NCBI GenBank assembly: GCA_018266295.1
Contig: JAFEAQ010000008.1
Coordinates: 186,001-250,000, forward strand
Direction: 5' to 3'
DNA: 64,000 nt
From: Bdellovibrionales bacterium
GTDB taxonomy: Bacteria; Bdellovibrionota; Bdellovibrionia; Bdellovibrionales; Bdellovibrionaceae
Of the stretch, positions 1 to 64,000 are shown in pieces. A program made the translations under genes and the position numbers. Within the stretch, counting starts at the first letter, position 1; the number at the start of each line of letters is the position of its first letter. The notes under the pieces were generated by a model. That model was not told the DNA's origin. It worked only from the letters and a program-made list of their open reading frames with translations, and did not search any database.

Positions 1-146
1 TAATTAGACACCGCCTTGCCAAATTCAGTCTGTTTTGTTGCCTGGCTGTGCCTTTTAATATGGAGGCTACTATATCCGTTTTCGCATGGTCTTGTGATTG
101 CATGGGGGTTGGTATGTAAACAACATAACAATCAGGAGGATATCCT

Positions 147-446
147 ATGAAAAAGTTAACAGCATTTTTGGCTCTCGCAATCAGCATGACTTCAACAATG
201 GCTTTCGCTGACAGCCAGGTCGAAGTTCAAACAGCTAAGAACCGTGAAAACACGATCAACATCACAATCACTGGCGAAGCTGCAGAACAAATCTCAGCTC
301 AGCTTTCAAAAAACGGCATTAACATGAGAAGAGAGCCTTTCTCAGGCGCCATGGTTCAGTCAGGCACGGGCATCCGCTGCATCACTGAACACAGCAGCAA
401 GCCCCTCTACTGCTCAATCTCCGTAGTAGGCACAGAAGTAAATTAA
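147..446 (+). CDS. small exported protein, unknown function
   Basis: This 99-residue protein begins with a clear Sec signal peptide: two lysines, a hydrophobic run, and a likely cleavage after AFA near residue 21, so the mature protein should be periplasmic or secreted. The remaining part is mostly beta-like with two cysteines (in GIRCI and LYCSI) that could form a disulfide. A strong ribosome binding site, AGGAGGA at 134-140, supports the ATG. It is a single-gene unit, followed at once by a rho-independent terminator. I do not recognise the family and infer no function. Confidence 0.8.
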   Translation: MKKLTAFLALAISMTSTMAFADSQVEVQTAKNRENTINITITGEAAEQISAQLSKNGINMRREPFSGAMVQSGTGIRCITEHSSKPLYCSISVVGTEVN

Positions 447-475
447 AAAGAATCAAGCACAACAGCTTGTACTGA

Positions 476-508
476 AGCCACTGAGCACCACTCAGTGGCT
501 TTTTTATT
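476..508 (+). terminator. rho-independent terminator
   Basis: A perfect 10-bp stem (AGCCACTGAG at 476-485 with CTCAGTGGCT at 491-500) and a 5-nt loop are followed by a T tract. It ends the small exported protein gene. Confidence 0.92.
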
Positions 509-555
509 TCTAAATAACTTTCCCCGAAACGCCCTCGCGCTAGTTTCAGTGATAT

Positions 556-745
556 TTACGGAATTGAGTGATGGAACAAATTTGGGGGCGGAGGCAGGGA
601 ACTCCTCTGTGGGGGCCTTCGGTGGCGCATGGATGCGCGAACCCGCCCGAAAGGGCGGGCACCGACGAGCGAGGAGGCGTGCCCCCACAGAGGAGTTCCC
701 TGCCTTCGTCACCAAATCCTTGTTCAAGACCATCCAACTCCGTAA
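556..745. repeat. 190-nt near-palindrome with three-way-junction core
   Basis: Two long arms pair with each other. The best part is a perfect 25-bp inverted repeat (592-616 with 681-705). Outside it, CCAAAT at 712-717 pairs with 580-585, and TTACGGA at 556-562 pairs with TCCGTAA at 739-745, with imperfect matching in between. Inside it, TCGGTG 619-624 pairs with CACCGA 660-665 and encloses two hairpins, GCGCAT/ATGCGC at 625-638 and CCCGCCC-GAAA-GGGCGGG at 642-659 with a GNRA tetraloop. It could be a miniature inverted-repeat element or a structured RNA gene; the sequence alone does not decide. Confidence 0.85.
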
Positions 746-875
746 CATAATCACTGCAAGGTCTAGGAAGACCTAGACCTAAGTACGTAATTCTAAAAAT
801 ATTTTTTTAAGCCCCAATCCCAATGCTTTCGCACACAAGACGCGCTGAGCCAAAGATCCAACTGGACCAAGGGCC

Positions 876-902
876 TAAAGTTTCCTGGACCAAGGCCGAG
901 AA
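876..902 (+). promoter_or_regulatory. sigma-28 (FliA)-type promoter of first flagellin
   Basis: TAAAGTTT at 876-883, 11 nt, then GCCGAGAA at 895-902. This is one base from the enterobacterial FliA consensus TAAAGTTT-N11-GCCGATAA. Transcription would begin near 909, about 220 nt before the flagellin ATG. Confidence 0.8.
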
Positions 903-980
903 GTACGGTGTACACGTTGGAGCTAAAACCTCGGGACCTTTGTCTAGCAGTCACTCGGCAAAACCTCCTTAGGCGGATAG

Positions 981-1070
981 CTCGCCTCTCTGAAGGGACA
1001 GTCACCCCGTCAGAGAGTGCGAGCCCGCTCCAATCTAAAAAAACATTTTAACGTAACTATTTTTTTAGAA
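981..1070 (+). promoter_or_regulatory. structured 5' leader of first flagellin
   Basis: Downstream of the predicted start site, GCTCGC/GCGAGC plus TCTCTGA/TCAGAGA form a long hairpin at 981-1025. A second A/T hairpin follows at 1036-1069 (CTAAAAAAA with TTTTTTTAG). The leader is unusually long for a flagellin and could control stability or translation. Confidence 0.5.
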
Positions 1071-1128
1071 CTCCAGCGCGAGCTTCGGTGGGTCGGAACC
1101 GCGTTGGCTTTATCCTAAGGAGGATACA

Positions 1129-1953
1129 ATGGGCTTAAGAATTCAGACCAATATGGCGTCTATCTCGGCACAAAGGGTGTTGTCGGTTCAGCAAAAGAGA
1201 GCTGAACATGCGACGGCGGCCTTAGCTTCTGGTTCGCGTATCGTGCATGCATCGGATGATGCTGCCGGCCTCGCGATCTCTGAAAATATCCGCGGTCAGG
1301 TTCGTGGTATTGCTCAGGCCAGAAACAATGCGTTCAATGCAACTTCAGCAATTCAAGTGTCTGAGGGTGGATTGAACGAAATCAGTAACATCTTGATCCG
1401 TTTGCGTGAGTTGGGAGTACAAGCTGCTTCTGACCATATCGGTGAGCGCGAACGCGGATTCTTGAATCTAGAGGCAACACAACTCACTCAAGAGGCCGAT
1501 CGTATCGCTAAAACCACAGTGTTTGGTGATAAACGACTCTTGGACGGCTCCGGCGGTAAGATGGAGTTCCAGGTGGGTGCCTTCGCCGGTGATGAGAATA
1601 TTATTAAGTACGATCTGGGTGCGAATGCAACTGGCTCTGAACTGGGTATCGATGGTCTTGAAGTCGGTACGAAATCAGACGCTCGTTCCGCTTTGAAAAC
1701 AGTCGATGATGCCCTCGTGAAAGTCAGCTCCCTCAGAGCGAACTTCGGTGCGGTCCAAAGTCGCTTGGATTCAACAGTGAGCAACTTGGATATCCAGTAC
1801 GAAAACTTAACGGCTGCGAACTCTCGTATCCGTGACACAGACGTAGCGAAAGAAACATCTGAGATGACGTCTGCCAATATCTTGCAACAAGCAGCGGTAG
1901 GGGTTTTGGCTCAAGCCAATCAAACACCAGCGGTTGCATTGAAGCTCTTATAA
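1129..1953 (+). CDS. fliC: flagellin (first copy)
   Basis: Filament subunit of 274 residues, close to the short flagellins that have only D0/D1 domains. The N-terminus (GLRIQTNMAS, LASGSRI, SDDAAGLAISE) and C-terminus (AANSRIRDTDVA, ETSEMT, NILQQA, ALKLL) are the conserved helices that pack in the filament core. The middle, about residues 145-190, is variable. The start has a strong AAGGAGG at 1117-1123. Compared with the second copy, the N-terminal segment is more divergent (QKRAEHATAA). A sigma-28-type promoter and a 220-nt structured leader precede it. Bdellovibrio carries several non-identical flagellins, so tandem copies are expected. Confidence 0.97.
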   Translation: MGLRIQTNMASISAQRVLSVQQKRAEHATAALASGSRIVHASDDAAGLAISENIRGQVRGIAQARNNAFNATSAIQVSEGGLNEISNILIRLRELGVQAASDHIGERERGFLNLEATQLTQEADRIAKTTVFGDKRLLDGSGGKMEFQVGAFAGDENIIKYDLGANATGSELGIDGLEVGTKSDARSALKTVDDALVKVSSLRANFGAVQSRLDSTVSNLDIQYENLTAANSRIRDTDVAKETSEMTSANILQQAAVGVLAQANQTPAVALKLL

Positions 1954-2187
1954 TAAAATTTCACTGAAAGTTTCAGTGATACAAAATGGTGGGTCTGTGA
2001 GAGTGAGTGCTCGCAGATCTGCCAAGCCTTCAAGAATCTGGTTTGTCATTGCGGACAATATTTGAGGAGTTGGTGCAATCCTGACCGATTGCGCGAACTC
2101 TTGAGATAAATTTTAAAGGAGCTCCAGCGGGAACGGAGTTTCGAAATTATTACGAGTAGTCGCCCACAAAAACTACTCTTAAGCCCA
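1954..2187 (+). other. structured untranslated region after first flagellin
   Basis: No gene is seen in this roughly 230-nt stretch before the terminator. It carries hairpins: TCACTGA/TCAGTGA at about 1965-1984, a long helix around 2065-2104 that includes GCAATC/GATTGC (2075-2080 with 2087-2092) and AGGAGTT/AACTCTT, and GAGTAGT/ACTACTC around 2152-2179. It may be a long flagellin 3' UTR or a small RNA processed from it. Confidence 0.45.
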
Positions 2188-2225
2188 CCCCGGGAGGCGC
2201 AAGCCTTTCGGGGTTTTTTATTTTT
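2188..2225 (+). terminator. rho-independent terminator
   Basis: CCCCG at 2188-2192 pairs with CGGGG at 2209-2213. Inside is a second small helix, AGGC-GCAA-GCCT. A T-rich tail starts at 2214. It ends the flagellin transcription unit about 260 nt after the stop codon. Confidence 0.85.
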
Positions 2226-2289
2226 GCGGCTTTCCTTGAATTTCCTCGCGCCTCTGTTTCTAATATTGAAATCATACAGAGGAGTCCGC

Positions 2290-3303
2290 ATGCGCCAATG
2301 GGTGTTTATTCTTTTATCTACCGCGTTTCTATTGTCCTGCCAAACCACACCGAAGTGCGGGCCAGAGGTGCGTGCGGCTTTTGACGTGGGCTCAGGCTCA
2401 ACCAAAATGAAAGTGGTGGAGTTCAATACCTGCACGCAGGATGTAACGCAAACGGTGCTCGAAGATCAGGTGAAGGTCGATTACCGCGAGGCCCTTGAAA
2501 AGAATGCGGCTGGAGAGTTTCCAGAGTCTGTTCAAACCGAAGGCTTAGCAGCTTTGGAGAAGTTGAAAGGCGAAGCTCAATCTAAAGGAGCTAAGAAGTT
2601 TACAGGTATTGCAACAGCAGCTTTTCGCCAAGCTAAAAACGCCGAGAGTTTCGTGAAAGCCATTGGCGAGAAGCTGGCTATTCCCCTAAAGGTGATCTCG
2701 CAAAGCGAAGAGGCCTTCTTGGGCTTTCAAGCAGCCCGTGGGAAAGTCAAAGTTTCTAGTGCGGATCTTGTAGTTTGGGATATCGGCGGCGGTAGCATGC
2801 AGATGACGAGCGTCGACGATACGTTAAAGCCAACTGTTTATTACGGCAATCTCGCTTCAGTCAGTTTTAAAAATCAGGTCATTGCAAAAATTCAGAAAAA
2901 AAATCCCGACAAGGTTACTTCACCAAATCCGTTAAAGAAAAAGAATGTAAAGCCATCTGTCGCTCTTGCGGAAGCAGAAGCGTCTGCGACAGTGCCGGCT
3001 AACATCAAAAAGAAATTCGCAAATCCTGAAATCGTGGTTGTCGGTATCGGTGGTGTTTTAGCAAAATCGCTGCCTCGTCAGATGATTGCCGGCAGTGCAA
3101 TGACTCAAGAAACGATTCAGGCGGCACTCGAGATTCGCTCAAATATGACTGATGCTCAGATTAATGACCAATATGCGGCGACCGAAGTGACAAACCTTGC
3201 GTTGGTATTTGGCTTTATGAAAGCATTAGGTATGAAGTCCTACCAGCCGGCTGATGTGAGTCTCGTGGATGCGCTTTGGTCTGATCCGTTGGTGTGGCAG
3301 TAG
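2290..3303 (+). CDS. Ppx/GppA-like phosphatase, lipoprotein
   Basis: The reading frame is open from 2224, but the ATG at 2290 is preceded by GAGGAG and starts a lipoprotein signal (MRQWVFILL...LLSC), so I use it; this gives 337 residues. The mature part belongs to the ASKHA fold of exopolyphosphatase/guanosine pentaphosphatase: a phosphate-1 loop FDVGSGSTK, an ATAAFRQA motif, a SQSEEAFLGF segment and the phosphate-2 loop VVWDIGGGS. Cytoplasmic Ppx/GppA enzymes normally have no signal, so an exported, lipid-anchored version is unusual; cytosolic polyphosphate or pppGpp cannot be assumed as substrate. It is shorter than classical Ppx and lacks the long C-terminal domain. Confidence 0.8.
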   Translation: MRQWVFILLSTAFLLSCQTTPKCGPEVRAAFDVGSGSTKMKVVEFNTCTQDVTQTVLEDQVKVDYREALEKNAAGEFPESVQTEGLAALEKLKGEAQSKGAKKFTGIATAAFRQAKNAESFVKAIGEKLAIPLKVISQSEEAFLGFQAARGKVKVSSADLVVWDIGGGSMQMTSVDDTLKPTVYYGNLASVSFKNQVIAKIQKKNPDKVTSPNPLKKKNVKPSVALAEAEASATVPANIKKKFANPEIVVVGIGGVLAKSLPRQMIAGSAMTQETIQAALEIRSNMTDAQINDQYAATEVTNLALVFGFMKALGMKSYQPADVSLVDALWSDPLVWQ

Positions 3304-3314
3304 AAGGAAAAACG

Positions 3315-3818
3315 ATGACACCTGAGTCCTTAAAAACGCGATTCTTCAGATACGGCATTAATCTTTATCCGATGTTCTTCGGCACCGGTGGCAAGGTGCT
3401 GTTTATCGCGGGCGACTGGAAGAAGGTGGTTGTGCGTTTATCCTTAAACATGTGGACGCGCAATTATGTTGGCACGATTTTCGGTGGCAGCCAGTTTTCT
3501 GCCACGGATCCAATGTACATGGTGATGCTGATTAATATACTCGGTGATGAATATGTCGTTTGGGATAAATCGGCATCGATTCAGTTTAAAAAGCCCGGCA
3601 AGGGAAAGCTCAAAGCTGAATTCATATACACGGACGACGAGCTCGAACTCATCAAACGTGTGACTGCTTCTGAAGGGAAATATGAGTTCACCAAATCCGT
3701 CAGCTGGTTTGATGAGTCTGGGGCGATCGTTTCAACGATTGATAAGAATATTTACGTGGCAACCAAGACTTTCTATAAAGCCCGTCGCGATCGCCGCGAG
3801 AAAGCTGACAATAATTAG
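3315..3818 (+). CDS. DUF4442 hotdog-fold protein
   Basis: The ATG at 3315 follows AGAAGGA and gives 167 residues; the frame also allows a GTG at 3294 overlapping the previous gene. The sequence fits the DUF4442 family of hotdog-fold proteins related to thioesterases: WTRNYVGTIFGGS and ATDPMYMVMLINIL match the region where active-site residues sit in these enzymes, followed by an alternating beta-strand pattern. Activity on acyl-CoA or other thioesters is an inference from family. It lies 11 nt after the Ppx-like gene and is probably co-transcribed with it. Its stop overlaps the stop of the convergent lipoprotein gene by 4 nt. Confidence 0.75.
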   Translation: MTPESLKTRFFRYGINLYPMFFGTGGKVLFIAGDWKKVVVRLSLNMWTRNYVGTIFGGSQFSATDPMYMVMLINILGDEYVVWDKSASIQFKKPGKGKLKAEFIYTDDELELIKRVTASEGKYEFTKSVSWFDESGAIVSTIDKNIYVATKTFYKARRDRREKADNN

Positions 3819-4261
3819 TACGGTGCCAGGTCCTTACATTGCTGCAGCGTCAGCCCAATAGGGCTGCTTAGCTGCGAATCGGGGAATGAGCGCACCCAAG
3901 AGTGGGCCGAGATCTCGATGCTCTTAAACTTGATATTGCGGCTTTTAGGGTACTTGAGATTCACAATGGTTGTGTTTTTGTCGAGCCAGCTTTTTTGCAG
4001 GCCTTCGGTCTGGATCTCTTTATCGTTTTCTGTCACGCGGATCTTGTACTTAAACATACGGATTTTGTAATTTTCATCCTGACAATCAAACTTCAACTTA
4101 ATCGAAATCGCGTTGGTGTTTGGCAACTCAATCACTGACACACCCAGGGGACGGGCTTTGAGCTTTGTCATCGTTTCACCCGTTGCAGGATCCGTCTGCG
4201 CGCTTTCAGAAGAGGCGCACGCTGTGATTATCAGTGCTACTAGCAGAAGAGTATTTTTCAT
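3815..4261 (-). CDS. putative lipoprotein, unknown function
   Basis: I start this at the ATG complementary to 4259-4261, because it gives a clean lipoprotein signal MKNTLLLVALIITAC; the frame extends 10 codons upstream without a signal. The mature part of about 130 residues is beta-rich, has two cysteines (FDCQDEN and QQCKDLAPY) and resembles no family I can name. It is convergent with the DUF4442 gene and is transcribed away from the second flagellin leader. Confidence 0.7.
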   Translation of the reverse strand: MKNTLLLVALIITACASSESAQTDPATGETMTKLKARPLGVSVIELPNTNAISIKLKFDCQDENYKIRMFKYKIRVTENDKEIQTEGLQKSWLDKNTTIVNLKYPKSRNIKFKSIEISAHSWVRSFPDSQLSSPIGLTLQQCKDLAPY

Positions 4262-4484
4262 TTTCACTCTTAGAGTTTTAGCAGCATCCATTGCGCTAGA
4301 CCAAGCCTTTCATCCGCCAAGACCAAGATCTCTTAGTATATAGTCCTGCATCCACCCGACGAGACTGTGGTCGGCCGTGGAAATTTCCTAGACCTTGATC
4401 CTGAAAATGCCGCCTAAAAGTCCTAAAAAGCAAAACCTTGGTCTAGTTCGCGCGCGACGATGGTCCAGTTCTGCTAGACGCGAC

Positions 4485-4511
4485 TAAAGACTTCCACGAC
4501 CTCGCCGAAAG
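4485..4511 (+). promoter_or_regulatory. sigma-28 (FliA)-type promoter of second flagellin
   Basis: TAAAGACT at 4485-4492, 11 nt, then GCCGAAAG at 4504-4511, the same spacing as the first flagellin promoter. The predicted leader is about 165 nt. Confidence 0.78.
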
Positions 4512-4636
4512 GTATGTCAACAGCAACGACGACACCTCGACCTGGACGGGCTGAGAGGGACTTAAGGAGTGACTGCCGAGAGTTCATCGCTAGCAGGCTC
4601 TAGAGGAAGAAGTGAAGTCACCAACGTGTACAAACA

Positions 4637-4677
4637 GGCGGTCTAAGTAGGTATAAGACCGCCAAAAAAATGGAGGT
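4637..4677 (+). promoter_or_regulatory. hairpin and ribosome binding site before second flagellin
   Basis: GGCGGTCT at 4637-4644 pairs perfectly with AGACCGCC at 4656-4663. Seven A residues and the ribosome binding site TGGAGGT (4671-4677) follow directly. A hairpin standing just 5' of the binding site may protect the mRNA or tune initiation. Confidence 0.6.
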
Positions 4678-4682
4678 CCCTC

Positions 4683-5516
4683 ATGGGAATCAGAATTTCG
4701 ACGAACGTAGCAGCTATCAATGCGCAGAGAACAATGGCTAATGGCCAGCGCGAAATCCAAAAGAGCATGGCTCAATTGGCTTCAGGTTCTCGTATCACTA
4801 AATCTGCAGACGACGCAGCAGGTTTGGCAATCAGTGAAAATTTAAAATCTCAAGGCCGTAGTATGGTCCAAGCTCAACGCAATGCCAACGATGGTATCTC
4901 AATGGTACAAACTGCTGAGGGTGGTTTGAACGAAGTGAGCAACATCTTGACTCGTATCCGTGAGTTGGGCATCCAAGCAGCTTCCGACACAGTAGGTGAT
5001 CGTGAGCGTGGTTTCACTGATAAAGAGGTTCAACAACTTAAATCAGAAATGCAACGTATCTCTCAAACAACTCGTTTCGGAAATACACAGCTTCTGAATG
5101 GTTCAGGTAATACATTCGATTTCCAAGTCGGTATCAACAATAACGACTCAGAAGATCGTATCAAGTATGATTCTTCTATGACAAATGCATCTATCGATGA
5201 GTTGGGCGTAGATGGTCTCGATTTCACAACTAAAGAAGGCGCACAATCAGCTTTGGCTAAATTGGATGACGCTCAATTTAAAGTGAACGGCTACCGCGCA
5301 AGTCTCGGTGCGATTCAAAATCGTTTGCAATCGACATCTGACAACTTGGGTGTAATGTATGAAAACATCTCTGCAGCAAACTCTCGTATCCGTGATACAG
5401 ACGTTGCAGCAGCAACTTCAGAGATGACTAGAAATAGCATTCTCTTGAACGCGAACACAAGCGTACTTGGTCAAGCTAACTCGACTCCACAGCTTGCTTT
5501 GAAACTCTTGGGTTAA
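4683..5516 (+). CDS. fliC: flagellin (second copy)
   Basis: Filament subunit of 277 residues with both conserved ends: GIRISTNVAAINAQR, LASGSRITKSADDAAGLAIS and SEGGLNE-type motifs at the N-terminus, and AANSRIRDTDVA, TSEMTRNSI and LALKLLG at the C-terminus. The variable centre (about residues 140-190, NNNDSEDRIKYDSS) differs from the first flagellin, so this is a diverged paralogue, not a recent duplicate. It has its own sigma-28-type promoter, leader and downstream hairpins, so the two flagellins can be expressed independently. It lies directly upstream of flaG. Confidence 0.97.
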   Translation: MGIRISTNVAAINAQRTMANGQREIQKSMAQLASGSRITKSADDAAGLAISENLKSQGRSMVQAQRNANDGISMVQTAEGGLNEVSNILTRIRELGIQAASDTVGDRERGFTDKEVQQLKSEMQRISQTTRFGNTQLLNGSGNTFDFQVGINNNDSEDRIKYDSSMTNASIDELGVDGLDFTTKEGAQSALAKLDDAQFKVNGYRASLGAIQNRLQSTSDNLGVMYENISAANSRIRDTDVAAATSEMTRNSILLNANTSVLGQANSTPQLALKLLG

Positions 5517-5550
5517 TTTTTAGAATTATAATAAAAAGATTTAAAAAGTT

Positions 5551-5637
5551 CTGGGAGGATGTTCTCCATTATCCTCCTAGTACCAACCTACCAGGGGAGT
5601 CGTCTCGGCTCTCCTGGGTACTTAGGTCCTGATTTTT
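5551..5637 (+). terminator. tandem hairpins after second flagellin
   Basis: The first hairpin pairs 5551-5560 with 5571-5580 (one G-T pair). The second pairs 5591-5602 with 5606-5617, 12 bp including two G-T pairs, with a 3-nt loop. A short T run (GATTTTTG) comes about 14 nt later, so termination may be partial. Confidence 0.55.
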
Positions 5638-5647
5638 GCTCGAAATT

Positions 5648-5674
5648 TAATCAATCTCGAGTAGAGACCGATAA
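5648..5674 (+). promoter_or_regulatory. sigma-28-type promoter at the flaG start
   Basis: TAATCAAT at 5648-5655, 11 nt, then ACCGATAA at 5667-5674, a close match to the FliA consensus. The flaG ATG at 5683 lies only 8 nt after it, so the transcript would have almost no leader. Confidence 0.6.
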
Positions 5675-5682
5675 GTAGGTTG

Positions 5683-6063
5683 ATGAATATCAAAGGTCTT
5701 TTAGGAAACATACTACCAACGAGTCCGATTCGGGGCGCCTCGAAAACTGAGAGAGCGATCAAATCCGATTCGACGACGGACCGCGATGCCAATGGGCAGC
5801 AGGCCGGCGGCGGTAATCAGGAACATCGTGAGCCGATGACTGATGAGCAAATCCAAAAAGCCCTCGAGCAACTCAGAAATCTTCCTGGAGTTAAAGACCA
5901 CAACTGGTCTGTTGAACTCACTCTCATCGAAAATAAGAAATTCGTCCTTGTCAAAGATACCAACGGCACAGTGATCCGCCGTATTCCTGAATTAGATCTA
6001 TGGACTCTTCCCGCGGGCAATGACCCTGGCGCGAAAGGCCAGCTCCTTAAGAAATCAGCTTAA
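5683..6063 (+). CDS. flaG: FlaG family flagellar protein
   Basis: A 126-residue protein starting at the ATG at 5683 (an in-frame TTG lies one codon upstream). The N-terminal half is polar and probably disordered; the C-terminal half holds the FlaG signature, a beta hairpin with VLVKDTNGTVIRRIPELDLW. FlaG proteins influence filament length and are commonly encoded between flagellin and fliD, as here. The only ribosome-binding-like sequence is GTAGG at 5675-5679, which overlaps the predicted transcription start. Confidence 0.85.
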   Translation: MNIKGLLGNILPTSPIRGASKTERAIKSDSTTDRDANGQQAGGGNQEHREPMTDEQIQKALEQLRNLPGVKDHNWSVELTLIENKKFVLVKDTNGTVIRRIPELDLWTLPAGNDPGAKGQLLKKSA

Positions 6064-6298
6064 ATCCGTTTATAGCCTCCTTTCGAAGAGGGACGAGCGC
6101 TTCCACACTTCCAAGCGAACTTTTTAAATAGCGAAAAAAAATCAGACACTTCAAAAAAGGAACACTGGGAACGCAGAAGTTCTATTCGAATATTTTTTGA
6201 AATCTGCCGCGATTTTTGACGAATTATATTTATTTTGGCTCGAGTATTTCTATTTTAAAAAGTCGGAGCTAACCTAATTACATCAAGGAGAATTCATT
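6064..6298 (+). other. AT-rich intergenic region before lipoprotein
   Basis: About 235 nt without a gene. A weak hairpin (CGCTT/AAGCG, 6098-6117) followed by TTTTTAAAT may end the flaG transcript. The rest is AT-rich and should hold the promoter of the next gene, but I see no confident hexamer pair. Confidence 0.35.
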
Positions 6299-7252
6299 AT
6301 GAAATCACGTTACTTGATTTTAGGTATCACAGCAGCTTCTATGTTATCTGCTTGCGGCGGAAAATTTAACGCCCCTAATTCCGTGGAATCTTCTCCGGCC
6401 AATAATAGTGCCTCAATCCCGGACTCTACGACTGGCAATACAGTTCCATCGAACAAAGTATTGCAAACTTTTGGCACAAGCCTTCGTCAAAAGTCTTCAT
6501 TATCAGAGTCGCAGGTCCTAGCGCTTTTAAATTCCGGAGCCGTTGCTATCAACGCCAGTGGTCTCGGTTCAAGCACTGATGTGAATGCCTTAATACCTAT
6601 TATTATTCAGGGAATCAGCCAAAATATCGGTACGACCATTCCTGGTTTGAACAGCTCACAGATCGCGACTCTTATCTCGGGACTTGGAACCTCTGCGATT
6701 GAAGCCTCGTTGGTGTCTTCTGGGGGCGCGATCTCCAATAGCCTGATTCAAAATATCTCAACGACGCTGTTTCAGAATCTTTCCGCGGCTGGGGTTAGCA
6801 ATGGAAATCTGTCTTCGGTATCGAGTGTTTTAATGAGCTCCTTGGTTTCTTATCTCGGAACCTCCGGCTTGCCATCGGCAAATCTGTCGGCCTTGTTGCA
6901 AAGTCTCTCTTCAGGTGCGGTTCTTGGTGTCGGTAATCTCAATGTTGCTAGTCTTGGTTCAGTTATTTTATCTGATATTTTAAATAAGATCGGCGCAGGA
7001 TCCATTCAAGGGCTTTCAGGTATTTCTAGCAGTAGTAGTGTGTTACAAACGCTTATAAACTCTTTGACTGCGGGATCTCAATCGGGCCTGTCTCAAGTTG
7101 TCAGTTCAAATTCATCACTGGGTTTGAATCTTAATCAATTGCTCTCGAATGTGATTTCCGGACAATCAGCCAATTTGGGCAAACTGGGACTCAACCCGAC
7201 AGAACAGCAAGTAATTTCAGTTTTGCTGCAATTGTTGCTGGCAAAAATTTAA
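6299..7252 (+). CDS. low-complexity Ser/Leu/Gly-rich lipoprotein
   Basis: A 317-residue lipoprotein (MKSRYLILGI...MLSACGG) with AAGGAG at 6285-6290. After a disordered Ser/Asn-rich linker (residues 20-60), the rest is almost entirely Ser, Leu, Gly, Asn, Ile and Val in an irregular repeat of the form LxxLLxxLxSG, with no cysteine and almost no charge from about 95 to 300. This looks like a repeated amphipathic surface or adhesin-like fold, but I do not recognise the family. It lies between flaG and fliD, which hints at a surface or sheath role without proving it. Confidence 0.75.
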   Translation: MKSRYLILGITAASMLSACGGKFNAPNSVESSPANNSASIPDSTTGNTVPSNKVLQTFGTSLRQKSSLSESQVLALLNSGAVAINASGLGSSTDVNALIPIIIQGISQNIGTTIPGLNSSQIATLISGLGTSAIEASLVSSGGAISNSLIQNISTTLFQNLSAAGVSNGNLSSVSSVLMSSLVSYLGTSGLPSANLSALLQSLSSGAVLGVGNLNVASLGSVILSDILNKIGAGSIQGLSGISSSSSVLQTLINSLTAGSQSGLSQVVSSNSSLGLNLNQLLSNVISGQSANLGKLGLNPTEQQVISVLLQLLLAKI

Positions 7253-7277
7253 TAGCAGAGACCGTTGATTTATCGCA

Positions 7278-7320
7278 AGAGGGGGCTTTCCACAGCTTGG
7301 ATCCAAGCAAGCCCCTCTCT
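7278..7320 (+). terminator. cruciform-like hairpin after lipoprotein
   Basis: AGAGGGGGCTT (7278-7288) pairs with AAGCCCCTCT (7309-7318) with one bulge and encloses a perfect 14-bp palindrome GCTTGGATCCAAGC at 7295-7308. There is no T tract, so it may block the polymerase only weakly or protect the 3' end. Confidence 0.5.
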
Positions 7321-7437
7321 GTCATGGCTTTAAGTACTGGGCTTTACGACCGGTGCTTCCACCATAGTCCCGTCCAGTGTCAAAATTCCCTCTGAAAATA
7401 GCTGTTTTAAGCGGTTTTCGAGCTTTGTCCAGGTCAT

Positions 7438-7467
7438 TTGATTGACTCACGGTTTTATAAATATTCT
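7438..7467 (+). promoter_or_regulatory. possible sigma-70-type promoter of fliD
   Basis: TTGATT at 7438-7443, 18 nt, TATTCT at 7462-7467. The match is only moderate and no sigma-28-type site is evident upstream of fliD. Confidence 0.3.
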
Positions 7468-7548
7468 GAGAGAATAAATGTATCAGGGACGCTCTGATTT
7501 TAAGAACTAGGATGGTTCTTAGATAAACGAGTCAGGAGGACTCACAAC

Positions 7549-8922
7549 GTGGCTGGCATTCGTATCTCCGGAATGGCCTCAGGATTACCGCCGAACATCG
7601 TCGATCAGTTGATGGACGCTGAGCGTATTCCTGTGAAAAACATGGAGCAAACGAGAGTCAAAAACGAAGACAAGCTCAAGCTTGTGACAGACCTCGAAAC
7701 CAAAGTGAACGACATCGTAAAAAATCTCGGTGAGCTGACGAATACCAAGGGGTTCTCTGATAAAAAACTCACGAGCGGTGACCCGAATATCGCTGATGGA
7801 TCTTTGGATCCAAACTTCGCGGTTCCAGGCGATTATAGCTTAGAAGTTCTGCAGCTTGCAGAGAAGCCTTCGGCAATTTCCAACGGCTTTCCTGATAAAG
7901 ACAAAGCTCAGATGGGTGTCGGTTACATCAAGTTCAAAACTCCTGAAGGCACCAAAGAAGTTTATATCAATGGTGAAAACTCGACCCTCACAGGCGTTGC
8001 GGATCAAATCAATGCTGCCAACGCTGGTTTGCGTGCTTCAGTCATTGAAGACCGCAAAGATCCTGAAAATCCCTATCGCCTTCTTGTGGCAGGTTTGGAT
8101 ACGGGGAGTGACAAACAAATCGAATTTCCGAAGATCTATATGCTCGACGGGGATCAGGATATGTACTTCGACGAATCTCGCCCGGCGAAGAACGCGAAAA
8201 TCAAAGTTGATGGCTTTGAAATCGAATTGCCTGAAAACAAAGTGGCGGACCTCTTCCCGGGCGTGACTCTGGATTTGAAGCAAGCAGCTCCGGGCAAACA
8301 AGTACGTATTAACGTCAAAGAAAACTACGAAGTTATTAGCGGCAAGATCAAGAGCTTCGTGGATGCATATAATGCGGTTCTTGGCTTTATTCAGCAGCAG
8401 CACAAACTCACGGCACAGAACGGCAGTAAGACGCCGACAATGGGCCCGTTGGGCGGTGACGGTCTTTTGCGCACGGTAGAGAGCTCTCTCCGCAGTGTGA
8501 TCATGAATCCAATGTATGCGAACGAAAGTCCGATCAAGCTCATCAACGAACTGGGTATCGAGTTTAATCGTAACGGTACTTTGGATTTCAAACAGGACAA
8601 GTTCAATAAGGTTTTGCAATCAAACCCGCAAGGCGTTGCCGAGTTCTTCCGCGGTGACGGGTTTAAGACGGGATTCGTGGTCAACGTAAAGAATGCCGTG
8701 AACAACATGGTGAATTCCCAGTTTGGTCCCATCGGGAACCGCAAAAAAGGGATGCAGGACAAGATTGATCAGATCAACAAGCGTATCGACAACAAAGAAC
8801 GTCAGTTGGTGCAGAAGGAAGAAAGCTTAAGAAAAAAGTTTGCAGATTTAGAATCAAAAATGTCTCAGCTGAACCAGCAAATGGGCTCTGTCCAGGCGAT
8901 GGCTCAAGGGGCAAAAGGTTAA
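7549..8922 (+). CDS. fliD: flagellar filament cap protein FliD
   Basis: Cap protein (HAP2) of 457 residues that promotes flagellin polymerisation at the filament tip. It starts with GTG after AGGAGGA (7534-7540). The N-terminal FliD_N domain begins with the typical IRISGMASGLP and a coiled region to about residue 65; the C-terminal FliD domain, with PTMGPLGGDGLLR and a long final coiled coil (residues 400-450), ends the protein. It is followed after 47 nt by fliS, the usual order. Confidence 0.95.
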   Translation: MAGIRISGMASGLPPNIVDQLMDAERIPVKNMEQTRVKNEDKLKLVTDLETKVNDIVKNLGELTNTKGFSDKKLTSGDPNIADGSLDPNFAVPGDYSLEVLQLAEKPSAISNGFPDKDKAQMGVGYIKFKTPEGTKEVYINGENSTLTGVADQINAANAGLRASVIEDRKDPENPYRLLVAGLDTGSDKQIEFPKIYMLDGDQDMYFDESRPAKNAKIKVDGFEIELPENKVADLFPGVTLDLKQAAPGKQVRINVKENYEVISGKIKSFVDAYNAVLGFIQQQHKLTAQNGSKTPTMGPLGGDGLLRTVESSLRSVIMNPMYANESPIKLINELGIEFNRNGTLDFKQDKFNKVLQSNPQGVAEFFRGDGFKTGFVVNVKNAVNNMVNSQFGPIGNRKKGMQDKIDQINKRIDNKERQLVQKEESLRKKFADLESKMSQLNQQMGSVQAMAQGAKG

Positions 8923-8969
8923 TAACGAATTGAAACCGATTACAGGGATGGAGGCATAGAAGGAGATTT

Positions 8970-9362
8970 ATGAAGAACGCCTATCAGAAGTACAAAACTA
9001 CATCAATTCAAAGTGCGAGCAAAGAGAAGCTGTTGTTGATGCTTTATGAAGGAGCGATTCGCTTCGTCAAGCAAGGGATCAAAGCTGCTGAAGAAAAAAA
9101 CATTGCCGAGCGTGGTTACAACATCGGTAAGGCCTTTGATATCGTCATGGAACTGAACAATACGCTGGACCACAAAGTTGGAGGCGAAATTGCGAAGAAC
9201 CTCGAGCAGCTCTATATGTTTTTAATGGAGCAGTTCACGAAAGCCAATATCTCCGGTTCACCAGAACCTCTTTATGCAAGCCTCAAGGTTTTAGAAAACC
9301 TTTATGACGGCTGGGTACAGGCAGTGGAAAAACTTAAAAAAGAACAAGAAGTTAAGAAATAG
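8970..9362 (+). CDS. fliS: flagellin export chaperone FliS
   Basis: A 130-residue all-helical protein with the FliS signature NAYQKYKTTSIQSASKEKLL and LMLYEGAIRF near the N-terminus. FliS binds the C-terminal helix of flagellin in the cytoplasm and prevents early polymerisation. It sits between fliD and a second small helical gene, with a ribosome binding site AAGGAG just upstream. Confidence 0.95.
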   Translation: MKNAYQKYKTTSIQSASKEKLLLMLYEGAIRFVKQGIKAAEEKNIAERGYNIGKAFDIVMELNNTLDHKVGGEIAKNLEQLYMFLMEQFTKANISGSPEPLYASLKVLENLYDGWVQAVEKLKKEQEVKK

Positions 9363-9370
9363 GAGAGTGT

Positions 9371-9796
9371 ATGCAAAGAATCATCAGTTTATTGCAGGAA
9401 AAGAACCACTACTTGGAAAAGTTCTACTCTCTGAACGAGACGGAAATTCTAAATTTCTCTATGGGAAATTTTGAAAATCTCGAGAACTTCTACAACACGC
9501 GCGAGCGTATTTTGGAAATCATCAGATATCTTGACGGTCAACTTGAGCAGGAAAACTCAGAGACGCATGACTTTAGCGGTATGAGTATCGAAGATCGCCG
9601 TCAAGTTGTTGAGTCGATGCGGACGAAAGACGAATACGTCAGCCGTATTATCGAGCAGGACCTGGAAGTTCTTGCCTGCATCGAGGCTGCGAAGTCGAAC
9701 ATCATCCGTGAACTTCAGGATGTGCGTCGAGCCCGTAAAGCCGTCGGTGGCTACAAGAGCCCGACCTTTAATAAGCGCCTCGACGAGGAAGTTTAG
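9371..9796 (+). CDS. FliT/FlgN-like flagellar chaperone (predicted)
   Basis: A 141-residue protein that is almost wholly helical and charged, starting 8 nt after fliS. Its position, length and coiled-coil pattern (two long helices around residues 1-60 and 75-125) fit the FliT or FlgN class of export chaperones, which bind FliD or hook-associated proteins. Sequence identity in this class is low, so the assignment rests on context and shape; a Bdellovibrio-specific protein is possible. Confidence 0.6.
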   Translation: MQRIISLLQEKNHYLEKFYSLNETEILNFSMGNFENLENFYNTRERILEIIRYLDGQLEQENSETHDFSGMSIEDRRQVVESMRTKDEYVSRIIEQDLEVLACIEAAKSNIIRELQDVRRARKAVGGYKSPTFNKRLDEEV

Positions 9797-9967
9797 TCAA
9801 TTTCATGACGTCTGGTGCCCGGTCGGAGTCAAACTTGTGGCTCATCTGTAATGATATGGGCGCCAGATCAAATTTAGATTCAATTCAGAAATAAAATTCT
9901 TTGGCATTGCGGTTGCTTTTCTAATTTTAGGACGCGTGATTCGTCTTAAAAAGGAGAAGGCCGAACA

Positions 9968-11050
9968 ATGAACCAGTTGCTTGAATTACACAACCTTCAA
10001 AAGTCCAGCGATCTTTCGGCTGGTCCTGAAACTCATCCAGAAGCTGTCGTAGAAACGGCCGCACCGGCGGTCGCACCCACGGTGTATTTTGACCGTGCCG
10101 AAGCCATCCGTGATTTCGATCGCGAAACCGAGATGGAAAAACCGAAGGCGAGTACTGAGATCTTGGATGAGAAAGCCGCACTTCTCGTAGCCAACGCTCG
10201 CGTCTTGATGAAACATCGTGAATTCGCTCTGGCGCTAAATCTTCTCCGTAGCGCCAGCAACCGTCAGTCTAAGAACACGGTGATTTTAAATCTGTTGGCA
10301 GAGTGTCTTGAGCGCACTCAACGTTTTGACGAAGCATTGATCGTGCGTAGTGCGGCGGTAAAAGTAGCGTGCAACTTTGAGCAAGTGCATAAGCTTGCGA
10401 CACTTTACTACAAGCTGGGTAAAGATGAAGAAGCTCACGGCCGCTACTTCGAGGCGCTGTCTTTGTTGACGGAAGAAAATGAAGCACTTTTTGAAATCTA
10501 TAAGAATATCGGCAACATTTTGGTTCGCCAAGGCGATTTTGAAGGCGCCGAGGAGTATTATAATAAGGCCTACACGTTGAATCCGGGCTGCGACACGCTT
10601 TTGGTCAACTTCGGTACACTTGAAGTTCAGCGTCAGGATTATGACAAGTCTTTGTACTGCTTCCGCCAAGCCGTAAAAGCAAATCCAAAAAATGACAAAG
10701 CATGGGTGGGCCTGGCAATGGTTCACGCGCAGTTCGGCGATCACGCTTTGGCGTGGGCAAATCTGGAGACTGCGGTGGATATCAATCCTAGTAATCGCAC
10801 AGCTGTCTTGCTTTTGGCCAGCTGGGGCGTTCGCGATCGCCGCGAAGATCAAAGCATTGAAGTTCTACAAAATTACCTCGGCCAAGTTGAGTTTGATGAA
10901 GACATGTCTTTGGCACTCATCAATCTCTATTGCAGCAATAGTCAGATCTCTGAAGCCAAGCTTGAGTGTGAGCGTGTGCTTCTATGGAATCCTGAAAATC
11001 AAGAAGTCGCTTCTTTGCGCGAGAAACTTAAAAATATTAAGAGAGCATAA
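9968..11050 (+). CDS. TPR-repeat protein, flagellar/glycosylation cluster
   Basis: A 360-residue soluble protein with a strong AAGGAGA upstream. After a poorly conserved N-terminal 60 residues, it consists of about seven tetratricopeptide repeats; clear units include GDFEGAEEYYNKAYTLNP, DYDKSLYCFRQAVKANP and DHALAWANLETAVDINP. TPR proteins beside glycosyltransferases often act as acceptor-binding or assembly subunits. It begins a tight chain of genes (gaps of 3 nt or overlaps) with a Maf-like and two GT9 proteins, directly after the filament genes, so a role in modifying flagellin is inferred. Confidence 0.75.
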   Translation: MNQLLELHNLQKSSDLSAGPETHPEAVVETAAPAVAPTVYFDRAEAIRDFDRETEMEKPKASTEILDEKAALLVANARVLMKHREFALALNLLRSASNRQSKNTVILNLLAECLERTQRFDEALIVRSAAVKVACNFEQVHKLATLYYKLGKDEEAHGRYFEALSLLTEENEALFEIYKNIGNILVRQGDFEGAEEYYNKAYTLNPGCDTLLVNFGTLEVQRQDYDKSLYCFRQAVKANPKNDKAWVGLAMVHAQFGDHALAWANLETAVDINPSNRTAVLLLASWGVRDRREDQSIEVLQNYLGQVEFDEDMSLALINLYCSNSQISEAKLECERVLLWNPENQEVASLREKLKNIKRA

Positions 11051-11053
11051 GAT

Positions 11054-11677
11054 ATGAGCATTATTTCTTTTTCTGAGAACTCTGCAGGTTATTTGATTCC
11101 ATTTGAAGACGGCAAGGCGCTTTGTGATTTCAATAGTCCCATCGAAGAGGCGGAAGCCTGGGTGGCAAAGCAAGATTTATCGATTTCTAATGAGATCGTT
11201 GTTTTGGGCCTGGGTGGCGGGTTTCACGTCCAGGCATTGAAAGAAGCGCACCCATACTTGAAAATTCACCTGATTGAATGCCGCGATCAACTTTTACCGA
11301 TCTATAAAAAGCAGATTCAATCCCAGGTCGAAAACTATTCTTGTTTTCAAAGCCTCGAGTCTTTGTTGGACTCTGAAGTTTTTGAAACGGTCGTCATGAA
11401 GTCTTTGCCTGTTTATTTCATGCAAAATACTTGGGGCACGCAGGAAGATCTTTTCTATTCACTTTGGAAAAACTTAACTGGACGCTCAGTTTATGCGATT
11501 GCAAAGCATTTCGCGAACTTGGGCATTGAGATCGATGAAGGCACTTTGACTTCGCTCAAAGCAACAGAGAAGCCCCTGACAATCAAAGATGCAACGGACA
11601 TCATTGCCAACTCTAACAGCCCGGCAGCTCAAGAAAGCCGCGGCTACTTTGAGACCTTGAAAGAACTTTTGAGATGA
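11054..11677 (+). CDS. Maf-like Rossmann-fold protein
   Basis: A 207-residue protein with a glycine-rich loop preceded by a hydrophobic strand (EIVVLGLGGGFHVQAL, residues 47-62) and an acidic end to the next strand (IHLIECRDQ, about 73-81). This resembles the N-terminal Rossmann segment of motility-associated-factor (Maf) proteins, which transfer nonulosonic acids to flagellin, but it is much shorter and lacks the rest of a Maf enzyme. An S-adenosylmethionine-like binding protein is an alternative. It starts 3 nt after the TPR gene and overlaps the next gene by 4 nt. Confidence 0.5.
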   Translation: MSIISFSENSAGYLIPFEDGKALCDFNSPIEEAEAWVAKQDLSISNEIVVLGLGGGFHVQALKEAHPYLKIHLIECRDQLLPIYKKQIQSQVENYSCFQSLESLLDSEVFETVVMKSLPVYFMQNTWGTQEDLFYSLWKNLTGRSVYAIAKHFANLGIEIDEGTLTSLKATEKPLTIKDATDIIANSNSPAAQESRGYFETLKELLR

Positions 11678-12924
11678 TGATTTTAGGAATCTCGCTATTA
11701 AGAATTGGGGATCTGGTCCTCCAGAGGCCTCTGATTGAGGGATTGCGTAAGATGCATCCTCAAGGCGAGATCCATTTGCTTGTGAACAAGCAATTCTCTC
11801 AGGTTGAGTTCCTCTTTGCGGGACTTGTCGATAAGTTTATTTATTTTGATCGCGAGGCTTTTCAAAAAAGCTGCGGCGAAAAGGAATACAATATTCTTTG
11901 GGGTTTTAAACACCTTCGCGAGTTCGTTGAAGGTGTGAACCAGAATTCTTACGACACGGTTTACAATTTTACTCATAACCGTCTCACAGCACACTTGTCA
12001 GGACTGATCTCGGCGCAAAAGCGCGTCGGTATCTACTCTCAGAACGGTGCCTTCTACGGGCTGACAAGTCCGTGGATTCAATTCTTTAATAATTACTTTG
12101 GCCGCCGGGAAGCCGCCGGTTTCCATTATACCGAGCTATTGGCAAAAGCTTTGGATATCCCGCTTGAGCAGGGTGCGATTCAATGGCGTCGTCCTTCCGG
12201 TAAAAAAACCGTGTTAATCCAGCCGCTGACCAGTGATGCGAAAAAGAACTGGGATCTGCAAAAGTACAAAAATCTTCTCGAAACTTTGCAGCAGAAAACG
12301 TCCTACCAAGTTCAGGTCCTCGGAGCGCCCTTTGAAAAAGAGCGGCTTTTGCAGCATTTTTCAGAGGAGAATTTACTGATTTGCGATTTTCAAGGAGCTG
12401 AAGCAGCCCTTAAAAATGCAGCCTTGCTGATCACTGGCGACACCAGCATCAAGCACTTGGCGGCGCTTCATGATCTACCGATTCTAGAGCTGGCGTTGGG
12501 AAGCAGTCAGCCGTTACAGGTGGGAGCGTACTCGAACAATTCAGTGATTTTACAGAGCCGGGTGAGCTGTGGCCCTTGTCCACATTCAGAAAAATGCTCT
12601 CAAGTGAGTCATCGTTGCGGTGAACAGTTGCCGGTGACCGCGGCTTATGAAGCCGCGCGAATGCTGTTAAACTTGGATCGCCCCGCGTGGGAAAGTTATG
12701 CGCAGAAATACGTAGAGCTGAATGTATTAAAGACGGAAATCCGTCATCTTATGGGATGGACCGTGCAATGCCTGTCGGTTGCCCAGAAAAATCAATTTGA
12801 TGAAGTTATACAAGCGAAGACGATGATCGTCGAAGAACTGAATCGTCGTACAGAATCAAGTAAGGGAGTTGCAAATGAACAACGAACTCGAAAGCTATCT
12901 GTCAGTGGCGCTGAAGCGTCTTGA
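11674..12924 (+). CDS. GT9 heptosyltransferase-like protein with four-cysteine motif
   Basis: A 416-residue glycosyltransferase family 9 (ADP-heptose transferase) protein. N-terminal domain: GISLLRIGDLVLQRPLI, the typical start. C-terminal domain: the nucleotide-binding ITGDTSIKHLAALHDLP (about residues 252-270). It carries Cys299, Cys302, Cys308 and Cys315 in a CGPC-x5-C-x6-C pattern. Four-cysteine iron fingers are known in the bacterial autotransporter heptosyltransferase family (TibC), which O-heptosylates proteins, whereas LPS enzymes usually lack one. The acceptor is therefore more likely a protein, plausibly flagellin. A C-terminal helical extension follows after residue 340. It overlaps neighbours on both sides. 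Confidence 0.8.
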   Translation: MMILGISLLRIGDLVLQRPLIEGLRKMHPQGEIHLLVNKQFSQVEFLFAGLVDKFIYFDREAFQKSCGEKEYNILWGFKHLREFVEGVNQNSYDTVYNFTHNRLTAHLSGLISAQKRVGIYSQNGAFYGLTSPWIQFFNNYFGRREAAGFHYTELLAKALDIPLEQGAIQWRRPSGKKTVLIQPLTSDAKKNWDLQKYKNLLETLQQKTSYQVQVLGAPFEKERLLQHFSEENLLICDFQGAEAALKNAALLITGDTSIKHLAALHDLPILELALGSSQPLQVGAYSNNSVILQSRVSCGPCPHSEKCSQVSHRCGEQLPVTAAYEAARMLLNLDRPAWESYAQKYVELNVLKTEIRHLMGWTVQCLSVAQKNQFDEVIQAKTMIVEELNRRTESSKGVANEQRTRKLSVSGAEAS

Positions 12925-13048
12925 GAAAGCTTATAAAGAAGTTTTAAAAACCCAAGGTTACGATGAACAAGCAGAGAAGTTGAAGCTTTTGGCGGAGCTC
13001 GTTAAAGAACAGGGACCACATGAAAATTCTAGTCATTCAGCTCGCTAG
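12875..13048 (+). CDS. small helical protein between two GT9 genes
   Basis: A 57-residue frame with AAGGGAG at 12862-12868 before its ATG. It overlaps the end of the first GT9 gene by 50 nt and the start of the second by 29 nt. The product is strongly helical and charged (ALKRLEKAYKEVLKTQGYDE, then EKLKLLAELVKEQ), consistent with a small coiled or partner peptide. The good ribosome binding site and the filling of an otherwise empty 95-nt gap support it; there is no family match from memory. Confidence 0.55.
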   Translation: MNNELESYLSVALKRLEKAYKEVLKTQGYDEQAEKLKLLAELVKEQGPHENSSHSAR

Positions 13049-14474
13049 GCTTGGCGACATTTATATGAGCTGGCCTGTTTTGCGGGCGCTCAAACGGTTG
13101 CATCCGAATTCGGATTTGCATTTTTTAACCCGTTCGAAGTTCGCGGCGGCCACTGAAGGCGTGCGCGTCGTTGATCGGCACATTCAGATGCCGACGTCGA
13201 ATATTCTAGAGCCCATGATTCAACCGGCGGCTGATGTCGATGGCTCGCTGGCGCGTTTGGATCATTTCATCGCGGATCTTCGTAACGAAGAATACGACTG
13301 GGTGATTAATTTGACCTTCTCTCCGGTATCAAGTTACTTGGTGCACGCGATTTCGAATCCAAACACCCGAGTGACGGGATATACCCGCCATGCTGACGGT
13401 TTCCTGAATATTCCGGATGAAGTCAGCGCCTACTTCTACGCCCAAGTTGGTGTCCACAGTCAGAATCGTGTTCACTTGACGGATATTTTTATTTCCATGC
13501 TGGGTTATGAGTACAAAGAAGAAGACTGGCTCGGTCCTCAGCTGGACGGCCGTGATTTCGGCCTGCCGCCGAGTTTTGTGCTGGTTCACATCGGTGCCTC
13601 GGAAGCGAAGAAATCTCTGCCGCCATTTAAGTGGGCAAGAGTTCTAAAAAACTTCTTCGATCACAATTTGGAAACTCCGATTGTGATGATCGGTGCCGCG
13701 AATGAGAGAAATCTCGGTGAAGCGATTGAAGCGGGTGTCAGCCGTGGCCGCATCATCAATTTGATCGGTCAGACGCATCTTCGTGATATTTTCCATCTGC
13801 TTAAGAATGCGCGATTGTTGGTGGGTTGCGATAGTGCGCCGATGCATATGGCGAGCCTGACAAACACGCCATGTTTGAACGTTAGCTTTGATTCGGTCAA
13901 CTTCTGGGAGACCGGCCCCAAGGCAACGCAAAGTTATATCTATAAAGCGAGCTTTCCCGAGGACGTGGTTTCAGAAGAACTCGGGTTGTACATGCACCAG
14001 GTATTGTGCGGGCAATCTCCGGCAGGCCTTATTCAAAGAAGCGCCGGACTTGCAAGCTATCAGGTTCCTCAAGAAGATCCCCGAGAACTCTTCACATGGA
14101 ATCTGATTCAGGCACTTTACCTGAGTGGTGATTTCCCGATCGTGGATGATCTGCAGTTTGTTCAGGCCATCGAGAAGATTTCCGAGGTCAACAAGATCGC
14201 TCAGGAAAACATCCGCGCCATCCCAGACAAAGGTCTGGACGTGATGGGACCTTTGCTGGACCGTGCAGATGAAGTGATGGCGGCCGTGGCACGCATGATT
14301 CCGACGGTAGGACCGATCATAAGATGGTACCAGACGGAAAAGCTACGTATCCCACCTGGCACGCAAGAGAGCGTCGCTAGCCGCAGCTTGGAAATCCACG
14401 AAAAGCTGCAAAGAATCTTGAGCGTTTATATGCTTGAAGATAGCATTAAAGCTCATGAATCTAGCAAAGACTGA
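13020..14474 (+). CDS. second GT9 heptosyltransferase-like protein
   Basis: A 484-residue family 9 glycosyltransferase. It opens with KILVIQLARLGDIYMSWPVL, has the acceptor-domain segment DWVINLTFSPVSSYLVH and the donor-binding motifs VLVHIGASEAKKSLPP and VGCDSAPMHMASLTNTP (around residues 265-290). A 150-residue C-terminal helical region follows that is absent from standard WaaC/WaaF enzymes. Unlike its neighbour, it lacks a clustered four-cysteine motif. The two GT9 genes, the TPR gene and the Maf-like gene are one transcription unit, so I infer a joint glycosylation job. LPS core synthesis is the alternative. Confidence 0.82.
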   Translation: MKILVIQLARLGDIYMSWPVLRALKRLHPNSDLHFLTRSKFAAATEGVRVVDRHIQMPTSNILEPMIQPAADVDGSLARLDHFIADLRNEEYDWVINLTFSPVSSYLVHAISNPNTRVTGYTRHADGFLNIPDEVSAYFYAQVGVHSQNRVHLTDIFISMLGYEYKEEDWLGPQLDGRDFGLPPSFVLVHIGASEAKKSLPPFKWARVLKNFFDHNLETPIVMIGAANERNLGEAIEAGVSRGRIINLIGQTHLRDIFHLLKNARLLVGCDSAPMHMASLTNTPCLNVSFDSVNFWETGPKATQSYIYKASFPEDVVSEELGLYMHQVLCGQSPAGLIQRSAGLASYQVPQEDPRELFTWNLIQALYLSGDFPIVDDLQFVQAIEKISEVNKIAQENIRAIPDKGLDVMGPLLDRADEVMAAVARMIPTVGPIIRWYQTEKLRIPPGTQESVASRSLEIHEKLQRILSVYMLEDSIKAHESSKD

Positions 14475-16503
14475 CGCTGTAAAACCATTAAGAAGCGCCG
14501 ATCCGATACTCTGGATCTCAAAGGATCCTTTGCCTCCAGAGTACCGGGCTTTATCGCTGATCGCGCGAGTGGATTGGGCTGAAGCTCAGTCCGCCGTTCA
14601 GGCTGAGCGTCTTTTGCAGGCCGGCCGTTTCTCTGTCATTCTGATTTCAGCCGATCTTGGCGAAAATGTGGCGCTTGATCTCGTTTACGTTGCCAAAGTT
14701 CATCAGGTTTTTTCAAGCCGGATCATTCGTTCGCAAGATCTTAACGAGCGTGTTGTACGCGAAGGAATTAATCGCGGCCAGGTTCAGCGAATTATTCCGC
14801 AGGAACTCGATGTTCAAACTTTCCGTGGCTTCCTGAACAGTGCCCTTGAGAAACATCTGCAGAGATCGCAGCAATCGCAGCTTCTCAAAGAATCTTCTCA
14901 AAGAAACCGTGAACTCGAAATTCTGACCAGCGGGCTGGAACAAATCGTTGAAGAACGAACTTTGCATATTGAGATCTCGCACACCGAAGAAAGCGAAAAA
15001 CTGAGCCGCGAGCGCCTTTTGATCCGTTTTATCAAAGAACTCGCGGGACAGAGCTCTTTCGAGGATCTTTTGCAGGTTCTACGCAAAGAGCTTCGTAAGT
15101 TTCACAAATTAGGTGATCCGATTCTTGCTTATCGGGTGACCGGCTCAAAAACATCTCTGATGAGTTTTCATGGCGGCCAGTTTAGTCAGTCAGAGACAGC
15201 TCTTGAAATCGAATTCCCTGATAAGTATCAGCCGAACCATCCAGAGATGGCAAAACACTTTGCAAATCATTATGGACGGCCTTTTATTAAAACTTTGATT
15301 TTCCCTCTGGAGTTGAAGCTGATTCGTCAGTTCGCCGAGGGCAAGGCCGAAGCGATTTTGTGTTTTGAGAGTTCACTTGTCGACAAGGAACTGGGGTTTT
15401 TCCTCGAATACATGAATGACCGCCTCGGTCCTTTGAGCATGGCCTTGGATCGGGTCTTATTGGACAATCAGCTTTCAAGTTTCTCTTATCGCTGGGAAAA
15501 AACTTTCGATAGCATGAAAGATCCTATTGCTATCGTTGACGTCGACTATGAAGTCATTCGTGCCAATAAGAAGTTTTCGGTGATCGGTCACGAAAAATGC
15601 CACGAGAGTTTTGCCGGGAGTAAAAAAATCTGTACCGGCTGTCCTGTGGCCCAGGCGCTGAAGGAAAAAACTTCGGAAAGCGGGCAGATCAAAGTCGGTC
15701 CGCGCACGTATCAAGTCTATAGCTATCCTATTGCCAGCGAAGACGGTGGCCGCTCAACAACCGTGGTGAATCAGTATGTGGATATCACGGAGTCTCGTGA
15801 GCTTTACCTAAAAGTTCTTCAGAGTGAAAAAATGGGTGCCATTGGAAAGCTGGCCGGTCATATCGCGCATGAGCTGAATAATCCGCTGACGGGCCTTCGT
15901 TCTTTGGCGCAGGTTTTGTTGCACGAAGCTCCCAAGGGAGAGGCTTTGCATTCAGACCTCGTCGAAATTGAAAAGGCAGCGGTTCGTTCGCAAAAGATTA
16001 TTAAAAACCTTCTTGAATTCTCGCAAAACGATACGCAGCCTCAGGCGCTTATTTCGGTCGATGAGATTGTTGAAAAAACTTTGCCGATGCTGAAAACCGC
16101 TTTGCGCTTGCATCGCTTTCAGTTGCATCTCGATGCTCGTCAGGCGCTGGTTGAAGTGGAGCCGCATCTTTTGCAGCAGGTGGTGTTTAATCTCGTGAAT
16201 AACGCCTGCCAGGCGATGAAAGATCCGGGGACGTTGACCGTGACCTCGGGAATTTCCGGGAAGAATCCCCGCATGGTGGAGTTGCGCGTGTCAGACACCG
16301 GCCCAGGCATTCCCCAGGAAATTCAAAACAAAATATTCGAAGCTTTCTTTACAACCAAAAAAGAGGGATTGGGCACGGGCCTTGGTTTAAGTATGTCGAA
16401 GTCCATCGTTGAAAGATTCGGCGGCGACATCCACTTTGAAACCGAGTCAGGCAAAGGGGCCGTGTTCTGTATTACTTTGCCTATTAAAGAGTTCGCAGCA
16501 TGA
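14455..16503 (+). CDS. hybrid-like sensor histidine kinase
   Basis: A soluble kinase of 682 residues from the ATG at 14455, which overlaps the previous gene by 20 nt (the frame is open from 14434). Order: a degenerate receiver-like domain (residues 1-130, no standard acidic triad), a coiled coil (135-185), a GAF-like region (190-345), a PAS domain (about 350-450) with a CHESFAG...CTGC cysteine cluster, a HisKA helix with His472 in GHIAHELNNP, and a HATPase with NLVNNACQAM, DTGPGIP and GLGTGLGLSM. There are no membrane segments. The response regulator begins 4 nt before its end, so they are a pair. Confidence 0.9.
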   Translation: MNLAKTDAVKPLRSADPILWISKDPLPPEYRALSLIARVDWAEAQSAVQAERLLQAGRFSVILISADLGENVALDLVYVAKVHQVFSSRIIRSQDLNERVVREGINRGQVQRIIPQELDVQTFRGFLNSALEKHLQRSQQSQLLKESSQRNRELEILTSGLEQIVEERTLHIEISHTEESEKLSRERLLIRFIKELAGQSSFEDLLQVLRKELRKFHKLGDPILAYRVTGSKTSLMSFHGGQFSQSETALEIEFPDKYQPNHPEMAKHFANHYGRPFIKTLIFPLELKLIRQFAEGKAEAILCFESSLVDKELGFFLEYMNDRLGPLSMALDRVLLDNQLSSFSYRWEKTFDSMKDPIAIVDVDYEVIRANKKFSVIGHEKCHESFAGSKKICTGCPVAQALKEKTSESGQIKVGPRTYQVYSYPIASEDGGRSTTVVNQYVDITESRELYLKVLQSEKMGAIGKLAGHIAHELNNPLTGLRSLAQVLLHEAPKGEALHSDLVEIEKAAVRSQKIIKNLLEFSQNDTQPQALISVDEIVEKTLPMLKTALRLHRFQLHLDARQALVEVEPHLLQQVVFNLVNNACQAMKDPGTLTVTSGISGKNPRMVELRVSDTGPGIPQEIQNKIFEAFFTTKKEGLGTGLGLSMSKSIVERFGGDIHFETESGKGAVFCITLPIKEFAA

Positions 16504-16865
16504 AGATCTTAATCGTCGATGATGAACCTCTTGTTCGCCGTTCACTGGGCCGCGCTTTGAAAAGCCATGGCCACGATATTCTTGAAGCCGAAGACGGTCT
16601 GCAGGGGCTGCAAATGTGGCGCGAACAGAAGCCGGACTTGGTCTTTTTGGATGTCCTTATGCCGAAAATGACGGGCCCCCAGGTGCTGTCCGAGGTCGGT
16701 AAGCAGAGATCTGGCAAAGTTATTCTGATTTCAGCGTTTTCTGGTGAGCATAATATGGAGACGGCCTTGCAAATGGGCGCGGATCTTTTTATACCAAAGC
16801 CGTTTGATGATATTTTTTCGATTGTTGCAGTCGCCGAGAAAATGGCTGAGGGTTTGCAGAAATGA
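16500..16865 (+). CDS. single-domain response regulator
   Basis: A 121-residue CheY-like receiver without an output domain. The acidic pair is in KILIVDDEP (Asp7, Asp8), the phospho-acceptor is Asp51 in VFLDVLMP, followed by ISAF and the conserved lysine in FIPKPFDD. It overlaps the kinase gene by 4 nt and so probably receives phosphate from it. With no DNA-binding part, it should act by protein interaction; its place in the flagellar/glycosylation chain makes a motor or assembly target plausible. Confidence 0.92.
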   Translation: MKILIVDDEPLVRRSLGRALKSHGHDILEAEDGLQGLQMWREQKPDLVFLDVLMPKMTGPQVLSEVGKQRSGKVILISAFSGEHNMETALQMGADLFIPKPFDDIFSIVAVAEKMAEGLQK

Positions 16866-17431
16866 GAATTATTTCCGGAAAGTACAAAGGTCATCCGCTT
16901 GTGGATTTTCAAGCAAGTCACATTCGTCCTACGACAGACCGTGTGAAAGAGACCCTGTTTAATAAACTCATGTTTGATATCGAGGGTTCACGCGTGGTGG
17001 ATTTATTTTCGGGCACCGGCAATCTGGGGCTTGAGTCTTTATCTCGTGGCGCACGTGAAGTGATTTTTGTAGAAAAGCATCCGAAGTCGCTTGAAATTCT
17101 TCGTCAGAATCTAGCAAAGCTCAAGGTTCCAAGCACGGATTACAAAATCGTCAATATGGACGTTCTTGCCTATTTAAAGAGCTATCAAGGGGAGACCTTC
17201 GATATCATTTTTGCGGACCCTCCGTTTACTGAGAAAATGGCTCACGCAGTCATGGAACATGCGAGCCAAAGCGCTGCTTTTGGGCCGCAAACTTTGATGG
17301 CCATTGAATCTGAGCGCCGCGAAAGAATGGAAGACCTTTACGGCGATCTAGAGCGTTACGACCGCCGTGAGTTTGGCGACAAAATCCTATCTTTCTTCTC
17401 GAAAAAACAGGATAAAGAGAGCCATGAGTAA
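16862..17431 (+). CDS. rsmD: 16S rRNA m2G966 methyltransferase RsmD
   Basis: A 189-residue S-adenosylmethionine methyltransferase. The start MRIISGKYKGHPL and the segment RPTTDRVKETLFN are specific for RsmD. The SAM-binding loop is VVDLFSGTGNLGLE and the catalytic DPPF motif is in DIIFADPPF. It methylates G966 of 16S rRNA in small-subunit intermediates. It overlaps the response regulator by 4 nt and coaD by 8 nt; rsmD-coaD is a common bacterial pair. Confidence 0.95.
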   Translation: MRIISGKYKGHPLVDFQASHIRPTTDRVKETLFNKLMFDIEGSRVVDLFSGTGNLGLESLSRGAREVIFVEKHPKSLEILRQNLAKLKVPSTDYKIVNMDVLAYLKSYQGETFDIIFADPPFTEKMAHAVMEHASQSAAFGPQTLMAIESERRERMEDLYGDLERYDRREFGDKILSFFSKKQDKESHE

Positions 17432-17912
17432 GATCGCTGTTTATCCAGGAAGTTTCGATCCAATCACCCTCGGCCACGTAGATATTATCCAAAGAATTTC
17501 GCATCTCTATGAAGAGACCGTGGTGCTGATTTCGCAATCTCCGAATAAAGCCTCACTCTTTACAACTCAAGAGCGCAAAGAGCTCATCGAAAAAAGCTTG
17601 TCGCATTTAAAAAATGTTAAAGTCGATATTCATGAAGGCCTGACCACGGACTACATGAAAAAAATCAAATCCGATGTCATCGTGCGGGGCCTGCGTGCGG
17701 TTGTGGATTTCGAGTATGAGATGACGATGGCCAATATGAACAAGATGCTGGCCCCGAGTATTGAAACGCTGCTCGTGTTCGCAGATCCCAAATATTATTT
17801 TATTTCTTCTCGTGGAGTGAAAGAAGTTGCCCAGCATGGCGGCGCTCTCACTGGTTTAGTCACAGACGTCGTTGCTGAGGCATTGGCGAAAAAAATGAAG
17901 AGGTCCAAATGA
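17424..17912 (+). CDS. coaD: phosphopantetheine adenylyltransferase
   Basis: A 162-residue enzyme that transfers AMP to 4'-phosphopantetheine in coenzyme A synthesis. I start it at the ATG at 17424, inside the rsmD end, because the protein then begins SKIAVYPGSFDPITLGHVDI, the exact family start with the TxGH nucleotidyltransferase motif. The second motif, ISSRGVKEVA, is near residue 126. Length is typical. Confidence 0.96.
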   Translation: MSKIAVYPGSFDPITLGHVDIIQRISHLYEETVVLISQSPNKASLFTTQERKELIEKSLSHLKNVKVDIHEGLTTDYMKKIKSDVIVRGLRAVVDFEYEMTMANMNKMLAPSIETLLVFADPKYYFISSRGVKEVAQHGGALTGLVTDVVAEALAKKMKRSK

Positions 17913-19108
17913 TGTTATCAAAAAGAGCACAAAATTTAAAAACCTCTCCCACTCTGTTCCTCGTTGCTAAAGCCAAAGAACTTCAAGCCAAAGGGCATCC
18001 GGTGATTTCGCTCACTGTGGGCGAACCGGATTGGCCGACGTTCCCAGTGGCAGCCGCTGCGGGTAAAGAGGCCATCGAAAAAGGCATTACAAAATACACT
18101 CCAGCCAACGGCACTGTTGAGCTTCGTCAAGCTGTTGCAGATAAAATCAAAAGTGAAATCGGTCTTGAATACACGGTTAAAAATGTGACGGTTGCTTCGG
18201 GTGCGAAGTTTATCATCTTCGGCGCTTTGCAAATGCTCTGCAGCCCTGGTGATGAAGTGATCATCAATTCTCCGTACTGGGTGAGTTACCCCACGATGGT
18301 GGAGCTCGCTGACGGCGTTCCCGTGGTTGTTGATTGTGGCGAAGATGTGAACTTCAAGATGACTCCGGAAAAGCTCGAGAAAGCGATCACGCCAAGAACC
18401 CGCGCGTTCTTGTTTTGCTCGCCGAGCAATCCAACGGGTCTGGTTTACACTCGTGAAGAGCTGAAGGCCCTTGCTGAAGTTTTGAAGCGCCATCCACAAG
18501 TGGTGGTGATTTCTGATGATATGTACAACCGCCTGATGTTTGATGGTACAAGCGTAGCTCCGCACATCTTGCATGTGGCGCCGGAGCTCAAAGACCGCGT
18601 GGTTCTCGTGAACGGCGGTTCTAAGGCTTATTCTATGACCGGCTGGCGTATCGGCTGGGCTGTGGGGCCTGAGAAGCTGATTACGGCGATGGGTGACTAT
18701 CAAAGCCAGTCGACGGGGTCACCATCCAGTATTTCCCAATACGCTGCCGTGGCGGCGATTAAGCATTCCGAGCCGGATATCGCAGAAGTCGTAAAGACCC
18801 TCATTCAACGTAAGAAGGCTGCGATGGCTGCTTTTGCCGAAGTTCCACAGCTTCGCGTGATTGAGCCGCAAGGGGCGTTCTATCTGTGGGTCGAAATGAA
18901 GTCGATCTATGGCAAGTCTTATAAAGGCCGCAAGATTGAAGGCTCGAAGGACTTCGCGGATATTCTGCTCAATGAATATTTCGTAGCGACAGTGCCTGGA
19001 TCTGAGTGCGGCTGCGACGGCTATTTGCGCCTGAGCTTTGCGTGCTCGGAGGCTCAAATGAAAGAAGCCATCCAGAGGATGGCTTCTTGTTTGGCTCAGT
19101 TAAGTTAA
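17909..19108 (+). CDS. pyridoxal-phosphate aminotransferase (aspartate type)
   Basis: A 399-residue fold-type I aminotransferase of the aspartate/tyrosine group. N-terminal VISLTVGEPDWPTFP, the substrate loop SPYWVSYPTM, the SPSNPTG motif, DDMYNRLMF and the PLP-lysine in NGGSKAYSMTGWRIGW are present, and the C-terminal arginine lies in YLRLSFACSE. Likely it makes aspartate or aromatic amino acids from 2-oxo acids. It overlaps coaD by 4 nt and is the last gene of the chain. Two adjacent ATGs (MM) leave the start uncertain by one codon. Confidence 0.9.
   Translation: MMLSKRAQNLKTSPTLFLVAKAKELQAKGHPVISLTVGEPDWPTFPVAAAAGKEAIEKGITKYTPANGTVELRQAVADKIKSEIGLEYTVKNVTVASGAKFIIFGALQMLCSPGDEVIINSPYWVSYPTMVELADGVPVVVDCGEDVNFKMTPEKLEKAITPRTRAFLFCSPSNPTGLVYTREELKALAEVLKRHPQVVVISDDMYNRLMFDGTSVAPHILHVAPELKDRVVLVNGGSKAYSMTGWRIGWAVGPEKLITAMGDYQSQSTGSPSSISQYAAVAAIKHSEPDIAEVVKTLIQRKKAAMAAFAEVPQLRVIEPQGAFYLWVEMKSIYGKSYKGRKIEGSKDFADILLNEYFVATVPGSECGCDGYLRLSFACSEAQMKEAIQRMASCLAQLS
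19063..19087 (+). terminator. perfect hairpin inside the aminotransferase 3' end
   Basis: AGAAGCCATCC at 19063-19073 pairs with GGATGGCTTCT at 19077-19087 over a 3-nt loop, within the last codons. A short TGTTTGG follows. It may act as an intrinsic or attenuating terminator embedded in the coding end. Confidence 0.5.
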
Positions 19109-19149
19109 TAATCCGTTATTAAAATTCTGCTTTACTGTGCACGCTTACA

Positions 19150-20487
19150 TTACTGTGCACAGTGGTATTGCAATGAAACCCAGTCGTTTTGTTGCAATGC
19201 TGGATTGAAAGTAATCACCGCACCACTCACGCTATAGGCTGATGCAGGTAATGCCGCCGCAGACGCAAGACCCGCTTGAGTCGAGGCCTTTTTCACTGTC
19301 AATGAAGTCGGAGCGCATTCCATCGTCAGCTTAGAGAGCGTGTTCACAACCACGTCACTGAACAAATTCAGTTTCAGGTCTGAAGAACACAAGCTCGCTA
19401 CGCCACCGCCAGTTAATGCTGATGCCTGTTTGTAAACAGTACCAGTGTAGTGTGGTGAGTAGTAAGGAACACCGTCTTTTACGAAGCTCGCGTTGTTGTT
19501 CAACTGAGTCGTACAAGCATCTGTGTCTGAGATGATCGAGTTAAATGTAAAGCGTGACGTATCTCCGAACACAGCATTTGCCTGAGATACCAGGTTTGAC
19601 GGCTGATCTTGGAACTCAAGAACACGCAATGCGCCTGTACCATACTCACGGCAAGATGGAATCTCTTTGTCACCCAAAGCTGTATTTACGCGAGAGCAAT
19701 CACCGGCAACAGAGCGCTCATCTTCGTCAGACAAAAGGATTACGGCTACTGAAGAACCTGCGCGATAACAGCTTGATGTATTATGCTGTCCGCTGGCTTT
19801 CCAGTTTGCAAAGTGGTTGTAAGCCGCTTTAATACCGCGTTCGTCACCAGTACCAGAGTCGCCGGAACCGATTTTAGGAATGGTGTTATTAAAGATATTG
19901 GCATCAGCAGAAAGATCCGTTTTGTTGATTGCGTACTTACCGTTCACCCAAGGAAGTGAAACACCCCAGTACCAGTTACCGCCAGTATAAGTACCTGTGC
20001 AGTATCCACCAGTACAAGTGTGAGTACCTGTGCCAGAAGCAGTACCACCTTTATTCATGTCAGTAGTGACTGTTAAGCACATTTGCCAATCGATATTCAA
20101 TGAGTTCATTTGTGAAGCCAATGCCGACATTGATTGAGCCATCTTTTGTTGGACTGCAATCATTGAAGCGGAGTTATCGATAACCAACAAGAAGTCGACT
20201 TTGTTGCTCGCTGCAGGAACCTGCAATGAGTAAGAAACGTCGCGAGCACCGCTTGGTGGTGGAGTCGGAGTTGGTGTAGCGCCTGGTACGCTGCCGTCAT
20301 CGCCTGGGCGAGGTCCGCCATCATTACCTGCGATCGCGCCATCATCGCCTGGTGTGCCGTTGGTGCCAGAAGTGGTGCCAGTTCCATCAGTCGATGAACT
20401 CGCAGAAAAACGTACGTTTCCACAAGCAGCCAGAAAGGACATCAAGAGTAAAGAAACAGTTACACTCTTAAAAAGATTCTGAGCCAT
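19150..20487 (-). CDS. von Willebrand A lipoprotein (tandem copy 2)
   Basis: A 445-residue lipoprotein (signal ending LLLMSFLAACGN). After a Gly/Asp/Thr-rich flexible linker and a TPTPTPPP stretch, a von Willebrand factor A domain starts with VDFLLVIDNSASM, the metal-ion-dependent adhesion site DxSxS, and includes LLSDEDERSVAGD. A small beta domain follows at the C-terminus (from LTMECAPTS) with a terminal cysteine. vWA domains bind protein ligands. It shares order and wording with the next gene upstream, so the two arose by duplication. Cell-surface adhesion is an inference. Confidence 0.85.
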   Translation of the reverse strand: MAQNLFKSVTVSLLLMSFLAACGNVRFSASSSTDGTGTTSGTNGTPGDDGAIAGNDGGPRPGDDGSVPGATPTPTPPPSGARDVSYSLQVPAASNKVDFLLVIDNSASMIAVQQKMAQSMSALASQMNSLNIDWQMCLTVTTDMNKGGTASGTGTHTCTGGYCTGTYTGGNWYWGVSLPWVNGKYAINKTDLSADANIFNNTIPKIGSGDSGTGDERGIKAAYNHFANWKASGQHNTSSCYRAGSSVAVILLSDEDERSVAGDCSRVNTALGDKEIPSCREYGTGALRVLEFQDQPSNLVSQANAVFGDTSRFTFNSIISDTDACTTQLNNNASFVKDGVPYYSPHYTGTVYKQASALTGGGVASLCSSDLKLNLFSDVVVNTLSKLTMECAPTSLTVKKASTQAGLASAAALPASAYSVSGAVITFNPALQQNDWVSLQYHCAQ

Positions 20488-20592
20488 GGTTATCCCCCTG
20501 AGGACAAGTTAGCATAGCCAACTAAATACACAAAGGTATTAATAGGGGGTTCCTACTTTGGGACGTGAGTATCCAAGAGGCTAGACCACTGA

Positions 20593-20664
20593 CTGTACAG
20601 GGGTTTTTCGGGTGTAGACTCCCTGTACAGGGGGTGTTCAGTGATTTTACGGGTGTAAAATCAC
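20593..20664. repeat. tandem hairpins between vWA genes
   Basis: CTGTACAGGG at 20593-20602 pairs with CCCTGTACAG at 20621-20630, and GTGATTTTA at 20641-20649 pairs with TAAAATCAC at 20656-20664. Both loops contain CGGGTGTA. They may terminate the upstream vWA gene on the minus strand or bind a regulator. Confidence 0.55.
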
Positions 20665-20672
20665 CGACAAAA

Positions 20673-21911
20673 TTACGGATTACACTTATAAGTCATCGTT
20701 ACGCGTTTGCCTTCAACAACAGCGTTCGTGAATTTCAAGTTCGCGCCATTCAACGTGTAGGCTGTTGTGTTAACTCCATCGATCGCAACCACAAGTGTTC
20801 CCGAAACTGGAGCACATTCTAATGTGAGCGATGAGACCGAGTTCAAGATCTTGTCTTTAAAGAGGTTCAGATTTGTCGAGAAGTCATCAGCACAGATACT
20901 GCCGACACCGCCATTGGTCAGGTGCGAGGTCTCGATGTACTTCGTGCCTTGATGGCTCGGAGAGCGTTGGTTCAGCTCATCCGGTGTCTCATCTTGAATC
21001 TTTTCACAAGCTGAATCCGCCACGACGATGGAGTTAAAGGTGAAGCGCACGTTTGTACCGAAGACTGTCTTAGCTTGAGACAAGAGGTTGTTCGGCATGT
21101 CCGCCGCCTCGAGTGGCAAGCACGTTTTTGGATCTTCATTCATATTCGTTTTTATGCGGGAGCAGTCGCCACCCACACTACGTTCATCTTCATCGGAAAT
21201 TACGATCACAGAAACTGCTGCCCCACTACGATAACAGCCGCTCGTTCCGGCAACGCCCGGTTCACCGTTATAGAAGTGGTGATAAGCCGCTTTAATGCCA
21301 CGTTCATCACCAGACCCAGGAACGCCGGCGCCGATGGCATTGATTGTTTGAGTGAAGATATTGTTGAGGTTCGATGTGCCCTTTTTCAAAACGTACTGTG
21401 GTGTGCCTGCAGCCGGTGAGTATCCCACCCAGTTTACGGAAGCACCCCAGTAGTAGTTATTGCTGATCAGCTGACTGCGAGTCACAGTCACACACATTTG
21501 CCAGTCCATTGGAACGCTTTGGCTTTCAAGCAAATTTGCGAAGCCAGAAAGTTTGCTAGCAAGCTTTAACTGATCGGTTTTCATTGAGCCGGAATCGTCG
21601 ATCACTAACAAGATGTCGACTTTATTCGGATTTGCAGGAACCACTTCAGAGTAAGTCACTGTGCGTGGAGTACCTGTTGGCGTCGGTGTTGGTGTTGGTG
21701 AGCTTCCGCCTGGAGGAGTGGCTGTAGGGCTTGTTCCTGGAGAAGGTGTTGGAGTTGGACCACCACTGTCGTCGTGGATGCCATCGCCATTCGTACCGTC
21801 GCTACCAACTTTCTCGGTTGAGAAACCTGTGAATTTAACATTCCCGCAAGACGCTAAAAGCATAGCGGAGGCGATCAAAATGATGAGTCTCTGTAAAATA
21901 GACGGCGTCAT
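20673..21911 (-). CDS. von Willebrand A lipoprotein (tandem copy 1)
   Basis: A 412-residue lipoprotein (signal ending AMLLASCGN) with the same plan as its downstream paralogue: a Gly/Asp-rich linker, a Pro/Thr tract ([10 protein letters not shown]), a vWA domain with VDILLVIDDSGSM and VISDEDERSVGGD, and a C-terminal beta domain from LTLECAPVS. The adhesion-site residues DxSxS are intact. It is transcribed first and the other copy follows after 185 nt of hairpin-rich sequence, so separate promoters are possible. Confidence 0.85.
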   Translation of the reverse strand: MTPSILQRLIILIASAMLLASCGNVKFTGFSTEKVGSDGTNGDGIHDDSGGPTPTPSPGTSPTATPPGGSSPTPTPTPTGTPRTVTYSEVVPANPNKVDILLVIDDSGSMKTDQLKLASKLSGFANLLESQSVPMDWQMCVTVTRSQLISNNYYWGASVNWVGYSPAAGTPQYVLKKGTSNLNNIFTQTINAIGAGVPGSGDERGIKAAYHHFYNGEPGVAGTSGCYRSGAAVSVIVISDEDERSVGGDCSRIKTNMNEDPKTCLPLEAADMPNNLLSQAKTVFGTNVRFTFNSIVVADSACEKIQDETPDELNQRSPSHQGTKYIETSHLTNGGVGSICADDFSTNLNLFKDKILNSVSSLTLECAPVSGTLVVAIDGVNTTAYTLNGANLKFTNAVVEGKRVTMTYKCNP

Positions 21912-22062
21912 GAATTCATTCTCCCTAAGCCTGAGCTTAGCATAAGCTGTCTCATAAACATGCGCCTACGAAAACTTTTGTCTTAAACTGAGACCTTGGT
22001 CCATTGTAGGTCCAGGCGGTTTTCCTCTAAACTGGTCTGTATAAGGACACGACGGAGGCCCT

Positions 22063-22914
22063 GTGAGCTTTTGGGTATTAACGCAAGTATTTGTGGATTT
22101 GATTCTGGTCGCGGGATGCGTGGGTGCGTGGATTCGCCTGCAGCGCCCTCAAAAAGATGATCCGCGCCTCAGCAAAGGCCTGCAGCTTTTGCAGAGTAAG
22201 ATTGCTGTCCTCGAAGACTTGTCTGATCGTACGGAAGTTCAGGTTCAGCAGTTGACGACCTTGCTGGAACAAAAAGTGCGCGAGATCCAGCAGCAAGTAC
22301 AAAACTCCGATAAGCAGCTTCAGAAAATTGAGCAGGCCATGCAGAAGAGCCTCGAAGTTGCGAAGATCTTTCAAGACCGTATCCCCCACAATGAAATCGT
22401 CGAAAGACAAAGCACCATTAAATACGTGAAAGCCGCACGTCTGGCCCATCAGGGGATGAGCGTGCAAGAGATCGCGGCTCAAGTAGATCTTTCTTTGGGT
22501 GAAATCGAGATGATCGCGCAAGTGAATAAAGACCAGCTGATGTTCTGTGAAGAGAGTCTGCCGGAATGGGCGCAAGCTTCGACGGAACCACAGGCGGCGA
22601 TGATGGCGGCGGCGGGGGATGCCGATGTGGATGCTTTTCAGGAGTCACGGATTGATCTAGAAACTCCGCTCAGCCGTGAAGTGCCGGTGGATTTGACGAA
22701 GGCATTTGAAGTGCCTAAGGCCGATCAAGAAGCTCTGAAAAAGTTGGGCGATGCTTTCCGCCAGGCTTGCGAAACGGCGAACCACCTGCAGCAAGTGACC
22801 CAAGGTTTTGTTGAAGACAACAAGCCTGTTACGAAAACCGAGATAAAACCTGAGGCCAAAGCAACCGGCCCGGTGATTCGTCCCGTCACGTTTCCACGCA
22901 TTGATTCCCTCTAA
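22063..22914 (+). CDS. membrane-anchored DUF2802-type protein
   Basis: A 283-residue protein beginning with GTG after CGGAGG. One transmembrane helix at residues 4-22 anchors a cytoplasmic coiled coil (35-110). Residues about 120-165 (IKYVKAARLAHQGMSVQEIA and VDLSLGEIEMI) match the helix-turn-helix-like DUF2802 module, which in other proteobacteria is often encoded near flagellar or chemotaxis genes. The C-terminal third is polar and probably disordered. It stands divergent from the vWA genes and has its own terminator-like hairpin. Function unknown. Confidence 0.65.
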   Translation: MSFWVLTQVFVDLILVAGCVGAWIRLQRPQKDDPRLSKGLQLLQSKIAVLEDLSDRTEVQVQQLTTLLEQKVREIQQQVQNSDKQLQKIEQAMQKSLEVAKIFQDRIPHNEIVERQSTIKYVKAARLAHQGMSVQEIAAQVDLSLGEIEMIAQVNKDQLMFCEESLPEWAQASTEPQAAMMAAAGDADVDAFQESRIDLETPLSREVPVDLTKAFEVPKADQEALKKLGDAFRQACETANHLQQVTQGFVEDNKPVTKTEIKPEAKATGPVIRPVTFPRIDSL

Positions 22915-22936
22915 AATCTAATTGAAGTCTCTGTTG

Positions 22937-22959
22937 TTACGGCGGTGTTACCGCCGTAA
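22937..22959 (+). terminator. hairpin after DUF2802 gene
   Basis: A perfect 10-bp stem, TTACGGCGGT at 22937-22946 with ACCGCCGTAA at 22950-22959, and a 3-nt loop. The T content afterwards is weak, so it may terminate or merely stabilise the 3' end. Confidence 0.6.
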
Positions 22960-23025
22960 TAAGCTTTGTTCCAGCACTCTCTGCTCGCTATGCCGCAGGT
23001 TGTGGTTTGTGGCATAACGGGCTTC

Positions 23026-24384
23026 ATGGAAAAGTTATTAGAAAGCAAAGTAGAAAGAACATTTCAGGCGCGCGACTTTCTGGCTCTCCTTAAGAGACAC
23101 GTTAAGTTGTTTGTGGGGCTTTTTGTAAGTCTCTTAGTTATTTCTCTGTTACTTTATATTTTTAAAATTCCTTACGTGGGAAAAGGGCGACTATTAGTCA
23201 ACGATGCCCAGAACAGTCCTCTCCAGGCCTTTTCAACTGCTTACTTTGGCATGACCAAATCCGTTGCCGACGGGAAAAAAGGCAATACTCAAATTGGTAA
23301 GCAAATCGAAGTTCTGAAAACCCGCGAATTCTACGAAGAACTTTTAAAGCGCATCGATGTACGCGGAAGAAGTCCTAGCCTGCCAGTCGAAGAACAAAAA
23401 GCTTACGAGTATATTAAAGACAAGTATCTCAATGATGCCATGAAGGATGAGGCAAGCAGGCTCGCCTTTATTATGAAATTGGATTCTTGGTCTCAGGCGA
23501 AGCTCGAATCGGACTATGAAATCAAAGTGTCTTTTGCAACACCCTCCAAGGACCTTTCGATGTTTTTGACGAACACGGCTCTGGAACTGTCCTCTGAGTA
23601 CCTACGCAATCGCGAGATGTCCGAGATCAACGAAGTTGAAAAGTTCATCGTCGACCAAAAATCGCAAGTCGATAAAAACATCAAAGAGCTCACCGAGGAA
23701 CTCGCGAATTTTCAGGCTCAGCCCGAGAATTTGATCTCGCTCACCAGCCGTGAGAAAATGGGAGAGTACCTTTCGGATCTCATGGTGCGAATGAATGAAG
23801 CGCGCCTCAAAATTTCTGAAAATAACCGCGACATTGAGTTTCTTCAGGACGGCAACCCCGTTGAGAAGAATACCGGCAGCTCGTTGTACGGTGTCGGTGG
23901 TCGCATAGAGGCTTTGCGTTTAGAAAACAAAATGCTTGAAAGCCGGGTTGTACAGATAAAAGACTCAGTGGATAAGATCGGCAAGCATCTTAAGGTGCTT
24001 CCGGTGGCGGCCCAAATGCTTGAAGACAAGCGCAAGAAATCTGAGCTCGAGTACTTGAAGTACAAAGAGCTGACAGAGACTCTCGCCAAAGTCGAAGCAC
24101 AGAAGCTGTCGGTCAAAGACCGCTTCGAAATTATTGAGCGGGCCCGCAATGACAATACGACTCCGCAAATAGACCTCGTGACCTTGTGCTTTTTGTGCAT
24201 GGTTTTATCGTTATCTTTGGGTTTGACCCTCGTGTATCTGCAGCACCTTTGGACACCCATGGTGGTGCAGAAGGAAAGCGTTCGCAATGTGATGGTCTTC
24301 GACGATCACAATCAAGATCCGCGGGTCGTTATTGAAAACGCCAAAATCAAATTTCAACTAGGGAACCACGGTTCCGTGGAGTAG
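23026..24384 (+). CDS. Wzz-like polysaccharide co-polymerase
   Basis: I start it at the ATG at 23026 (452 residues); the frame runs 20 codons further up but adds no sensible sequence, and no strong ribosome binding site is seen for either. A first membrane helix lies at about 27-50, a long periplasmic coiled coil at 170-370, and a second helix near 385-405 (LCFLCMVLSLSLGLTLVYL). This is the plan of Wzz/chain-length regulators of O-antigen or exopolysaccharide. There is no C-terminal tyrosine kinase. It precedes a polysaccharide deacetylase by 5 nt. Confidence 0.75.
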   Translation: MEKLLESKVERTFQARDFLALLKRHVKLFVGLFVSLLVISLLLYIFKIPYVGKGRLLVNDAQNSPLQAFSTAYFGMTKSVADGKKGNTQIGKQIEVLKTREFYEELLKRIDVRGRSPSLPVEEQKAYEYIKDKYLNDAMKDEASRLAFIMKLDSWSQAKLESDYEIKVSFATPSKDLSMFLTNTALELSSEYLRNREMSEINEVEKFIVDQKSQVDKNIKELTEELANFQAQPENLISLTSREKMGEYLSDLMVRMNEARLKISENNRDIEFLQDGNPVEKNTGSSLYGVGGRIEALRLENKMLESRVVQIKDSVDKIGKHLKVLPVAAQMLEDKRKKSELEYLKYKELTETLAKVEAQKLSVKDRFEIIERARNDNTTPQIDLVTLCFLCMVLSLSLGLTLVYLQHLWTPMVVQKESVRNVMVFDDHNQDPRVVIENAKIKFQLGNHGSVE

Positions 24385-24389
24385 GTAAG

Positions 24390-25490
24390 ATGCTAAAAAA
24401 ATGTTACATAATGCTTCTGGCATTAGGCTTTGTCGCGTGCACAAAACCAGTGCACAGAGAAATCCAAGAATCCGTCGACAAAAATCAAAAAGCTAAGAGC
24501 ATTCTTGAGTGGGAGAGCGCCGATGAAAATCCGCGCAACCTGTTTGCACGTTTGCGTGAAGAGGTGAAAACCAACGCCGGCTTAAGCAAGGAAGTCTGTG
24601 ACGGTCTCTCTGAGTTAAAAGGTCAGGATCTTTCCTTGTTTGAAGAAGAGATTAACAGACCCGAGAACTTACCTATCCTGAAGGACTGCCGAGACTCTTT
24701 AAAACAATCGCTGGAAAAATACTGGCTAGAGCAAAAGCAACTGCTGGAAAAAAACTCTGGCTTGAATTTTCAGTTTCAGCCGCGCGTAGAAAAGCGCGAT
24801 CTTTCAAAAGGCTATCGTGCAGCAACGGGTGACGTTCAACCGAAAGAGCTCATACTGACCTTTGATGACGGCCCTAACACCGAGCTGACGCCGCAGATTC
24901 TGGATATTCTTAAGGCCGTCAATGCCAGGGTAATGTTCTTCACGCTGGGACCCCACGTGCGCGAGAATCCGACCATTGTTTACCGTGCAGCTACCGAAGG
25001 CCACGTGATCGGCAGTCACTCGCTCACGCATCGCTGCCTTGCCAGCAATGCCATGTGCACGAAGGCGAACAACGGGACTCCGTTGACGTTTGATGAGGCA
25101 GTGAGTGAGATTCGCGGAGGGCATCAGGCGGTGTATGATATCTTGGGATTTGTGGATCCCTTCTTTCGCTTTCCCTACGGTGAATCGGATCCAGCTCTGG
25201 TGGCGTACTTGGCCGGGCGCCAAGTGGCGCAAATGTATTGGAGTATCGATTCCACCGACTGGAAAGCGCAAAGCAATCCGGATTTGCTGAAAGTGGTTCT
25301 CGATCAAATCGACAAAAACCAACGGGGGATCGTTTTGTTTCACGATATTCAGCGCCGGACCCTGGAAGTTTTGCCGGAATTTTTGAGGGCGATTTATGAC
25401 CGCGGTTATACCCTCGTTGTTTTGCAGTCCATGGATGACAATGCTCGCTACGACAGTCAGCTCGTGACAAAGGCCCCCATCGTTCCGTAA
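24390..25490 (+). CDS. polysaccharide deacetylase (NodB domain) lipoprotein
   Basis: A 366-residue lipoprotein (signal ending LALGFVACTK) with an N-terminal helical region and a NodB catalytic domain (about 150-345). All five family motifs are present: TFDDGPN, HSLTH with both zinc histidines, RFPYG, the DSTDW segment and LFHD. It would remove N- or O-acetyl groups from a polysaccharide such as peptidoglycan, chitin-like polymer or exopolysaccharide. Pairing with the Wzz-like gene favours an exported polysaccharide. Peptidoglycan deacetylases acting on the prey wall are known in Bdellovibrio, so that is the alternative. Confidence 0.88.
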   Translation: MLKKCYIMLLALGFVACTKPVHREIQESVDKNQKAKSILEWESADENPRNLFARLREEVKTNAGLSKEVCDGLSELKGQDLSLFEEEINRPENLPILKDCRDSLKQSLEKYWLEQKQLLEKNSGLNFQFQPRVEKRDLSKGYRAATGDVQPKELILTFDDGPNTELTPQILDILKAVNARVMFFTLGPHVRENPTIVYRAATEGHVIGSHSLTHRCLASNAMCTKANNGTPLTFDEAVSEIRGGHQAVYDILGFVDPFFRFPYGESDPALVAYLAGRQVAQMYWSIDSTDWKAQSNPDLLKVVLDQIDKNQRGIVLFHDIQRRTLEVLPEFLRAIYDRGYTLVVLQSMDDNARYDSQLVTKAPIVP

Positions 25491-25502
25491 TATGAGCCCT
25501 GT

Positions 25503-25895
25503 ATGGCTCACGTCGATATTGACCGTCCTTCCACTTGGAAATTCTACCGCAAAGGAATGTGCGATGGCTGCTTTGGCGGCTGTTGCACGATGCCCGTTGA
25601 AGTGAAGCTCAGCGACCTCATCCGTCTCGAAGTCGTCAGCCCAGACGAAGCCGCGGGCTCGATCAAGAAACTCGCAAAGCGGCTTATGAAAGAGGGCATC
25701 ATCAGTAGCTACCGTCAGGGGACGGAGCTCTTTATGCTGACGCAAAAGCATGGCCGGGATTGCTACTTCCTCGACTCAAAAACGCGCCTCTGTACAGTGT
25801 ATGAAAAGCGTCCTGGGGTCTGTCGGGACTTCCCGAGCATCGGTCCACGCCCGAGCTTCTGTCCTTGTACGCCGAAGGCGCAGCGATCTCGGTAG
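25503..25895 (+). CDS. YkgJ-family cysteine cluster protein
   Basis: A 130-residue cytoplasmic protein of the YkgJ/CxxCxxCC zinc- or iron-binding family. Cysteines occur as GMCDGCFGGCC near the N-terminus, RDCYFL and RLCTVYEKRPGVCRDFP in the middle, and a final FCPC. The YEKRPxxCRxFP motif is the family hallmark. The metal and reaction are not established. It begins 12 nt after the deacetylase and ends with a strong terminator. Confidence 0.82.
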   Translation: MAHVDIDRPSTWKFYRKGMCDGCFGGCCTMPVEVKLSDLIRLEVVSPDEAAGSIKKLAKRLMKEGIISSYRQGTELFMLTQKHGRDCYFLDSKTRLCTVYEKRPGVCRDFPSIGPRPSFCPCTPKAQRSR

Positions 25896-25903
25896 CTCCG
25901 CTT

Positions 25904-25932
25904 CCTGACGGCCGTCCGGGCCGTCAGGTTTC
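25904..25932 (+). terminator. strong hairpin terminator
   Basis: A perfect 10-bp GC-rich stem, CCTGACGGCC at 25904-25913 with GGCCGTCAGG at 25919-25928, followed by TTTCTG. It ends the Wzz-deacetylase-YkgJ unit. Confidence 0.8.
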
Positions 25933-25993
25933 TGTAGTTTGGGAACTTCCTTCGATCTTATTTTGGATATTTAAACCAAGGGCCTTTCCTGCG

Positions 25994-26032
25994 AATCGTC
26001 TATTATACGACTGGGTAGTCTTATAGACGATT
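25994..26032. repeat. AT-rich palindrome, element 1
   Basis: AATCGTCTAT at 25994-26003 pairs perfectly with ATAGACGATT at 26023-26032; GACT/AGTC pairs inside. Its minus strand carries GTATAATAGACGA, identical to part of element 2. Confidence 0.75.
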
Positions 26033-26112
26033 TGTCCTGAACAATATGAAAAGATCATCAAAGACTCTTCTTTAGAAATAAAGAATTCCCGTTAGACTTA
26101 ATGAGCGTTTCA

Positions 26113-26159
26113 GTGAAATGGTATAATAGACGACTCACTCGTATAATATACCATTTCAC
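26113..26159. repeat. AT-rich palindrome, element 2
   Basis: GTGAAATGGTATA at 26113-26125 pairs perfectly with TATACCATTTCAC at 26147-26159. TATAAT occurs in both halves on the plus strand. The 13-mer GTATAATAGACGA at 26121-26133 repeats in inverted orientation in element 1 (25996-26008). Confidence 0.8.
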
Positions 26160-26430
26160 CCAAAGGACCCTTTCTGCAAATGGCGTAACACGATCACGTG
26201 ATCGCACTACGATCTCTAATGCACTTCGCTGTTCTTCTCACTGGGCGTGCGTGCACACAAGTCCTGAATGAGAGTGTCTCAGACTGAGACCGTCTAGCGG
26301 CTATACACACGTGCGCGCAAATTGCTCCGGTTGGCATTCCTTCCCAGAGTGAGACCTCCAGATGCTCTACAATCGAGCACCCATGGCACATCCTTGGCTT
26401 ATTGAATAGTTATAACCAAGTGAGGTTTTT

Positions 26431-27507
26431 ATGGGTAACACAAATCGATATGTAACAGGAATGATTCTGGCTGCAGCGATGATTGCCTTTGCAGGATTCT
26501 TCTTTCTGAGAGGTGCCGTAAGAACCGTTAAACATGCAGATTTCGACATGTCCTACAGCATGCCTCGTCCTAAGAGCGCGCTTTATAACTTCTTTTTTGG
26601 TCTAGAAGGCCGCGAGATCGAGCGCACTGAAATCAATCCATTCAAAGACAAAAAAGACGCTAAGAAACTTCCTGACGCTAAAAATGCACCTAAAATTGAT
26701 CCTAAAGCTCAGGCTGCAGAAGCGGCAAAGAAAGCAGCTCAGCAAAAAGCGGCGGCAACAGCAGCTGCGGCTCAGAAAAAGCCTGAGATGAAAGTGACTA
26801 TTAACAATGCGGCTCCAACGGCTCCATTGGTATCTAGCGATTTAAATCCAGAAACTCAGACTCAGTCGGGTGGCGCAATTGGTGCGATGCAAACGGCACA
26901 GGCAAACGCTAATAACCAGCAAAAGGCCGATACTTTGAGCGCAGCTCAGTGGCGTGCCTTGGTTGTGGGTCAGCCTACGAAAGAAAATGTGAACAAGCTT
27001 ATCAACGCTTTCAACAACAAAGAAGTTGATGCGAATACATTGTACTTGATCATGAACGATTTGATCCAGAGTTCAAACACGGAAACTCAAGCGATGGCTC
27101 TGGTGATCGCTCAAGCAGTTCCAAGCTTGAAGAGCTTTAGCACAGTTTCTACGAACTATGACAAGTTGGACGCAACTAATAAAAAGACCGCTGACACATA
27201 CATGATGAGCTACATGTCCGGTTCAAAACTTTCGATCTTGGCCTTGGCACTTCAGTCTGATGACACTCAAGTAGTGACTCACGCGGCACAAGTGATGGTG
27301 ACAGGTCTTGAGCAGGCTAAAAATGGTCAAAACGCAGGCGGAACTCGTGCAAACAGCGGCGGCCGCGGTGTGGTAGCTTCGGGTACGAAGAACACTTATA
27401 GCCAGTTCGTTTCTATCTTCGAGAATTTAACGAAGAGTGGAGACTCTACAGTTGCTGGTCTTGCTCAAAACGCACTGACCCAAATCCAATCCCTCTCAAA
27501 CACCTAG
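26431..27507 (+). CDS. membrane-anchored Ala-rich protein, unknown
   Basis: A 358-residue protein with one N-terminal membrane helix (residues 9-28, GMILAAAMIAFAGFFFLRGA), then a charged segment, an Ala/Lys/Gln-rich linker (90-120), a Gln/Asn-rich stretch, and a helical domain from 165 to 355 with a HEAT-like pattern (AMALVIAQAV, ILALALQSDD, VVTHAAQVMV). Most of it should be periplasmic if the helix is a signal anchor. The family is not recognised. It sits behind an unusually long structured intergenic region and is followed 32 nt later by an exported protein gene. Confidence 0.72.
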   Translation: MGNTNRYVTGMILAAAMIAFAGFFFLRGAVRTVKHADFDMSYSMPRPKSALYNFFFGLEGREIERTEINPFKDKKDAKKLPDAKNAPKIDPKAQAAEAAKKAAQQKAAATAAAAQKKPEMKVTINNAAPTAPLVSSDLNPETQTQSGGAIGAMQTAQANANNQQKADTLSAAQWRALVVGQPTKENVNKLINAFNNKEVDANTLYLIMNDLIQSSNTETQAMALVIAQAVPSLKSFSTVSTNYDKLDATNKKTADTYMMSYMSGSKLSILALALQSDDTQVVTHAAQVMVTGLEQAKNGQNAGGTRANSGGRGVVASGTKNTYSQFVSIFENLTKSGDSTVAGLAQNALTQIQSLSNT

Positions 27508-27539
27508 ACTAATTCATAGAATTGGTTTTTGATGAAGAG

Positions 27540-28274
27540 ATGTCGAGAATTCTGATCGCGCTCTTCATCTTAGGCATTTCATGGCAAGTATCTGCTGCCA
27601 CGACACTCAGTTTGCCAACGGGCTTAACGGCCTCCGACCGTGAGGCCGCTCTGGGTATTTTAGGTTTTGGTTCTTCGGCCAAACTTCTTGCAAGTCCTTA
27701 TCCTTTGGGCGGTTACGATGGGGTCGAGATTGGCCTTTCCAGCGAATACATTCCACTCGCCGATGTTGCTAGCCTCGGCAATAAAACAAATTCGAAAAGT
27801 GATTTAAATTATTTGAACCTGACTGTCGGTAAGGGCCTTTTTTACAATGTCGATGTGCTTTTGCAGTTTATTCCGCTGCCACAAGACGAAGCCATCTCTG
27901 GCTATGGAGCGCAGCTTCGCTGGGGCTTTTACGAAACCAAATTTATGCCGGCGGCCCTCAGTTTGGTCCTTCACGGCTCGGCGATGAATTTCAATAACGT
28001 TTTGGGGGCGCACACCACGGGCGCCGACTTGATTGCTTCAGTGAATATGAAAGACGTGTCGTTGTTTTTTGGTGCGGGTCAAGCTCGCTCTGTCGGAACT
28101 TTTGTCGGCGGAACTGGCGGGGTCACGGATTCAGGTGCGACAGAAGCGACAGATGTTGCTTCACCGCACACGGTTTTCGGCATCAGCATTAAAATGTCGA
28201 ATGTCTTTGTTGCACTCGAAGTAGATCGCTACGTTCAATCGACCTATGCTGGAAAGCTGGGTCTTCGTTTCTAA
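27540..28274 (+). CDS. exported, probably outer-membrane beta protein
   Basis: From the ATG at 27540 the protein has 244 residues and a signal peptide ending ISWQVSAA; the frame extends six codons upstream without a signal. The mature part alternates polar and hydrophobic residues, and ends in an aromatic-terminated strand (YAGKLGLRF), the usual outer-membrane beta-barrel sorting signal. It begins 32 nt after the membrane-anchored Ala-rich gene, so the two may be expressed together. No specific family is recognised. Confidence 0.7.
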   Translation: MSRILIALFILGISWQVSAATTLSLPTGLTASDREAALGILGFGSSAKLLASPYPLGGYDGVEIGLSSEYIPLADVASLGNKTNSKSDLNYLNLTVGKGLFYNVDVLLQFIPLPQDEAISGYGAQLRWGFYETKFMPAALSLVLHGSAMNFNNVLGAHTTGADLIASVNMKDVSLFFGAGQARSVGTFVGGTGGVTDSGATEATDVASPHTVFGISIKMSNVFVALEVDRYVQSTYAGKLGLRF

Positions 28275-28366
28275 GTCATCGATTATTATTAAAAACGGAT
28301 TTCCAGTGCTATACCGCCGTCACAATTTTCTCTGACGATATTGCCTTCAACACGAGGGAGGTTTTC

Positions 28367-29590
28367 GTGAGAAAATATTGGCTGCCAATCTTTGTATTGT
28401 CTGTTGTTGCCGGCGCGGGCTTCCGCGTGTTCGCTGAAAAAAATCCAGTTTTGCCCCCGCCGTATCAAACGCCTTCGACTCCGAATGAGTCGAAAGTTAT
28501 TGGCTGGCCTGCAGGAAAAACGCCGATCGCTCCGGCCGGGTTTAAGGTCACTCTGTTTGCAGAGATGGCGACGCCGCGCTTGATGTATCAATTGCCATCA
28601 GGAAATGTCCTGGTTTCCCAAGCCGAAAAGAAACCCGGAGATAAAGGAGACACTTCTCCGAATCAAATCACCGTGCTGAATATGAATGGCTCGGAACTTT
28701 CCAGCAAAGATGTCTTTGCCAAGAACCTGAAACTCCCTTTCGGCATGGCCGTCTGGAAAGATCAGATTTTTATTGCAGAACCTGAGCAAGTTTTATCTTT
28801 TCCATTCGATGGCACGCAAATCAACGGCCCGGGCCGGGTGATTGCGACACTGCCGTTTCCCGAGCCGCAACGTCACTGGACACGTGATTTGCTGATCTCA
28901 GAGGATGGCAAAAAACTTTATGTGTCAGTTGGCTCTGTTTCGAATGTTGGTGAAGCTCCGGATCCACTTGATCCGCACAATGCTGCAATTTTGCAAATGA
29001 ATCTCGATGGCAGTGACGAAGTTATCTATGCCAGCGGTCTTCGTAATGCGGTGACCATGGCTTGGGAGCCCACAAGCGGAAAGCTTTGGGCCGTCGTGAA
29101 TGAGCGCGATGAGCTCGGCGATGATTTACCGCCGGATTACCTGACTCACGTTGAAGAAGGCGGATTCTATGGCTGGCCTTACGCTTATTGGGGACCGCAT
29201 GAAGATCCTCGCCGCAAAGGCGAACGCCCCGATCTCGTAGCAAAAACGATAACTCCAGACTTCGCTGTCGGCGCGCACACGGCTTCGACCGGTCTCGCGT
29301 TTACGACAGGTACCAAGATGGCGGCACCGTTCAATGAAGGCGCTCTGGTCACTCAGCATGGCTCTTGGAACCGTTCAAAGCTTGCCGGCTATAAAGTGAT
29401 CTATGTACCGTTTAAAAACGGCGAGGCTGTTGATGGCGAGAAGGACTTTCTCACGGGCTTCATTGCCGATGAAACGACAAGTACGGTTTACGGCCGCCCG
29501 GTCAGCACATTGGTGCTTCCCGATGGCAGCGTTCTTGTTGCGGATGATGCTGGTGGAAAGATTTGGAAAGTATCACCAGAAGTGAAGTAG
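28367..29590 (+). CDS. exported sugar (sorbosone/glucose) dehydrogenase-like protein
   Basis: A 407-residue protein starting with GTG after GGGAGGT, with a signal peptide (about residues 1-24). The body is a six-bladed propeller of the PQQ-dependent aldose/L-sorbosone dehydrogenase group: PSGNVLVSQAE, LYVSVGSVSNVGE, YASGLRNAVTMAWEP, GFYGWPYAYWG, TQHGSWNRSKLAGYKV and LPDGSVLVADDAGGKIWKV are all typical. It would oxidise a sugar or related aldehyde in the periplasm, but substrate and cofactor are inferred from family. Its stop abuts the stop of the convergent adenylyltransferase gene. Confidence 0.82.
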   Translation: MRKYWLPIFVLSVVAGAGFRVFAEKNPVLPPPYQTPSTPNESKVIGWPAGKTPIAPAGFKVTLFAEMATPRLMYQLPSGNVLVSQAEKKPGDKGDTSPNQITVLNMNGSELSSKDVFAKNLKLPFGMAVWKDQIFIAEPEQVLSFPFDGTQINGPGRVIATLPFPEPQRHWTRDLLISEDGKKLYVSVGSVSNVGEAPDPLDPHNAAILQMNLDGSDEVIYASGLRNAVTMAWEPTSGKLWAVVNERDELGDDLPPDYLTHVEEGGFYGWPYAYWGPHEDPRRKGERPDLVAKTITPDFAVGAHTASTGLAFTTGTKMAAPFNEGALVTQHGSWNRSKLAGYKVIYVPFKNGEAVDGEKDFLTGFIADETTSTVYGRPVSTLVLPDGSVLVADDAGGKIWKVSPEVK

Positions 29591-30058
29591 TTACTTTTGA
29601 GCTTTTTCGATGAGCTTGGTGGTGGACTTGCCATCCACGAATTGCAAAGACATCACCTTGCCGCCGTTGGCGATCACGAAATCGCTGCCGACGATCTGAT
29701 CGATCTTCCAGTCGCCACCCTTAACGAGGATATCGGGCTTCACGGTTTCAATCAGCTTGAGCGGAGTGTCTTCGTTAAAGATCACAGTGTAATCAACGGC
29801 ACCGAGTGCTGCCAAGATCTCTGCGCGGTCGGCTTCGATCTGCACAGGGCGGGTAGGGCCTTTTAAAACTCTCACGCTGGCATCGCTATTCACACCGACA
29901 ACGAGAACGTCGCCGAGCTTTTTAGCTTCTTGCAAATAGCGAACGTGGCCGACATGAAGCAAGTCAAAGCAGCCGTTCGTGAAGACGATTTTTTTATTTT
30001 GAGATTTCAGTGAAGCCAGATCCTTGGCAATTGATTCGAATTTAGAGACCTGGCCCAT
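29591..30058 (-). CDS. rfaE2: heptose 1-phosphate adenylyltransferase
   Basis: A 155-residue nucleotidyltransferase equal to the second half of HldE/RfaE: FTNGCFDLLHVGHVRYL with the HxGH motif, VVGVNSDASV, the KGPTRPV loop and DILVKGGDW. It makes ADP-glycero-manno-heptose from the 1-phosphate. The kinase half is absent here and may be encoded elsewhere. The product is the donor that GT9 enzymes such as the two in this window use. It is the last gene of a minus-strand block. Confidence 0.88.
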   Translation of the reverse strand: MGQVSKFESIAKDLASLKSQNKKIVFTNGCFDLLHVGHVRYLQEAKKLGDVLVVGVNSDASVRVLKGPTRPVQIEADRAEILAALGAVDYTVIFNEDTPLKLIETVKPDILVKGGDWKIDQIVGSDFVIANGGKVMSLQFVDGKSTTKLIEKAQK

Positions 30059-30064
30059 GTGGAA

Positions 30065-30847
30065 TTAAACCTTTTTAACTAACTTAGCTCCGGTGACTTC
30101 GCCGGCAAGATCGCGGTTCATTAAAGCGGACAGAATTGGCAATACGATAAAGCCAGTCACGATGACCAAAGCACTGCGAGCCAAAACGCGGATCGAATAC
30201 ATTGCCGTCGTGATTTCTGCCGGTTGACCGATACGTTGCTCAAACGCCCACTCACCCGGAGTCGCGCCCAAGAACATGCGGTTCACTAACAAGTAAATGA
30301 AAGCAACAGAAGCCAGCAAAGAGAACGTTGCAACGTAAACCATGCCGGACTCATCTGGATTTGCGAGGTTCGCAATCAAGTCCGCTTTTGTAACCATCAA
30401 AACAACGATCATGCAAAGCAGGCTCGCAGCGATGACAAGCATTCCGTCCAACAAAGCAGAAGAGAAGTTCCAAACATCTGGTTTGTACTCTTCAACTTTA
30501 GGAGTTGTTTGCTGTTGGATTTTTGCAGCCGATTTGTTTTCGAAATCCAAGCGGCGGTTCTTTTGCAAAGTCTTAAGGATTTCATCCACCGCCGAAGAAG
30601 ACGGAGACGTTTCAGGCTCAACAGGCATTACCGGAGTTGCCGGCTTGCGTGGGAGAGGTGGACGCAAAGGATCTACAGCCTCTTCCTCAATCAGGGAAAG
30701 ACCGGTTTGGTTCAAGCTCATGCCTGGCTTAGTCACTTCAAAAGAAGAATCGAGATCGGCTGCTTTTTGTGCCGTAGATGCTTTCTTTTTGTGAAAACCC
30801 AGACCTTCCGTGAGGGGCTTAAACTCAAACTCTTCAAATGGATCCAT
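30065..30847 (-). CDS. RDD-family membrane protein
   Basis: A 260-residue protein with a long polar cytoplasmic N-terminus (about 130 residues) and a C-terminal RDD-like domain of about four membrane helices (ALLDGMLVIAASLLCMIVVLMV, YVATFSLLASVAFIYLLVNR and two more), including the characteristic GATPGEWAF loop. RDD proteins are of varied or unknown role, some linked to ion or solute transport. It lies 6 nt upstream of the adenylyltransferase in the same unit. Confidence 0.8.
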   Translation of the reverse strand: MDPFEEFEFKPLTEGLGFHKKKASTAQKAADLDSSFEVTKPGMSLNQTGLSLIEEEAVDPLRPPLPRKPATPVMPVEPETSPSSSAVDEILKTLQKNRRLDFENKSAAKIQQQTTPKVEEYKPDVWNFSSALLDGMLVIAASLLCMIVVLMVTKADLIANLANPDESGMVYVATFSLLASVAFIYLLVNRMFLGATPGEWAFEQRIGQPAEITTAMYSIRVLARSALVIVTGFIVLPILSALMNRDLAGEVTGAKLVKKV

Positions 30848-30877
30848 TCCATCTCCTTTTCCTGACGGGCAGAAACA

Positions 30878-31636
30878 TCAACACATCAGATCAAAGTCAT
30901 ACTTTAGGACGGAGACTAGAGCCATGCAAGCCGTTTCCACTCTCAAAACTTGCGGTCCGAGGGTCACTGGATGAAGGGCCAGGTTGCCCATTTTTTCGAC
31001 TTCAGCGTGGGAGAAGCCCCCTTCGCTGCCAACGAAGATCCAAATGTCTTTGATGGTCCCGAGCTCTCGCTTTTTTTCGGTTACATAATGCTTAATGCTG
31101 AGAGTCGACGGACCCTCATAAGCAAAAAGACCCATGACGGAGGACTTTTGGTTAAATGTTTTAAGGAAATCATCCATTTGCACAGCGGGAGTGATTTGCA
31201 TGAGGTCACCACGGCCACTTTGTTGGGTCGCCGAGCGCACGATCTTATCCCAGCGGTCGACTTTATTGGCCGATAAAGCGCTCGGAGTGCGCACAAAACT
31301 GAATTCCGTGAAGAGCGGCTGAACGCTCTTTACACCCATTTCCACAGCTTTCTCAACAATCGCGTCCATGACAGGAAAGCGCGAAACCGCGAGAGCCAAG
31401 TGGATGTGGGGTTCTGGGAGGGGAGGAATCACGCGCTCTTCAAGCACGCGGGCTTCAGCAGCTTTTTTAGAAACAGAAACAACTTCTACGAGAAAGGCTT
31501 TACTGTCTTCGTTGAGGACTTCGAATTTCGATCCGACTTCTTGGCGGCACACATCGAAGATGTGATGAAAAGTGTCGCCGGTGAAATTTACGCGATCACC
31601 GTAGAGGTCTTTAGACTCAATCCAGTAGCGGCGCAT
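30878..31636 (-). CDS. rsmE: 16S rRNA m3U1498 methyltransferase RsmE
   Basis: A 252-residue SPOUT methyltransferase. MRRYWI at the start, AVEMGVKSVQPLFTEFS, ATQQSGRG and the trefoil-knot motifs FVGSEGGFSHAEV and LGPQVLRVETA are diagnostic. It methylates U1498 of 16S rRNA. It starts 2 nt after the prmA stop, a common pairing. Confidence 0.95.
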   Translation of the reverse strand: MRRYWIESKDLYGDRVNFTGDTFHHIFDVCRQEVGSKFEVLNEDSKAFLVEVVSVSKKAAEARVLEERVIPPLPEPHIHLALAVSRFPVMDAIVEKAVEMGVKSVQPLFTEFSFVRTPSALSANKVDRWDKIVRSATQQSGRGDLMQITPAVQMDDFLKTFNQKSSVMGLFAYEGPSTLSIKHYVTEKKRELGTIKDIWIFVGSEGGFSHAEVEKMGNLALHPVTLGPQVLRVETACMALVSVLKYDFDLMC

Positions 31637-31638
31637 GT

Positions 31639-32553
31639 TTATTCCCCAGTCGCAGCGTCGGTTTCAGGTTTTTGCACCCAATAGCCAACCCATTCTTCTT
31701 TTTCCAAACGGCGGAGGACTTTCAAGTTTGAAGCTTCGATGAATTTCTCGAAGAAAAGATTATCTCTTTCAGTCAAAATACCCGTCAGGAACAAGAAACC
31801 GCCCGGTTTCAAAACGCGGAGCAAGTCTTTACGGATATTGATGAGCACGCCATCGATGATGTTGGCGATCACTACATCGTATTCGCCGCGCACTTCTTCA
31901 AGAAGCGCATCGGAGATTTCGATTTGGCTCAGTTTGTTCAACTTCACATTTTCTTTAGCAACACGGCGAGCCTCTGGATCGATCTCGATGCCAGTCACAA
32001 GGCCGAAGCCGCTCTTCTGAGCCAGCATCGCAAGAATCGCCGTGCCGGTGCCGACGTCGAGCAATGTCCAATCAGGAATTTCTTTTTTGTATTTTTCAGA
32101 AAGCTTGTGCACGAAGTACGAAGCCATCTTCGTTGTTGCGTGCGTGCCGGTACCGAAGGCCATACCTGGATCAATGAAAATGGGCTGCTCGCACTCTGCT
32201 GGAGTTTCTAACCATGAAGGCACGATCCAGAAAGGACCCACGAGCTGGAATGGCTTAAAGCCTTTCTTCCATTCTTCGAGCCAATCTTTGTCTTCTTCTT
32301 CGAAGATACCCCATTTGATCGCTTGATCGATTTCGCTGAGTCCTTTGAAGAAATCTTCTGCCGGCTTCTCGAGGAAAAATACATCGAGGTCATGACTCTT
32401 CACTGGAACGAGATCTGGATCGTAAGTCAGATCAGGTTGAGTATAGGCCAAAGCTTCGGTCACACCGCTGGCTCCATGTTCAAAGGAGTGCTGAGTAACG
32501 TCGTCTTCGAGAAGGGTAGGGACTTGGCTTAAGCGAACGCGATAGTATGACAT
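31639..32553 (-). CDS. prmA: ribosomal protein L11 methyltransferase
   Basis: A 304-residue SAM-dependent enzyme that trimethylates ribosomal protein L11. The DPGMAFGTGTHATT segment and the SAM loop LLDVGTGTAILAMLA, followed by VIANIIDGVL, are specific for PrmA. Length matches the family. It is the first of the prmA-rsmE pair on this strand. Confidence 0.95.
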   Translation of the reverse strand: MSYYRVRLSQVPTLLEDDVTQHSFEHGASGVTEALAYTQPDLTYDPDLVPVKSHDLDVFFLEKPAEDFFKGLSEIDQAIKWGIFEEEDKDWLEEWKKGFKPFQLVGPFWIVPSWLETPAECEQPIFIDPGMAFGTGTHATTKMASYFVHKLSEKYKKEIPDWTLLDVGTGTAILAMLAQKSGFGLVTGIEIDPEARRVAKENVKLNKLSQIEISDALLEEVRGEYDVVIANIIDGVLINIRKDLLRVLKPGGFLFLTGILTERDNLFFEKFIEASNLKVLRRLEKEEWVGYWVQKPETDAATGE

Positions 32554-32613
32554 AGGGACGTAGTTGTGCCCTAAAATCCCGTTGGGGTCCAGCGGGGAGT
32601 TAAGATCTTAATT

Positions 32614-33213
32614 TTACTGAATTTTAGGGGCTGCAGCCTCTGCAGTTTTTTCAGTCTTTGGTGCTTCAGGAGCTAAAGATGCCGGGGCAGGGCCTTTTGC
32701 CATAGCCGGAGCTGGGGCCGCCGTCGGAACGACAGGTGCCGTTACAACGGCCACAACCGCTGTTTCTGGCTTCGCAACATGCTCAGCTGTTTTCTTTTTA
32801 TAGACCGGTTTTGCGTTATCAACGAAAGCGCCTTTGAGGTCAATACGATCGCCGTTCATCATGCCGATCTGTTCAAGCATCGGGAGTTCATCGCGCGAAA
32901 GAAGTTTGTATTCGCGAGCCACAGAAACTTTGCCGTAGGTTGCGATCACACGAAGTTGACCGACGGGGATGAGAATTTCTCCGTAAGATTGTGAGCCGTT
33001 GGCATCACGGACTTGGATTTTTCTCATGGCAGTGACGACGAGGTTCTTTTTCAAGCCGTCGGATTCGCCGCCGCTGATATAGAAGTCTTTGTAAACTACG
33101 TCGTCGTCAGCAAGAGTGATATTACGACGGACATCGACAATACTCAGATCCTGGGCAAAGGTCTGCTGGGTTGCCGCTAGTGACGCTAAAATTAAAAATC
33201 CCCAAGGTTTCAT
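32614..33213 (-). CDS. exported protein with Ala/Pro-rich tail
   Basis: A 199-residue protein with a signal peptide ending TQQTFAQ. Residues 20-135 form a conserved-looking beta-rich domain (ADDDVVYKDFYISGGESDGL, GEILIPVGQLRVI); residues 140-199 are Ala/Pro/Lys-rich and probably disordered. The domain resembles periplasmic proteins of unknown function seen near envelope genes, but I cannot name a family. It is upstream of prmA in the same orientation. Confidence 0.7.
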   Translation of the reverse strand: MKPWGFLILASLAATQQTFAQDLSIVDVRRNITLADDDVVYKDFYISGGESDGLKKNLVVTAMRKIQVRDANGSQSYGEILIPVGQLRVIATYGKVSVAREYKLLSRDELPMLEQIGMMNGDRIDLKGAFVDNAKPVYKKKTAEHVAKPETAVVAVVTAPVVPTAAPAPAMAKGPAPASLAPEAPKTEKTAEAAAPKIQ

Positions 33214-33300
33214 AGTCTACACTCCCTGGGGATTTGATCGGTTGTTTTATTTTGAAACTATATTGGGCGATCGGCTAGCTTTGGCCCAAAATGAGAAGTG

Positions 33301-33624
33301 CTATTGGGAAACGATGGCACCTTGAACAGTACCATAGACCTTATAGCCGCCACTGGTTTGGTAGTAGAGATTGGTGTTGTTCGCGTTTGTCGCGCCCACG
33401 ATACCGACAGACGAAGAGACCTTGTACTTGTTAAGGCCCGTGCCGACTTCAGAAGTCGCCTTCATTTGGCCGGAACCAGAAGTAATACCATGAGCTTGTC
33501 CTGGAGCTTTGAAGATTTCAATATCAGGCACGAGACTCTGGATAGAAGCCTCCATAGAACAGGCGGTCAGCATCAGTGCTAACATTGCAAAGACAATTAC
33601 AGACTGTAACTTTGCGGTTCTCAT
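33301..33624 (-). CDS. small lipoprotein
   Basis: A 107-residue lipoprotein (signal ending LALMLTACSM) with a short Gly/Ser/Asn-rich mature part that alternates like a beta sheet (KYKVSSSVGIVGATNANNTN, YYQTSGGYKVYG). The ribosome binding site GGAGGG lies at 33630-33635 on the minus strand. A sigma-28-like site ends just upstream (33646-33673), so it may belong to the motility regulon. Function unknown. Confidence 0.72.
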   Translation of the reverse strand: MRTAKLQSVIVFAMLALMLTACSMEASIQSLVPDIEIFKAPGQAHGITSGSGQMKATSEVGTGLNKYKVSSSVGIVGATNANNTNLYYQTSGGYKVYGTVQGAIVSQ

Positions 33625-33645
33625 GTGAACCCTCCACTACATAAC

Positions 33646-33673
33646 TTATCGGTTAAAAAGCAGTGAAGCTTGA
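33646..33673 (-). promoter_or_regulatory. possible sigma-28-type promoter of small lipoprotein
   Basis: On the minus strand, TCAAGCTT, 12 nt and ACCGATAA. The -10 part fits well, the -35 part less so, and the spacer is one nt longer than usual, like the motA site. It would give a short leader with the ribosome binding site correctly placed. Confidence 0.35.
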
Positions 33674-33679
33674 AGAATC

Positions 33680-33710
33680 TAAAGAGCGTCTCACATTGAG
33701 ACGCTCTTTA
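33680..33710. terminator. perfect 14-bp hairpin, probably bidirectional terminator
   Basis: TAAAGAGCGTCTCA pairs with TGAGACGCTCTTTA over a 3-nt loop. A-rich and T-rich ends on either side allow termination in both directions. It lies between the 33736 lipoprotein gene's end and the small lipoprotein's promoter. Confidence 0.75.
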
Positions 33711-33735
33711 CGGAAGTGTTGGAATTAGATCAGTT

Positions 33736-34482
33736 TTACTTAGAGGAAAACGGGTACTTTTGGCAATGATCGTTCTTGATGACCATCGAGCTTACGTGGC
33801 CGTTACCTTCGACGTTATAGCGGGCGCCGATACCACAGCCATATCCTGGATCCGAAAGCCAATCCATATTTTCAATCACGACATCCGCTGTTCCTGGGTG
33901 TGACACGGTTCCCGAAGCTTCAATAGTCAAATTGCCATACAAATTCTTTGCAGTCAGTTTCAAATGGCCACCAAGGTCGCCATTTGTAATGAGACCTGTC
34001 TTAGCGATAATGGTATTCGCAGTAATTTCTAAGTCTTCGCCGCCGGTTTGCAGTCTGGCCCAGTCTTCGAAGATAAGCATATCGACTTTAATGTGTCCGT
34101 TGGCGTGCAAGGAAGAAAGCGGAGTAAGACCACTAATGACAAGCTGAGTTTTTGGGATGGGGTTAGGAAGAGTTTCTGCTTTGGAAGGATCCGCGGGGTT
34201 TTCAGAGCTGCTACCTTTGGGATGTAAAAGTTCATTGGCGGGGCCTGAGCCAGAGTATCCACCCTTATCACAAGCTGCTAAGAGAAGAGTTGTTGCGATT
34301 ACGATAGATGTGATGAGTTTAGGAATGACAACTACTTTACTTTTCTCTGCCAGAGGATTTTTTATCTCTGCTGCTAGTTGGCCTTGGTATTCAAGGTTTA
34401 GAAAAGTTTCGATATCTTCGTTGGTTTGGCTAAGAGTTGATTCATAAGTATTAGGTACAAGTGCAAATAGATCTTTATTCAT
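33736..34482 (-). CDS. lipoprotein with long N-region, related to collagen-like protein
   Basis: A 248-residue protein. The lipobox (TLLLAACDK) is at about residue 71, after an unusually long 50-residue charged n-region; no ATG, GTG or TTG lies between, and GGGGA precedes the ATG at 34482. Residues 120-190 (LQTGGEDLEITANTII, GGHLKLTAKNLYGNLTIEASG) match a domain in the collagen-like lipoprotein at 37451 (LVTGGESISITATNIL, GGDIVVKTNLLAGNLKF). It lacks Gly-X-Y repeats. It follows the terminator of the large lipoprotein gene and has its own leader. Confidence 0.7.
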   Translation of the reverse strand: MNKDLFALVPNTYESTLSQTNEDIETFLNLEYQGQLAAEIKNPLAEKSKVVVIPKLITSIVIATTLLLAACDKGGYSGSGPANELLHPKGSSSENPADPSKAETLPNPIPKTQLVISGLTPLSSLHANGHIKVDMLIFEDWARLQTGGEDLEITANTIIAKTGLITNGDLGGHLKLTAKNLYGNLTIEASGTVSHPGTADVVIENMDWLSDPGYGCGIGARYNVEGNGHVSSMVIKNDHCQKYPFSSK

Positions 34483-34640
34483 AAGTTTCCCCGTTTGGAT
34501 TTTAGTTTCGCCTCCCAGTAGAGCAAGGGCTGGGCCAGGGCTTTGATGGGGTCAGAGTTAATATATCGAAGCTGGGCACTAAGTTCGGGGGATTTGTCTG
34601 AGATTTCGGAAAGTCTCAGTCCTAGGATTTGGACCGGCAT

Positions 34641-34680
34641 AAAGAAAAAAGCCCCGAGGCGGAGGGAGCCATCGGGGCTT
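34641..34680 (-). terminator. rho-independent terminator of the large lipoprotein operon
   Basis: On the minus strand, AAGCCCCGA (34680-34672) pairs with TCGGGGCTT (34657-34649) around a 14-nt loop and runs into TTTTTTCTTT. Confidence 0.88.
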
Positions 34681-34688
34681 GTGAGAGC

Positions 34689-37439
34689 TTATTGAGTCGG
34701 TTGCTTGAACAAAATCAACTCTGTCAGCAACTGCTGTTCTGGTGGTTTCAGGCTGTTGGGAACGACCTTTACCAGTTCGTCGGCCACCTTCTCTTGCATT
34801 TTTACGAGCAGAGAAAGCTCTGGCGGATAGTTGATTATTCCTTTAGTCAGGTCCTCCGGTTTAGGGAGGCTGATTGAAACCTTGGACTCCGCTTTCCATA
34901 CGAGACTCACGTTCGCGGGCGCTTCAAGATGGCCGATAAACGGAATTCCAAGAGCCTTCACCATATCCTGAACGGAGTTTGTACTGAAAGCCTGAGTATA
35001 AGCGGCGACAAAGTTGGGATCCTTTGCGCGTAGGTAGAGGTAGTAATGCAAAAGATTTTTCGCCATCACTTCATTTTCACGAACGAAGCAGTACTTGCTG
35101 TCTTTTGCTTCACAACTCACAGGCTCGGCAACGATCGTCTCCATTTTGCCAACCAAGTTCGTCAGAAGAGGTTCGCCAGCGAGCAATGACTGTTGAGCAA
35201 TAGCGACTTGAATAGTCTCAAGCGCTGATCTCAACCAGAACTCAGATTGATTTTGCTTCTGTGCAACGGCGCTTGATCCGTTCCATGAACTTTCAACAGC
35301 ATTCGGAAGGCTGTTCCAAGCTTCGCCCGAGACAGCGAGCATCGGATGCAGAGCCAACAACACAGAGACATATCTTTCGAGGGCATAGATCGACACCATC
35401 TCGCTTAAGTCTGTTCCTAAAGAATTGTCTTGCGAACCCAGAGAACGTTTCGCATAGAAGTCTTTACGGTCGAGACCGCTAAAGTTTGCTGCAGGCAAAT
35501 GCAGGGCCATTTTCTCATAGTTCTTACCTTGATTTGCAGAGGCCAGAGTGAGTAATGCGGGATCAAAGCGCTTTTTTCTGAGCTGAAGCGGTGTTGCTAC
35601 ACCCGGCTTGCCATCCAAAGCCGCTTTAAGAGGGGTCTCGACAATAGCTTTATGCGAGAACGCATTTCCCATGGCAACTCCACAGCGGGCAAAAGATTGG
35701 CGCAACGAAGATTCATTCAGAAGCGCTTGACGGACGCTAGGCACAGCGAGTGCTTGAGCCAGCGTGTTTTGTACGGTTCGTGTCGAAAGCATATTCACTG
35801 GAACATTCACGCCGCTGTTGCTGATGGAGTTCACGCGATTGACCAGGTTTTTACAAGCGGACAAATCACTGTCGATTTGCATGCGGATGGCACTGCGGTT
35901 TTCAAGCACTTCATCTTGAACTCCTTCAATCGCCAGCATTTCCTGATTGTGGTACTCATCGAGCTTGTGGCTGAGGTCATCTAACTTCGCGAGAGTTTGT
36001 TTTTGTAAATCGAGAATCTGCTTTTGCATCTCGATGACTTTATCGAGCTTCATGTTTATTTTGCCGAGCTCAGCATTCATTTGCATTTGTCCCACGGCCA
36101 TCGCTCCTGCTCCCACGGGGCCCATGACAAGGGCCGCGCCACCAGGACCGGCGAGCGCGCCAAAGGCTCCCATCAAGCCATCAGAGGCAAAGGCACTTGC
36201 AACTTGTTCGGCGACCTGAACGCCTTGTGTGATTTTCTTCGCTGTATTGAGGGCGTCTTCTAAACCTGGATCAATCTGAATACCGAGAGTCTGTGCGATC
36301 ACGCGAGCACCATCGATCATTCCGTCGACAGCTCCGGCGGTTTTAGCAGCTCCTTCAAAGAAGGTCTTTGCATTTTGACTGAGAGGATGAGGTTTTGAAA
36401 GGAAGCTTTTTTCTTCTGGGGATGCCGGATCATCTTGACCGAGCAAAAGATCCGTCACGAGTTTGACAGAAGCTTTTTTGCTTTCATCAGTGATTTTGAG
36501 ATTTGGGTCGATATTCCAATCGGGATTATTCTGAATATCCTTTTGAATCCCTTGCATGCCGGACTTCATTTTCTCCCAGCCTTCGGCCAGCGTGTCGTTG
36601 TACTTGTCCATTGAAGCCAAAATGAGGCGAACCTCTTTGACCTTTTCGCCGACAGCACGGACTTCATCGACTGTATGAACGATGTCTTGAACCGTCGGGT
36701 GATCTTTTAAGTAATCATAGAGTTCGGCTGCAATGTAGCCATACAAAAGGAGTTTGTGGGCGTCTTGATCTGCGAAATCATAGCCGGCCAAGCGCTGGTC
36801 CCATTGCTTGAGGACCTGATAGATCTCCTGAATAGCGGCTTTCGGGTTTTTGTTCTTTGTATTGTTGATTTGCTCAAGAGCTTTAGGACCCAATCCTGCG
36901 ACGACTTCGCGGCCGATCTCTTTTGCATCTTTTTTGATTTTTTCGTTAAAGGCAGCTTGGACTTTCATGTAAGCCTGAGCTTGAGCTTCAGCCGCAGTTT
37001 GCAGGCGGATCTGCAGTGCAAAAGCACCTTGGGATTCTAATTGAGTGACCTGACTGAAGACCGCTCCTTTGAGCAGGGTCTCATCTTGAATAAAAGAGTT
37101 TTCGCCGAAAATCATCGCCTGCTTTAAACTGTCGAGCTTCGTCTGAACGGCATCGCGAACAGAGGGATCGAGATCACCCGAAATCCTACGAGAGCGGATC
37201 GATTCGAGGCTCTTGCTATCCAAAGACCACAGCCAGGGAGTCAGAAGTTCTGCCAGGGCGAAGTTTGGGTTTTCCGAGGCGGTGAGTTGAATCCATTTTT
37301 CTTGGGCGACTCCAAGTTGCGACACTTGATCCTGAACCGTCGGTTGGGTGATCCCCGCGGGCCCTCCTGAAGAAGAGGTGCAGGCAGAGACCGCCATAGA
37401 GACTGCGAGCATTCCTGAAATTAGTTTCTGATTTTTCAT
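34689..37439 (-). CDS. 916-residue coiled-coil lipoprotein with hydrophobic core
   Basis: A lipoprotein (signal ending MAVSACTSS) that is mostly helical. Residues 120-400 are long charged helices. Residues about 420-448 (GLMGAFGALAGPGGAALVMG, then PVGAGAMAVG) are a Gly/Ala-rich hydrophobic stretch, followed immediately by a heptad coiled coil (about 450-515, MKLDKVIEMQKQILDLQKQT). The last 400 residues are helical with a few cysteines. A hydrophobic insert between coiled coils recalls helical pore-forming proteins, but no family match is claimed. It starts 11 nt after the collagen-like gene, so the two are co-expressed. Confidence 0.7.
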   Translation of the reverse strand: MKNQKLISGMLAVSMAVSACTSSSGGPAGITQPTVQDQVSQLGVAQEKWIQLTASENPNFALAELLTPWLWSLDSKSLESIRSRRISGDLDPSVRDAVQTKLDSLKQAMIFGENSFIQDETLLKGAVFSQVTQLESQGAFALQIRLQTAAEAQAQAYMKVQAAFNEKIKKDAKEIGREVVAGLGPKALEQINNTKNKNPKAAIQEIYQVLKQWDQRLAGYDFADQDAHKLLLYGYIAAELYDYLKDHPTVQDIVHTVDEVRAVGEKVKEVRLILASMDKYNDTLAEGWEKMKSGMQGIQKDIQNNPDWNIDPNLKITDESKKASVKLVTDLLLGQDDPASPEEKSFLSKPHPLSQNAKTFFEGAAKTAGAVDGMIDGARVIAQTLGIQIDPGLEDALNTAKKITQGVQVAEQVASAFASDGLMGAFGALAGPGGAALVMGPVGAGAMAVGQMQMNAELGKINMKLDKVIEMQKQILDLQKQTLAKLDDLSHKLDEYHNQEMLAIEGVQDEVLENRSAIRMQIDSDLSACKNLVNRVNSISNSGVNVPVNMLSTRTVQNTLAQALAVPSVRQALLNESSLRQSFARCGVAMGNAFSHKAIVETPLKAALDGKPGVATPLQLRKKRFDPALLTLASANQGKNYEKMALHLPAANFSGLDRKDFYAKRSLGSQDNSLGTDLSEMVSIYALERYVSVLLALHPMLAVSGEAWNSLPNAVESSWNGSSAVAQKQNQSEFWLRSALETIQVAIAQQSLLAGEPLLTNLVGKMETIVAEPVSCEAKDSKYCFVRENEVMAKNLLHYYLYLRAKDPNFVAAYTQAFSTNSVQDMVKALGIPFIGHLEAPANVSLVWKAESKVSISLPKPEDLTKGIINYPPELSLLVKMQEKVADELVKVVPNSLKPPEQQLLTELILFKQPTQ

Positions 37440-37450
37440 AAATGACTCCG

Positions 37451-38713
37451 TTATTCGGTTTTGCCGTTAATTGTTAAAACTGGTTTTAAGCTTTCTCCTG
37501 CAAATCCAGGGGCACCGGTCTCGCCGGCGTCACCGGCTGGTCCCTGAGGACCTGCAGATACATTAGATCTGCAAACTTCTGTGCGAATAGCACCGGGATT
37601 TCCGCCAGCACCACCGGCACCGCCTGGGCCGCCGGCTCCTGCTTCACCGCCGGCACCCGGAATCAACTCAACGCTGATCTGGTCGCGGGTCGCCTTCGTT
37701 GCGGAAAAGTTGAGAGTTCCCGTAGAGCCGCCTTGAGCTCCTGAATTTCCTTTGTTACCAGGAAGACCTTTGGCTCCGGGTTCGCCGTTTCTTGCATATT
37801 GTGGACAGTACTGCGAGCAGTGTTCATGGGGCGGGCGTTCAATGAGGGCCTGCACCGGCGGACTTACGAGCAATCCACTCCAGTCACACGCAGCATGGTC
37901 GGCAGAGTCACGGCCAGGAGCCGCTTGAGGAGGAACTTCCGTCACGGGAATCCCATCCATACCTTGTCCGCCTTTTTGCCCACGCATAATGAATTTCAAA
38001 TTACCGGCAAGCAGATTTGTTTTAACGACGATGTCGCCGCCGTTTTTTCCGGTGTGACCTCTGATGGCGGAGGTGCCGGCATATTCTTCAGAGAGAGTTT
38101 CGATCCGGCCGTTATTAGAAAGAATGTTCGTTGCTGTGATCGAAATACTTTCCCCTCCTGTAACCAGGCGAGAATCTGTGTCGATAAAAAGGGTGCCAAT
38201 GTCCAAATCAAGAGAGGTCAAAGGTAAGCTCGCGAGGTCCACGGTGCCTATGATGACGAGATCCGGTTTGATAGAGAAATTGATCGGCTGCAAGAGTTTG
38301 CCGTTACTAGAGATCTGATATTCGAACTTTTGTGTAGCAAGCTTTGCATCCTGGAGATTGATTGCATCAACGAGAACAGCTTGGTTGCCGTCGTACTGCA
38401 CACCCGATGTATTCACATATTGATAGGAGCGAGCATTTTCGCTGAATTTTTTAATTTGAAGCTGCCCGGTTAGATCCTTGGGTATTTTAATCTGGATATA
38501 ATAGATATTGAGGCTGCGCTCGAATTCCTCCAAATTTGAAAGATCCTCTTCGAGGGTAACTGCACGAGCCACTTTGAATTCAATGCCGTCAGTGCGAATC
38601 GGTTGTTCGATTTTGACTTCAGGTTTTGCTAAAGTTTTTTGTGAATCGGTTCCGCCGCTGCATGCAGTGAGCACGAGAGTTGTTGTTATTAAAATGGTCA
38701 TTAGAGTTTTCAT
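37451..38713 (-). CDS. collagen-like lipoprotein
   Basis: I start this at the ATG complementary to 38711-38713 (GGGGA upstream; 420 residues), which gives the lipoprotein signal ending TTLVLTACSGG; the frame extends 37 codons up without sense. After a beta domain (residues 40-170) comes the domain shared with the 33736 gene, then interrupted Gly-X-Y repeats: NGEPGAKGLPGNKGNSGAQG, GAGGPGGAGGAGG and GPQGPAGDAGETGAPGFAGE. Collagen-like tracts in bacteria form stiff trimers at the cell surface. It is followed in the same operon by the 916-residue lipoprotein. Confidence 0.78.
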   Translation of the reverse strand: MKTLMTILITTTLVLTACSGGTDSQKTLAKPEVKIEQPIRTDGIEFKVARAVTLEEDLSNLEEFERSLNIYYIQIKIPKDLTGQLQIKKFSENARSYQYVNTSGVQYDGNQAVLVDAINLQDAKLATQKFEYQISSNGKLLQPINFSIKPDLVIIGTVDLASLPLTSLDLDIGTLFIDTDSRLVTGGESISITATNILSNNGRIETLSEEYAGTSAIRGHTGKNGGDIVVKTNLLAGNLKFIMRGQKGGQGMDGIPVTEVPPQAAPGRDSADHAACDWSGLLVSPPVQALIERPPHEHCSQYCPQYARNGEPGAKGLPGNKGNSGAQGGSTGTLNFSATKATRDQISVELIPGAGGEAGAGGPGGAGGAGGNPGAIRTEVCRSNVSAGPQGPAGDAGETGAPGFAGESLKPVLTINGKTE

Positions 38714-38997
38714 TTTTGGTTCCCCGTTTTTAAAAGTCGGACTTAAAGTTCGGATTTGGAGTAAAGCAATGTGGAGGCCACCGGATAAACAGGGCGAAGT
38801 CGAACGTATTTCAGCTGGGAGCAAATTTTCGAAATTTTGTCTAAGTTTTTGGAATATGGAATCCTAGAACTAGGAAAACTGACATGCCTTTTTGAACTTT
38901 GACAGGTCACTAAAAATTTGACGCCCCAATCAAAACCACAGGTGGACAACGGTGGTTTGGGTTTTGCTTTAGTAATTCTTCAGAATCGGGGGATTCC
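38714..38997. other. divergent promoter region
   Basis: About 284 nt between the collagen-like operon and the protease gene. It should hold both promoters. An AAACCAC/GTGGTTT inverted repeat lies around 38933-38956; I see no confident promoter hexamers. Confidence 0.4.
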
Positions 38998-40617
38998 ATG
39001 GTTATGGCAGTCAGACACCTTTTGGGGCTTTTCTTCTTAGTTGCTTTTTTAGTGAGTTGCGCAAAGAACAATGCGTCTCAGTCTGAGAAAGTGAACATCG
39101 ACCTAGAACAACTGGCTGCCACTAACCAGGATTTTGCCGCCGCCAATTCTAATAAAGATATCAGTTCCGAAGATGTGGTTTTGCCTTCGGGCACCCAGCT
39201 CGTTGCGGTTGTCAGTAAAGATTGCCGCGATATCAAGAAGCAAAACGGAGCCGATACATCAGAAGATATCTCTGAAATCGTTGCAGATCCTCGCCAAGAT
39301 TTGAGCCAGCTGAAAAAGCAGGCCTACTCCGTTATTCTAGACAGTGAAATTAAGTTGAGCGAGCTCAAAGAAAAAGCGGGTAGTGATGACTGCCTCATGG
39401 AGATCTCTAACGAAGGCGTTGTTCACACGACGGCGGCCTCAAATGATCCGGGATTTTCTTCTCAGAAACATATGGCAAATATCGAAGCGGCTGCGGGCTT
39501 TGATACCTTCTTGGCAGATGGCGCTTTAACTAAGGAAGTGGTTATCGCCGTGATCGATACCGGTGTTGATTTAAATCACGAAGATTTGAAAGCGAACCTT
39601 TGGGACGATGGCGCAGGGAATGCGGGCTATGACTTTGTTAATAAAGATAAAACACCGATGGATGATAACGGTCACGGCACCCATGTGTCGGGACTAGCAG
39701 CCGCCGTCACCAATAACAGTGTTGGTACGGCGGGTGTCTCTGCAAAGAACACCAAAATCATGGCTCTGAAAGTTTTAGACTCGAAGGGAAGCGGTAGCGA
39801 TACGGACATTATCAATGCCATCCGCTTTGCGATTCAGAACAAGGCTGATGTCATTAATATGAGCTTCGGTGGTTCCGGCAAGTCTCCAGCAACTTTGACG
39901 GCTCTGAAAGAAGCGGCGGCTGCAGGCATCGTTCTTATCATGGCAGCAGGTAATGAAACGACTCAGTTGAGCGCCACGAACTTCTTCTCTCCGGCGAGCT
40001 ACGCAAAAGATGTTGCCGGTGCGATTGCTATCGCGTCTTTGGATACAGCGACGAATAAAATCAGCTCTTTCTCGAACTACAGCACGACTTATGTGGAACT
40101 CGCTTCGCCTGGCTCTACGGGCATTTTGTCGACGATGCTGAACAATAAGTACGGTGAGTTGCAAGGCACTTCGATGGCTTCACCGATTGCGGCAGGTGCT
40201 GCGGCTTTGACTGTGAACTGGTTAAAGAGCCACAACTACGCTGTTGATCCAGCTGTTGTGAAGTCCATCATGCTGAACGGTTCTAGCACGAATGCTAATC
40301 TCACAAACTTAGTGACGGGTGGCCACGCCTTGAACCTTCGTACTTTGGCTTCGTACTTGAAGACCAACTATATGACAGGCACAGCTCCAACACCGACTCC
40401 GACGCCAACGGCAACTCCTACGCCAATCCCTACGCCGACTCCAACTCCAAAGCCAACGGCGACACCGACTCCAACACCAGTGATGACGCCAACACCGACT
40501 CCGACGCCGGTCATGACTCCAACACCGACACCGACTCCAAAACCGAGCCCAACAGTGTCGCCGACACCACGAGCTCCTTCTTGGTGGTGGAGACACTTCA
40601 GAGCACGTCACTCATAA
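38998..40617 (+). CDS. subtilisin-like serine protease lipoprotein
   Basis: A 539-residue S8 peptidase with a lipobox (VAFLVSCAK). The catalytic triad is intact: Asp in [12 protein letters not shown], His in NGHGTHVSG and Ser in [12 protein letters not shown], with the oxyanion Asn in AAGNE. Residues 20-150 look like an inhibitor-type propeptide. After the catalytic domain, about 65 residues of TPTPTP/MTPTP repeats (40388-40570) end in a short [14 protein letters not shown] tail. The GGGGGA before the ATG gives start MVM; a second ATG two codons on is possible. A lipid-anchored surface protease, possibly for prey or self-processing. Confidence 0.93.
40388..40570 (+). repeat. degenerate Pro/Thr-coding tandem repeat
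   Basis: Imperfect tandem copies of a 6-nt unit (ACACCG/ACTCCA-like) encode the TP-rich stalk of the protease. Similar words encode Pro/Thr tracts in the vWA lipoproteins and in the lipoprotein at 43866. Confidence 0.8.
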
Positions 40618-40623
40618 GCTAGC

Positions 40624-40672
40624 ACATCGTCCAGATCATCGCTGGGCGATGTTTACTTTAAGGTTTTTTAGA
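40624..40672 (+). terminator. terminator after subtilisin gene
   Basis: ACATCGTCCAG at 40624-40634 pairs with CTGGGCGATGT at 40642-40652 (one G-T pair), followed by a TTTACTTTAAGGTTTTTT tail. Confidence 0.75.
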
Positions 40673-40681
40673 CCAGTCCAG

Positions 40682-40708
40682 TACAGATTTACCCAAGTGC
40701 GCCGATAT
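40682..40708 (+). promoter_or_regulatory. sigma-28-type promoter of cyclase-like/cNMP operon
   Basis: TACAGATT at 40682-40689, 11 nt, GCCGATAT at 40701-40708, the exact spacing of the flagellin promoters. The start codon of the first gene is 60 nt downstream. Confidence 0.7.
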
Positions 40709-40767
40709 GACTCATAGTGAGCTGATCGAAAAGGTTTTCGATCGTGAGTTAATTATGGAGGACGTCC

Positions 40768-42648
40768 TTGTCGGCGCGACAGAAAAATAGAAAAACCATT
40801 CTGCTACTGGCGATTGCAAGCTTCTGGTTTGCATACGTTGGCATTGTGTCAGCAGAATACTATTTTAATATCACGTCGCGCGTGGACCGAGTCATTCAAG
40901 ATCGCAAGAAGGACGTAGACTTCGTCCTCGAGTTCTCTGGCAATCTCATTATCAAAGACAATATCGACTCTCTGTCAGAACGTCTGAAGCAGGCCCGCGA
41001 GTTCCGCATGGTGGACTTCTATATTCTGCAGAAGAAAGACAAAGTCGTTACGTTCTATAATAAACAAAACAATCCGGATGAGCTGAATCAGGAATACTCA
41101 AGCTTCAATCAGTTTGTTGAAAATTCTGACGTTACTTATAAAACGATCCAAATCTACGACTATCGATTAACAGTCGGTGTGAACACGTCTAAGAAATCGC
41201 TTTCTCGCGTAGTTTTCGGCGAGCAGAAGTACCTGGTCCTTCATAATCTCGCGATCGTCAGCCTTTTTGCCGGGGTTCTTTTCTTCTTTATCTATAGAGA
41301 CGCCGTCAGTTTCACGAAGTTGCGTGGTCTCAAAAAGGTCGAACCGGATGCGCCACTCAAATCTGTTACCAACGTTGTTCCGATCACGGCAAAAGAAAGC
41401 CACAAGAGCCCTCTGGCTTCGGCTCTTTTGCATGAAGTGAAAAACAAGACCTTTGCGCCTTCGACTTTCGAAGTGACCGTGGTTCGCGTTGATCTGAATA
41501 CCGAGACACAACACTCACTTGTGTCGAGTGATCAATTGACAGCGATTCTTAGTAAGTATCAGACCGGTGCTCAAGAAATCGTTGCTCGTTACGGTGGTTT
41601 GACTTGTCCAAGCACGGGTAGCGAGATGGTTTTCCACTTTAAAGGAACACGTAAAGCAGTAGAGCCCATGGCGGTTGCCTGCGTTCGTTCGCTCTTTGAA
41701 CTGGCAGAAGAGATGGAAAGAACTCTGCCGACATCTGCTGGCAAGATGTTTAGACTGAAGGCAGCTCTTCATAGTGGGAACGCACACTTTACAAAACTTG
41801 AAAGTGGCTTCAACTTAAGCGGTCTGCCGTATTCAGAATCTGCTAAGATCCTGACTCAAGTCGAAAATGGTTTTACATACTCAGTATTGGGTCTTGCGGA
41901 TTCATGCAAAGAGTATGTTTCTAACGTCTGCAAAATCAGTTCACTGAAACCTGGCTTCAGTACGGTTGAAAGCTTTACGACACAAGAGAGCTTCTTACAA
42001 AACGACAAAGCTGAGTACTGCACTTATTTCCGCAGCGATGTGAACTTGATGGCGTTGATGAAGTACATGGAAAAACTCGTTGAAACTCAAAGCGATGAGC
42101 TGTTTTTCCGTGTTTTTGGCGATTTAAAGCATGTAAAGAATCACATTATTTCGACGGACCTCGAGCGTTCTTTCACGAACTTCCTGGAATTCACTTATAG
42201 AAGATCTCACATTAAGCCGGTAGATCCTAAGATCCTGTCGGCAGTGGTGTCTTTGACTCAGAACTTAATCCCGCAAAGCAGTGTTTCTGAAAAGCTCACT
42301 GAAATTCTGAAACTTTATTTGCAGTTCTCAGATGCTCGTGTTCAGGCGAACGCCGTATTGGTTCTGGGCGAAGCTCCGTCAAATGTTCGCTTCCTGAAAA
42401 AGTTTATTCACTCTGATCATAATCGTCTGTCTGCGGATGCGTTGCTTGTCACGGGCAAACAAGTCGTGGATAAAGAACTCGTCGGCCGCGTGCAAAGCTT
42501 GTTGCGCTCTTCTGACAAGGTTCACCAGGCCAGCGGCCGCTATGTGGCTTTGAAACTGGTAGAGCATTATAAGCAACACGATATGTTGTACTACAACACC
42601 AATCCTCATTTGAAGAAACTTGAAGAACTTCTAGGAAAGGCTGCCTAG
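40768..42648 (+). CDS. membrane protein with degenerate class III cyclase domain and HEAT repeats
   Basis: A 626-residue protein starting with TTG after TGGAGGA (40756-40762). Helices at about 12-32 and 165-185 flank a periplasmic sensor of about 130 residues. Residues 230-400 follow a class III nucleotide cyclase (VTVVRVDLN, ARYGGLTC...GSEMVFHFKG, RLKAALHSGNAHF). The second metal Asp, normally in a KxxGD motif, is replaced by GSE, so catalysis is doubtful. Residues 430-620 look like HEAT repeats (ARVQANAVLVLGEAP). The next gene, 3 nt away, has two cNMP-binding domains. Confidence 0.75.
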   Translation: MSARQKNRKTILLLAIASFWFAYVGIVSAEYYFNITSRVDRVIQDRKKDVDFVLEFSGNLIIKDNIDSLSERLKQAREFRMVDFYILQKKDKVVTFYNKQNNPDELNQEYSSFNQFVENSDVTYKTIQIYDYRLTVGVNTSKKSLSRVVFGEQKYLVLHNLAIVSLFAGVLFFFIYRDAVSFTKLRGLKKVEPDAPLKSVTNVVPITAKESHKSPLASALLHEVKNKTFAPSTFEVTVVRVDLNTETQHSLVSSDQLTAILSKYQTGAQEIVARYGGLTCPSTGSEMVFHFKGTRKAVEPMAVACVRSLFELAEEMERTLPTSAGKMFRLKAALHSGNAHFTKLESGFNLSGLPYSESAKILTQVENGFTYSVLGLADSCKEYVSNVCKISSLKPGFSTVESFTTQESFLQNDKAEYCTYFRSDVNLMALMKYMEKLVETQSDELFFRVFGDLKHVKNHIISTDLERSFTNFLEFTYRRSHIKPVDPKILSAVVSLTQNLIPQSSVSEKLTEILKLYLQFSDARVQANAVLVLGEAPSNVRFLKKFIHSDHNRLSADALLVTGKQVVDKELVGRVQSLLRSSDKVHQASGRYVALKLVEHYKQHDMLYYNTNPHLKKLEELLGKAA

Positions 42649-42650
42649 CG

Positions 42651-43757
42651 ATGAAAATCGAAAAAGAAGTTGTTCATTTTGATTCACAGTTCGCAGGTCT
42701 TCCTGATCTGACGGATTTGCAGAAGTTGTATCTGCAGATTCTTCAGGGTGGAAAATCTATCGAGGGCGTGGTTCATCACTTCTTGCAACAGGGCTGGCTT
42801 GTGAACTTTGTCGAGTTCGCAGATCTGATGGAGAAGCTTGTAACCGCTAAGGCGGTTCGCAATACAACTTTCTACGCGTATTTCGATCGCATGAAGCCGG
42901 TTTCTGAGAAATCTTTGTGGAACAAGATCATGAATCTTGATACTCCTGAGAGTACGATCGGTTCATTGCGTTCTTATAAGGAACTTCCGTTCTTCCGCTC
43001 ATTAGAGCCGCAATTGACAGATTTCTTGTTGTCAAAAGCGACCATTCACCACGTGCCGCCGAAATCTTTGATTTGCCGTCAAGGTGAAACGACACGTGAC
43101 CTCTTCGTGATTCTTAAGGGGACTGCGGGTGTCTACAAACCACATCAAAATGGTGGAAAGTACCTCGTTGCTTCTTTGGCGGATCATTCTGTGTTTGGTG
43201 AAGGCGCCTTCTTGCTCGGCCAACCTCGCTCTGCCGATGTGATCTCGATGACGGATTGCCGTATCTTGCGCATTCCTTGCCTGCCTGAGATCTTCGATCG
43301 CTTCTTAAAGAAGGACAAAGCTCAAGGTCTGCAGTTCCGTTTCTGGGTCCAGCATGCTCTTTTGAACTCTCCGCTCTTTAAAGAAGTGCCTTCGGATTGC
43401 TTCGATGCTTTAAGCCATTCGGGTAAGTTTGTTCGCTGCTCTGATGGTCAGGTTCTCTTTAATGAAGGGGACAAGGGCCAAAGCGCTTACGTTGTCGTTC
43501 AAGGTTCGCTCGTTATCAATCAAGGTGGAAAAAATATCAATGTGATGAACCAAGGCGCCTTTCTCGGTGAGATTGCATTGCTTGCAAATCAAGGTGTTCG
43601 TTCTGCATCAGTTCTTGCGCAACGTGAGACTTTGCTTGTGGAAATCAACCAGTCCGAATTCTATCGCTTGCTCGCACAAAATATCTTCCTGGGAAAATAT
43701 CTACAGGAATTGGCGCACAGTCGTCTTGTTCGTGACGGCCAGCGCGACGCCGCTTAG
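42651..43757 (+). CDS. tandem cyclic-nucleotide-binding domain protein
   Basis: A 368-residue soluble protein without a DNA-binding part. It has a helical N-terminus (1-105) and two cNMP-binding domains: one at about 110-225 with VFGEGAFLLGQPRSADV, carrying the glutamate and arginine that hold the cyclic phosphate, and one at about 238-355 with FLGEIALLANQGVRSASV. It starts 3 nt after the cyclase-like gene and is expected to be made with it. A regulatory subunit that senses cAMP or cGMP is inferred; the partner is not known. Confidence 0.88.
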   Translation: MKIEKEVVHFDSQFAGLPDLTDLQKLYLQILQGGKSIEGVVHHFLQQGWLVNFVEFADLMEKLVTAKAVRNTTFYAYFDRMKPVSEKSLWNKIMNLDTPESTIGSLRSYKELPFFRSLEPQLTDFLLSKATIHHVPPKSLICRQGETTRDLFVILKGTAGVYKPHQNGGKYLVASLADHSVFGEGAFLLGQPRSADVISMTDCRILRIPCLPEIFDRFLKKDKAQGLQFRFWVQHALLNSPLFKEVPSDCFDALSHSGKFVRCSDGQVLFNEGDKGQSAYVVVQGSLVINQGGKNINVMNQGAFLGEIALLANQGVRSASVLAQRETLLVEINQSEFYRLLAQNIFLGKYLQELAHSRLVRDGQRDAA

Positions 43758-43780
43758 TCTCCTTTTCTAAAAATAAAAGA

Positions 43781-43858
43781 CCCCTCTTTCATGTTATGAA
43801 CTTCGTGTGACCATTATGGAAGTAGACAGAAAGCCTTTTGGAGACCACGAAAGAGGGG
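43781..43858 (-). terminator. long-loop inverted repeat, likely minus-strand terminator
   Basis: CCCCTCTTTC at 43781-43790 and GAAAGAGGGG at 43849-43858 are perfect complements around a 58-nt loop. On the minus strand the second arm runs into TCTTTTATTTTT, fitting termination of the lipoprotein gene at 43866. Confidence 0.5.
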
Positions 43859-43865
43859 CAGAAAA

Positions 43866-44429
43866 TTATTTCTTAGCCGGAGTGGCTGTTGGACTTGCTG
43901 CCGGCGTCGCGCTCGATGACGGTTTTGGCGTTGGTGAGTGTTTCGCAGCCGGAGTTGGAGTAGGAGTAGGGGCTACAGTTGCTTTTGGTGTTGCAGTCGG
44001 AGCTGGCGTTGTCGCAGGTGTCGTTGTAGCAACCATTGTCTTTGCAACGGTTGCTTCGCCGCCGCTACAATTGAATTTTGCCTCTTCGAGGTGGCCTCGG
44101 ATTATTGTCTGCACTTTTTCACAGTGAGTATTTGCAATTTTTGACGAAGCAACGGGATCTTTAGTGCTGTAATGCGAATACCAGAGTTTGCAGCCTTTAG
44201 GCTCCACGGCTTCAATGTAAAGTGTGCGTTTTTCCTGTCCGCGTTCGCAGACAATTTCATTTTGTTTCGACTCGGTCTTAGCTGAGGGTTGGGCAACGAC
44301 TGGGATTGTTACTTCCTTCGTTGTTTGGACGATTGTCGCCGGCATCGTCGCCTCTTGCTTTTTTTGGCCGCTAGAGCAAGCAGCAATAGCCAAGAGACCG
44401 CCTATGAGAAATAAAAACTTTGATTGCAT
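43866..44429 (-). CDS. lipoprotein with Pro/Thr/Ala-rich tail
   Basis: A 187-residue lipoprotein (signal ending LLAIAACSSG). A small domain (residues 60-125) has four cysteines (IVCERGQ, KGCKLWY, NTHCEKVQ, FNCSGG) that could form two disulfides, and the last 60 residues are a Thr/Pro/Ala stalk of the TPTPTPAAK kind. The AAGGTGG ribosome binding site precedes its ATG. The family is unknown; the stalk suggests surface exposure. Confidence 0.7.
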   Translation of the reverse strand: MQSKFLFLIGGLLAIAACSSGQKKQEATMPATIVQTTKEVTIPVVAQPSAKTESKQNEIVCERGQEKRTLYIEAVEPKGCKLWYSHYSTKDPVASSKIANTHCEKVQTIIRGHLEEAKFNCSGGEATVAKTMVATTTPATTPAPTATPKATVAPTPTPTPAAKHSPTPKPSSSATPAASPTATPAKK

Positions 44430-44599
44430 TCTTCCACCTTTCCGAGGATTGAATATCTATTTGTTGAGCCCGATGACTTAAGGCTTCACAAAATTAAAAT
44501 TAAAGAATTTTTTTAAAACCGGATTTAGAATGACGTAGACACAAATGAACTGCAACTCGACCGATGAAGAGGTGTTTTTAAATCAAGTTCGAAAAATAT

Positions 44600-44629
44600 T
44601 TGTAATATCGGAATCTTAAGTCTTATAAA
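44600..44629 (+). promoter_or_regulatory. sigma-70-type promoter of the two-component operon
   Basis: TTGTAA at 44600-44605, 18 nt, TATAAA at 44624-44629, within an AT-rich 294-nt intergenic stretch. TAAAGATA occurs twice, at 44626-44633 and 44643-44650, and might be a binding site for the regulator itself. Confidence 0.45.
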
Positions 44630-44723
44630 GATAGAAAATCTTTAAAGATAAATTTTAATTTAGGGATTCTCGCCGGAGGAATGTTGGTTCTTTCCAGCAT
44701 CTTTCTTAAAATAGAAGGTGCCT

Positions 44724-45410
44724 ATGATAAAAGAAACGAATTCAAGTGCACGCATACTTGTCGTTGAAGATGAAGTAAAACTTCTGCAACGACTTTCTGA
44801 AACTCTGCAAGAGCAAGGCTATTGGATTTTGCCTTGTGAATCCTATCAGCACCTAGAAGAGCTGGTTTTGCTAAATGATCAAAGATTCGATGTTATTATC
44901 TTGGATCGCCTGCTTCACAGTAAAGACTCGGCGGGTTTTATCACGGCGATTAAGCAGCGCCAGCCTGAATGTAAGATACTAGTACTTTCGGCAATTAGCA
45001 CTTCTGCTGAAAAGGCAGCGATTCTCAACATGGGGGCGGATGACTATATGTCGAAGCCTTTTGATAGTGATGAGCTGGCGGCGAGGGTTCGTGTTCTGCA
45101 GCGCCGCAGCCGCCCAGAAGTTCGTTTTGGCAACCTGGTACTGAATATTGAAGATAGGACGCTCATTGCTGATGACCAAGTCGTGCCTCTGCAGAATAAA
45201 GAGTTTGCACTTTTACGCACCCTCATTCAGTCGCCTGGAAAAGTCTTTAATAAGAATGACCTCTATGAACAAGTCTGGGGTATCAGTACAGATGTCGAAA
45301 GCAATGTAATTGAAGCGACTGTTAATAAACTGCGCCGGCGACTTAAAGAGGTTGATGCCGGCATCACGATTAAAAACATGAGAAACATCGGTTACTGGAT
45401 TGAGGAATAG
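44724..45410 (+). CDS. OmpR-family response regulator
   Basis: A 228-residue regulator from the ATG at 44724, which has AGAAGG at 44713-44718 (a GTG two codons up is also in frame). Receiver: VVEDEVKLL, phospho-Asp in VIILDRLLHS, LSAIS, and Lys in YMSKPFD. The C-terminal winged helix has FALLRTLIQSPGKVFN and SNVIEATVNKLRRRL, followed by MRNIGYWIE. It should bind DNA and control the operon and other targets. The kinase gene overlaps its end by 11 nt. Confidence 0.93.
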   Translation: MIKETNSSARILVVEDEVKLLQRLSETLQEQGYWILPCESYQHLEELVLLNDQRFDVIILDRLLHSKDSAGFITAIKQRQPECKILVLSAISTSAEKAAILNMGADDYMSKPFDSDELAARVRVLQRRSRPEVRFGNLVLNIEDRTLIADDQVVPLQNKEFALLRTLIQSPGKVFNKNDLYEQVWGISTDVESNVIEATVNKLRRRLKEVDAGITIKNMRNIGYWIEE

Positions 45411-46761
45411 ATTTTTTATTATTATTTTAACGACGCTTGTCTTTGCCGCGGTTGGAATCAATCTCGTGCATGTTTATTTTTTTCAAAGTCAGCGTCTGAA
45501 ATTGATCGATAAGCAGATCGGCGAGAGTTCCGAAAGTCTAATAAGTTCGCCTGAGTTTATCGTGGCCACCAGTCATCTTGACACGATTGAAGACGTTATT
45601 TCAAAAGTTCTAGAGGGAACCCGTATTGGGAAGGTTTTTATACTGAGGGATTCCCATGCGAAAATTCTGTATCAGAGCTTCAATGTTGGTTTGCTGAAAA
45701 CGGAACTGCCCATTCATCCAGAATGGGTCGCCGTGAAGACGGAAGAAGAATATGTCCGAGTTCGGAATATCGAATTACCGGGGCCAAGACATCTTACGCT
45801 TCAGGTGGGTCTTGTATTGGATAAGAATTTTCTTAATTGGGAAATTCTTGATTCTCACGTCATTAACTACATCACAGGCATTGTTGTCGCTCTGTTTTTT
45901 GCTTCAGTTCTTCTGACGTTGGTTTTGTTGTCGCCATTGCGGCTTCTCATCCGGCATTTAAGTGAGATCACTTCGAATCTGGGAAATTTGCGAGATCTTA
46001 AACCTCTACCGCGAAAAGTTCTGAAATTTGGTAGCGTCTTTTGGGCCAGCGCCGACGAGTTTTCGAGCCTCGTAAGTACGACGCAGAAACTCATTGATAG
46101 AATTAATTTGAATCACAAGCTAACCCGCTCATGGACATTGCAAATGGCTCATGAGCTCAAGACCCCGCTGGCGATTCTCCGGGCTGAAGTTGAGTCCAAG
46201 AAGAAAATGGGACTTTTGCCCGAGCCTTACGCGCAAGAGACTTTTAAAGAAATTCATCACATGTCTGAAATCATCACGCAGTTCTTGGACTGGGCCGATC
46301 TTGAAAATTCTGAAGTACAAAAAAATCTTCACGCCCTCAGAGTAAAGGCCCTGGTCAAGTCGTTGGTCGCAAGACTGGATAAAATTGCACCCGAAAGAAT
46401 TCATATTCACGCCCTCTCCGATTTTTCAGTTTTTGCTAATCCAATCCACTTAGACTTGATGGTAATGAACATTCTGACAAATGCTTTAAAGTTCTCTTCT
46501 TCAAATACCTCTGTGGATATCATCATCGAAGATCACGTATTAGTGATTCGTGATCGGGGAATTGGTATTTCAAAAGAGGTTATAGAGCGGCTAGGACAAC
46601 CTTTCAACGTCGGCATTCACGAAGAAGAGGGACTGACAGGCAACGGCCTTGGTTTAGCCTGGGTTACGACGGTCGCGAAAATATATGAGTGGAAACTTGT
46701 TATTCAGAGCAGCTTTGATGGAACAGAGGTTAGAGTGGATTTTCCAAGAGAAGAGGCTTAG
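45400..46761 (+). CDS. membrane sensor histidine kinase
   Basis: A 453-residue kinase apparently starting with TTG at 45400, inside the regulator gene, and so probably translated by coupling. Helices at about 3-28 and 155-180 enclose a periplasmic sensor of about 125 residues. HisKA has MAHELKTPLAIL with the phospho-His, and the HATPase has NILTNALKFSS, IRDRGIGIS and GLTGNGLGLAWV. It pairs with the OmpR-type regulator; the protease lipoprotein gene follows with no gap. Confidence 0.9.
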   Translation: MRNRFFIIILTTLVFAAVGINLVHVYFFQSQRLKLIDKQIGESSESLISSPEFIVATSHLDTIEDVISKVLEGTRIGKVFILRDSHAKILYQSFNVGLLKTELPIHPEWVAVKTEEEYVRVRNIELPGPRHLTLQVGLVLDKNFLNWEILDSHVINYITGIVVALFFASVLLTLVLLSPLRLLIRHLSEITSNLGNLRDLKPLPRKVLKFGSVFWASADEFSSLVSTTQKLIDRINLNHKLTRSWTLQMAHELKTPLAILRAEVESKKKMGLLPEPYAQETFKEIHHMSEIITQFLDWADLENSEVQKNLHALRVKALVKSLVARLDKIAPERIHIHALSDFSVFANPIHLDLMVMNILTNALKFSSSNTSVDIIIEDHVLVIRDRGIGISKEVIERLGQPFNVGIHEEEGLTGNGLGLAWVTTVAKIYEWKLVIQSSFDGTEVRVDFPREEA

Positions 46762-48579
46762 ATGAAAAAAAGTGCAGTCATTTTTCTTTTAGTCTTAATT
46801 ATACAAATTTTGGCGAGTTGTGAGTCTGCGGTTAAAAAAGAAGAGCCAGAGACCATCACCAGCTTTTCATCGGATATTTTTCACACCGCAGCAGAGGCTC
46901 CTCAATGTAAATCGATGCTCGACTATTACTGCAATTATCTATATTCGCCAGTGGCTGGTGGGAATTTAGAAATTAAGAGATCAATGGCTACGACAAGGAT
47001 TCTGCAGGGCGAGACACCAAATCAGTTCAGTCAGGTTTTTTACAGTTATTCAAAAGCCAAACTTCAAAATAGAGATTTGTTGCCTAAAGATTTTCAAAGA
47101 GTTCTAAATCGTCATTCTTATTTCCCTAAGCTTGAGGGCTTTCTACAAAGAAAACCAATACCTAAAATGAACCTTTCTGAGCGCTTGATTATAGAACAAC
47201 AAGATTTTGAGCTCGGCTCTATTTGGTCCGCTGCTTTTAACGAAACAGTAATTCTAAGAATGAGCAAAAAATTTCCGGGATTTCATACGCTTCCAGAAAA
47301 ACTCATTCCACTGGAAATTTCTCTAGAGCAAAGCCGGGTCCGCCGTTTGCTGATTACCGAGATCTCCAAAGCAATTTGGAGCGGCAACGATAACTGGCGC
47401 CAAGTGGAAATGACCTTTGATAAGTTGAAGCTCAGCTATCTAAAGTTGATTCAACGATTGGATGCGCCAGACAGTTTGAAGGCCAATTGGGCTCAAAGAA
47501 TCAAAGATGTTCAGTTAGCTCTTCCGGGCTCATTGCCGGCCATTTCCAACGAAGAATGTTCAACAGTTAAAGCAAATGCCTATTATTATACCTATTTAAA
47601 TGTGATTACGGTCTGCGCGGGAGATTTTAACAGTGAAGATATCTTACAGACTTTAGCGCATGAGATGGGGCACTCATTGGATATCGATCGTACAGCTTAT
47701 CTATTTGAAACCAACTCAGAGATGGGAAAACAAGTCCGCGATCTCAGGGCTCAAGTCTGCAAAGCAGAAAAATTTTCCTGTGAAAAATGGAATGAATTTC
47801 AAGGAAAGTTCAGCGATTCTTTGAGCTCGCTTGATGGGTTTCAGCCGGATTTACCCGAGTTTCAAAGATGCCTTAAGCGCCGACCGACGAGCAAGGCTCT
47901 CACAGGCGAAGACATCAAGCGCTTTTCCAGCAGTATGGCGAGTGACCGCGTGTCGCAGCTGGCGACGAGCGATCGTTTCCTCCGTATCACGAAAGAAAGA
48001 ATCCCCATGCCGGATGGAAGCACGCAGAAAAATCCAAATTACTTGAATCCATGCAGCTATTATCTCTGGAGCCAAGGTGAAGAGCCGGTGAATGACGAGC
48101 TCACCACGCTGATGTTCTTTACAGCGGCCTACAGATGTTCCGCCGAGGCCCCCGCGCAGAAAATGCGCTCTTCGATCGAGGTCGCAAAAAACATGACGAG
48201 ACAGATTATCGAAAAGACACTGGCGATCGAGGGTGAGTTCTCGGGCTTAAATGAACTTGAAAGCGGTGGCTATTCATCACCTCCGGGAGAGCGCTTTGCC
48301 GATGTTATCGGCAGCTACGCAATGGCGGATTTCTTGACTCAGCTGCCTTTTCAGTGGGATCGCAGAAATAAGTTTTTAGCGGGAGCTTCTTGGCTCTGTT
48401 CGGAACCTTCATTGGCGAGCCATTATCCGGATGAAAGCTCAGCCGAGAAAGAGTTTGCCTTCAGCGCGCACACAGAAGGGGATCAGCGCCGAAAAGAGCT
48501 GTTCTCGCAACCTATCCGCGAAGTCATAGGCTGCGAGAAAGACTTTCAGTTTAACGAGTGCAAGTTGCCAGTGAAATAG
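46762..48579 (+). CDS. gluzincin-type metalloprotease lipoprotein
   Basis: A 605-residue lipoprotein (signal ending IIQILASCES). The zinc motif HEMGH is at 300-304 and a downstream GERFADVIG supplies Glu510 and Asp514, the spacing and wording of M13/neprilysin-like gluzincins (HExxH plus GExxAD). It is shorter than M13 enzymes, so it may be a separate family. It contains several cysteines, including LDYYCNYLY near the start. Its ATG follows the kinase stop immediately, so the two-component system probably controls or senses its action at the envelope. Confidence 0.78.
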   Translation: MKKSAVIFLLVLIIQILASCESAVKKEEPETITSFSSDIFHTAAEAPQCKSMLDYYCNYLYSPVAGGNLEIKRSMATTRILQGETPNQFSQVFYSYSKAKLQNRDLLPKDFQRVLNRHSYFPKLEGFLQRKPIPKMNLSERLIIEQQDFELGSIWSAAFNETVILRMSKKFPGFHTLPEKLIPLEISLEQSRVRRLLITEISKAIWSGNDNWRQVEMTFDKLKLSYLKLIQRLDAPDSLKANWAQRIKDVQLALPGSLPAISNEECSTVKANAYYYTYLNVITVCAGDFNSEDILQTLAHEMGHSLDIDRTAYLFETNSEMGKQVRDLRAQVCKAEKFSCEKWNEFQGKFSDSLSSLDGFQPDLPEFQRCLKRRPTSKALTGEDIKRFSSSMASDRVSQLATSDRFLRITKERIPMPDGSTQKNPNYLNPCSYYLWSQGEEPVNDELTTLMFFTAAYRCSAEAPAQKMRSSIEVAKNMTRQIIEKTLAIEGEFSGLNELESGGYSSPPGERFADVIGSYAMADFLTQLPFQWDRRNKFLAGASWLCSEPSLASHYPDESSAEKEFAFSAHTEGDQRRKELFSQPIREVIGCEKDFQFNECKLPVK

Positions 48580-48580
48580 C

Positions 48581-49096
48581 CTAATGGAACATTGTCGGTT
48601 CGCGGTGCTCGCGTTCGTAGCGTTCTTGGATGCTGGCCTGCTCGGAGTTCATATCGACGCCGACTTTGTCTTTCTGAACCATTTGCCATCCATAGAAGCC
48701 GGCGCCAACTGTTAACAAGCAACCGATCGCGCACAAAGCGATCGGTGCGCCCAGACTTGTGGTGCCAGTCTCCCAAGTGCCTTCAAGCAAGAAGGCATTC
48801 ACGATATAAAGAGCCAGGGTGGTAAGGTTCAGCGACATATGAATCAAGCCGCGGGTTTTTGCCGCTGTTTGATTTGGAATGCCCAGAGCCCAGTCGATAA
48901 AGCCGGGAATGGCCGCACACAACGCCGTGACGATAGCGGCATAGTTCGCAAAGTAGCCCATTTTGAACCAGAAGATATCGGGGCTCGCGGTTTTAAAGAT
49001 GACAAAACTTACGAGAGTCAAAACGTAAAATGTAATTGGAAATCCCACCAGCATGGGATGAATAGGATGGTTGGCGATTTTTGCCTTGCTATACAT
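48581..49096 (-). CDS. DUF2231 membrane protein
   Basis: A 171-residue protein with four membrane helices and the DUF2231 N-terminus IANHPIHPMLVGFPI, whose histidines are conserved in the family and may bind haem or metal. A basic/acidic cytoplasmic tail ends in HREPTMFH. The role is unknown. It is convergent with the protease gene with a single nucleotide between their stops, and has the ribosome binding site AGGAGT on the minus strand. Confidence 0.82.
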   Translation of the reverse strand: MYSKAKIANHPIHPMLVGFPITFYVLTLVSFVIFKTASPDIFWFKMGYFANYAAIVTALCAAIPGFIDWALGIPNQTAAKTRGLIHMSLNLTTLALYIVNAFLLEGTWETGTTSLGAPIALCAIGCLLTVGAGFYGWQMVQKDKVGVDMNSEQASIQERYEREHREPTMFH

Positions 49097-49197
49097 AACT
49101 CCTCCTTATTGATGGAATTATCTATAGCAAATCCATTTGAAACAGAGCCGATCTCAGTGTTGTAAAATCGTCTACGAAAATGTGAATTTTCTGCGAA

Positions 49198-50364
49198 TTA
49201 ATTCTTAGCGCCGACAGCGAGACTCGAAGATCCTGTGTTAGCGACCTTACTCCAGTTAGTTTTACCGCCAATCTGCACTGGAGTGCTGCGATTTTGTAGA
49301 GAGCTATTGCCAATTGCTCCGTAGCCGCCAAAGCCCCAAGCCCAGAGTGTGCCGTCTTTTTTGATCGCAAGGGCATGCGTCGCTCCGGCAGCGACGCGGG
49401 CAAAACCGGTGCTTCCCACAAGAACCGGAGACGACTTGTTGGCGATGGTGCCGTCGCCAAGCTCGCCCTCGCCGTTGTAACCCATGCCATAGGCAGTGCC
49501 ATCCGTTTGAATCGCGATCGTGTAGTCTGCTCCACAAGAGACATCTTGCCATGTTGTCAGCGTGCCGACTTGAGTAGGTGAGCTCTTAGAGGAGACATTG
49601 CCTAACCCCAATTGCCCAAAAGTATTTCCGCCCCAGGCCCAGAGAGTCCCGTCATCTTTTACGGCCATGGTGTGCGATCCACCCGCTGATATTTTTTCCC
49701 AACTAGTAAGAGCACCAATTTGAACGGGGCTGCTTCGTCGCGAGGTTGTTGACACAAGACCCAACTGGCCATCTGAGTTTTCGCCCCAGCCCCAAAGCGA
49801 GCCATCAGTCTTAATGCCAAAGGAGTGAAAATCACCTGCGGCGGCTCTGCTCCAAGCCGACGCCCCTACCTGAATGGGCGCTGATTTTGAGGCGATTGTA
49901 GAATCGCCCAGTTGGCCGCGGTTATTGTACCCCCAAGCCCATAGGGTTCCATCTTTGCGAATGGTGAGAGAATGCGAGAGGCCTCCTGCGACATCATTCC
50001 ATGTGAGATTGCTGCCCACTTGGATCGGTGACGACCTAGATGTAGTCGTCGAATCGCCGAGCTGGCCGTTATCGTTCAGGCCCCAGCTCCAAAGCGAGCC
50101 ATCTAGTTTTGTTGCGAGAAAAAAGTTTCTGCCGCCGCCAATGGCACCCCAGCCGATAGAACCGATCTGTCCGGGGCTGCTTTTATCAGTACCTGCCGTA
50201 CTATTAGCAAGTTCACCGTTGGTATTCCCACCCCAAGTCCAAATTTCAGAGGGCGAGGATTTCCAAAAACTAAAGGGAATAAGCTGTGCGAGGGATTTGC
50301 GAGAGTAAAGAAAGCTGAAAGACAAAAAGCCCAGTAGAAATTGGCGCCGAGATTGTTCATTCAT
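49198..50364 (-). CDS. Tat-exported RCC1-repeat beta-propeller protein
   Basis: A 388-residue protein from the ATG complementary to 50362-50364 (AAGGAG five nt upstream; a GTG two codons up is also in frame). The N-terminus SRRQFLLGFLSFSFL is a twin-arginine signal. The rest is about seven RCC1 repeats of roughly 50 residues with the WGxNxxGQLG and HSLTIRKDGTLWAWG hallmarks, forming a seven-bladed propeller. RCC1 folds act as binding platforms. Its ribosome binding site is buried in a perfect 14-bp hairpin, unusual here. Secretion as a folded protein is predicted. Confidence 0.85.
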   Translation of the reverse strand: MNEQSRRQFLLGFLSFSFLYSRKSLAQLIPFSFWKSSPSEIWTWGGNTNGELANSTAGTDKSSPGQIGSIGWGAIGGGRNFFLATKLDGSLWSWGLNDNGQLGDSTTTSRSSPIQVGSNLTWNDVAGGLSHSLTIRKDGTLWAWGYNNRGQLGDSTIASKSAPIQVGASAWSRAAAGDFHSFGIKTDGSLWGWGENSDGQLGLVSTTSRRSSPVQIGALTSWEKISAGGSHTMAVKDDGTLWAWGGNTFGQLGLGNVSSKSSPTQVGTLTTWQDVSCGADYTIAIQTDGTAYGMGYNGEGELGDGTIANKSSPVLVGSTGFARVAAGATHALAIKKDGTLWAWGFGGYGAIGNSSLQNRSTPVQIGGKTNWSKVANTGSSSLAVGAKN

Positions 50365-50369
50365 TCTCA

Positions 50370-50407
50370 CTCCTTTGCATACTGTCCGCAGTTAGTATGC
50401 AAAGGAG
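50370..50407 (-). promoter_or_regulatory. hairpin sequestering the RCC1 ribosome binding site
   Basis: CTCCTTTGCATACT (50370-50383) is a perfect inverted match of AGTATGCAAAGGAG (50394-50407) with a 10-nt loop. On the mRNA (minus strand), the 3' arm contains the AAGGAG that serves the RCC1 start, so the site would be hidden in a 14-bp stem. Confidence 0.75.
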
Positions 50408-50449
50408 GAGAACAAATCACTATTGAATAGAATTCAATTAGCCTGATCG

Positions 50450-50470
50450 ACTTTTACAAAATGTAAAAGT
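50450..50470 (-). terminator. short A/T hairpin after metallopeptidase gene
   Basis: ACTTTTAC (50450-50457) pairs with GTAAAAGT (50463-50470). It lies 10 nt after the metallopeptidase stop on the minus strand and may help termination. Confidence 0.45.
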
Positions 50471-50479
50471 ATGGAGAAT

Positions 50480-51559
50480 CTATTGCTGGACGATTGGAAT
50501 TGTTAAATCCCAGAGACGATTCAAGTGAAAGCGAAGATCATCATAAATATACTTTTGCATGTCTTTGAACTCGCGATCGAAATCTACAAAAGTATTGATC
50601 TTTCCGATCTTTACATTTCCTTCGATAAGAATGTTCCGGCTGACATCGAAGTCTGAACTTGCCAGAACCTCTTGTGCAAGATCGCGGTCAGAAAGAACGT
50701 CTGTGTTGCCAAACCACTTTTGCACCCAATTTTCGAAATATAATTTTTGTGGATGAAATTTGCTTTTTGCACAGACTTGAGTCGTGATGGCCCGCTGCTT
50801 TATTAAGTAACTGTTTTGTTTTTTATAAAGCGCCTTCGTTGAAATCGAGAAAGGTCTATCTGTGAAACGCTGTTCAATAATGACAAGAGCATTTTCGATT
50901 TTTTCGGAGTTAAAACAAAGAAAGTCCCAGCCAAGATCATATTTGGGTCTGTTGTTGTAGTCCGCAACACCATCGCCAAGATTCATACTCTGGCGAGTCA
51001 TATAATCCAGAACATTCCATGCTTGCTCGGACGAGGAGTTCGCAAATAACGGCGTAAGCATGTTTTGCAGAGCGGTCGCTTTTTCTTCGTCAAAGCCTTT
51101 TAAATGAGAATATTCATGGGCTACGAGGGCGAGTATTTGTGCGCGGGCGTTGTCAACCGTGAGCTTCTCGCTGAGGTTCTTTAAGCTGATGCAAATCGTA
51201 TTAGGAACAGGTGAGTGAATACTGCCATCGCGGCTGTTCCCGAATGAGTCATGACAATCGCTTTTATTACCGTAGATCTGAGTTTGGTAAATGAGTTGGT
51301 AGATATTATCATCACCAGAAAAAAGCTCGGGCCATGGAAAATTCTCGACAGTCTGTTCTTTCAGAGCGAGAGCCATATATACTTCCAGACGTGCTTGCGA
51401 AAGTATTTGAGCGACTTCTGCTTGAGTAATAGCTCTGCCGGGAGAAGTTCCGCCGCCGCCGCCACCACTCATGCCGCCGTCATTTAGATCCGCTGCTGAT
51501 GTCGTTGTGGCCATTACGGAAAATAGCAGACACATCAAAAGGAATTGCATTGATCTCAT
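50480..51559 (-). CDS. secreted zinc metallopeptidase
   Basis: A 359-residue protein with a signal peptide ending ATTTSAAD, then a Gly-rich stretch (MSGGGGGGTS). The zinc motif HEYSH is at residues 148-152, in ALVAHEYSHLKGFDEEKATA, where the following acidic residues are candidates for the third ligand. It has no Pro-rich stalk or lipobox and so is probably periplasmic or released. The family is not identified beyond the HExxH class. It is divergent from a TIGR02147-type regulator, a likely control partner. Confidence 0.72.
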   Translation of the reverse strand: MRSMQFLLMCLLFSVMATTTSAADLNDGGMSGGGGGGTSPGRAITQAEVAQILSQARLEVYMALALKEQTVENFPWPELFSGDDNIYQLIYQTQIYGNKSDCHDSFGNSRDGSIHSPVPNTICISLKNLSEKLTVDNARAQILALVAHEYSHLKGFDEEKATALQNMLTPLFANSSSEQAWNVLDYMTRQSMNLGDGVADYNNRPKYDLGWDFLCFNSEKIENALVIIEQRFTDRPFSISTKALYKKQNSYLIKQRAITTQVCAKSKFHPQKLYFENWVQKWFGNTDVLSDRDLAQEVLASSDFDVSRNILIEGNVKIGKINTFVDFDREFKDMQKYIYDDLRFHLNRLWDLTIPIVQQ

Positions 51560-51662
51560 AAAATGCCCCCTGAGTAAGAATTAAACTTGCGATTGCGCTT
51601 TTGCAACTACTCAATTAGCATTTTCAAAAATGTGAATATCTACTTATACAAAAAGTAAAATT

Positions 51663-52472
51663 ATGAAATCAAACTTGTTCGAATATGCAAGCTACAAGAA
51701 GTTTCTTAACGACCTGATTCGTACTTATCCCTCTGGAGGCAGAGGACAACGTAAGATGCTCGCTGAGTTCATCGGTTGCCAGGTCGCCTATGTGACTCAC
51801 GTTCTTTCTGGCGACAGAGATTTTAATCTGGAACAGGCTGAATCAGCATCAAGGTACTTTTCTCTTTCGCGTGCCGAAACAGAATATTTTCTTTTCCTGG
51901 TGCAGGAGAATCGCGCTGCAACTACGGAGCTACGCCGTTTCTTCGAACGTCAGCTCAAAGAGATTCGTGAACGTAACAGTCGATTGAAAGAAAAGTTGAA
52001 TACGAAAGAGCTGGTTCCAAACGAAGCGAAACTTGTCTACTACAGCAGCTGGTTGTATTCAGCGGTACACATGTCGCTGACGATTCCCGGGCTGCGCACG
52101 GTGCCGGCTCTGTCAGAAAAGTTCCAAATAACTTCTTCAAAGATTCTCGAAATTCTAGATTTTCTCTGCAAGTACGGCTTGGCCTACAAAGAGAATAATT
52201 TTTATAAAACGAAATCTGTCTTGTTACATCTAGAGAAAGAATCTCCACTCATCGCTCGCCATCATTCGAACTGGCGTTTGCGTGCGCTGAATTCGCTGGA
52301 TGACGCGCAAGAGACTAACTTTCATTACTCTTCGGTATTGACGATTTCAAAGAAAGACGTCGCACGTGTGCGTGAACATATGATGAAGGCGGTTGTTGAG
52401 ATCGCTGAAATCATGAAGCCCTCAAAAGAAGAGGAACTCGTAGGACTCTGCATGGATGTCTTTCATATCTAA
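51663..52472 (+). CDS. TIGR02147-type (DUF4423) transcriptional regulator
   Basis: A 269-residue cytoplasmic protein with the family pattern FEYASYKKFLNDLI at the start, an HTH-like segment (MLAEFIGCQVAYVTHVLSGD) at about 32-50, and the later FHYSSVLTISKKD motif typical of TIGR02147 proteins. These are presumed regulators abundant in Bdellovibrio. It is divergent from the secreted metallopeptidase across a 103-nt gap, so that gene is the obvious target. Confidence 0.82.
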   Translation: MKSNLFEYASYKKFLNDLIRTYPSGGRGQRKMLAEFIGCQVAYVTHVLSGDRDFNLEQAESASRYFSLSRAETEYFLFLVQENRAATTELRRFFERQLKEIRERNSRLKEKLNTKELVPNEAKLVYYSSWLYSAVHMSLTIPGLRTVPALSEKFQITSSKILEILDFLCKYGLAYKENNFYKTKSVLLHLEKESPLIARHHSNWRLRALNSLDDAQETNFHYSSVLTISKKDVARVREHMMKAVVEIAEIMKPSKEEELVGLCMDVFHI

Positions 52473-53348
52473 TTATTTTCCAGAGCGCAAAATACTTAGA
52501 ATTAGACAGGCCAACACGATCAGTGCGCCGGTGACTTGCAGAGCGCTCATACTTTCATTCAGTAAGAGACCTGCGGCGATCGCTGCCGTGACAGGCTCAA
52601 GCATAGTAATCAGTGCCGCTTGAGAACTTTTTAATTTTTGTAAGCCCGCCAAAATCAAAGTCATCGGAAAGATCGTCGAGATGATGGCAATCCCTAGAAC
52701 GTATTCCCACTGCGAAGGTGTCAACACGACCCACATACGCAGATCGGGTTGATGAAAAACAGCAAGTGCCATAGCTGCGAAGGTAATTACATACAGGCTT
52801 GAGGAAATCGGTTTTACATTCCTCTGATAGCGCGCGGAAAAAAGAATATAAGCAGCATAAGTCATGGCAGAACCCAGGCCCGCAATGAGCGCGCCCATAT
52901 TGCTTACGTGAAACTGACCCCACAGCAGACAGGTGACGCCAACGAAAGCGCCAAAGAGCAAAAGCCATTGGGTTTTATTCATCCGCTCGCGCAAGAAAAA
53001 ATGCCCGAGCAAACTGACCCAAAACGGATAGGTATAAAGTAACAAAGCCGCAAGCCCGACGCTCATCCCGGCAACCGCGGTAAAGTAAAGGGTCGCAAAC
53101 ACAGCATAACCAAAGATACCGAGTGCCGCTGAGATTAAAACTTGTGAGCGAGGAAGAAAGATTTTATCGCGCTGAAAGATAAAGAGGACGATCCAAAGAA
53201 CAACAGCCGCGATGATGAAGCGATAGGTGAGAAGTTCGCCAACACTGAGGCCGCTAGCGAAGGCCCATTTACCAAAAATCCCTAGAAAGCCAAAACCGAG
53301 GCTTCCTAGGGTGATTTCAATAATTCCAGTCAGAGATGTGCGATTCAC
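52473..53348 (-). CDS. EamA/DMT-family transporter
   Basis: A 291-residue protein with ten predicted membrane helices in two EamA repeats; the second repeat holds MLEPVTAAIAAGLLLNESMS, the family signature. Members export or import small metabolites such as amino acids or nucleotide sugars; the substrate here is unknown. Its start overlaps the rluB stop by one nt and its stop abuts the TIGR02147-type gene. Confidence 0.88.
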   Translation of the reverse strand: MNRTSLTGIIEITLGSLGFGFLGIFGKWAFASGLSVGELLTYRFIIAAVVLWIVLFIFQRDKIFLPRSQVLISAALGIFGYAVFATLYFTAVAGMSVGLAALLLYTYPFWVSLLGHFFLRERMNKTQWLLLFGAFVGVTCLLWGQFHVSNMGALIAGLGSAMTYAAYILFSARYQRNVKPISSSLYVITFAAMALAVFHQPDLRMWVVLTPSQWEYVLGIAIISTIFPMTLILAGLQKLKSSQAALITMLEPVTAAIAAGLLLNESMSALQVTGALIVLACLILSILRSGK

Positions 53349-54256
53349 TATCTCTTATTGAAAGATGTTTTTTCTTTTCCGCCAAATGATTTCTTAGCAG
53401 GACCGTTCTTTTTAGCAAAAGGCTTTTTGCCGCCTTTTTTCTTATCAGCCGCTGCACGTTGAGCAACCGCACGGCCTTTGTAGGTCTTCTTCACTTTCAA
53501 CTCGTCTGGAGAATCCGGCAAGAACACGCGCTCAACCGCAGCGTCGTTCAAGTACACGAGTTCACCGCGCTCAACATTGCCGATGCGCAAGCGGCCGATG
53601 GCCACACGTTGAAGTTTCATAACGTCGAAGCCGATTTTCTCAAACATCTGACGGATCTGACGGTTCTTACCTTCAGTGATGACCATTTTGTACCAGTCAT
53701 ACTTGTCGGAACCTTCTTGGCGTTTGATTTTTTCGATGTGCTTTGCCGCCACTTTACCGCCGATGATCGTGACACCACGGAGAAGCTTTTGCAGATCTTC
53801 TTTCGTTGGCTGACCGTCAACCTTCACCAAGTAGGTCTTAGTGACTTCCGCTTTTGGATGAGTGACTTTGTTAGCGAATTCGCCATCGTTCGTGAGGAGC
53901 AACATGCCCTCAGAGTCCCAGTCCAAACGACCGACCGGGAACACGCGGCCCGGAACGCCTTCAAGGTACTCAGCGATGGTTGGACGATCGAGAGGATCTT
54001 CCATCGTCGTCAAAACGCCACGTGGCTTGTTGAAGAGGATGTAAACGTGTTGCATTGGTTTTTTCAGAGGCTTGCCGTTGACCATGATGTTGTCATGGGC
54101 TGGGTCCACTTTAATACCCAACTCGTACACGCGCTTACCATTGACGGTCACTTGACCCTCTTCGATCATGCGGTCGGCATGGCGACGGCTTGCAAGGCCG
54201 CTGTCTGCGATTAGTTTGTTAAGTCGTAATTTGTTCTCGGAGTTATTTTCAGACAT
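53348..54256 (-). CDS. rluB: 23S rRNA pseudouridine synthase RluB-type
   Basis: A 302-residue RsuA/RluB-group enzyme. N-terminal S4 domain (LNKLIADSGLASRRHADRMI), then the catalytic GRLDWDSEGMLLLTNDG containing the active-site Asp, and the KNRQIRQMFE motif. A Lys/Ala/Gly-rich C-terminal tail of about 45 residues is typical of RluB. It probably makes pseudouridine in 23S rRNA, although RluB, RluE and RsuA are difficult to tell apart by eye. It overlaps the next upstream gene by 46 nt. Confidence 0.88.
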   Translation of the reverse strand: MSENNSENKLRLNKLIADSGLASRRHADRMIEEGQVTVNGKRVYELGIKVDPAHDNIMVNGKPLKKPMQHVYILFNKPRGVLTTMEDPLDRPTIAEYLEGVPGRVFPVGRLDWDSEGMLLLTNDGEFANKVTHPKAEVTKTYLVKVDGQPTKEDLQKLLRGVTIIGGKVAAKHIEKIKRQEGSDKYDWYKMVITEGKNRQIRQMFEKIGFDVMKLQRVAIGRLRIGNVERGELVYLNDAAVERVFLPDSPDELKVKKTYKGRAVAQRAAADKKKGGKKPFAKKNGPAKKSFGGKEKTSFNKR

Positions 54257-55236
54257 TCTTCCGCCTCATTCATCGCAGAACCCAATTTCAGGGATGGGTC
54301 CAATTTGCGAGTAGTTTCACTAGTATGACGCAGATCTCTTACCAGAAGAGAGAGCAACTTGTCACCTGTGAACACGTTTTCGAGGGCGGTTTCCGCCTGA
54401 GTAAGAATCATCGAGCTCCAGTTCAGAGCTTCACGATCTCCTTGCTGAATCAGAGCCAGAGTTCTTTCGAGCTGGCTGATAAGATCTTGATAATAAGGAT
54501 CTGTACGGCGATCGACGAAGAACTGCTCAACACGCTTGATAGGGTAAAGCAGGCGAGTCTGCTCTTTCAGAGATTCCCCTTTGAATTCAAGGAGTTTCTG
54601 ATAGACGTAGCCGCGCAAGAGGCAGCCATAGACTTTGTCGTTCTTTACACGGAACTCAGAAATGATGTAAGGAGCGACCTCGATCTTCTGTTTATGGTCG
54701 GGGCTCAACTCCAAGTTCGGTGTGTAATAAAGTGCGAGATCCTTACGAAGCGGCTCAAGATGGCCGTCGCGGATGGTGAATTTTTTATCATACATGCGCA
54801 CGCTGAGGCTCTTGTCCTCATGGAGAATGATGGCGATCATGCGCTTATTCTGATCGTTGATCAGGCGGATTTTGTCGGCCTCCGCATACTGACGTTTCAA
54901 ATAAATCATCAGTACATCTTCGAGATCGTTCGGGCGTTCAATCTCCAACAGCTGCATCGTTTGTGGGAAACGGATGAGGCTCAGATCGAAATTCTGTTGG
55001 TAGAAAGTGTTGAAGTTTTCAAGAAGATACTGGACCTCGTTCCCAAGCTGATTCTTGTTGGCTGCCCAGTGTGGGTAGTCCATGCAGTAAATGAAGAAGG
55101 ATTCGATGAGTTCCGGTGTCAGAGCGTCTTCGGGATTCGGAAAGCCACGCAAATAGTTATAGAACGACAGCTTCGCAGGAGTATTCTGCGGGTTCAAACC
55201 GGCTACAAATCTGATGAGCTGCCCAACTTTTAGCAT
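54211..55236 (-). CDS. conserved-looking hypothetical protein
   Basis: A 341-residue soluble protein, mostly helical, with a beta-like middle (KSLSVRMYDKKFTIRDGHLE) and no signal or membrane segment. I do not recognise the family. Its end overlaps the rluB start by 46 nt, so the genes are co-transcribed and translation is probably coupled. The divergent coiled-coil gene starts 80 nt away. Function unknown. Confidence 0.7.
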   Translation of the reverse strand: MLKVGQLIRFVAGLNPQNTPAKLSFYNYLRGFPNPEDALTPELIESFFIYCMDYPHWAANKNQLGNEVQYLLENFNTFYQQNFDLSLIRFPQTMQLLEIERPNDLEDVLMIYLKRQYAEADKIRLINDQNKRMIAIILHEDKSLSVRMYDKKFTIRDGHLEPLRKDLALYYTPNLELSPDHKQKIEVAPYIISEFRVKNDKVYGCLLRGYVYQKLLEFKGESLKEQTRLLYPIKRVEQFFVDRRTDPYYQDLISQLERTLALIQQGDREALNWSSMILTQAETALENVFTGDKLLSLLVRDLRHTSETTRKLDPSLKLGSAMNEAEECLKITPRTNYDLTN

Positions 55237-55315
55237 GGTCCCTTTTTATGAAGAATTGATTTTAGTGTCCAGAAGAAATAGCATGGTGTTCGTAGCAAAT
55301 TCTCGAGGAGGAGTC

Positions 55316-55822
55316 ATGCAAAAGGAATTGAATCCCGAACTTTTCGGTGAAAAGAAGAGCGCCTCACCAGCCCGTAGAGAGGCTTTGGTGCCGCCTGCTC
55401 CGAGCACGGACCCTGCTTACCTGAACACAGATCGCCAGATCTTTGAGCTCAAGACCCAAATGATGAGTGTGAACGAGCAGTTAACTAAGCTCACCCAGGC
55501 CTTGAATGAGGCCAATAAGACGGGTGGAGCGCGTATGGACCGCTACCAACAAAGCATGAGTCGTTTGGAAACTAGCCACAACGGCCTTGCGATGGAAGCT
55601 GGCCAAAAAATTCAACAAATCAATAACAAGCTCGCAGAACGCAAAGCTCTTGATGCCAAAATTCAAGAAATGGTCGATCGCCACAATAATGTGATCAAAA
55701 GCTTCGAAGTGCGTTTGAACCATATGCAAAAGCTGCTAACTGAGAAAGAAGCTCAGACCCAGGCGGCTTATGCGGCTTTGAATGAAGCCAAAATGGAAAT
55801 CGCCCGTCTCAAGCGCTTCTAA
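55316..55822 (+). CDS. coiled-coil protein
   Basis: I use the ATG at 55316 with GAGGAGG at 55305-55311 (168 residues); the frame is open further upstream. After a disordered N-terminus (MQKELNPELFGEKKSAS), residues 40-168 form a long coiled coil with regular heptads. There is no membrane segment or signal. It is transcribed alone and ends at a terminator that overlaps the dsbD coding end. A structural or scaffold role is possible but not shown. Confidence 0.72.
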   Translation: MQKELNPELFGEKKSASPARREALVPPAPSTDPAYLNTDRQIFELKTQMMSVNEQLTKLTQALNEANKTGGARMDRYQQSMSRLETSHNGLAMEAGQKIQQINNKLAERKALDAKIQEMVDRHNNVIKSFEVRLNHMQKLLTEKEAQTQAAYAALNEAKMEIARLKRF

Positions 55823-55850
55823 ATTCGCTATTTAAATGCATTGCGTTAAG

Positions 55851-55877
55851 AGCCCAGAGTTACTCCTGGGCTTTTTT
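55851..55877 (+). terminator. rho-independent terminator overlapping dsbD end
   Basis: AGCCCAG at 55851-55857 and CTGGGCT at 55866-55872 form the stem, followed by six T residues. The second half encodes the last dsbD codons on the opposite strand. Confidence 0.85.
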
Positions 55878-57680
55878 CATTCTCGATAAGAAGGCCGGAG
55901 CTTCTTCAAAACGGGTCAGGGTCAGAGGCTCAATCCATTCACCCTTGCTGTTATAAAACAGTAAAGTTGGAAGGCCCTGAATACGGTATTTCTTTTTCAA
56001 CTGGCGAAGTTGTTCCGAATCTTTAGTCGCATCGAATTTTAGCAAAACGAACTTTTCAGACTCGGCACGGATCGTTGGGTTGGTGAACGTGAACTGTTCC
56101 ATTTCATGGCAAGCAGCACACCACTCAGCCCAGAAGTCGATCAGCACCGGGCTATGTTCTTGAGCGGCCTTTTGCAAAAGCTCTTCGCTGTAAGGTTGCC
56201 ATGCGAGCTGCTGATCTTTTTTAACGGCGTCTTCAGAAATAAAACGCTGACCGACGAGTTGGCGCAAATCAAAAACACCGAAAGCGATGTAACCGATCCC
56301 GACGAGCAAGGTTGTCATCATCAAGCCTTTGATCATCGCTTGGCTCGCGTTTTTCACCGGCTTGAAGGCACCATAGATACTTGCCACGATGACAAGACCC
56401 AAACCGAGAGAAGCATCGAATGCACGTGTCGGAATGAGTAAGCTGAGATAGTAGTAGAACGCACTCAACATCAAAGAACCCAAAACGAATTTGATTCCGT
56501 TCATCCACACACCGGAACGTGGCAAGAGGCGAATCAACTGATTGCTAAGACCCAGAGCCAAGAAGATCAACCCCAAGCCGAGAGCATACGTGAAGAGCAG
56601 AAAGAAACCGAGGACCTTGTTTTGGTGAGTCGCTACGTAAGCCAAAATCGTGACAAGCACCGGACCCACACAAGGACTCGCGACAATACCTGCAAATAGT
56701 CCCGTCAGATAAGTTTTCAAATGCAGGTTTCCGGTTTCAACTTTGCCGCCGAATTTCTGGCGCATCCACGCGGGCACTTGAATGTCATAAAGACCATACA
56801 TTGAAAGAGCCATCGCCAAGAAGACAAAGCAAATCACAGACAGGACATATGGATTGCCCAGGCTTGCGCCAAAAAGCATTCCACTGGACGCCGCGATGAG
56901 ACCGAGAACCGAGTAGGTTGTCGCAATCCCTAAAACGTAAATGCAGCTGATGAGGAAGTTTTCGCCACGCGAGCGTTTTTCGGAATCATTCCCCAGCACG
57001 GCAAGAGTGATCGGAATCATTGGGAAGATGCAGGGAGTAAAGCTCGTAAGAACGCCGGCAAAAAAGGCGAGGACGAAAATAAAGAAGCCGCCCTTATTGA
57101 GCATTTCCGCAAAATAATCTGACGAGAAGATACTCGTGTGGTTTGATGCAGTTTCATCCGACGACGTCGAAGCTGCAGCGATCACGGGTTCTGCGGGAGC
57201 GCCTATTAACTTGATCGGAGTTTCAATCTTCTTAGTGACAGGGAAGAGGCAGAAAGTATCCGAGCAGGCTTGGTACGTCATTTCAAACAAAAGCTTGGTG
57301 GAGTTTTTTTTGAACTCCAAGGGTGCTTCGATATGCGCGACCATCGTGCCGTTTTCTTCGACGCCACGGCGGTTTTTTTTAGTAAACTTATCATAGAACT
57401 CATGAACAGGTTTTAGCTTAAACGCCGCCATCTTGAAGCCATCCGGCTCCACCAGGGTCAGGCGGAACATATCTTCGTAAGCGTGATAACCTTTAGGAAG
57501 TTTGAGCTTAATGGTGAGATCACCGCTCTGTCCCGGATTCCATTCATATAAACTGAGGGAAAGCTCCGTCAGCAACGGATCTGGATTGTCTTCAGGACCT
57601 TGAGCCCAGACCAAAGTCTTTGGCAAAAAGCCCATGAACAGCGCGAGAATGATGACAAAACAAAAGCGGGTTTTTTTCAT
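55860..57680 (-). CDS. dsbD: thiol:disulfide interchange protein DsbD
   Basis: A 606-residue protein with all three parts of DsbD. A signal peptide and N-terminal immunoglobulin-like domain with ACSDTFC (residues 30-170); a central eight-helix CcdA-like domain with TPCIFPMIPITLA and ASPCVGPV cysteines; and a C-terminal thioredoxin domain with EWCAACHEME. It carries electrons from cytoplasmic thioredoxin to periplasmic proteins such as those with reduced disulfides or cytochrome maturation factors. Length is typical. Confidence 0.95.
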   Translation of the reverse strand: MKKTRFCFVIILALFMGFLPKTLVWAQGPEDNPDPLLTELSLSLYEWNPGQSGDLTIKLKLPKGYHAYEDMFRLTLVEPDGFKMAAFKLKPVHEFYDKFTKKNRRGVEENGTMVAHIEAPLEFKKNSTKLLFEMTYQACSDTFCLFPVTKKIETPIKLIGAPAEPVIAAASTSSDETASNHTSIFSSDYFAEMLNKGGFFIFVLAFFAGVLTSFTPCIFPMIPITLAVLGNDSEKRSRGENFLISCIYVLGIATTYSVLGLIAASSGMLFGASLGNPYVLSVICFVFLAMALSMYGLYDIQVPAWMRQKFGGKVETGNLHLKTYLTGLFAGIVASPCVGPVLVTILAYVATHQNKVLGFFLLFTYALGLGLIFLALGLSNQLIRLLPRSGVWMNGIKFVLGSLMLSAFYYYLSLLIPTRAFDASLGLGLVIVASIYGAFKPVKNASQAMIKGLMMTTLLVGIGYIAFGVFDLRQLVGQRFISEDAVKKDQQLAWQPYSEELLQKAAQEHSPVLIDFWAEWCAACHEMEQFTFTNPTIRAESEKFVLLKFDATKDSEQLRQLKKKYRIQGLPTLLFYNSKGEWIEPLTLTRFEEAPAFLSRMKKAQE

Positions 57681-57765
57681 AGCTCATTCTACTTATCGGT
57701 CGAAACAGCTCGAGGATGAAGTGATCCTGGACCCTCGACCATGGACAAGTTTATCTCAATGTCTC

Positions 57766-57793
57766 TAAATAGCATAGGCTTCTCTTCCGATAA
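57766..57793 (+). promoter_or_regulatory. sigma-28-type promoter of motAB
   Basis: TAAATAGC at 57766-57773, 12 nt, then TCCGATAA at 57786-57793. The -10 element matches well; the spacer is one nt longer than in the flagellin promoters. The motA ribosome binding site (AAGAGG) lies 8 nt further on. Confidence 0.55.
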
Positions 57794-57812
57794 AGACCTT
57801 AAGAGGTAAATC

Positions 57813-58679
57813 ATGGGATTTGTCGGTATACTCATAGTTTTTGCAACGGTCTTCGGTGGTTACATCGCCGGGGGCGGAAAAATGCACGTCATCATCGAAG
57901 CCGCAGCGCTCGAGATGGTGATCATCGGAGGTGCGGCCTTCGGAGCTTATGTTATCGCCAATCCTATGAAGATCGTAAAGATGGGTATCAAGCTTTCAAT
58001 TAAAGCGATGACATCTAAAGGCCCTCAGAAAAAAGATTACGTAGAACTTTGCCAAATGCTCTTCCAACTTTTCCAAGTCTTCAGAAAAGAAGGACCTCAA
58101 GGGATCGAGAAACATATCGAGAATCCTGAGCAGAGTGATATCTTTAAAGCTTACCCAAGCTTTATGCACAATCACCACGCGGTTCACTTTCTTTGCGATA
58201 CGATGAAGATCACATTGTCAGCGGAATTGTCTCAATACGACGTTGATGATTTGTTAACTGCAGATATTAAAGGTATCCACGCCGAAGAACACTTAGCACA
58301 ACATGCCGTCGCGGCGGTTGCCGGTGGTTTCCCGGGTCTGGGTATCGTTGCCGCCGTTCTTGGTATCGTAAAAACGATGGGTCACTTGACGGAAGGTACT
58401 GAAGTTATCGGTGAGCACGTAGCCCACGCCCTCGTGGGTACGATGTTAGGGGTATTTTGCGCCTACGGTTTGATCGAGCCAACCGCTACTAAAATGGCGG
58501 CGGACATCGAAGCCGAAGGCCGTTACTTAGAAGTGATCAAAGCAGCAATGGTTGCCTGCCAACGTGGTGCGCCTCCATTGGTGTGTGTAGAGTTCGGCCG
58601 TCGTACAATCATGCCTGAAGAGCGTCCGTCATTCGAGGAAATCGACAAGGCTACTAAAGAAATTAAGAAAGCAGCGTAA
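57813..58679 (+). CDS. motA: flagellar motor stator protein MotA
   Basis: A 288-residue stator protein with four membrane helices. Typical segments include ILIVFATVFGGYIAGGG, GAAFGAYVIANP, the cytoplasmic loop with HNHHAVHFLCDTM, and the last two helices around GIVAAVLGIVKTMGHL and LVGTMLGVFCAYGLIEP, which hold the conserved prolines. With MotB it forms the proton channel that drives rotation. It is preceded by AAGAGG and a sigma-28-like promoter; motB starts 6 nt later. Confidence 0.95.
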   Translation: MGFVGILIVFATVFGGYIAGGGKMHVIIEAAALEMVIIGGAAFGAYVIANPMKIVKMGIKLSIKAMTSKGPQKKDYVELCQMLFQLFQVFRKEGPQGIEKHIENPEQSDIFKAYPSFMHNHHAVHFLCDTMKITLSAELSQYDVDDLLTADIKGIHAEEHLAQHAVAAVAGGFPGLGIVAAVLGIVKTMGHLTEGTEVIGEHVAHALVGTMLGVFCAYGLIEPTATKMAADIEAEGRYLEVIKAAMVACQRGAPPLVCVEFGRRTIMPEERPSFEEIDKATKEIKKAA

Positions 58680-58685
58680 TAGCAC

Positions 58686-59672
58686 ATGGCTGAGAAGAAG
58701 CAGACGATCGTCATTAAGAAAATCACAGTTGTTGCCGGCGGGGGCCATGGCGGTTCCTGGAAGGTGGCTCTTGCGGATTTCATGACGGCCCTCATGGCCT
58801 TCTTCCTGGTTATGTGGCTGTTAGGTCAATCTGACGACACGAAAAAAGCGGTCTCAGACTATTTCTCAACGCCTTCTGTGATTGAATACAATTTTCAGAA
58901 CTTCGGGGTTGAAATCACGCTCGAGAAACTTTTCTTGGATTTGATCAACGAACCTTTGAAAGCGTTCCAGCAATTCATTGAGCCGGCTCAGAAGACTCCG
59001 AATCTTTTGGACATGGGTTCTGCGAAAGTGGTTTCTGCTTTCTTGGCAGATCAAATGACCGACTACGCGAAGAACGTGCAGGTGAGCCCAGATGGTTTTG
59101 ATTTTGATATTCCTGATACGGTGTTGTTTGAACGTGGAACTTCAAATCCACTTCCGACATTCGTTGACGTGATGGATAAGATCAAAGGTGTCACGACGGG
59201 TTTGCAAGACGCTGAGATTAAAGTGACTTCGGGCTTGTTCGTGCAGGCAGTGCCTGGATCAAACCCAACGGTGGCGAATAGAGTGTCTTCAGAGCGTCTG
59301 GATCTTGTGAAGAACAAAATTCAAGCAGGCTTAGAGTTTAATACGGTAGCGATCAAAGGCTTCAGCAGCGTAAAAGAAAAGCGCGGCGAAGTGGATCCAC
59401 AAAAGTTGATTGGTTTCATCCGTATCAGTATAAAGCAGAAAGACGTGACGAGCTCGGGCCGTAAGCCGCGCAAGCTTGAAACGGTTTTCGGTGATCCAAA
59501 CGTTTCCATGTCGGTCTACGATAACTTCGTGAAGCAGGCCGCAGAACGTAAGAGCATCGAAAAAGCCGAGACGAAGAAATTCGGGAAGGTTGAAAAGATC
59601 AAAAACCCGGTGAATGAAGAAATAGAAAATCAGCAAAAAGCACTCCCTCCAGCCGAAGGCCGCGAGGAATAA
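58686..59672 (+). CDS. motB: flagellar motor stator protein MotB
   Basis: A 328-residue partner of MotA. One membrane helix ([19 protein letters not shown]) carries the essential proton-binding Asp31. The periplasmic part follows an OmpA-like peptidoglycan-binding plan (from about residue 140, [14 protein letters not shown] and [11 protein letters not shown]), which anchors the stator. A Lys/Glu-rich tail of about 50 residues ends the protein. It ends at a strong terminator. Confidence 0.94.
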
Positions 59673-59675
59673 AAA

Positions 59676-59705
59676 GAAAGCCGGGTTGTCCCGGCTTTTT
59701 TCTTT
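59676..59705 (+). terminator. rho-independent terminator of motAB
   Basis: GCCGGG at 59680-59685 pairs with CCCGGC at 59690-59695 over a TTGT loop, flanked by an A-rich 5' side and a TTTTTTC tail. Confidence 0.92.
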
Positions 59706-59945
59706 TCAGGGCGCGTTCACGCTCTTCATTGCGGGCCATATCCGAGATGTGAATAATAAATCAAAGCACCTACGGAAGTGACGGAATAAGTAGTTATACT
59801 ACTACTTGCCCCTGAATAGGGTAAACTTATAGGTTGACCTTATTCAGAGGGGGCCTTCATCTCACGCTAAGACTGACCGCTCTTCGCCGGAAAAACACGG
59901 ATGCGGGTAGTGCTGAGGCAAAGAAAGAAGTGCTAAGCCAAGTGC
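59706..59945. other. convergent intergenic region with small hairpins
   Basis: About 240 nt with no convincing gene. It holds AAGTAGT/ACTACTT near 59790-59810, an imperfect repeat of CCCCTGAATAGG near 59810-59855, and CTAAGC/GCTTAG at about 59933-59950, some of which may end the outer-membrane protein transcript on the minus strand. Confidence 0.4.
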
Positions 59946-60665
59946 TTAGAAACTCGTCGAAGCGCCAACGTATCCAAAGACATCGCCTTGGCCGTGGAAC
60001 TGTGACGGTGATGAAGTGGCAGTCCCGCTAATTTGGTAAATGATGTTGCTGCCGCCCTTGTATAGGAAAGAGGTGCGCAAATCGAAGAAGTTCTCGATGT
60101 TCGGGACATCTGAAATCATTGTGTAGCCGACTTCGTTGTCCCATTTCCAACTTTGATTCAGATCGAAGGTTTTGCCGAAAGAGTAGTACGTCGAGCTTTC
60201 GTCAGTTCCTTCCCAGTTGCTGTTCCGCTCGTAACGGATGCGATAGCCATGGGATGTAATGACCAAATAAGTTGTATTGCCGTTACGGGTATCTGTCTTA
60301 AAATACTGATTGCTGAAGTAACCCAGCTTGAAATCTGTTGTTGTTGAGACCTGAACTTTTAATTCCGCATTGATCTTTAAAAGGAAATGCTCCGTGGAAT
60401 CAAAGTTGACGTTAGATCCCCAAATACCCATTTTGAACTGCGGACCGAAATTAAACCCGAACGCTGCCTGCAAAGACGGATCTTTATCTGTTTGGGTAAG
60501 CCCGTGCTCTACGTAGTTGCTTAAGAGCGAGACTTCTCCATTCATCTTGAAATCAGGAATATTTCCTTTAGAGTCTTCTTGTGCAAAAGAAGTCAGACAA
60601 AAGAAAGTGCTGCTGAACAGCAAGGCAGTTTTTATGATAAGATGGCGATAGTATTTAATATTCAT
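59946..60665 (-). CDS. Gcw_chp-type outer-membrane protein
   Basis: A 239-residue protein with a signal peptide ending CLTSFAQ. LLSNYVEHGLTQTDKDPSLQ and KMGIWGSNVNF match the Gcw_chp (TIGR02001) family of proteobacterial exported proteins predicted to be beta barrels; the final strand ends in GASTSF, a typical barrel-assembly signal. The function of the family is not established. It is alone on the minus strand, divergent from the exonuclease gene with only 42 nt between starts. Confidence 0.82.
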   Translation of the reverse strand: MNIKYYRHLIIKTALLFSSTFFCLTSFAQEDSKGNIPDFKMNGEVSLLSNYVEHGLTQTDKDPSLQAAFGFNFGPQFKMGIWGSNVNFDSTEHFLLKINAELKVQVSTTTDFKLGYFSNQYFKTDTRNGNTTYLVITSHGYRIRYERNSNWEGTDESSTYYSFGKTFDLNQSWKWDNEVGYTMISDVPNIENFFDLRTSFLYKGGSNIIYQISGTATSSPSQFHGQGDVFGYVGASTSF

Positions 60666-60707
60666 AAACCTTTTGTCTTCCTATTAATTTGACTCAAATC
60701 GTTTTCA

Positions 60708-61559
60708 ATGACAAACACAAACGACTATATGGAAACTCATAGACCTTGGACCGAATATACTTATGTGGCTTTTGATACTGAAACGAGCGGAGCTTATCCC
60801 ATCGGATCCGATATCATTGAGTTTGGTGCCGTTAAATGGAAAGATGGCAAAGAGATCGCTTCCTACCAGACTTTGTTGAAGCCGCGTGAGCTGCTTACTG
60901 AATTCAACATGAGTATTCACGGCATTACTAATGAGATGGTGGCGGATGCCCCTAAAATGTCTGAAAAAATCCGCGAGATCTATGACTTCATGAATGGCTC
61001 TGTGCCGATGGCCCATCATGCGCCGTTTGATTTGGGGTTTGTCGCGGTTGAGTTTGAAACGCACGCGCTGCCGCTACTGACAGGTCCAGTTTTGTGCACG
61101 AGTCTGCTGTCGCGTAAATGGATTCACGGAACTGAGAACCATAAACTCCAAACTTTGGTCAAGTTCCTGAATATCGAGGGCGGAGCTGCTCATCGCGCTT
61201 TGGATGATGCCCGTTCTTGTTTGATGGTAGGACTTGAGTGTTTTAAACGCATGGGCGAAAACGCGACGTTGGCGGACGCAATGAAAAGCCAGGGTAAAAA
61301 GCTTGAGTGGAATGACTATTCATTGCTTCGTTGGAACAACCCCGTCGTGAAAACTCTGATCGAAGCGACTTACCAGAAAAAAGACCTCGAAATTGTTTAT
61401 GAAAAATCCGCGGCAGCTACCGCCGAGCCACGCAAAGTTCGCCCGATGGGAATCGTACGCAACCCGGATGGGGATTATCTGCAGGCTTTCTGCCTCCGCG
61501 ATAATATTGCTAAGAGATATTACCTCAGTAAAATTAAGGACGCGGCTCTTGTGTACTAG
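60708..61559 (+). CDS. DnaQ-like exonuclease fused to a WYL domain
   Basis: A 283-residue protein. Residues 15-180 are a DEDDh 3'-5' exonuclease: YVAFDTETSG with the first Asp and Glu, AHHAPFDLGFV with the second Asp, and HRALDDARS with the catalytic His and Asp. Residues about 215-283 (LEIVYEKSAAATAEPRKVRP, YLQAFCLRDNIAKRYYLSKI) match a WYL domain, a nucleotide or ligand sensor usually found in transcription factors. Fusion of the two is unusual. No clear ribosome binding site precedes the ATG; an in-frame ATG at 60729 is an alternative start. Confidence 0.82.
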   Translation: MTNTNDYMETHRPWTEYTYVAFDTETSGAYPIGSDIIEFGAVKWKDGKEIASYQTLLKPRELLTEFNMSIHGITNEMVADAPKMSEKIREIYDFMNGSVPMAHHAPFDLGFVAVEFETHALPLLTGPVLCTSLLSRKWIHGTENHKLQTLVKFLNIEGGAAHRALDDARSCLMVGLECFKRMGENATLADAMKSQGKKLEWNDYSLLRWNNPVVKTLIEATYQKKDLEIVYEKSAAATAEPRKVRPMGIVRNPDGDYLQAFCLRDNIAKRYYLSKIKDAALVY

Positions 61560-62460
61560 GATCTTCAGGCGGCTTGCGACGGCGAAGTTCTTCACGGACT
61601 TTCTCGGCAAGCTCCTCAAGATGTCTGAATTCGTCGCCTGAACGCAATTTCAAGCCACGATCTTTGCCCTCAAGCAAATTATCAATCAGGAATCTTTCAA
61701 AAGCATAAACCGGTCCCGCAATACGATGCGAGATCAAGCGGCCGACCGCAAACAAGATCGCGCAGAACGCGACGCAGATGATGGCGTAGGTAATCACAAA
61801 CGGAATCAGGAATTTATTGAGCAAGAACTGATTATTGCCGACGAGTTCTGAGATCGTCACTCGCAAGTAAGTATAAGAGAAGACAAGGCTGATCAGAGTC
61901 AGGCTGAGGCCCACCGCCATCAAAACCAAGCAGTACTTCAATTGGAACTTTCTATTAATCCAGTACACTTTGCGTGCATTGTTTTCCGGCCAAAGCAAGT
62001 CGCCCTCCCGAATGATCGCGAACACGATCATGCCATAGCCGACCCACTGGAGAGCATCTGCCAAGTTAAATGCCGGGCTTGAAAGACTTGGCGAACCGAG
62101 AACGATGAAATCGATGACGTAACCATAGATGATTCGATCGGCAACGTTGCCGAGGATACCACCCAATAGGATGGATAAACCCGAACGCAACATAAGACTA
62201 CGAATCGGCAGCAAGTATTGCACGATCGCGTAGGAACAAATTAGAAATGCGCCGCCGGTTGAAAGAGACACGATACGAAGAACAGCTGGAAGATCAGAGA
62301 ACAGGCCTAGCATTGCACCATGATTGTGGTGCAAGATAAAACTAACTGGACCATGGGTGGACGATCCCGGCATATTTGACGCTGCAACCTTGCTTACACG
62401 GTCAATTATCCAGGTTACAATCAGTGGTAGAGTTACAAGGAGCCAGTCACGTTTTCTCAT
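61534..62460 (-). CDS. lspA: signal peptidase II fused to a HAMP domain
   Basis: A 308-residue protein, about twice the usual LspA length. Residues 1-155 are lipoprotein signal peptidase: Asp20 in TWIIDRVSK, HNHGAMLG, GNVADRI with Asp108, and FNLADALQ with Asp135, so the catalytic pair is present. Two more helices (about 175-200 and 215-240) lead to a HAMP-like segment at 240-292 (RIAGPVYAFERFLIDNLLEG, SGDEFRHLEEL) and a basic tail. HAMP domains pass signals in receptors. Its 3' end overlaps the convergent exonuclease by 26 nt. Confidence 0.88.
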   Translation of the reverse strand: MRKRDWLLVTLPLIVTWIIDRVSKVAASNMPGSSTHGPVSFILHHNHGAMLGLFSDLPAVLRIVSLSTGGAFLICSYAIVQYLLPIRSLMLRSGLSILLGGILGNVADRIIYGYVIDFIVLGSPSLSSPAFNLADALQWVGYGMIVFAIIREGDLLWPENNARKVYWINRKFQLKYCLVLMAVGLSLTLISLVFSYTYLRVTISELVGNNQFLLNKFLIPFVITYAIICVAFCAILFAVGRLISHRIAGPVYAFERFLIDNLLEGKDRGLKLRSGDEFRHLEELAEKVREELRRRKPPEDPSTQEPRP

Positions 62461-62539
62461 ATCTTTTCAATGTACCAAGTGATTTTCCTTGAGAGCAACT
62501 AAGCTCATAGATACCATTTTTTAGTCCAGGGAGATTTTC

Positions 62540-63955
62540 ATGAGATATCTGTTTTTTGTTTGTTTTTTAATTCTAGCGCGTCCAGTTCATGCTCAAGAGT
62601 CTTCATTCAAGGCGGAGCTTCAAAAAATTATCAAAAAATCCGGTGTTCCCGAGTCTGACCTCGGAATTTACATCACAAGCGGCGAAGGCGAGCATCAAGA
62701 GGTCATTTTTGATTTGAACTCAAAAAAGAAAATGATTCCTGCATCCATTTCAAAAGTCGCGACGTCTTCTGCGGTTCTTGAGTACTTCCCCCCTGGATAT
62801 AAATTTAAAACTCAACTCGTTTCTGCTGGAACAATTCAAGATAAAACTTTGAAGGGTGATTTGTACCTAAAAGGCGGCGGTGACCCAAGTTTTGTCTCTG
62901 AAAACATGTGGTTCCTCGTGAACAACTTCAAACGCAATGAGATTCAAAAAATCGAAGGTGATATCGTTGTCGATGATTCTCTTTTCGATTCAAAACGTTA
63001 CGATTCCAGTCGTCAGCCCGAACGTGTAGATCGTGCCTATGATGCTCCGGTCGGCGCGATGTCGTTTAACTGGAATTCTATCAATATCTTTGTGCGTCCA
63101 GCAGAAAAAGCGGGCGCACCCGCCGTGGTGTTCTTAGATCCTGAAAATGAGTACGTTCGCCTTGTCAACAAAACGACGACAACCAGTAGCGGTGAAAGCA
63201 GTGTTGTCGCGTCTCGTGTTGAAGATAAAAACTTTGGCGGCGATGTGATTCATGTCTCTGGAAAGATCGCTAAAGGCTCGAAGGAAGTCGTCATTTTCAA
63301 AAACATTACACAACCTGATATCTGGTCCGGCTACAATTTGAAATCCTTCCTCGCACAACGTGGAATCACTGTGACTGGAAAGATTCGTATTGGTAAAGCG
63401 CCGCTCAATTCAACAGTCATGGCCGAGGCTGAAAGCAAGGGGATCGAAGGTTCCCTCGCGGATATGAATAAGTTCTCGAATAATTACGTTGCTGAAATGC
63501 TGACAAAGAATCTGGGGACACTCAAAGGCGGGCAAGGAACATTGGACGCAGGCATGGCAATGATCAATGAGCATTTGAAAAAGCTCGGTCTGCCGGAAGA
63601 TCAATATTATTTCCAGAATCCATCGGGGCTGACTCGGGACAATCGCATCAGCGCGTTTGGTATGTGGAAGATCGTGTCGCACTTACGCAATGATCTTAAG
63701 GTCCAGCCGGAATTCTTAACATCGCTCCCAATTGCCGGCATCGACGGGACGCTGAAAAAGAGAATGAAGAATTCTCCTGCAGAACGCTGGGTTCGCGCGA
63801 AGACAGGATTCTTGACGGACGTTGTCAGTCTTACAGGATACGCTGGACGTAGCGACGGTCGAGTTTTCACCTTCACTTTTATCTTCAATGGTACAAAAGA
63901 TGAGGGGAGTGTGCGAAACTTCTATGATCAGATGCTCATCGCTCTGACAAAGTAG
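62540..63955 (+). CDS. dacB: D-alanyl-D-alanine carboxypeptidase/endopeptidase PBP4
   Basis: A 471-residue S13 peptidase with a signal peptide ending ARPVHAQ. The three penicillin-binding motifs are intact: SISK with Ser69 and Lys72, SNN at 313-315 and KTG at 421-423. The length is similar to E. coli PBP4, so the extra domains are probably retained. It cuts D-Ala-D-Ala bonds and peptide cross-links. Some Bdellovibrio PBP4 enzymes are secreted into prey to round the cell; this copy may be that kind or a housekeeping one. AGGGAG precedes the ATG. Confidence 0.93.
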   Translation: MRYLFFVCFLILARPVHAQESSFKAELQKIIKKSGVPESDLGIYITSGEGEHQEVIFDLNSKKKMIPASISKVATSSAVLEYFPPGYKFKTQLVSAGTIQDKTLKGDLYLKGGGDPSFVSENMWFLVNNFKRNEIQKIEGDIVVDDSLFDSKRYDSSRQPERVDRAYDAPVGAMSFNWNSINIFVRPAEKAGAPAVVFLDPENEYVRLVNKTTTTSSGESSVVASRVEDKNFGGDVIHVSGKIAKGSKEVVIFKNITQPDIWSGYNLKSFLAQRGITVTGKIRIGKAPLNSTVMAEAESKGIEGSLADMNKFSNNYVAEMLTKNLGTLKGGQGTLDAGMAMINEHLKKLGLPEDQYYFQNPSGLTRDNRISAFGMWKIVSHLRNDLKVQPEFLTSLPIAGIDGTLKKRMKNSPAERWVRAKTGFLTDVVSLTGYAGRSDGRVFTFTFIFNGTKDEGSVRNFYDQMLIALTK

Positions 63956-64000
63956 TTTTTGACGGCAAAGCCATGGAGGGTCTTGCTTGAAAGCCTTGGT

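Follow-up and report, generated by a model that had tools for sequence, protein, structure and literature searches.

A conserved flagellar gene module with two GT9-family glycosyltransferases in Bdellovibrionota as a candidate system for flagellin O-glycosylation

In the window analysed here, by which we mean the whole stretch of 64,000 nucleotides, five genes near fliD and fliS encode a TPR protein, a Maf N-domain-like protein, two GT9-family glycosyltransferases (GT9a and GT9b) and a 57-residue protein, and we consider, with somewhat better than even confidence, that together they form a dedicated flagellar protein-glycosylation module. The conservation of their order at the flagellar locus is more than chance, and the link between the GT9 module and flagella is strong. 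Probably, as judged from sequence, the module carries out cytoplasmic O-glycosylation of flagellin and uses ADP-heptose. A sugar on flagellin is the best reading because of the phylum-wide synteny, the separate grouping of these GT9 proteins, their catalytic residues and the presence of heptose pathway genes.

Organization and conservation of the flagellar locus

The locus belongs to a Bdellovibrio-like predator. It contains, on the forward strand, a 277-residue flagellin (FliC; 4683..5516), which is the presumed acceptor and has orthologues at the matching locus in relatives, followed by the filament cap gene fliD (7549..8922), an upstream neighbour of the module that is kept in relatives, and fliS, encoding the flagellin export chaperone (8970..9362; PF02561, 131.9 bits; TIGR00208 above its cut-off). 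The module genes have the same orientation: the TPR gene (9968..11050, 360 aa, matching several TPR Pfam families), the gene for a Maf N-domain-like Rossmann protein (11054..11677, 207 aa), GT9a (11674..12924, 416 aa) and GT9b (13020..14474, 484 aa). An earlier note had described the TPR, Maf-like and two GT9 genes as one transcription unit directly after fliD-fliS. All four open reading frames are real, and the TPR repeats and both PF01075 proteins score above their Pfam cut-offs. The genes abut or overlap throughout from the TPR gene to GT9a, but they do not follow fliS directly: a small fliT/FlgN-like chaperone gene (9371..9796, forward strand; weak PF05400/PF05130 matches, position kept in relatives) and a 171-bp gap intervene. 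In a consensus scan for operon signals, promoter-like and terminator-like sites were not more frequent than in shuffled sequences. Downstream of GT9b lies a sensor histidine kinase gene (14434..16503, forward strand), also kept in relatives, which is followed by a response regulator gene (16500-16865).

The earlier note missed the 57-aa gene (MNNELESYLSVALKRLEKAYKEVLKTQGYDEQAEKLKLLAELVKEQGPHENSSHSAR; 12875..13048, forward strand), which overlaps both the 3' end of GT9a and the 5' end of GT9b. It is conserved and tied to GT9b, and its product matched no Pfam family.

In about 36 of 40 loci of relatives across the order, the genes run fliD-fliS-fliT-TPR-MafN-GT9a-GT9b, followed by the kinase and regulator genes, and other families of Bdellovibrionota carry a variant in which fliD-fliS-fliT is followed by the TPR or the MafN gene and one or more GT9 genes. 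Genes of the GT9b type are present in 158 of 291 genomes of the phylum, 157 of these being FliS-positive, and in all 81 same-contig pairs checked the distance between GT9b and fliS was within about 9 kb (8.7 kb). Only one of 33 FliS-negative genomes contains a module GT9. A search for GT9b in a plasmid collection returned distant, generic GT9 proteins only.

The module is dispensable for flagella, since roughly 100 of the 258 FliS-positive genomes lack a GT9b match and one genus (g3) has retained the TPR gene with no GT9 gene at all. Across Bdellovibrionia the TPR gene adjoins fliT, even in lineages that have lost the GT9 genes, and in some lineages divergent proteins without GT9 motifs are encoded between the TPR and histidine kinase genes.

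GT9a and GT9b and the cysteine cluster of GT9a

Both glycosyltransferases score well above the curated PF01075 cut-off of 22 bits (GT9a, 61.9 bits; GT9b, 55.1 bits), and they look like transferases of the ADP-heptose type, an activity predicted from the following features. Residues Asp13, Lys191 and Asp256 of GT9a align with Asp13, Lys192 and Asp261 of WaaC, and the equivalents in GT9b are Asp13, Lys198 and Asp271. The three WaaC residues are matched in 54, 53 and 51 of 54 GT9a sequences, and in 51, 50 and 51 of 52 GT9b sequences, respectively. The ADP-heptose enzymes WaaC and WaaF are the nearest matches of the predicted GT9a structure, with WaaC the nearest, and the GT9 structures found by a PDB profile search were WaaC, WaaF and 3tov. 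The module GT9s share family, fold and catalytic residues with WaaC/WaaF, which are their best matches in both sequence and structure. They differ from these enzymes in belonging to another clade, in their C-terminal extensions (about 165 residues and conserved in GT9b) and in being encoded in a flagellar operon, while LPS-type copies are present separately in the genome. In a phylogenetic tree the flagellar GT9s split from the LPS-type GT9s with a support of 0.986, and the GT9b clade has a support of 0.997. Neither protein reached the curated cut-offs for LPS heptosyltransferases I and II (TIGR02193/TIGR02195); for TIGR02193 the scores were 45.7 bits for GT9a and 70.7 bits for GT9b, versus a cut-off of 185.3.

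GT9a has cysteines at exactly the positions reported previously (C299, C302, C308 and C315; 12568..12618, forward strand), and the compact motif that they form had been likened to the iron finger of TibC-type protein heptosyltransferases. This resemblance does not hold. The cysteines of TibC are C339, C342, C358 and C370 (PMC4358343), so that the spacing is x2, x15, x11 in TibC versus x2, x5, x6 in GT9a; similar clusters are present in all 19 LPS-type GT9 proteins that could be read in relatives; and the cluster has been lost from three GT9a orthologues of the genus Bdellovibrio (g7). These three observations mean that the cluster is no evidence for a TibC-like enzyme. In addition, the catalytic domain of the module GT9s starts at residue 1, without the N-terminal beta-barrel of about 97 residues found in TibC, and the Asp13 shared by GT9a and WaaC contrasts with the catalytic base of TibC, Asp110. 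TibC was also not among the GT9 structures matched by the PDB profile search, nor among the 50 best fold matches of the GT9a model, and the NCBIfam matches of 40 orthologues included no AAH/TibC family. A TibC-type iron finger is rejected on these grounds. The four cysteines are an ordinary GT9 feature, probably forming a structural metal site, and such a cluster should not be taken as a signature of protein heptosyltransferases. The TibC/AAH enzymes (BAHT), whose membership features are protein heptosyltransferase activity, a dodecameric state and bound iron, do resemble the module GT9s in having a GT-B fold related to GT9, a catalytic Asp and four cysteines near the C-terminal lobe, and they would share with them the function of protein O-heptosylation if our reading of the module is right.

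Acceptor, donor and competing explanations

We propose the following order of events. The TPR protein, the presumed flagellin-binding or targeting subunit, would bind newly made flagellin in the cytoplasm, perhaps together with the Maf-N-like protein; a role of these two proteins in substrate binding seems moderately probable. Either one after the other or at different sites, GT9a and GT9b would then move a sugar from a nucleotide donor onto Ser/Thr residues of flagellin, and the glycosylated flagellin would be handed to FliS for export. The donor would most likely be ADP-heptose drawn from the pool of LPS-core precursors. The earlier note had suggested heptose on flagellin or another flagellar protein; a dedicated module with enzymes of the ADP-heptose type agrees with this, and from the sequence data the acceptor is quite likely flagellin and the sugar reasonably likely heptose. 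No Ser/Thr positions tracking the module were found among 32 module-positive and seven module-negative flagellins.

In the case of the donor, the genome encodes hldA, hldE-II and hldD above curated cut-offs, and a gmhA-like gene below its cut-off. The adenylyltransferase gene assigned to the donor pathway previously (29591..30058, reverse strand) is a genuine HldE-II (TIGR02199, 220.7 bits; cut-off 181.5), but its link with the module is weak: the gene sits elsewhere, unlinked to the module, in relatives and is present in 272 of the 291 genomes, and we reject it as a dedicated donor gene. Because HldE-II is near-universal in the phylum, its presence is no test of the donor, and its co-occurrence with the module (153 of 158 GT9b-positive versus 119 of 133 GT9b-negative genomes) is uninformative as donor proof. 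Five GT9b-positive genomes have no HldE-II match, and two of these (G056 and G243) are at least 93% complete.

These two genomes would fit a module that functions as proposed but whose GT9 pair has switched from ADP-heptose to another nucleotide sugar, as would the divergence of both GT9 clades from LPS heptosyltransferases, their failure to reach a curated heptosyltransferase cut-off, and a near-invariant Arg10 in the module GT9s where WaaC has Ser10. We regard such a switch as rather unlikely, given that the residues aligned with the catalytic base and the sugar/phosphate contacts of WaaC are retained and that ADP-heptose enzymes are the best structural matches. A nonulosonic acid is an unlikely alternative donor sugar because the genome has no true NeuB, only weak synthase-like matches.

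It is improbable, in our view, that the two enzymes instead decorate LPS, for example a specialized core of the flagellum's membrane sheath, their position reflecting co-regulation only. GT9 is historically an LPS-core family, GT9a matches TIGR02193, and Bdellovibrio flagella are sheathed by the outer membrane. On the other hand, the same genomes hold separate LPS-type GT9s that branch apart in the tree, module GT9s are nearly confined to FliS-positive genomes, and LPS synthesis would not need a TPR/Maf-N partner beside flagellin chaperones. Modification of a non-flagellin protein such as the FliD cap or the hook, or a role of GT9a and GT9b as non-catalytic assembly factors, could be accommodated by the location of the module after fliD, by the proteins without GT9 motifs in some lineages and by the survival of the TPR gene without GT9. 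However, the main GT9 clades show hardly any variation at the catalytic residues, FliS is a flagellin chaperone and flagellin is the target of the known TPR and Maf flagellar systems (PMC7591256, PMC4065374), which makes these possibilities very doubtful.

Relation to known glycosylation systems

Going beyond the flagellin O-glycosylation reading itself, we tentatively suggest, at a confidence somewhat short of even, that Bdellovibrionota hold an ancestral, dedicated flagellin O-heptosylation system in which two flagella-specific GT9 lineages, derived from the LPS-core family, work with an adaptor of the TPR type, a Maf-N-like protein devoid of catalytic function and the 57-aa partner. Flagellin glycosylation has so far been studied mostly in nonulosonic-acid systems (Maf, FlmG). 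If true, the proposed system would be a third route besides these two, a phylum-wide module of LPS-type GT9 enzymes would imply a separate origin of flagellin glycosylation, and the core metabolite ADP-heptose would be linked to the motility of predatory bacteria. Heptosylated flagellin is itself not without precedent: ETEC FliC carries heptose, as shown by mass spectrometry, the enzyme behind it not being established in that study (PMC5000012). The proposed modification is the same, but no dedicated pair of GT9 genes in a flagellar operon is described for ETEC (PMC5000012). In the literature searched we found no biochemical or mass-spectrometric data for Bdellovibrio flagellin, and among the counterparts of this stretch in B. 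bacteriovorus HD100, fliD/fliS (Bd0611/Bd0612) were the only genes discussed, with nothing on the glycosyltransferases. The module supplies a testable gene set in this lab-tractable predator.

The gene called Maf-like previously deserves that name in part. Its product matched no Pfam family in an initial scan, and it resembles the N-terminal domain of Maf (PF20157, Maf_flag10_N) only weakly, with E values of 0.011 for the protein itself and 3.5e-6 for the best orthologue; 15 of 36 orthologues have weak or borderline matches, one of them at the cut-off. The profile match to Maf structure 5MU5 is also weak (E 0.97). Although the AlphaFold model is confident (pLDDT 91), a fold search against the PDB gave nothing below 1e-3, the best matches being Rossmann methyltransferases and spermidine synthases, and Maf identity by fold was discarded. 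The assignment as a Maf N-domain-like Rossmann fold is thus a weak one. The catalytic domain PF01973 is absent from the whole genome. Like the Maf flagellin glycosyltransferases (PF20157 plus PF01973), the protein is encoded beside flagellar chaperone genes; in contrast to them, the module lacks PF01973, the genome lacks a true NeuB, and transfer would presumably be performed by GT9. Maf glycosylates flagellin ahead of FliS binding (PMC4065374).

In Caulobacter, the TPR domain of FlmG binds flagellins for glycosylation (PMC7591256). The proposed module resembles FlmG in that a TPR part is tied to a GT-B glycosyltransferase and in that it would act on flagellin in the cytoplasm before secretion. 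FlmG uses pseudaminic acid. The module differs further in its two GT9s, its Maf-N-like partner, its 57-aa gene and its separate TPR and glycosyltransferase genes, which are not fused into one polypeptide at this locus.

Gene content and flagellar linkage of the module

The ORFs for the TPR protein (9968-11050), the 207-aa protein MafN (11054-11677) and two GT9-family glycosyltransferases, GT9a (11674-12924) and GT9b (13020-14474), are all present at the coordinates assigned to them in the earlier note, and the GT9 domains of both enzymes score well over the Pfam cut-off. Two genes had been overlooked: a FliT/FlgN-like gene (9371-9796) between fliS and the TPR gene, and a 57-aa gene (12875-13048, + strand) that overlaps the 3' end of GT9a and the 5' end of GT9b. 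Between flaG and fliD lies a gene (6299-7252, + strand) for a 317-aa predicted lipoprotein rich in Ser and Leu, of which no counterpart was found among 40 relative loci.

In these 40 loci, 39 of which were retrieved via a match to GT9a, the order fliD-fliS-fliT-TPR-MafN-GT9a-GT9b-HK-RR (HK, sensor histidine kinase; RR, response regulator) is preserved almost throughout. Other families of the phylum Bdellovibrionota have fliD-fliS-fliT-MafN-GT9-GT9-orf-HK-RR or fliD-fliS-fliT-TPR-GT9b at the same place. A GT9b-type protein is encoded by 158 of 291 phylum genomes and FliS by 258, and comparison of the two genome lists showed that 157 of the 158 GT9b-bearing genomes are FliS-positive. The distance between GT9b and fliS is at most 8.7 kb (median 4.2 kb) in all 81 same-contig pairs, which are not independent events, the genomes being related; 30 of them come from outside the window's class, and seven more pairs, with the genes on separate contigs, are not among the 81. 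Thus, the flagellar connection proposed earlier is borne out, and the gene order and the co-occurrence of GT9b and FliS across the phylum make it far stronger. GT9b matches in named genome contigs belong to Bdellovibrio and other Bdellovibrionota, which marks the window as Bdellovibrio-like. The two exceptions are MAGs, of which the first carries the label Streptomyces griseus and the second simply Proteobacteria. In relative G017 the locus is spread over two contigs (L055 and L183): one carries the stretch from fliD to GT9a together with the 57-aa gene, the other GT9b-HK.

The flagellar GT9s and the cysteine cluster of GT9a

In a tree of 130 sequences, a split with support 0.986 divides all flagellar GT9s from the LPS-type GT9s, and the GT9b proteins of several families form one group (support 0.997). 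These data suggest that the phylum harbours a specialised flagellar lineage of long standing. The catalytic residues are retained in nearly all sequences examined, both of the GT9a type (n = 54; Asp13 in 54, Lys191 in 53, Asp256 in 51) and of the GT9b type (n = 52; Asp13 in 51, Lys198 in 50, Asp271 in 51), and their counterparts in the alignment with the LPS heptosyltransferase WaaC are Asp13, Lys192 and Asp261. At one Bdellovibrio locus (L182, genome G277) GT9a (243 aa) and GT9b (278 aa) are both truncated, which would fit loss of their junction by deletion or through a sequencing error. Divergent proteins are encoded 3' of the TPR gene at L145:5617-6978, L147:9788-11137, L146:5269-6702, L149:4134-5609 and L150:4598-5641; at least two are GT9-like, the GT9 catalytic motifs are partly or wholly gone, and these proteins are possibly decayed or re-purposed GT9s.

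The cysteines C299, C302, C308 and C315 of GT9a, which had been likened to the iron finger of TibC-type protein heptosyltransferases, were confirmed in the protein sequence. However, their spacing is x2-x5-x6, whereas the TibC iron ligands (C339, C342, C358 and C370) are spaced x2-x15-x11 (PMC4358343). Furthermore, TibC requires an N-terminal beta-barrel of ~97 residues (PMC4358343) that precedes its catalytic domain, whereas that of GT9a begins at once, with Asp13 aligned with Asp13 of WaaC. Four-cysteine clusters are also found at the corresponding position in non-flagellar GT9 paralogues of the window's genome and, spaced x2-x7-x6, in all 19 readable proteins of 20 LPS-type GT9s taken from relatives, and the cluster is missing from three GT9a orthologues of genus g7, that of G036 among them, which retain the catalytic residues. 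Profile and fold searches with GT9a matched WaaC, WaaF and 3tov; TibC was neither a hit of the profile search nor among the 50 best fold matches, and none of 40 orthologues matches an NCBIfam AAH/TibC family. We therefore reject a TibC-type iron finger in GT9a.

Donor, acceptor and competing explanations

The window's genome encodes HldA, HldE-II and HldD above curated cut-offs and a GmhA-like protein below the cut-off. Only weak synthase-like matches, and no true NeuB, were found in this genome, which makes a nonulosonic acid unlikely as the sugar. Considered with the catalytic residues, these gene contents make ADP-heptose the likeliest donor, another donor being possible. The heptose-1-phosphate adenylyltransferase at 29591-30058 (- strand) was correctly named, as its score exceeds the curated cut-off, but it can hardly be regarded as the module's own donor gene: HldE-II is near-universal (272 of 291 phylum genomes), and in relatives its gene shows no linkage to the module.

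The TPR part of Caulobacter FlmG binds flagellins (PMC7591256), and Maf glycosylates flagellin in the cytoplasm, ahead of binding by a FliS-type chaperone (PMC4065374). By analogy, GT9a and GT9b would most likely attach the sugar prior to export, with flagellin being handed to them by the TPR protein and perhaps MafN. We infer flagellin as the acceptor, as we do the sugar and the roles of the TPR, MafN and 57-aa proteins. It is possible that the module modifies another flagellar protein or has a structural role, for example where the proteins at the module's position no longer carry the GT9 motifs. Less probable is decoration of LPS or of a flagellar sheath, given that there are separate LPS-type GT9s, that FliS-negative genomes nearly all lack the module, and that the module includes the TPR/Maf-N set. 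Heptose on flagellin is itself already known, direct MS having identified 14 heptosylated Ser/Thr in ETEC flagellin (PMC5000012). What would be new, if our reading is true, is a dedicated, phylum-wide flagellar GT9 system, of which we found no description in the literature searched, most subscription journals being outside its coverage.

The partner proteins

The label "Maf-like" holds in part. The likeness of MafN is confined to the Maf N-terminal domain: weak PF20157 matches were obtained for 15 of 36 orthologues, the best at E 3.5e-6, with the window's protein at E 0.011, and the family profile reaches the Maf structure 5MU5 (PMC9298399) weakly, at E 0.97. PF01973, on the other hand, is absent from the window's genome. 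The MafN model (pLDDT 91) has a predicted Rossmann-like fold, and a fold search with it gave no clear PDB match. Among 60 relatives, the only PF01973 proteins are two (L163 and L164), in G001 and G036, both distant from the flagellar module; the gene of G036 lies ~5 kb from a strong NeuB.

Most Bdellovibrionia loci have the 57-aa gene 5' of GT9b, among them loci that lack MafN and GT9a; it was found in none of the GT9-less loci. No Pfam family fits its product; in a split-half profile, 15 of 18 held-out sequences outscored the best of 360 shuffles.

The TPR gene is retained where the GT9 genes are lost, for example in genus g3. The loci of this genus (L138 and L141-L144, including that of G002) retain fliT-TPR-HK and lack MafN, GT9a, GT9b and the 57-aa gene; here, a lineage that has flagella has lost these genes naturally. 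In three relatives, a ~400-aa predicted lipoprotein with a CxxCH heme-type motif is encoded between fliT and the TPR gene (L139:8474-9664, L140:1353-2585 and L154:3085-4296).
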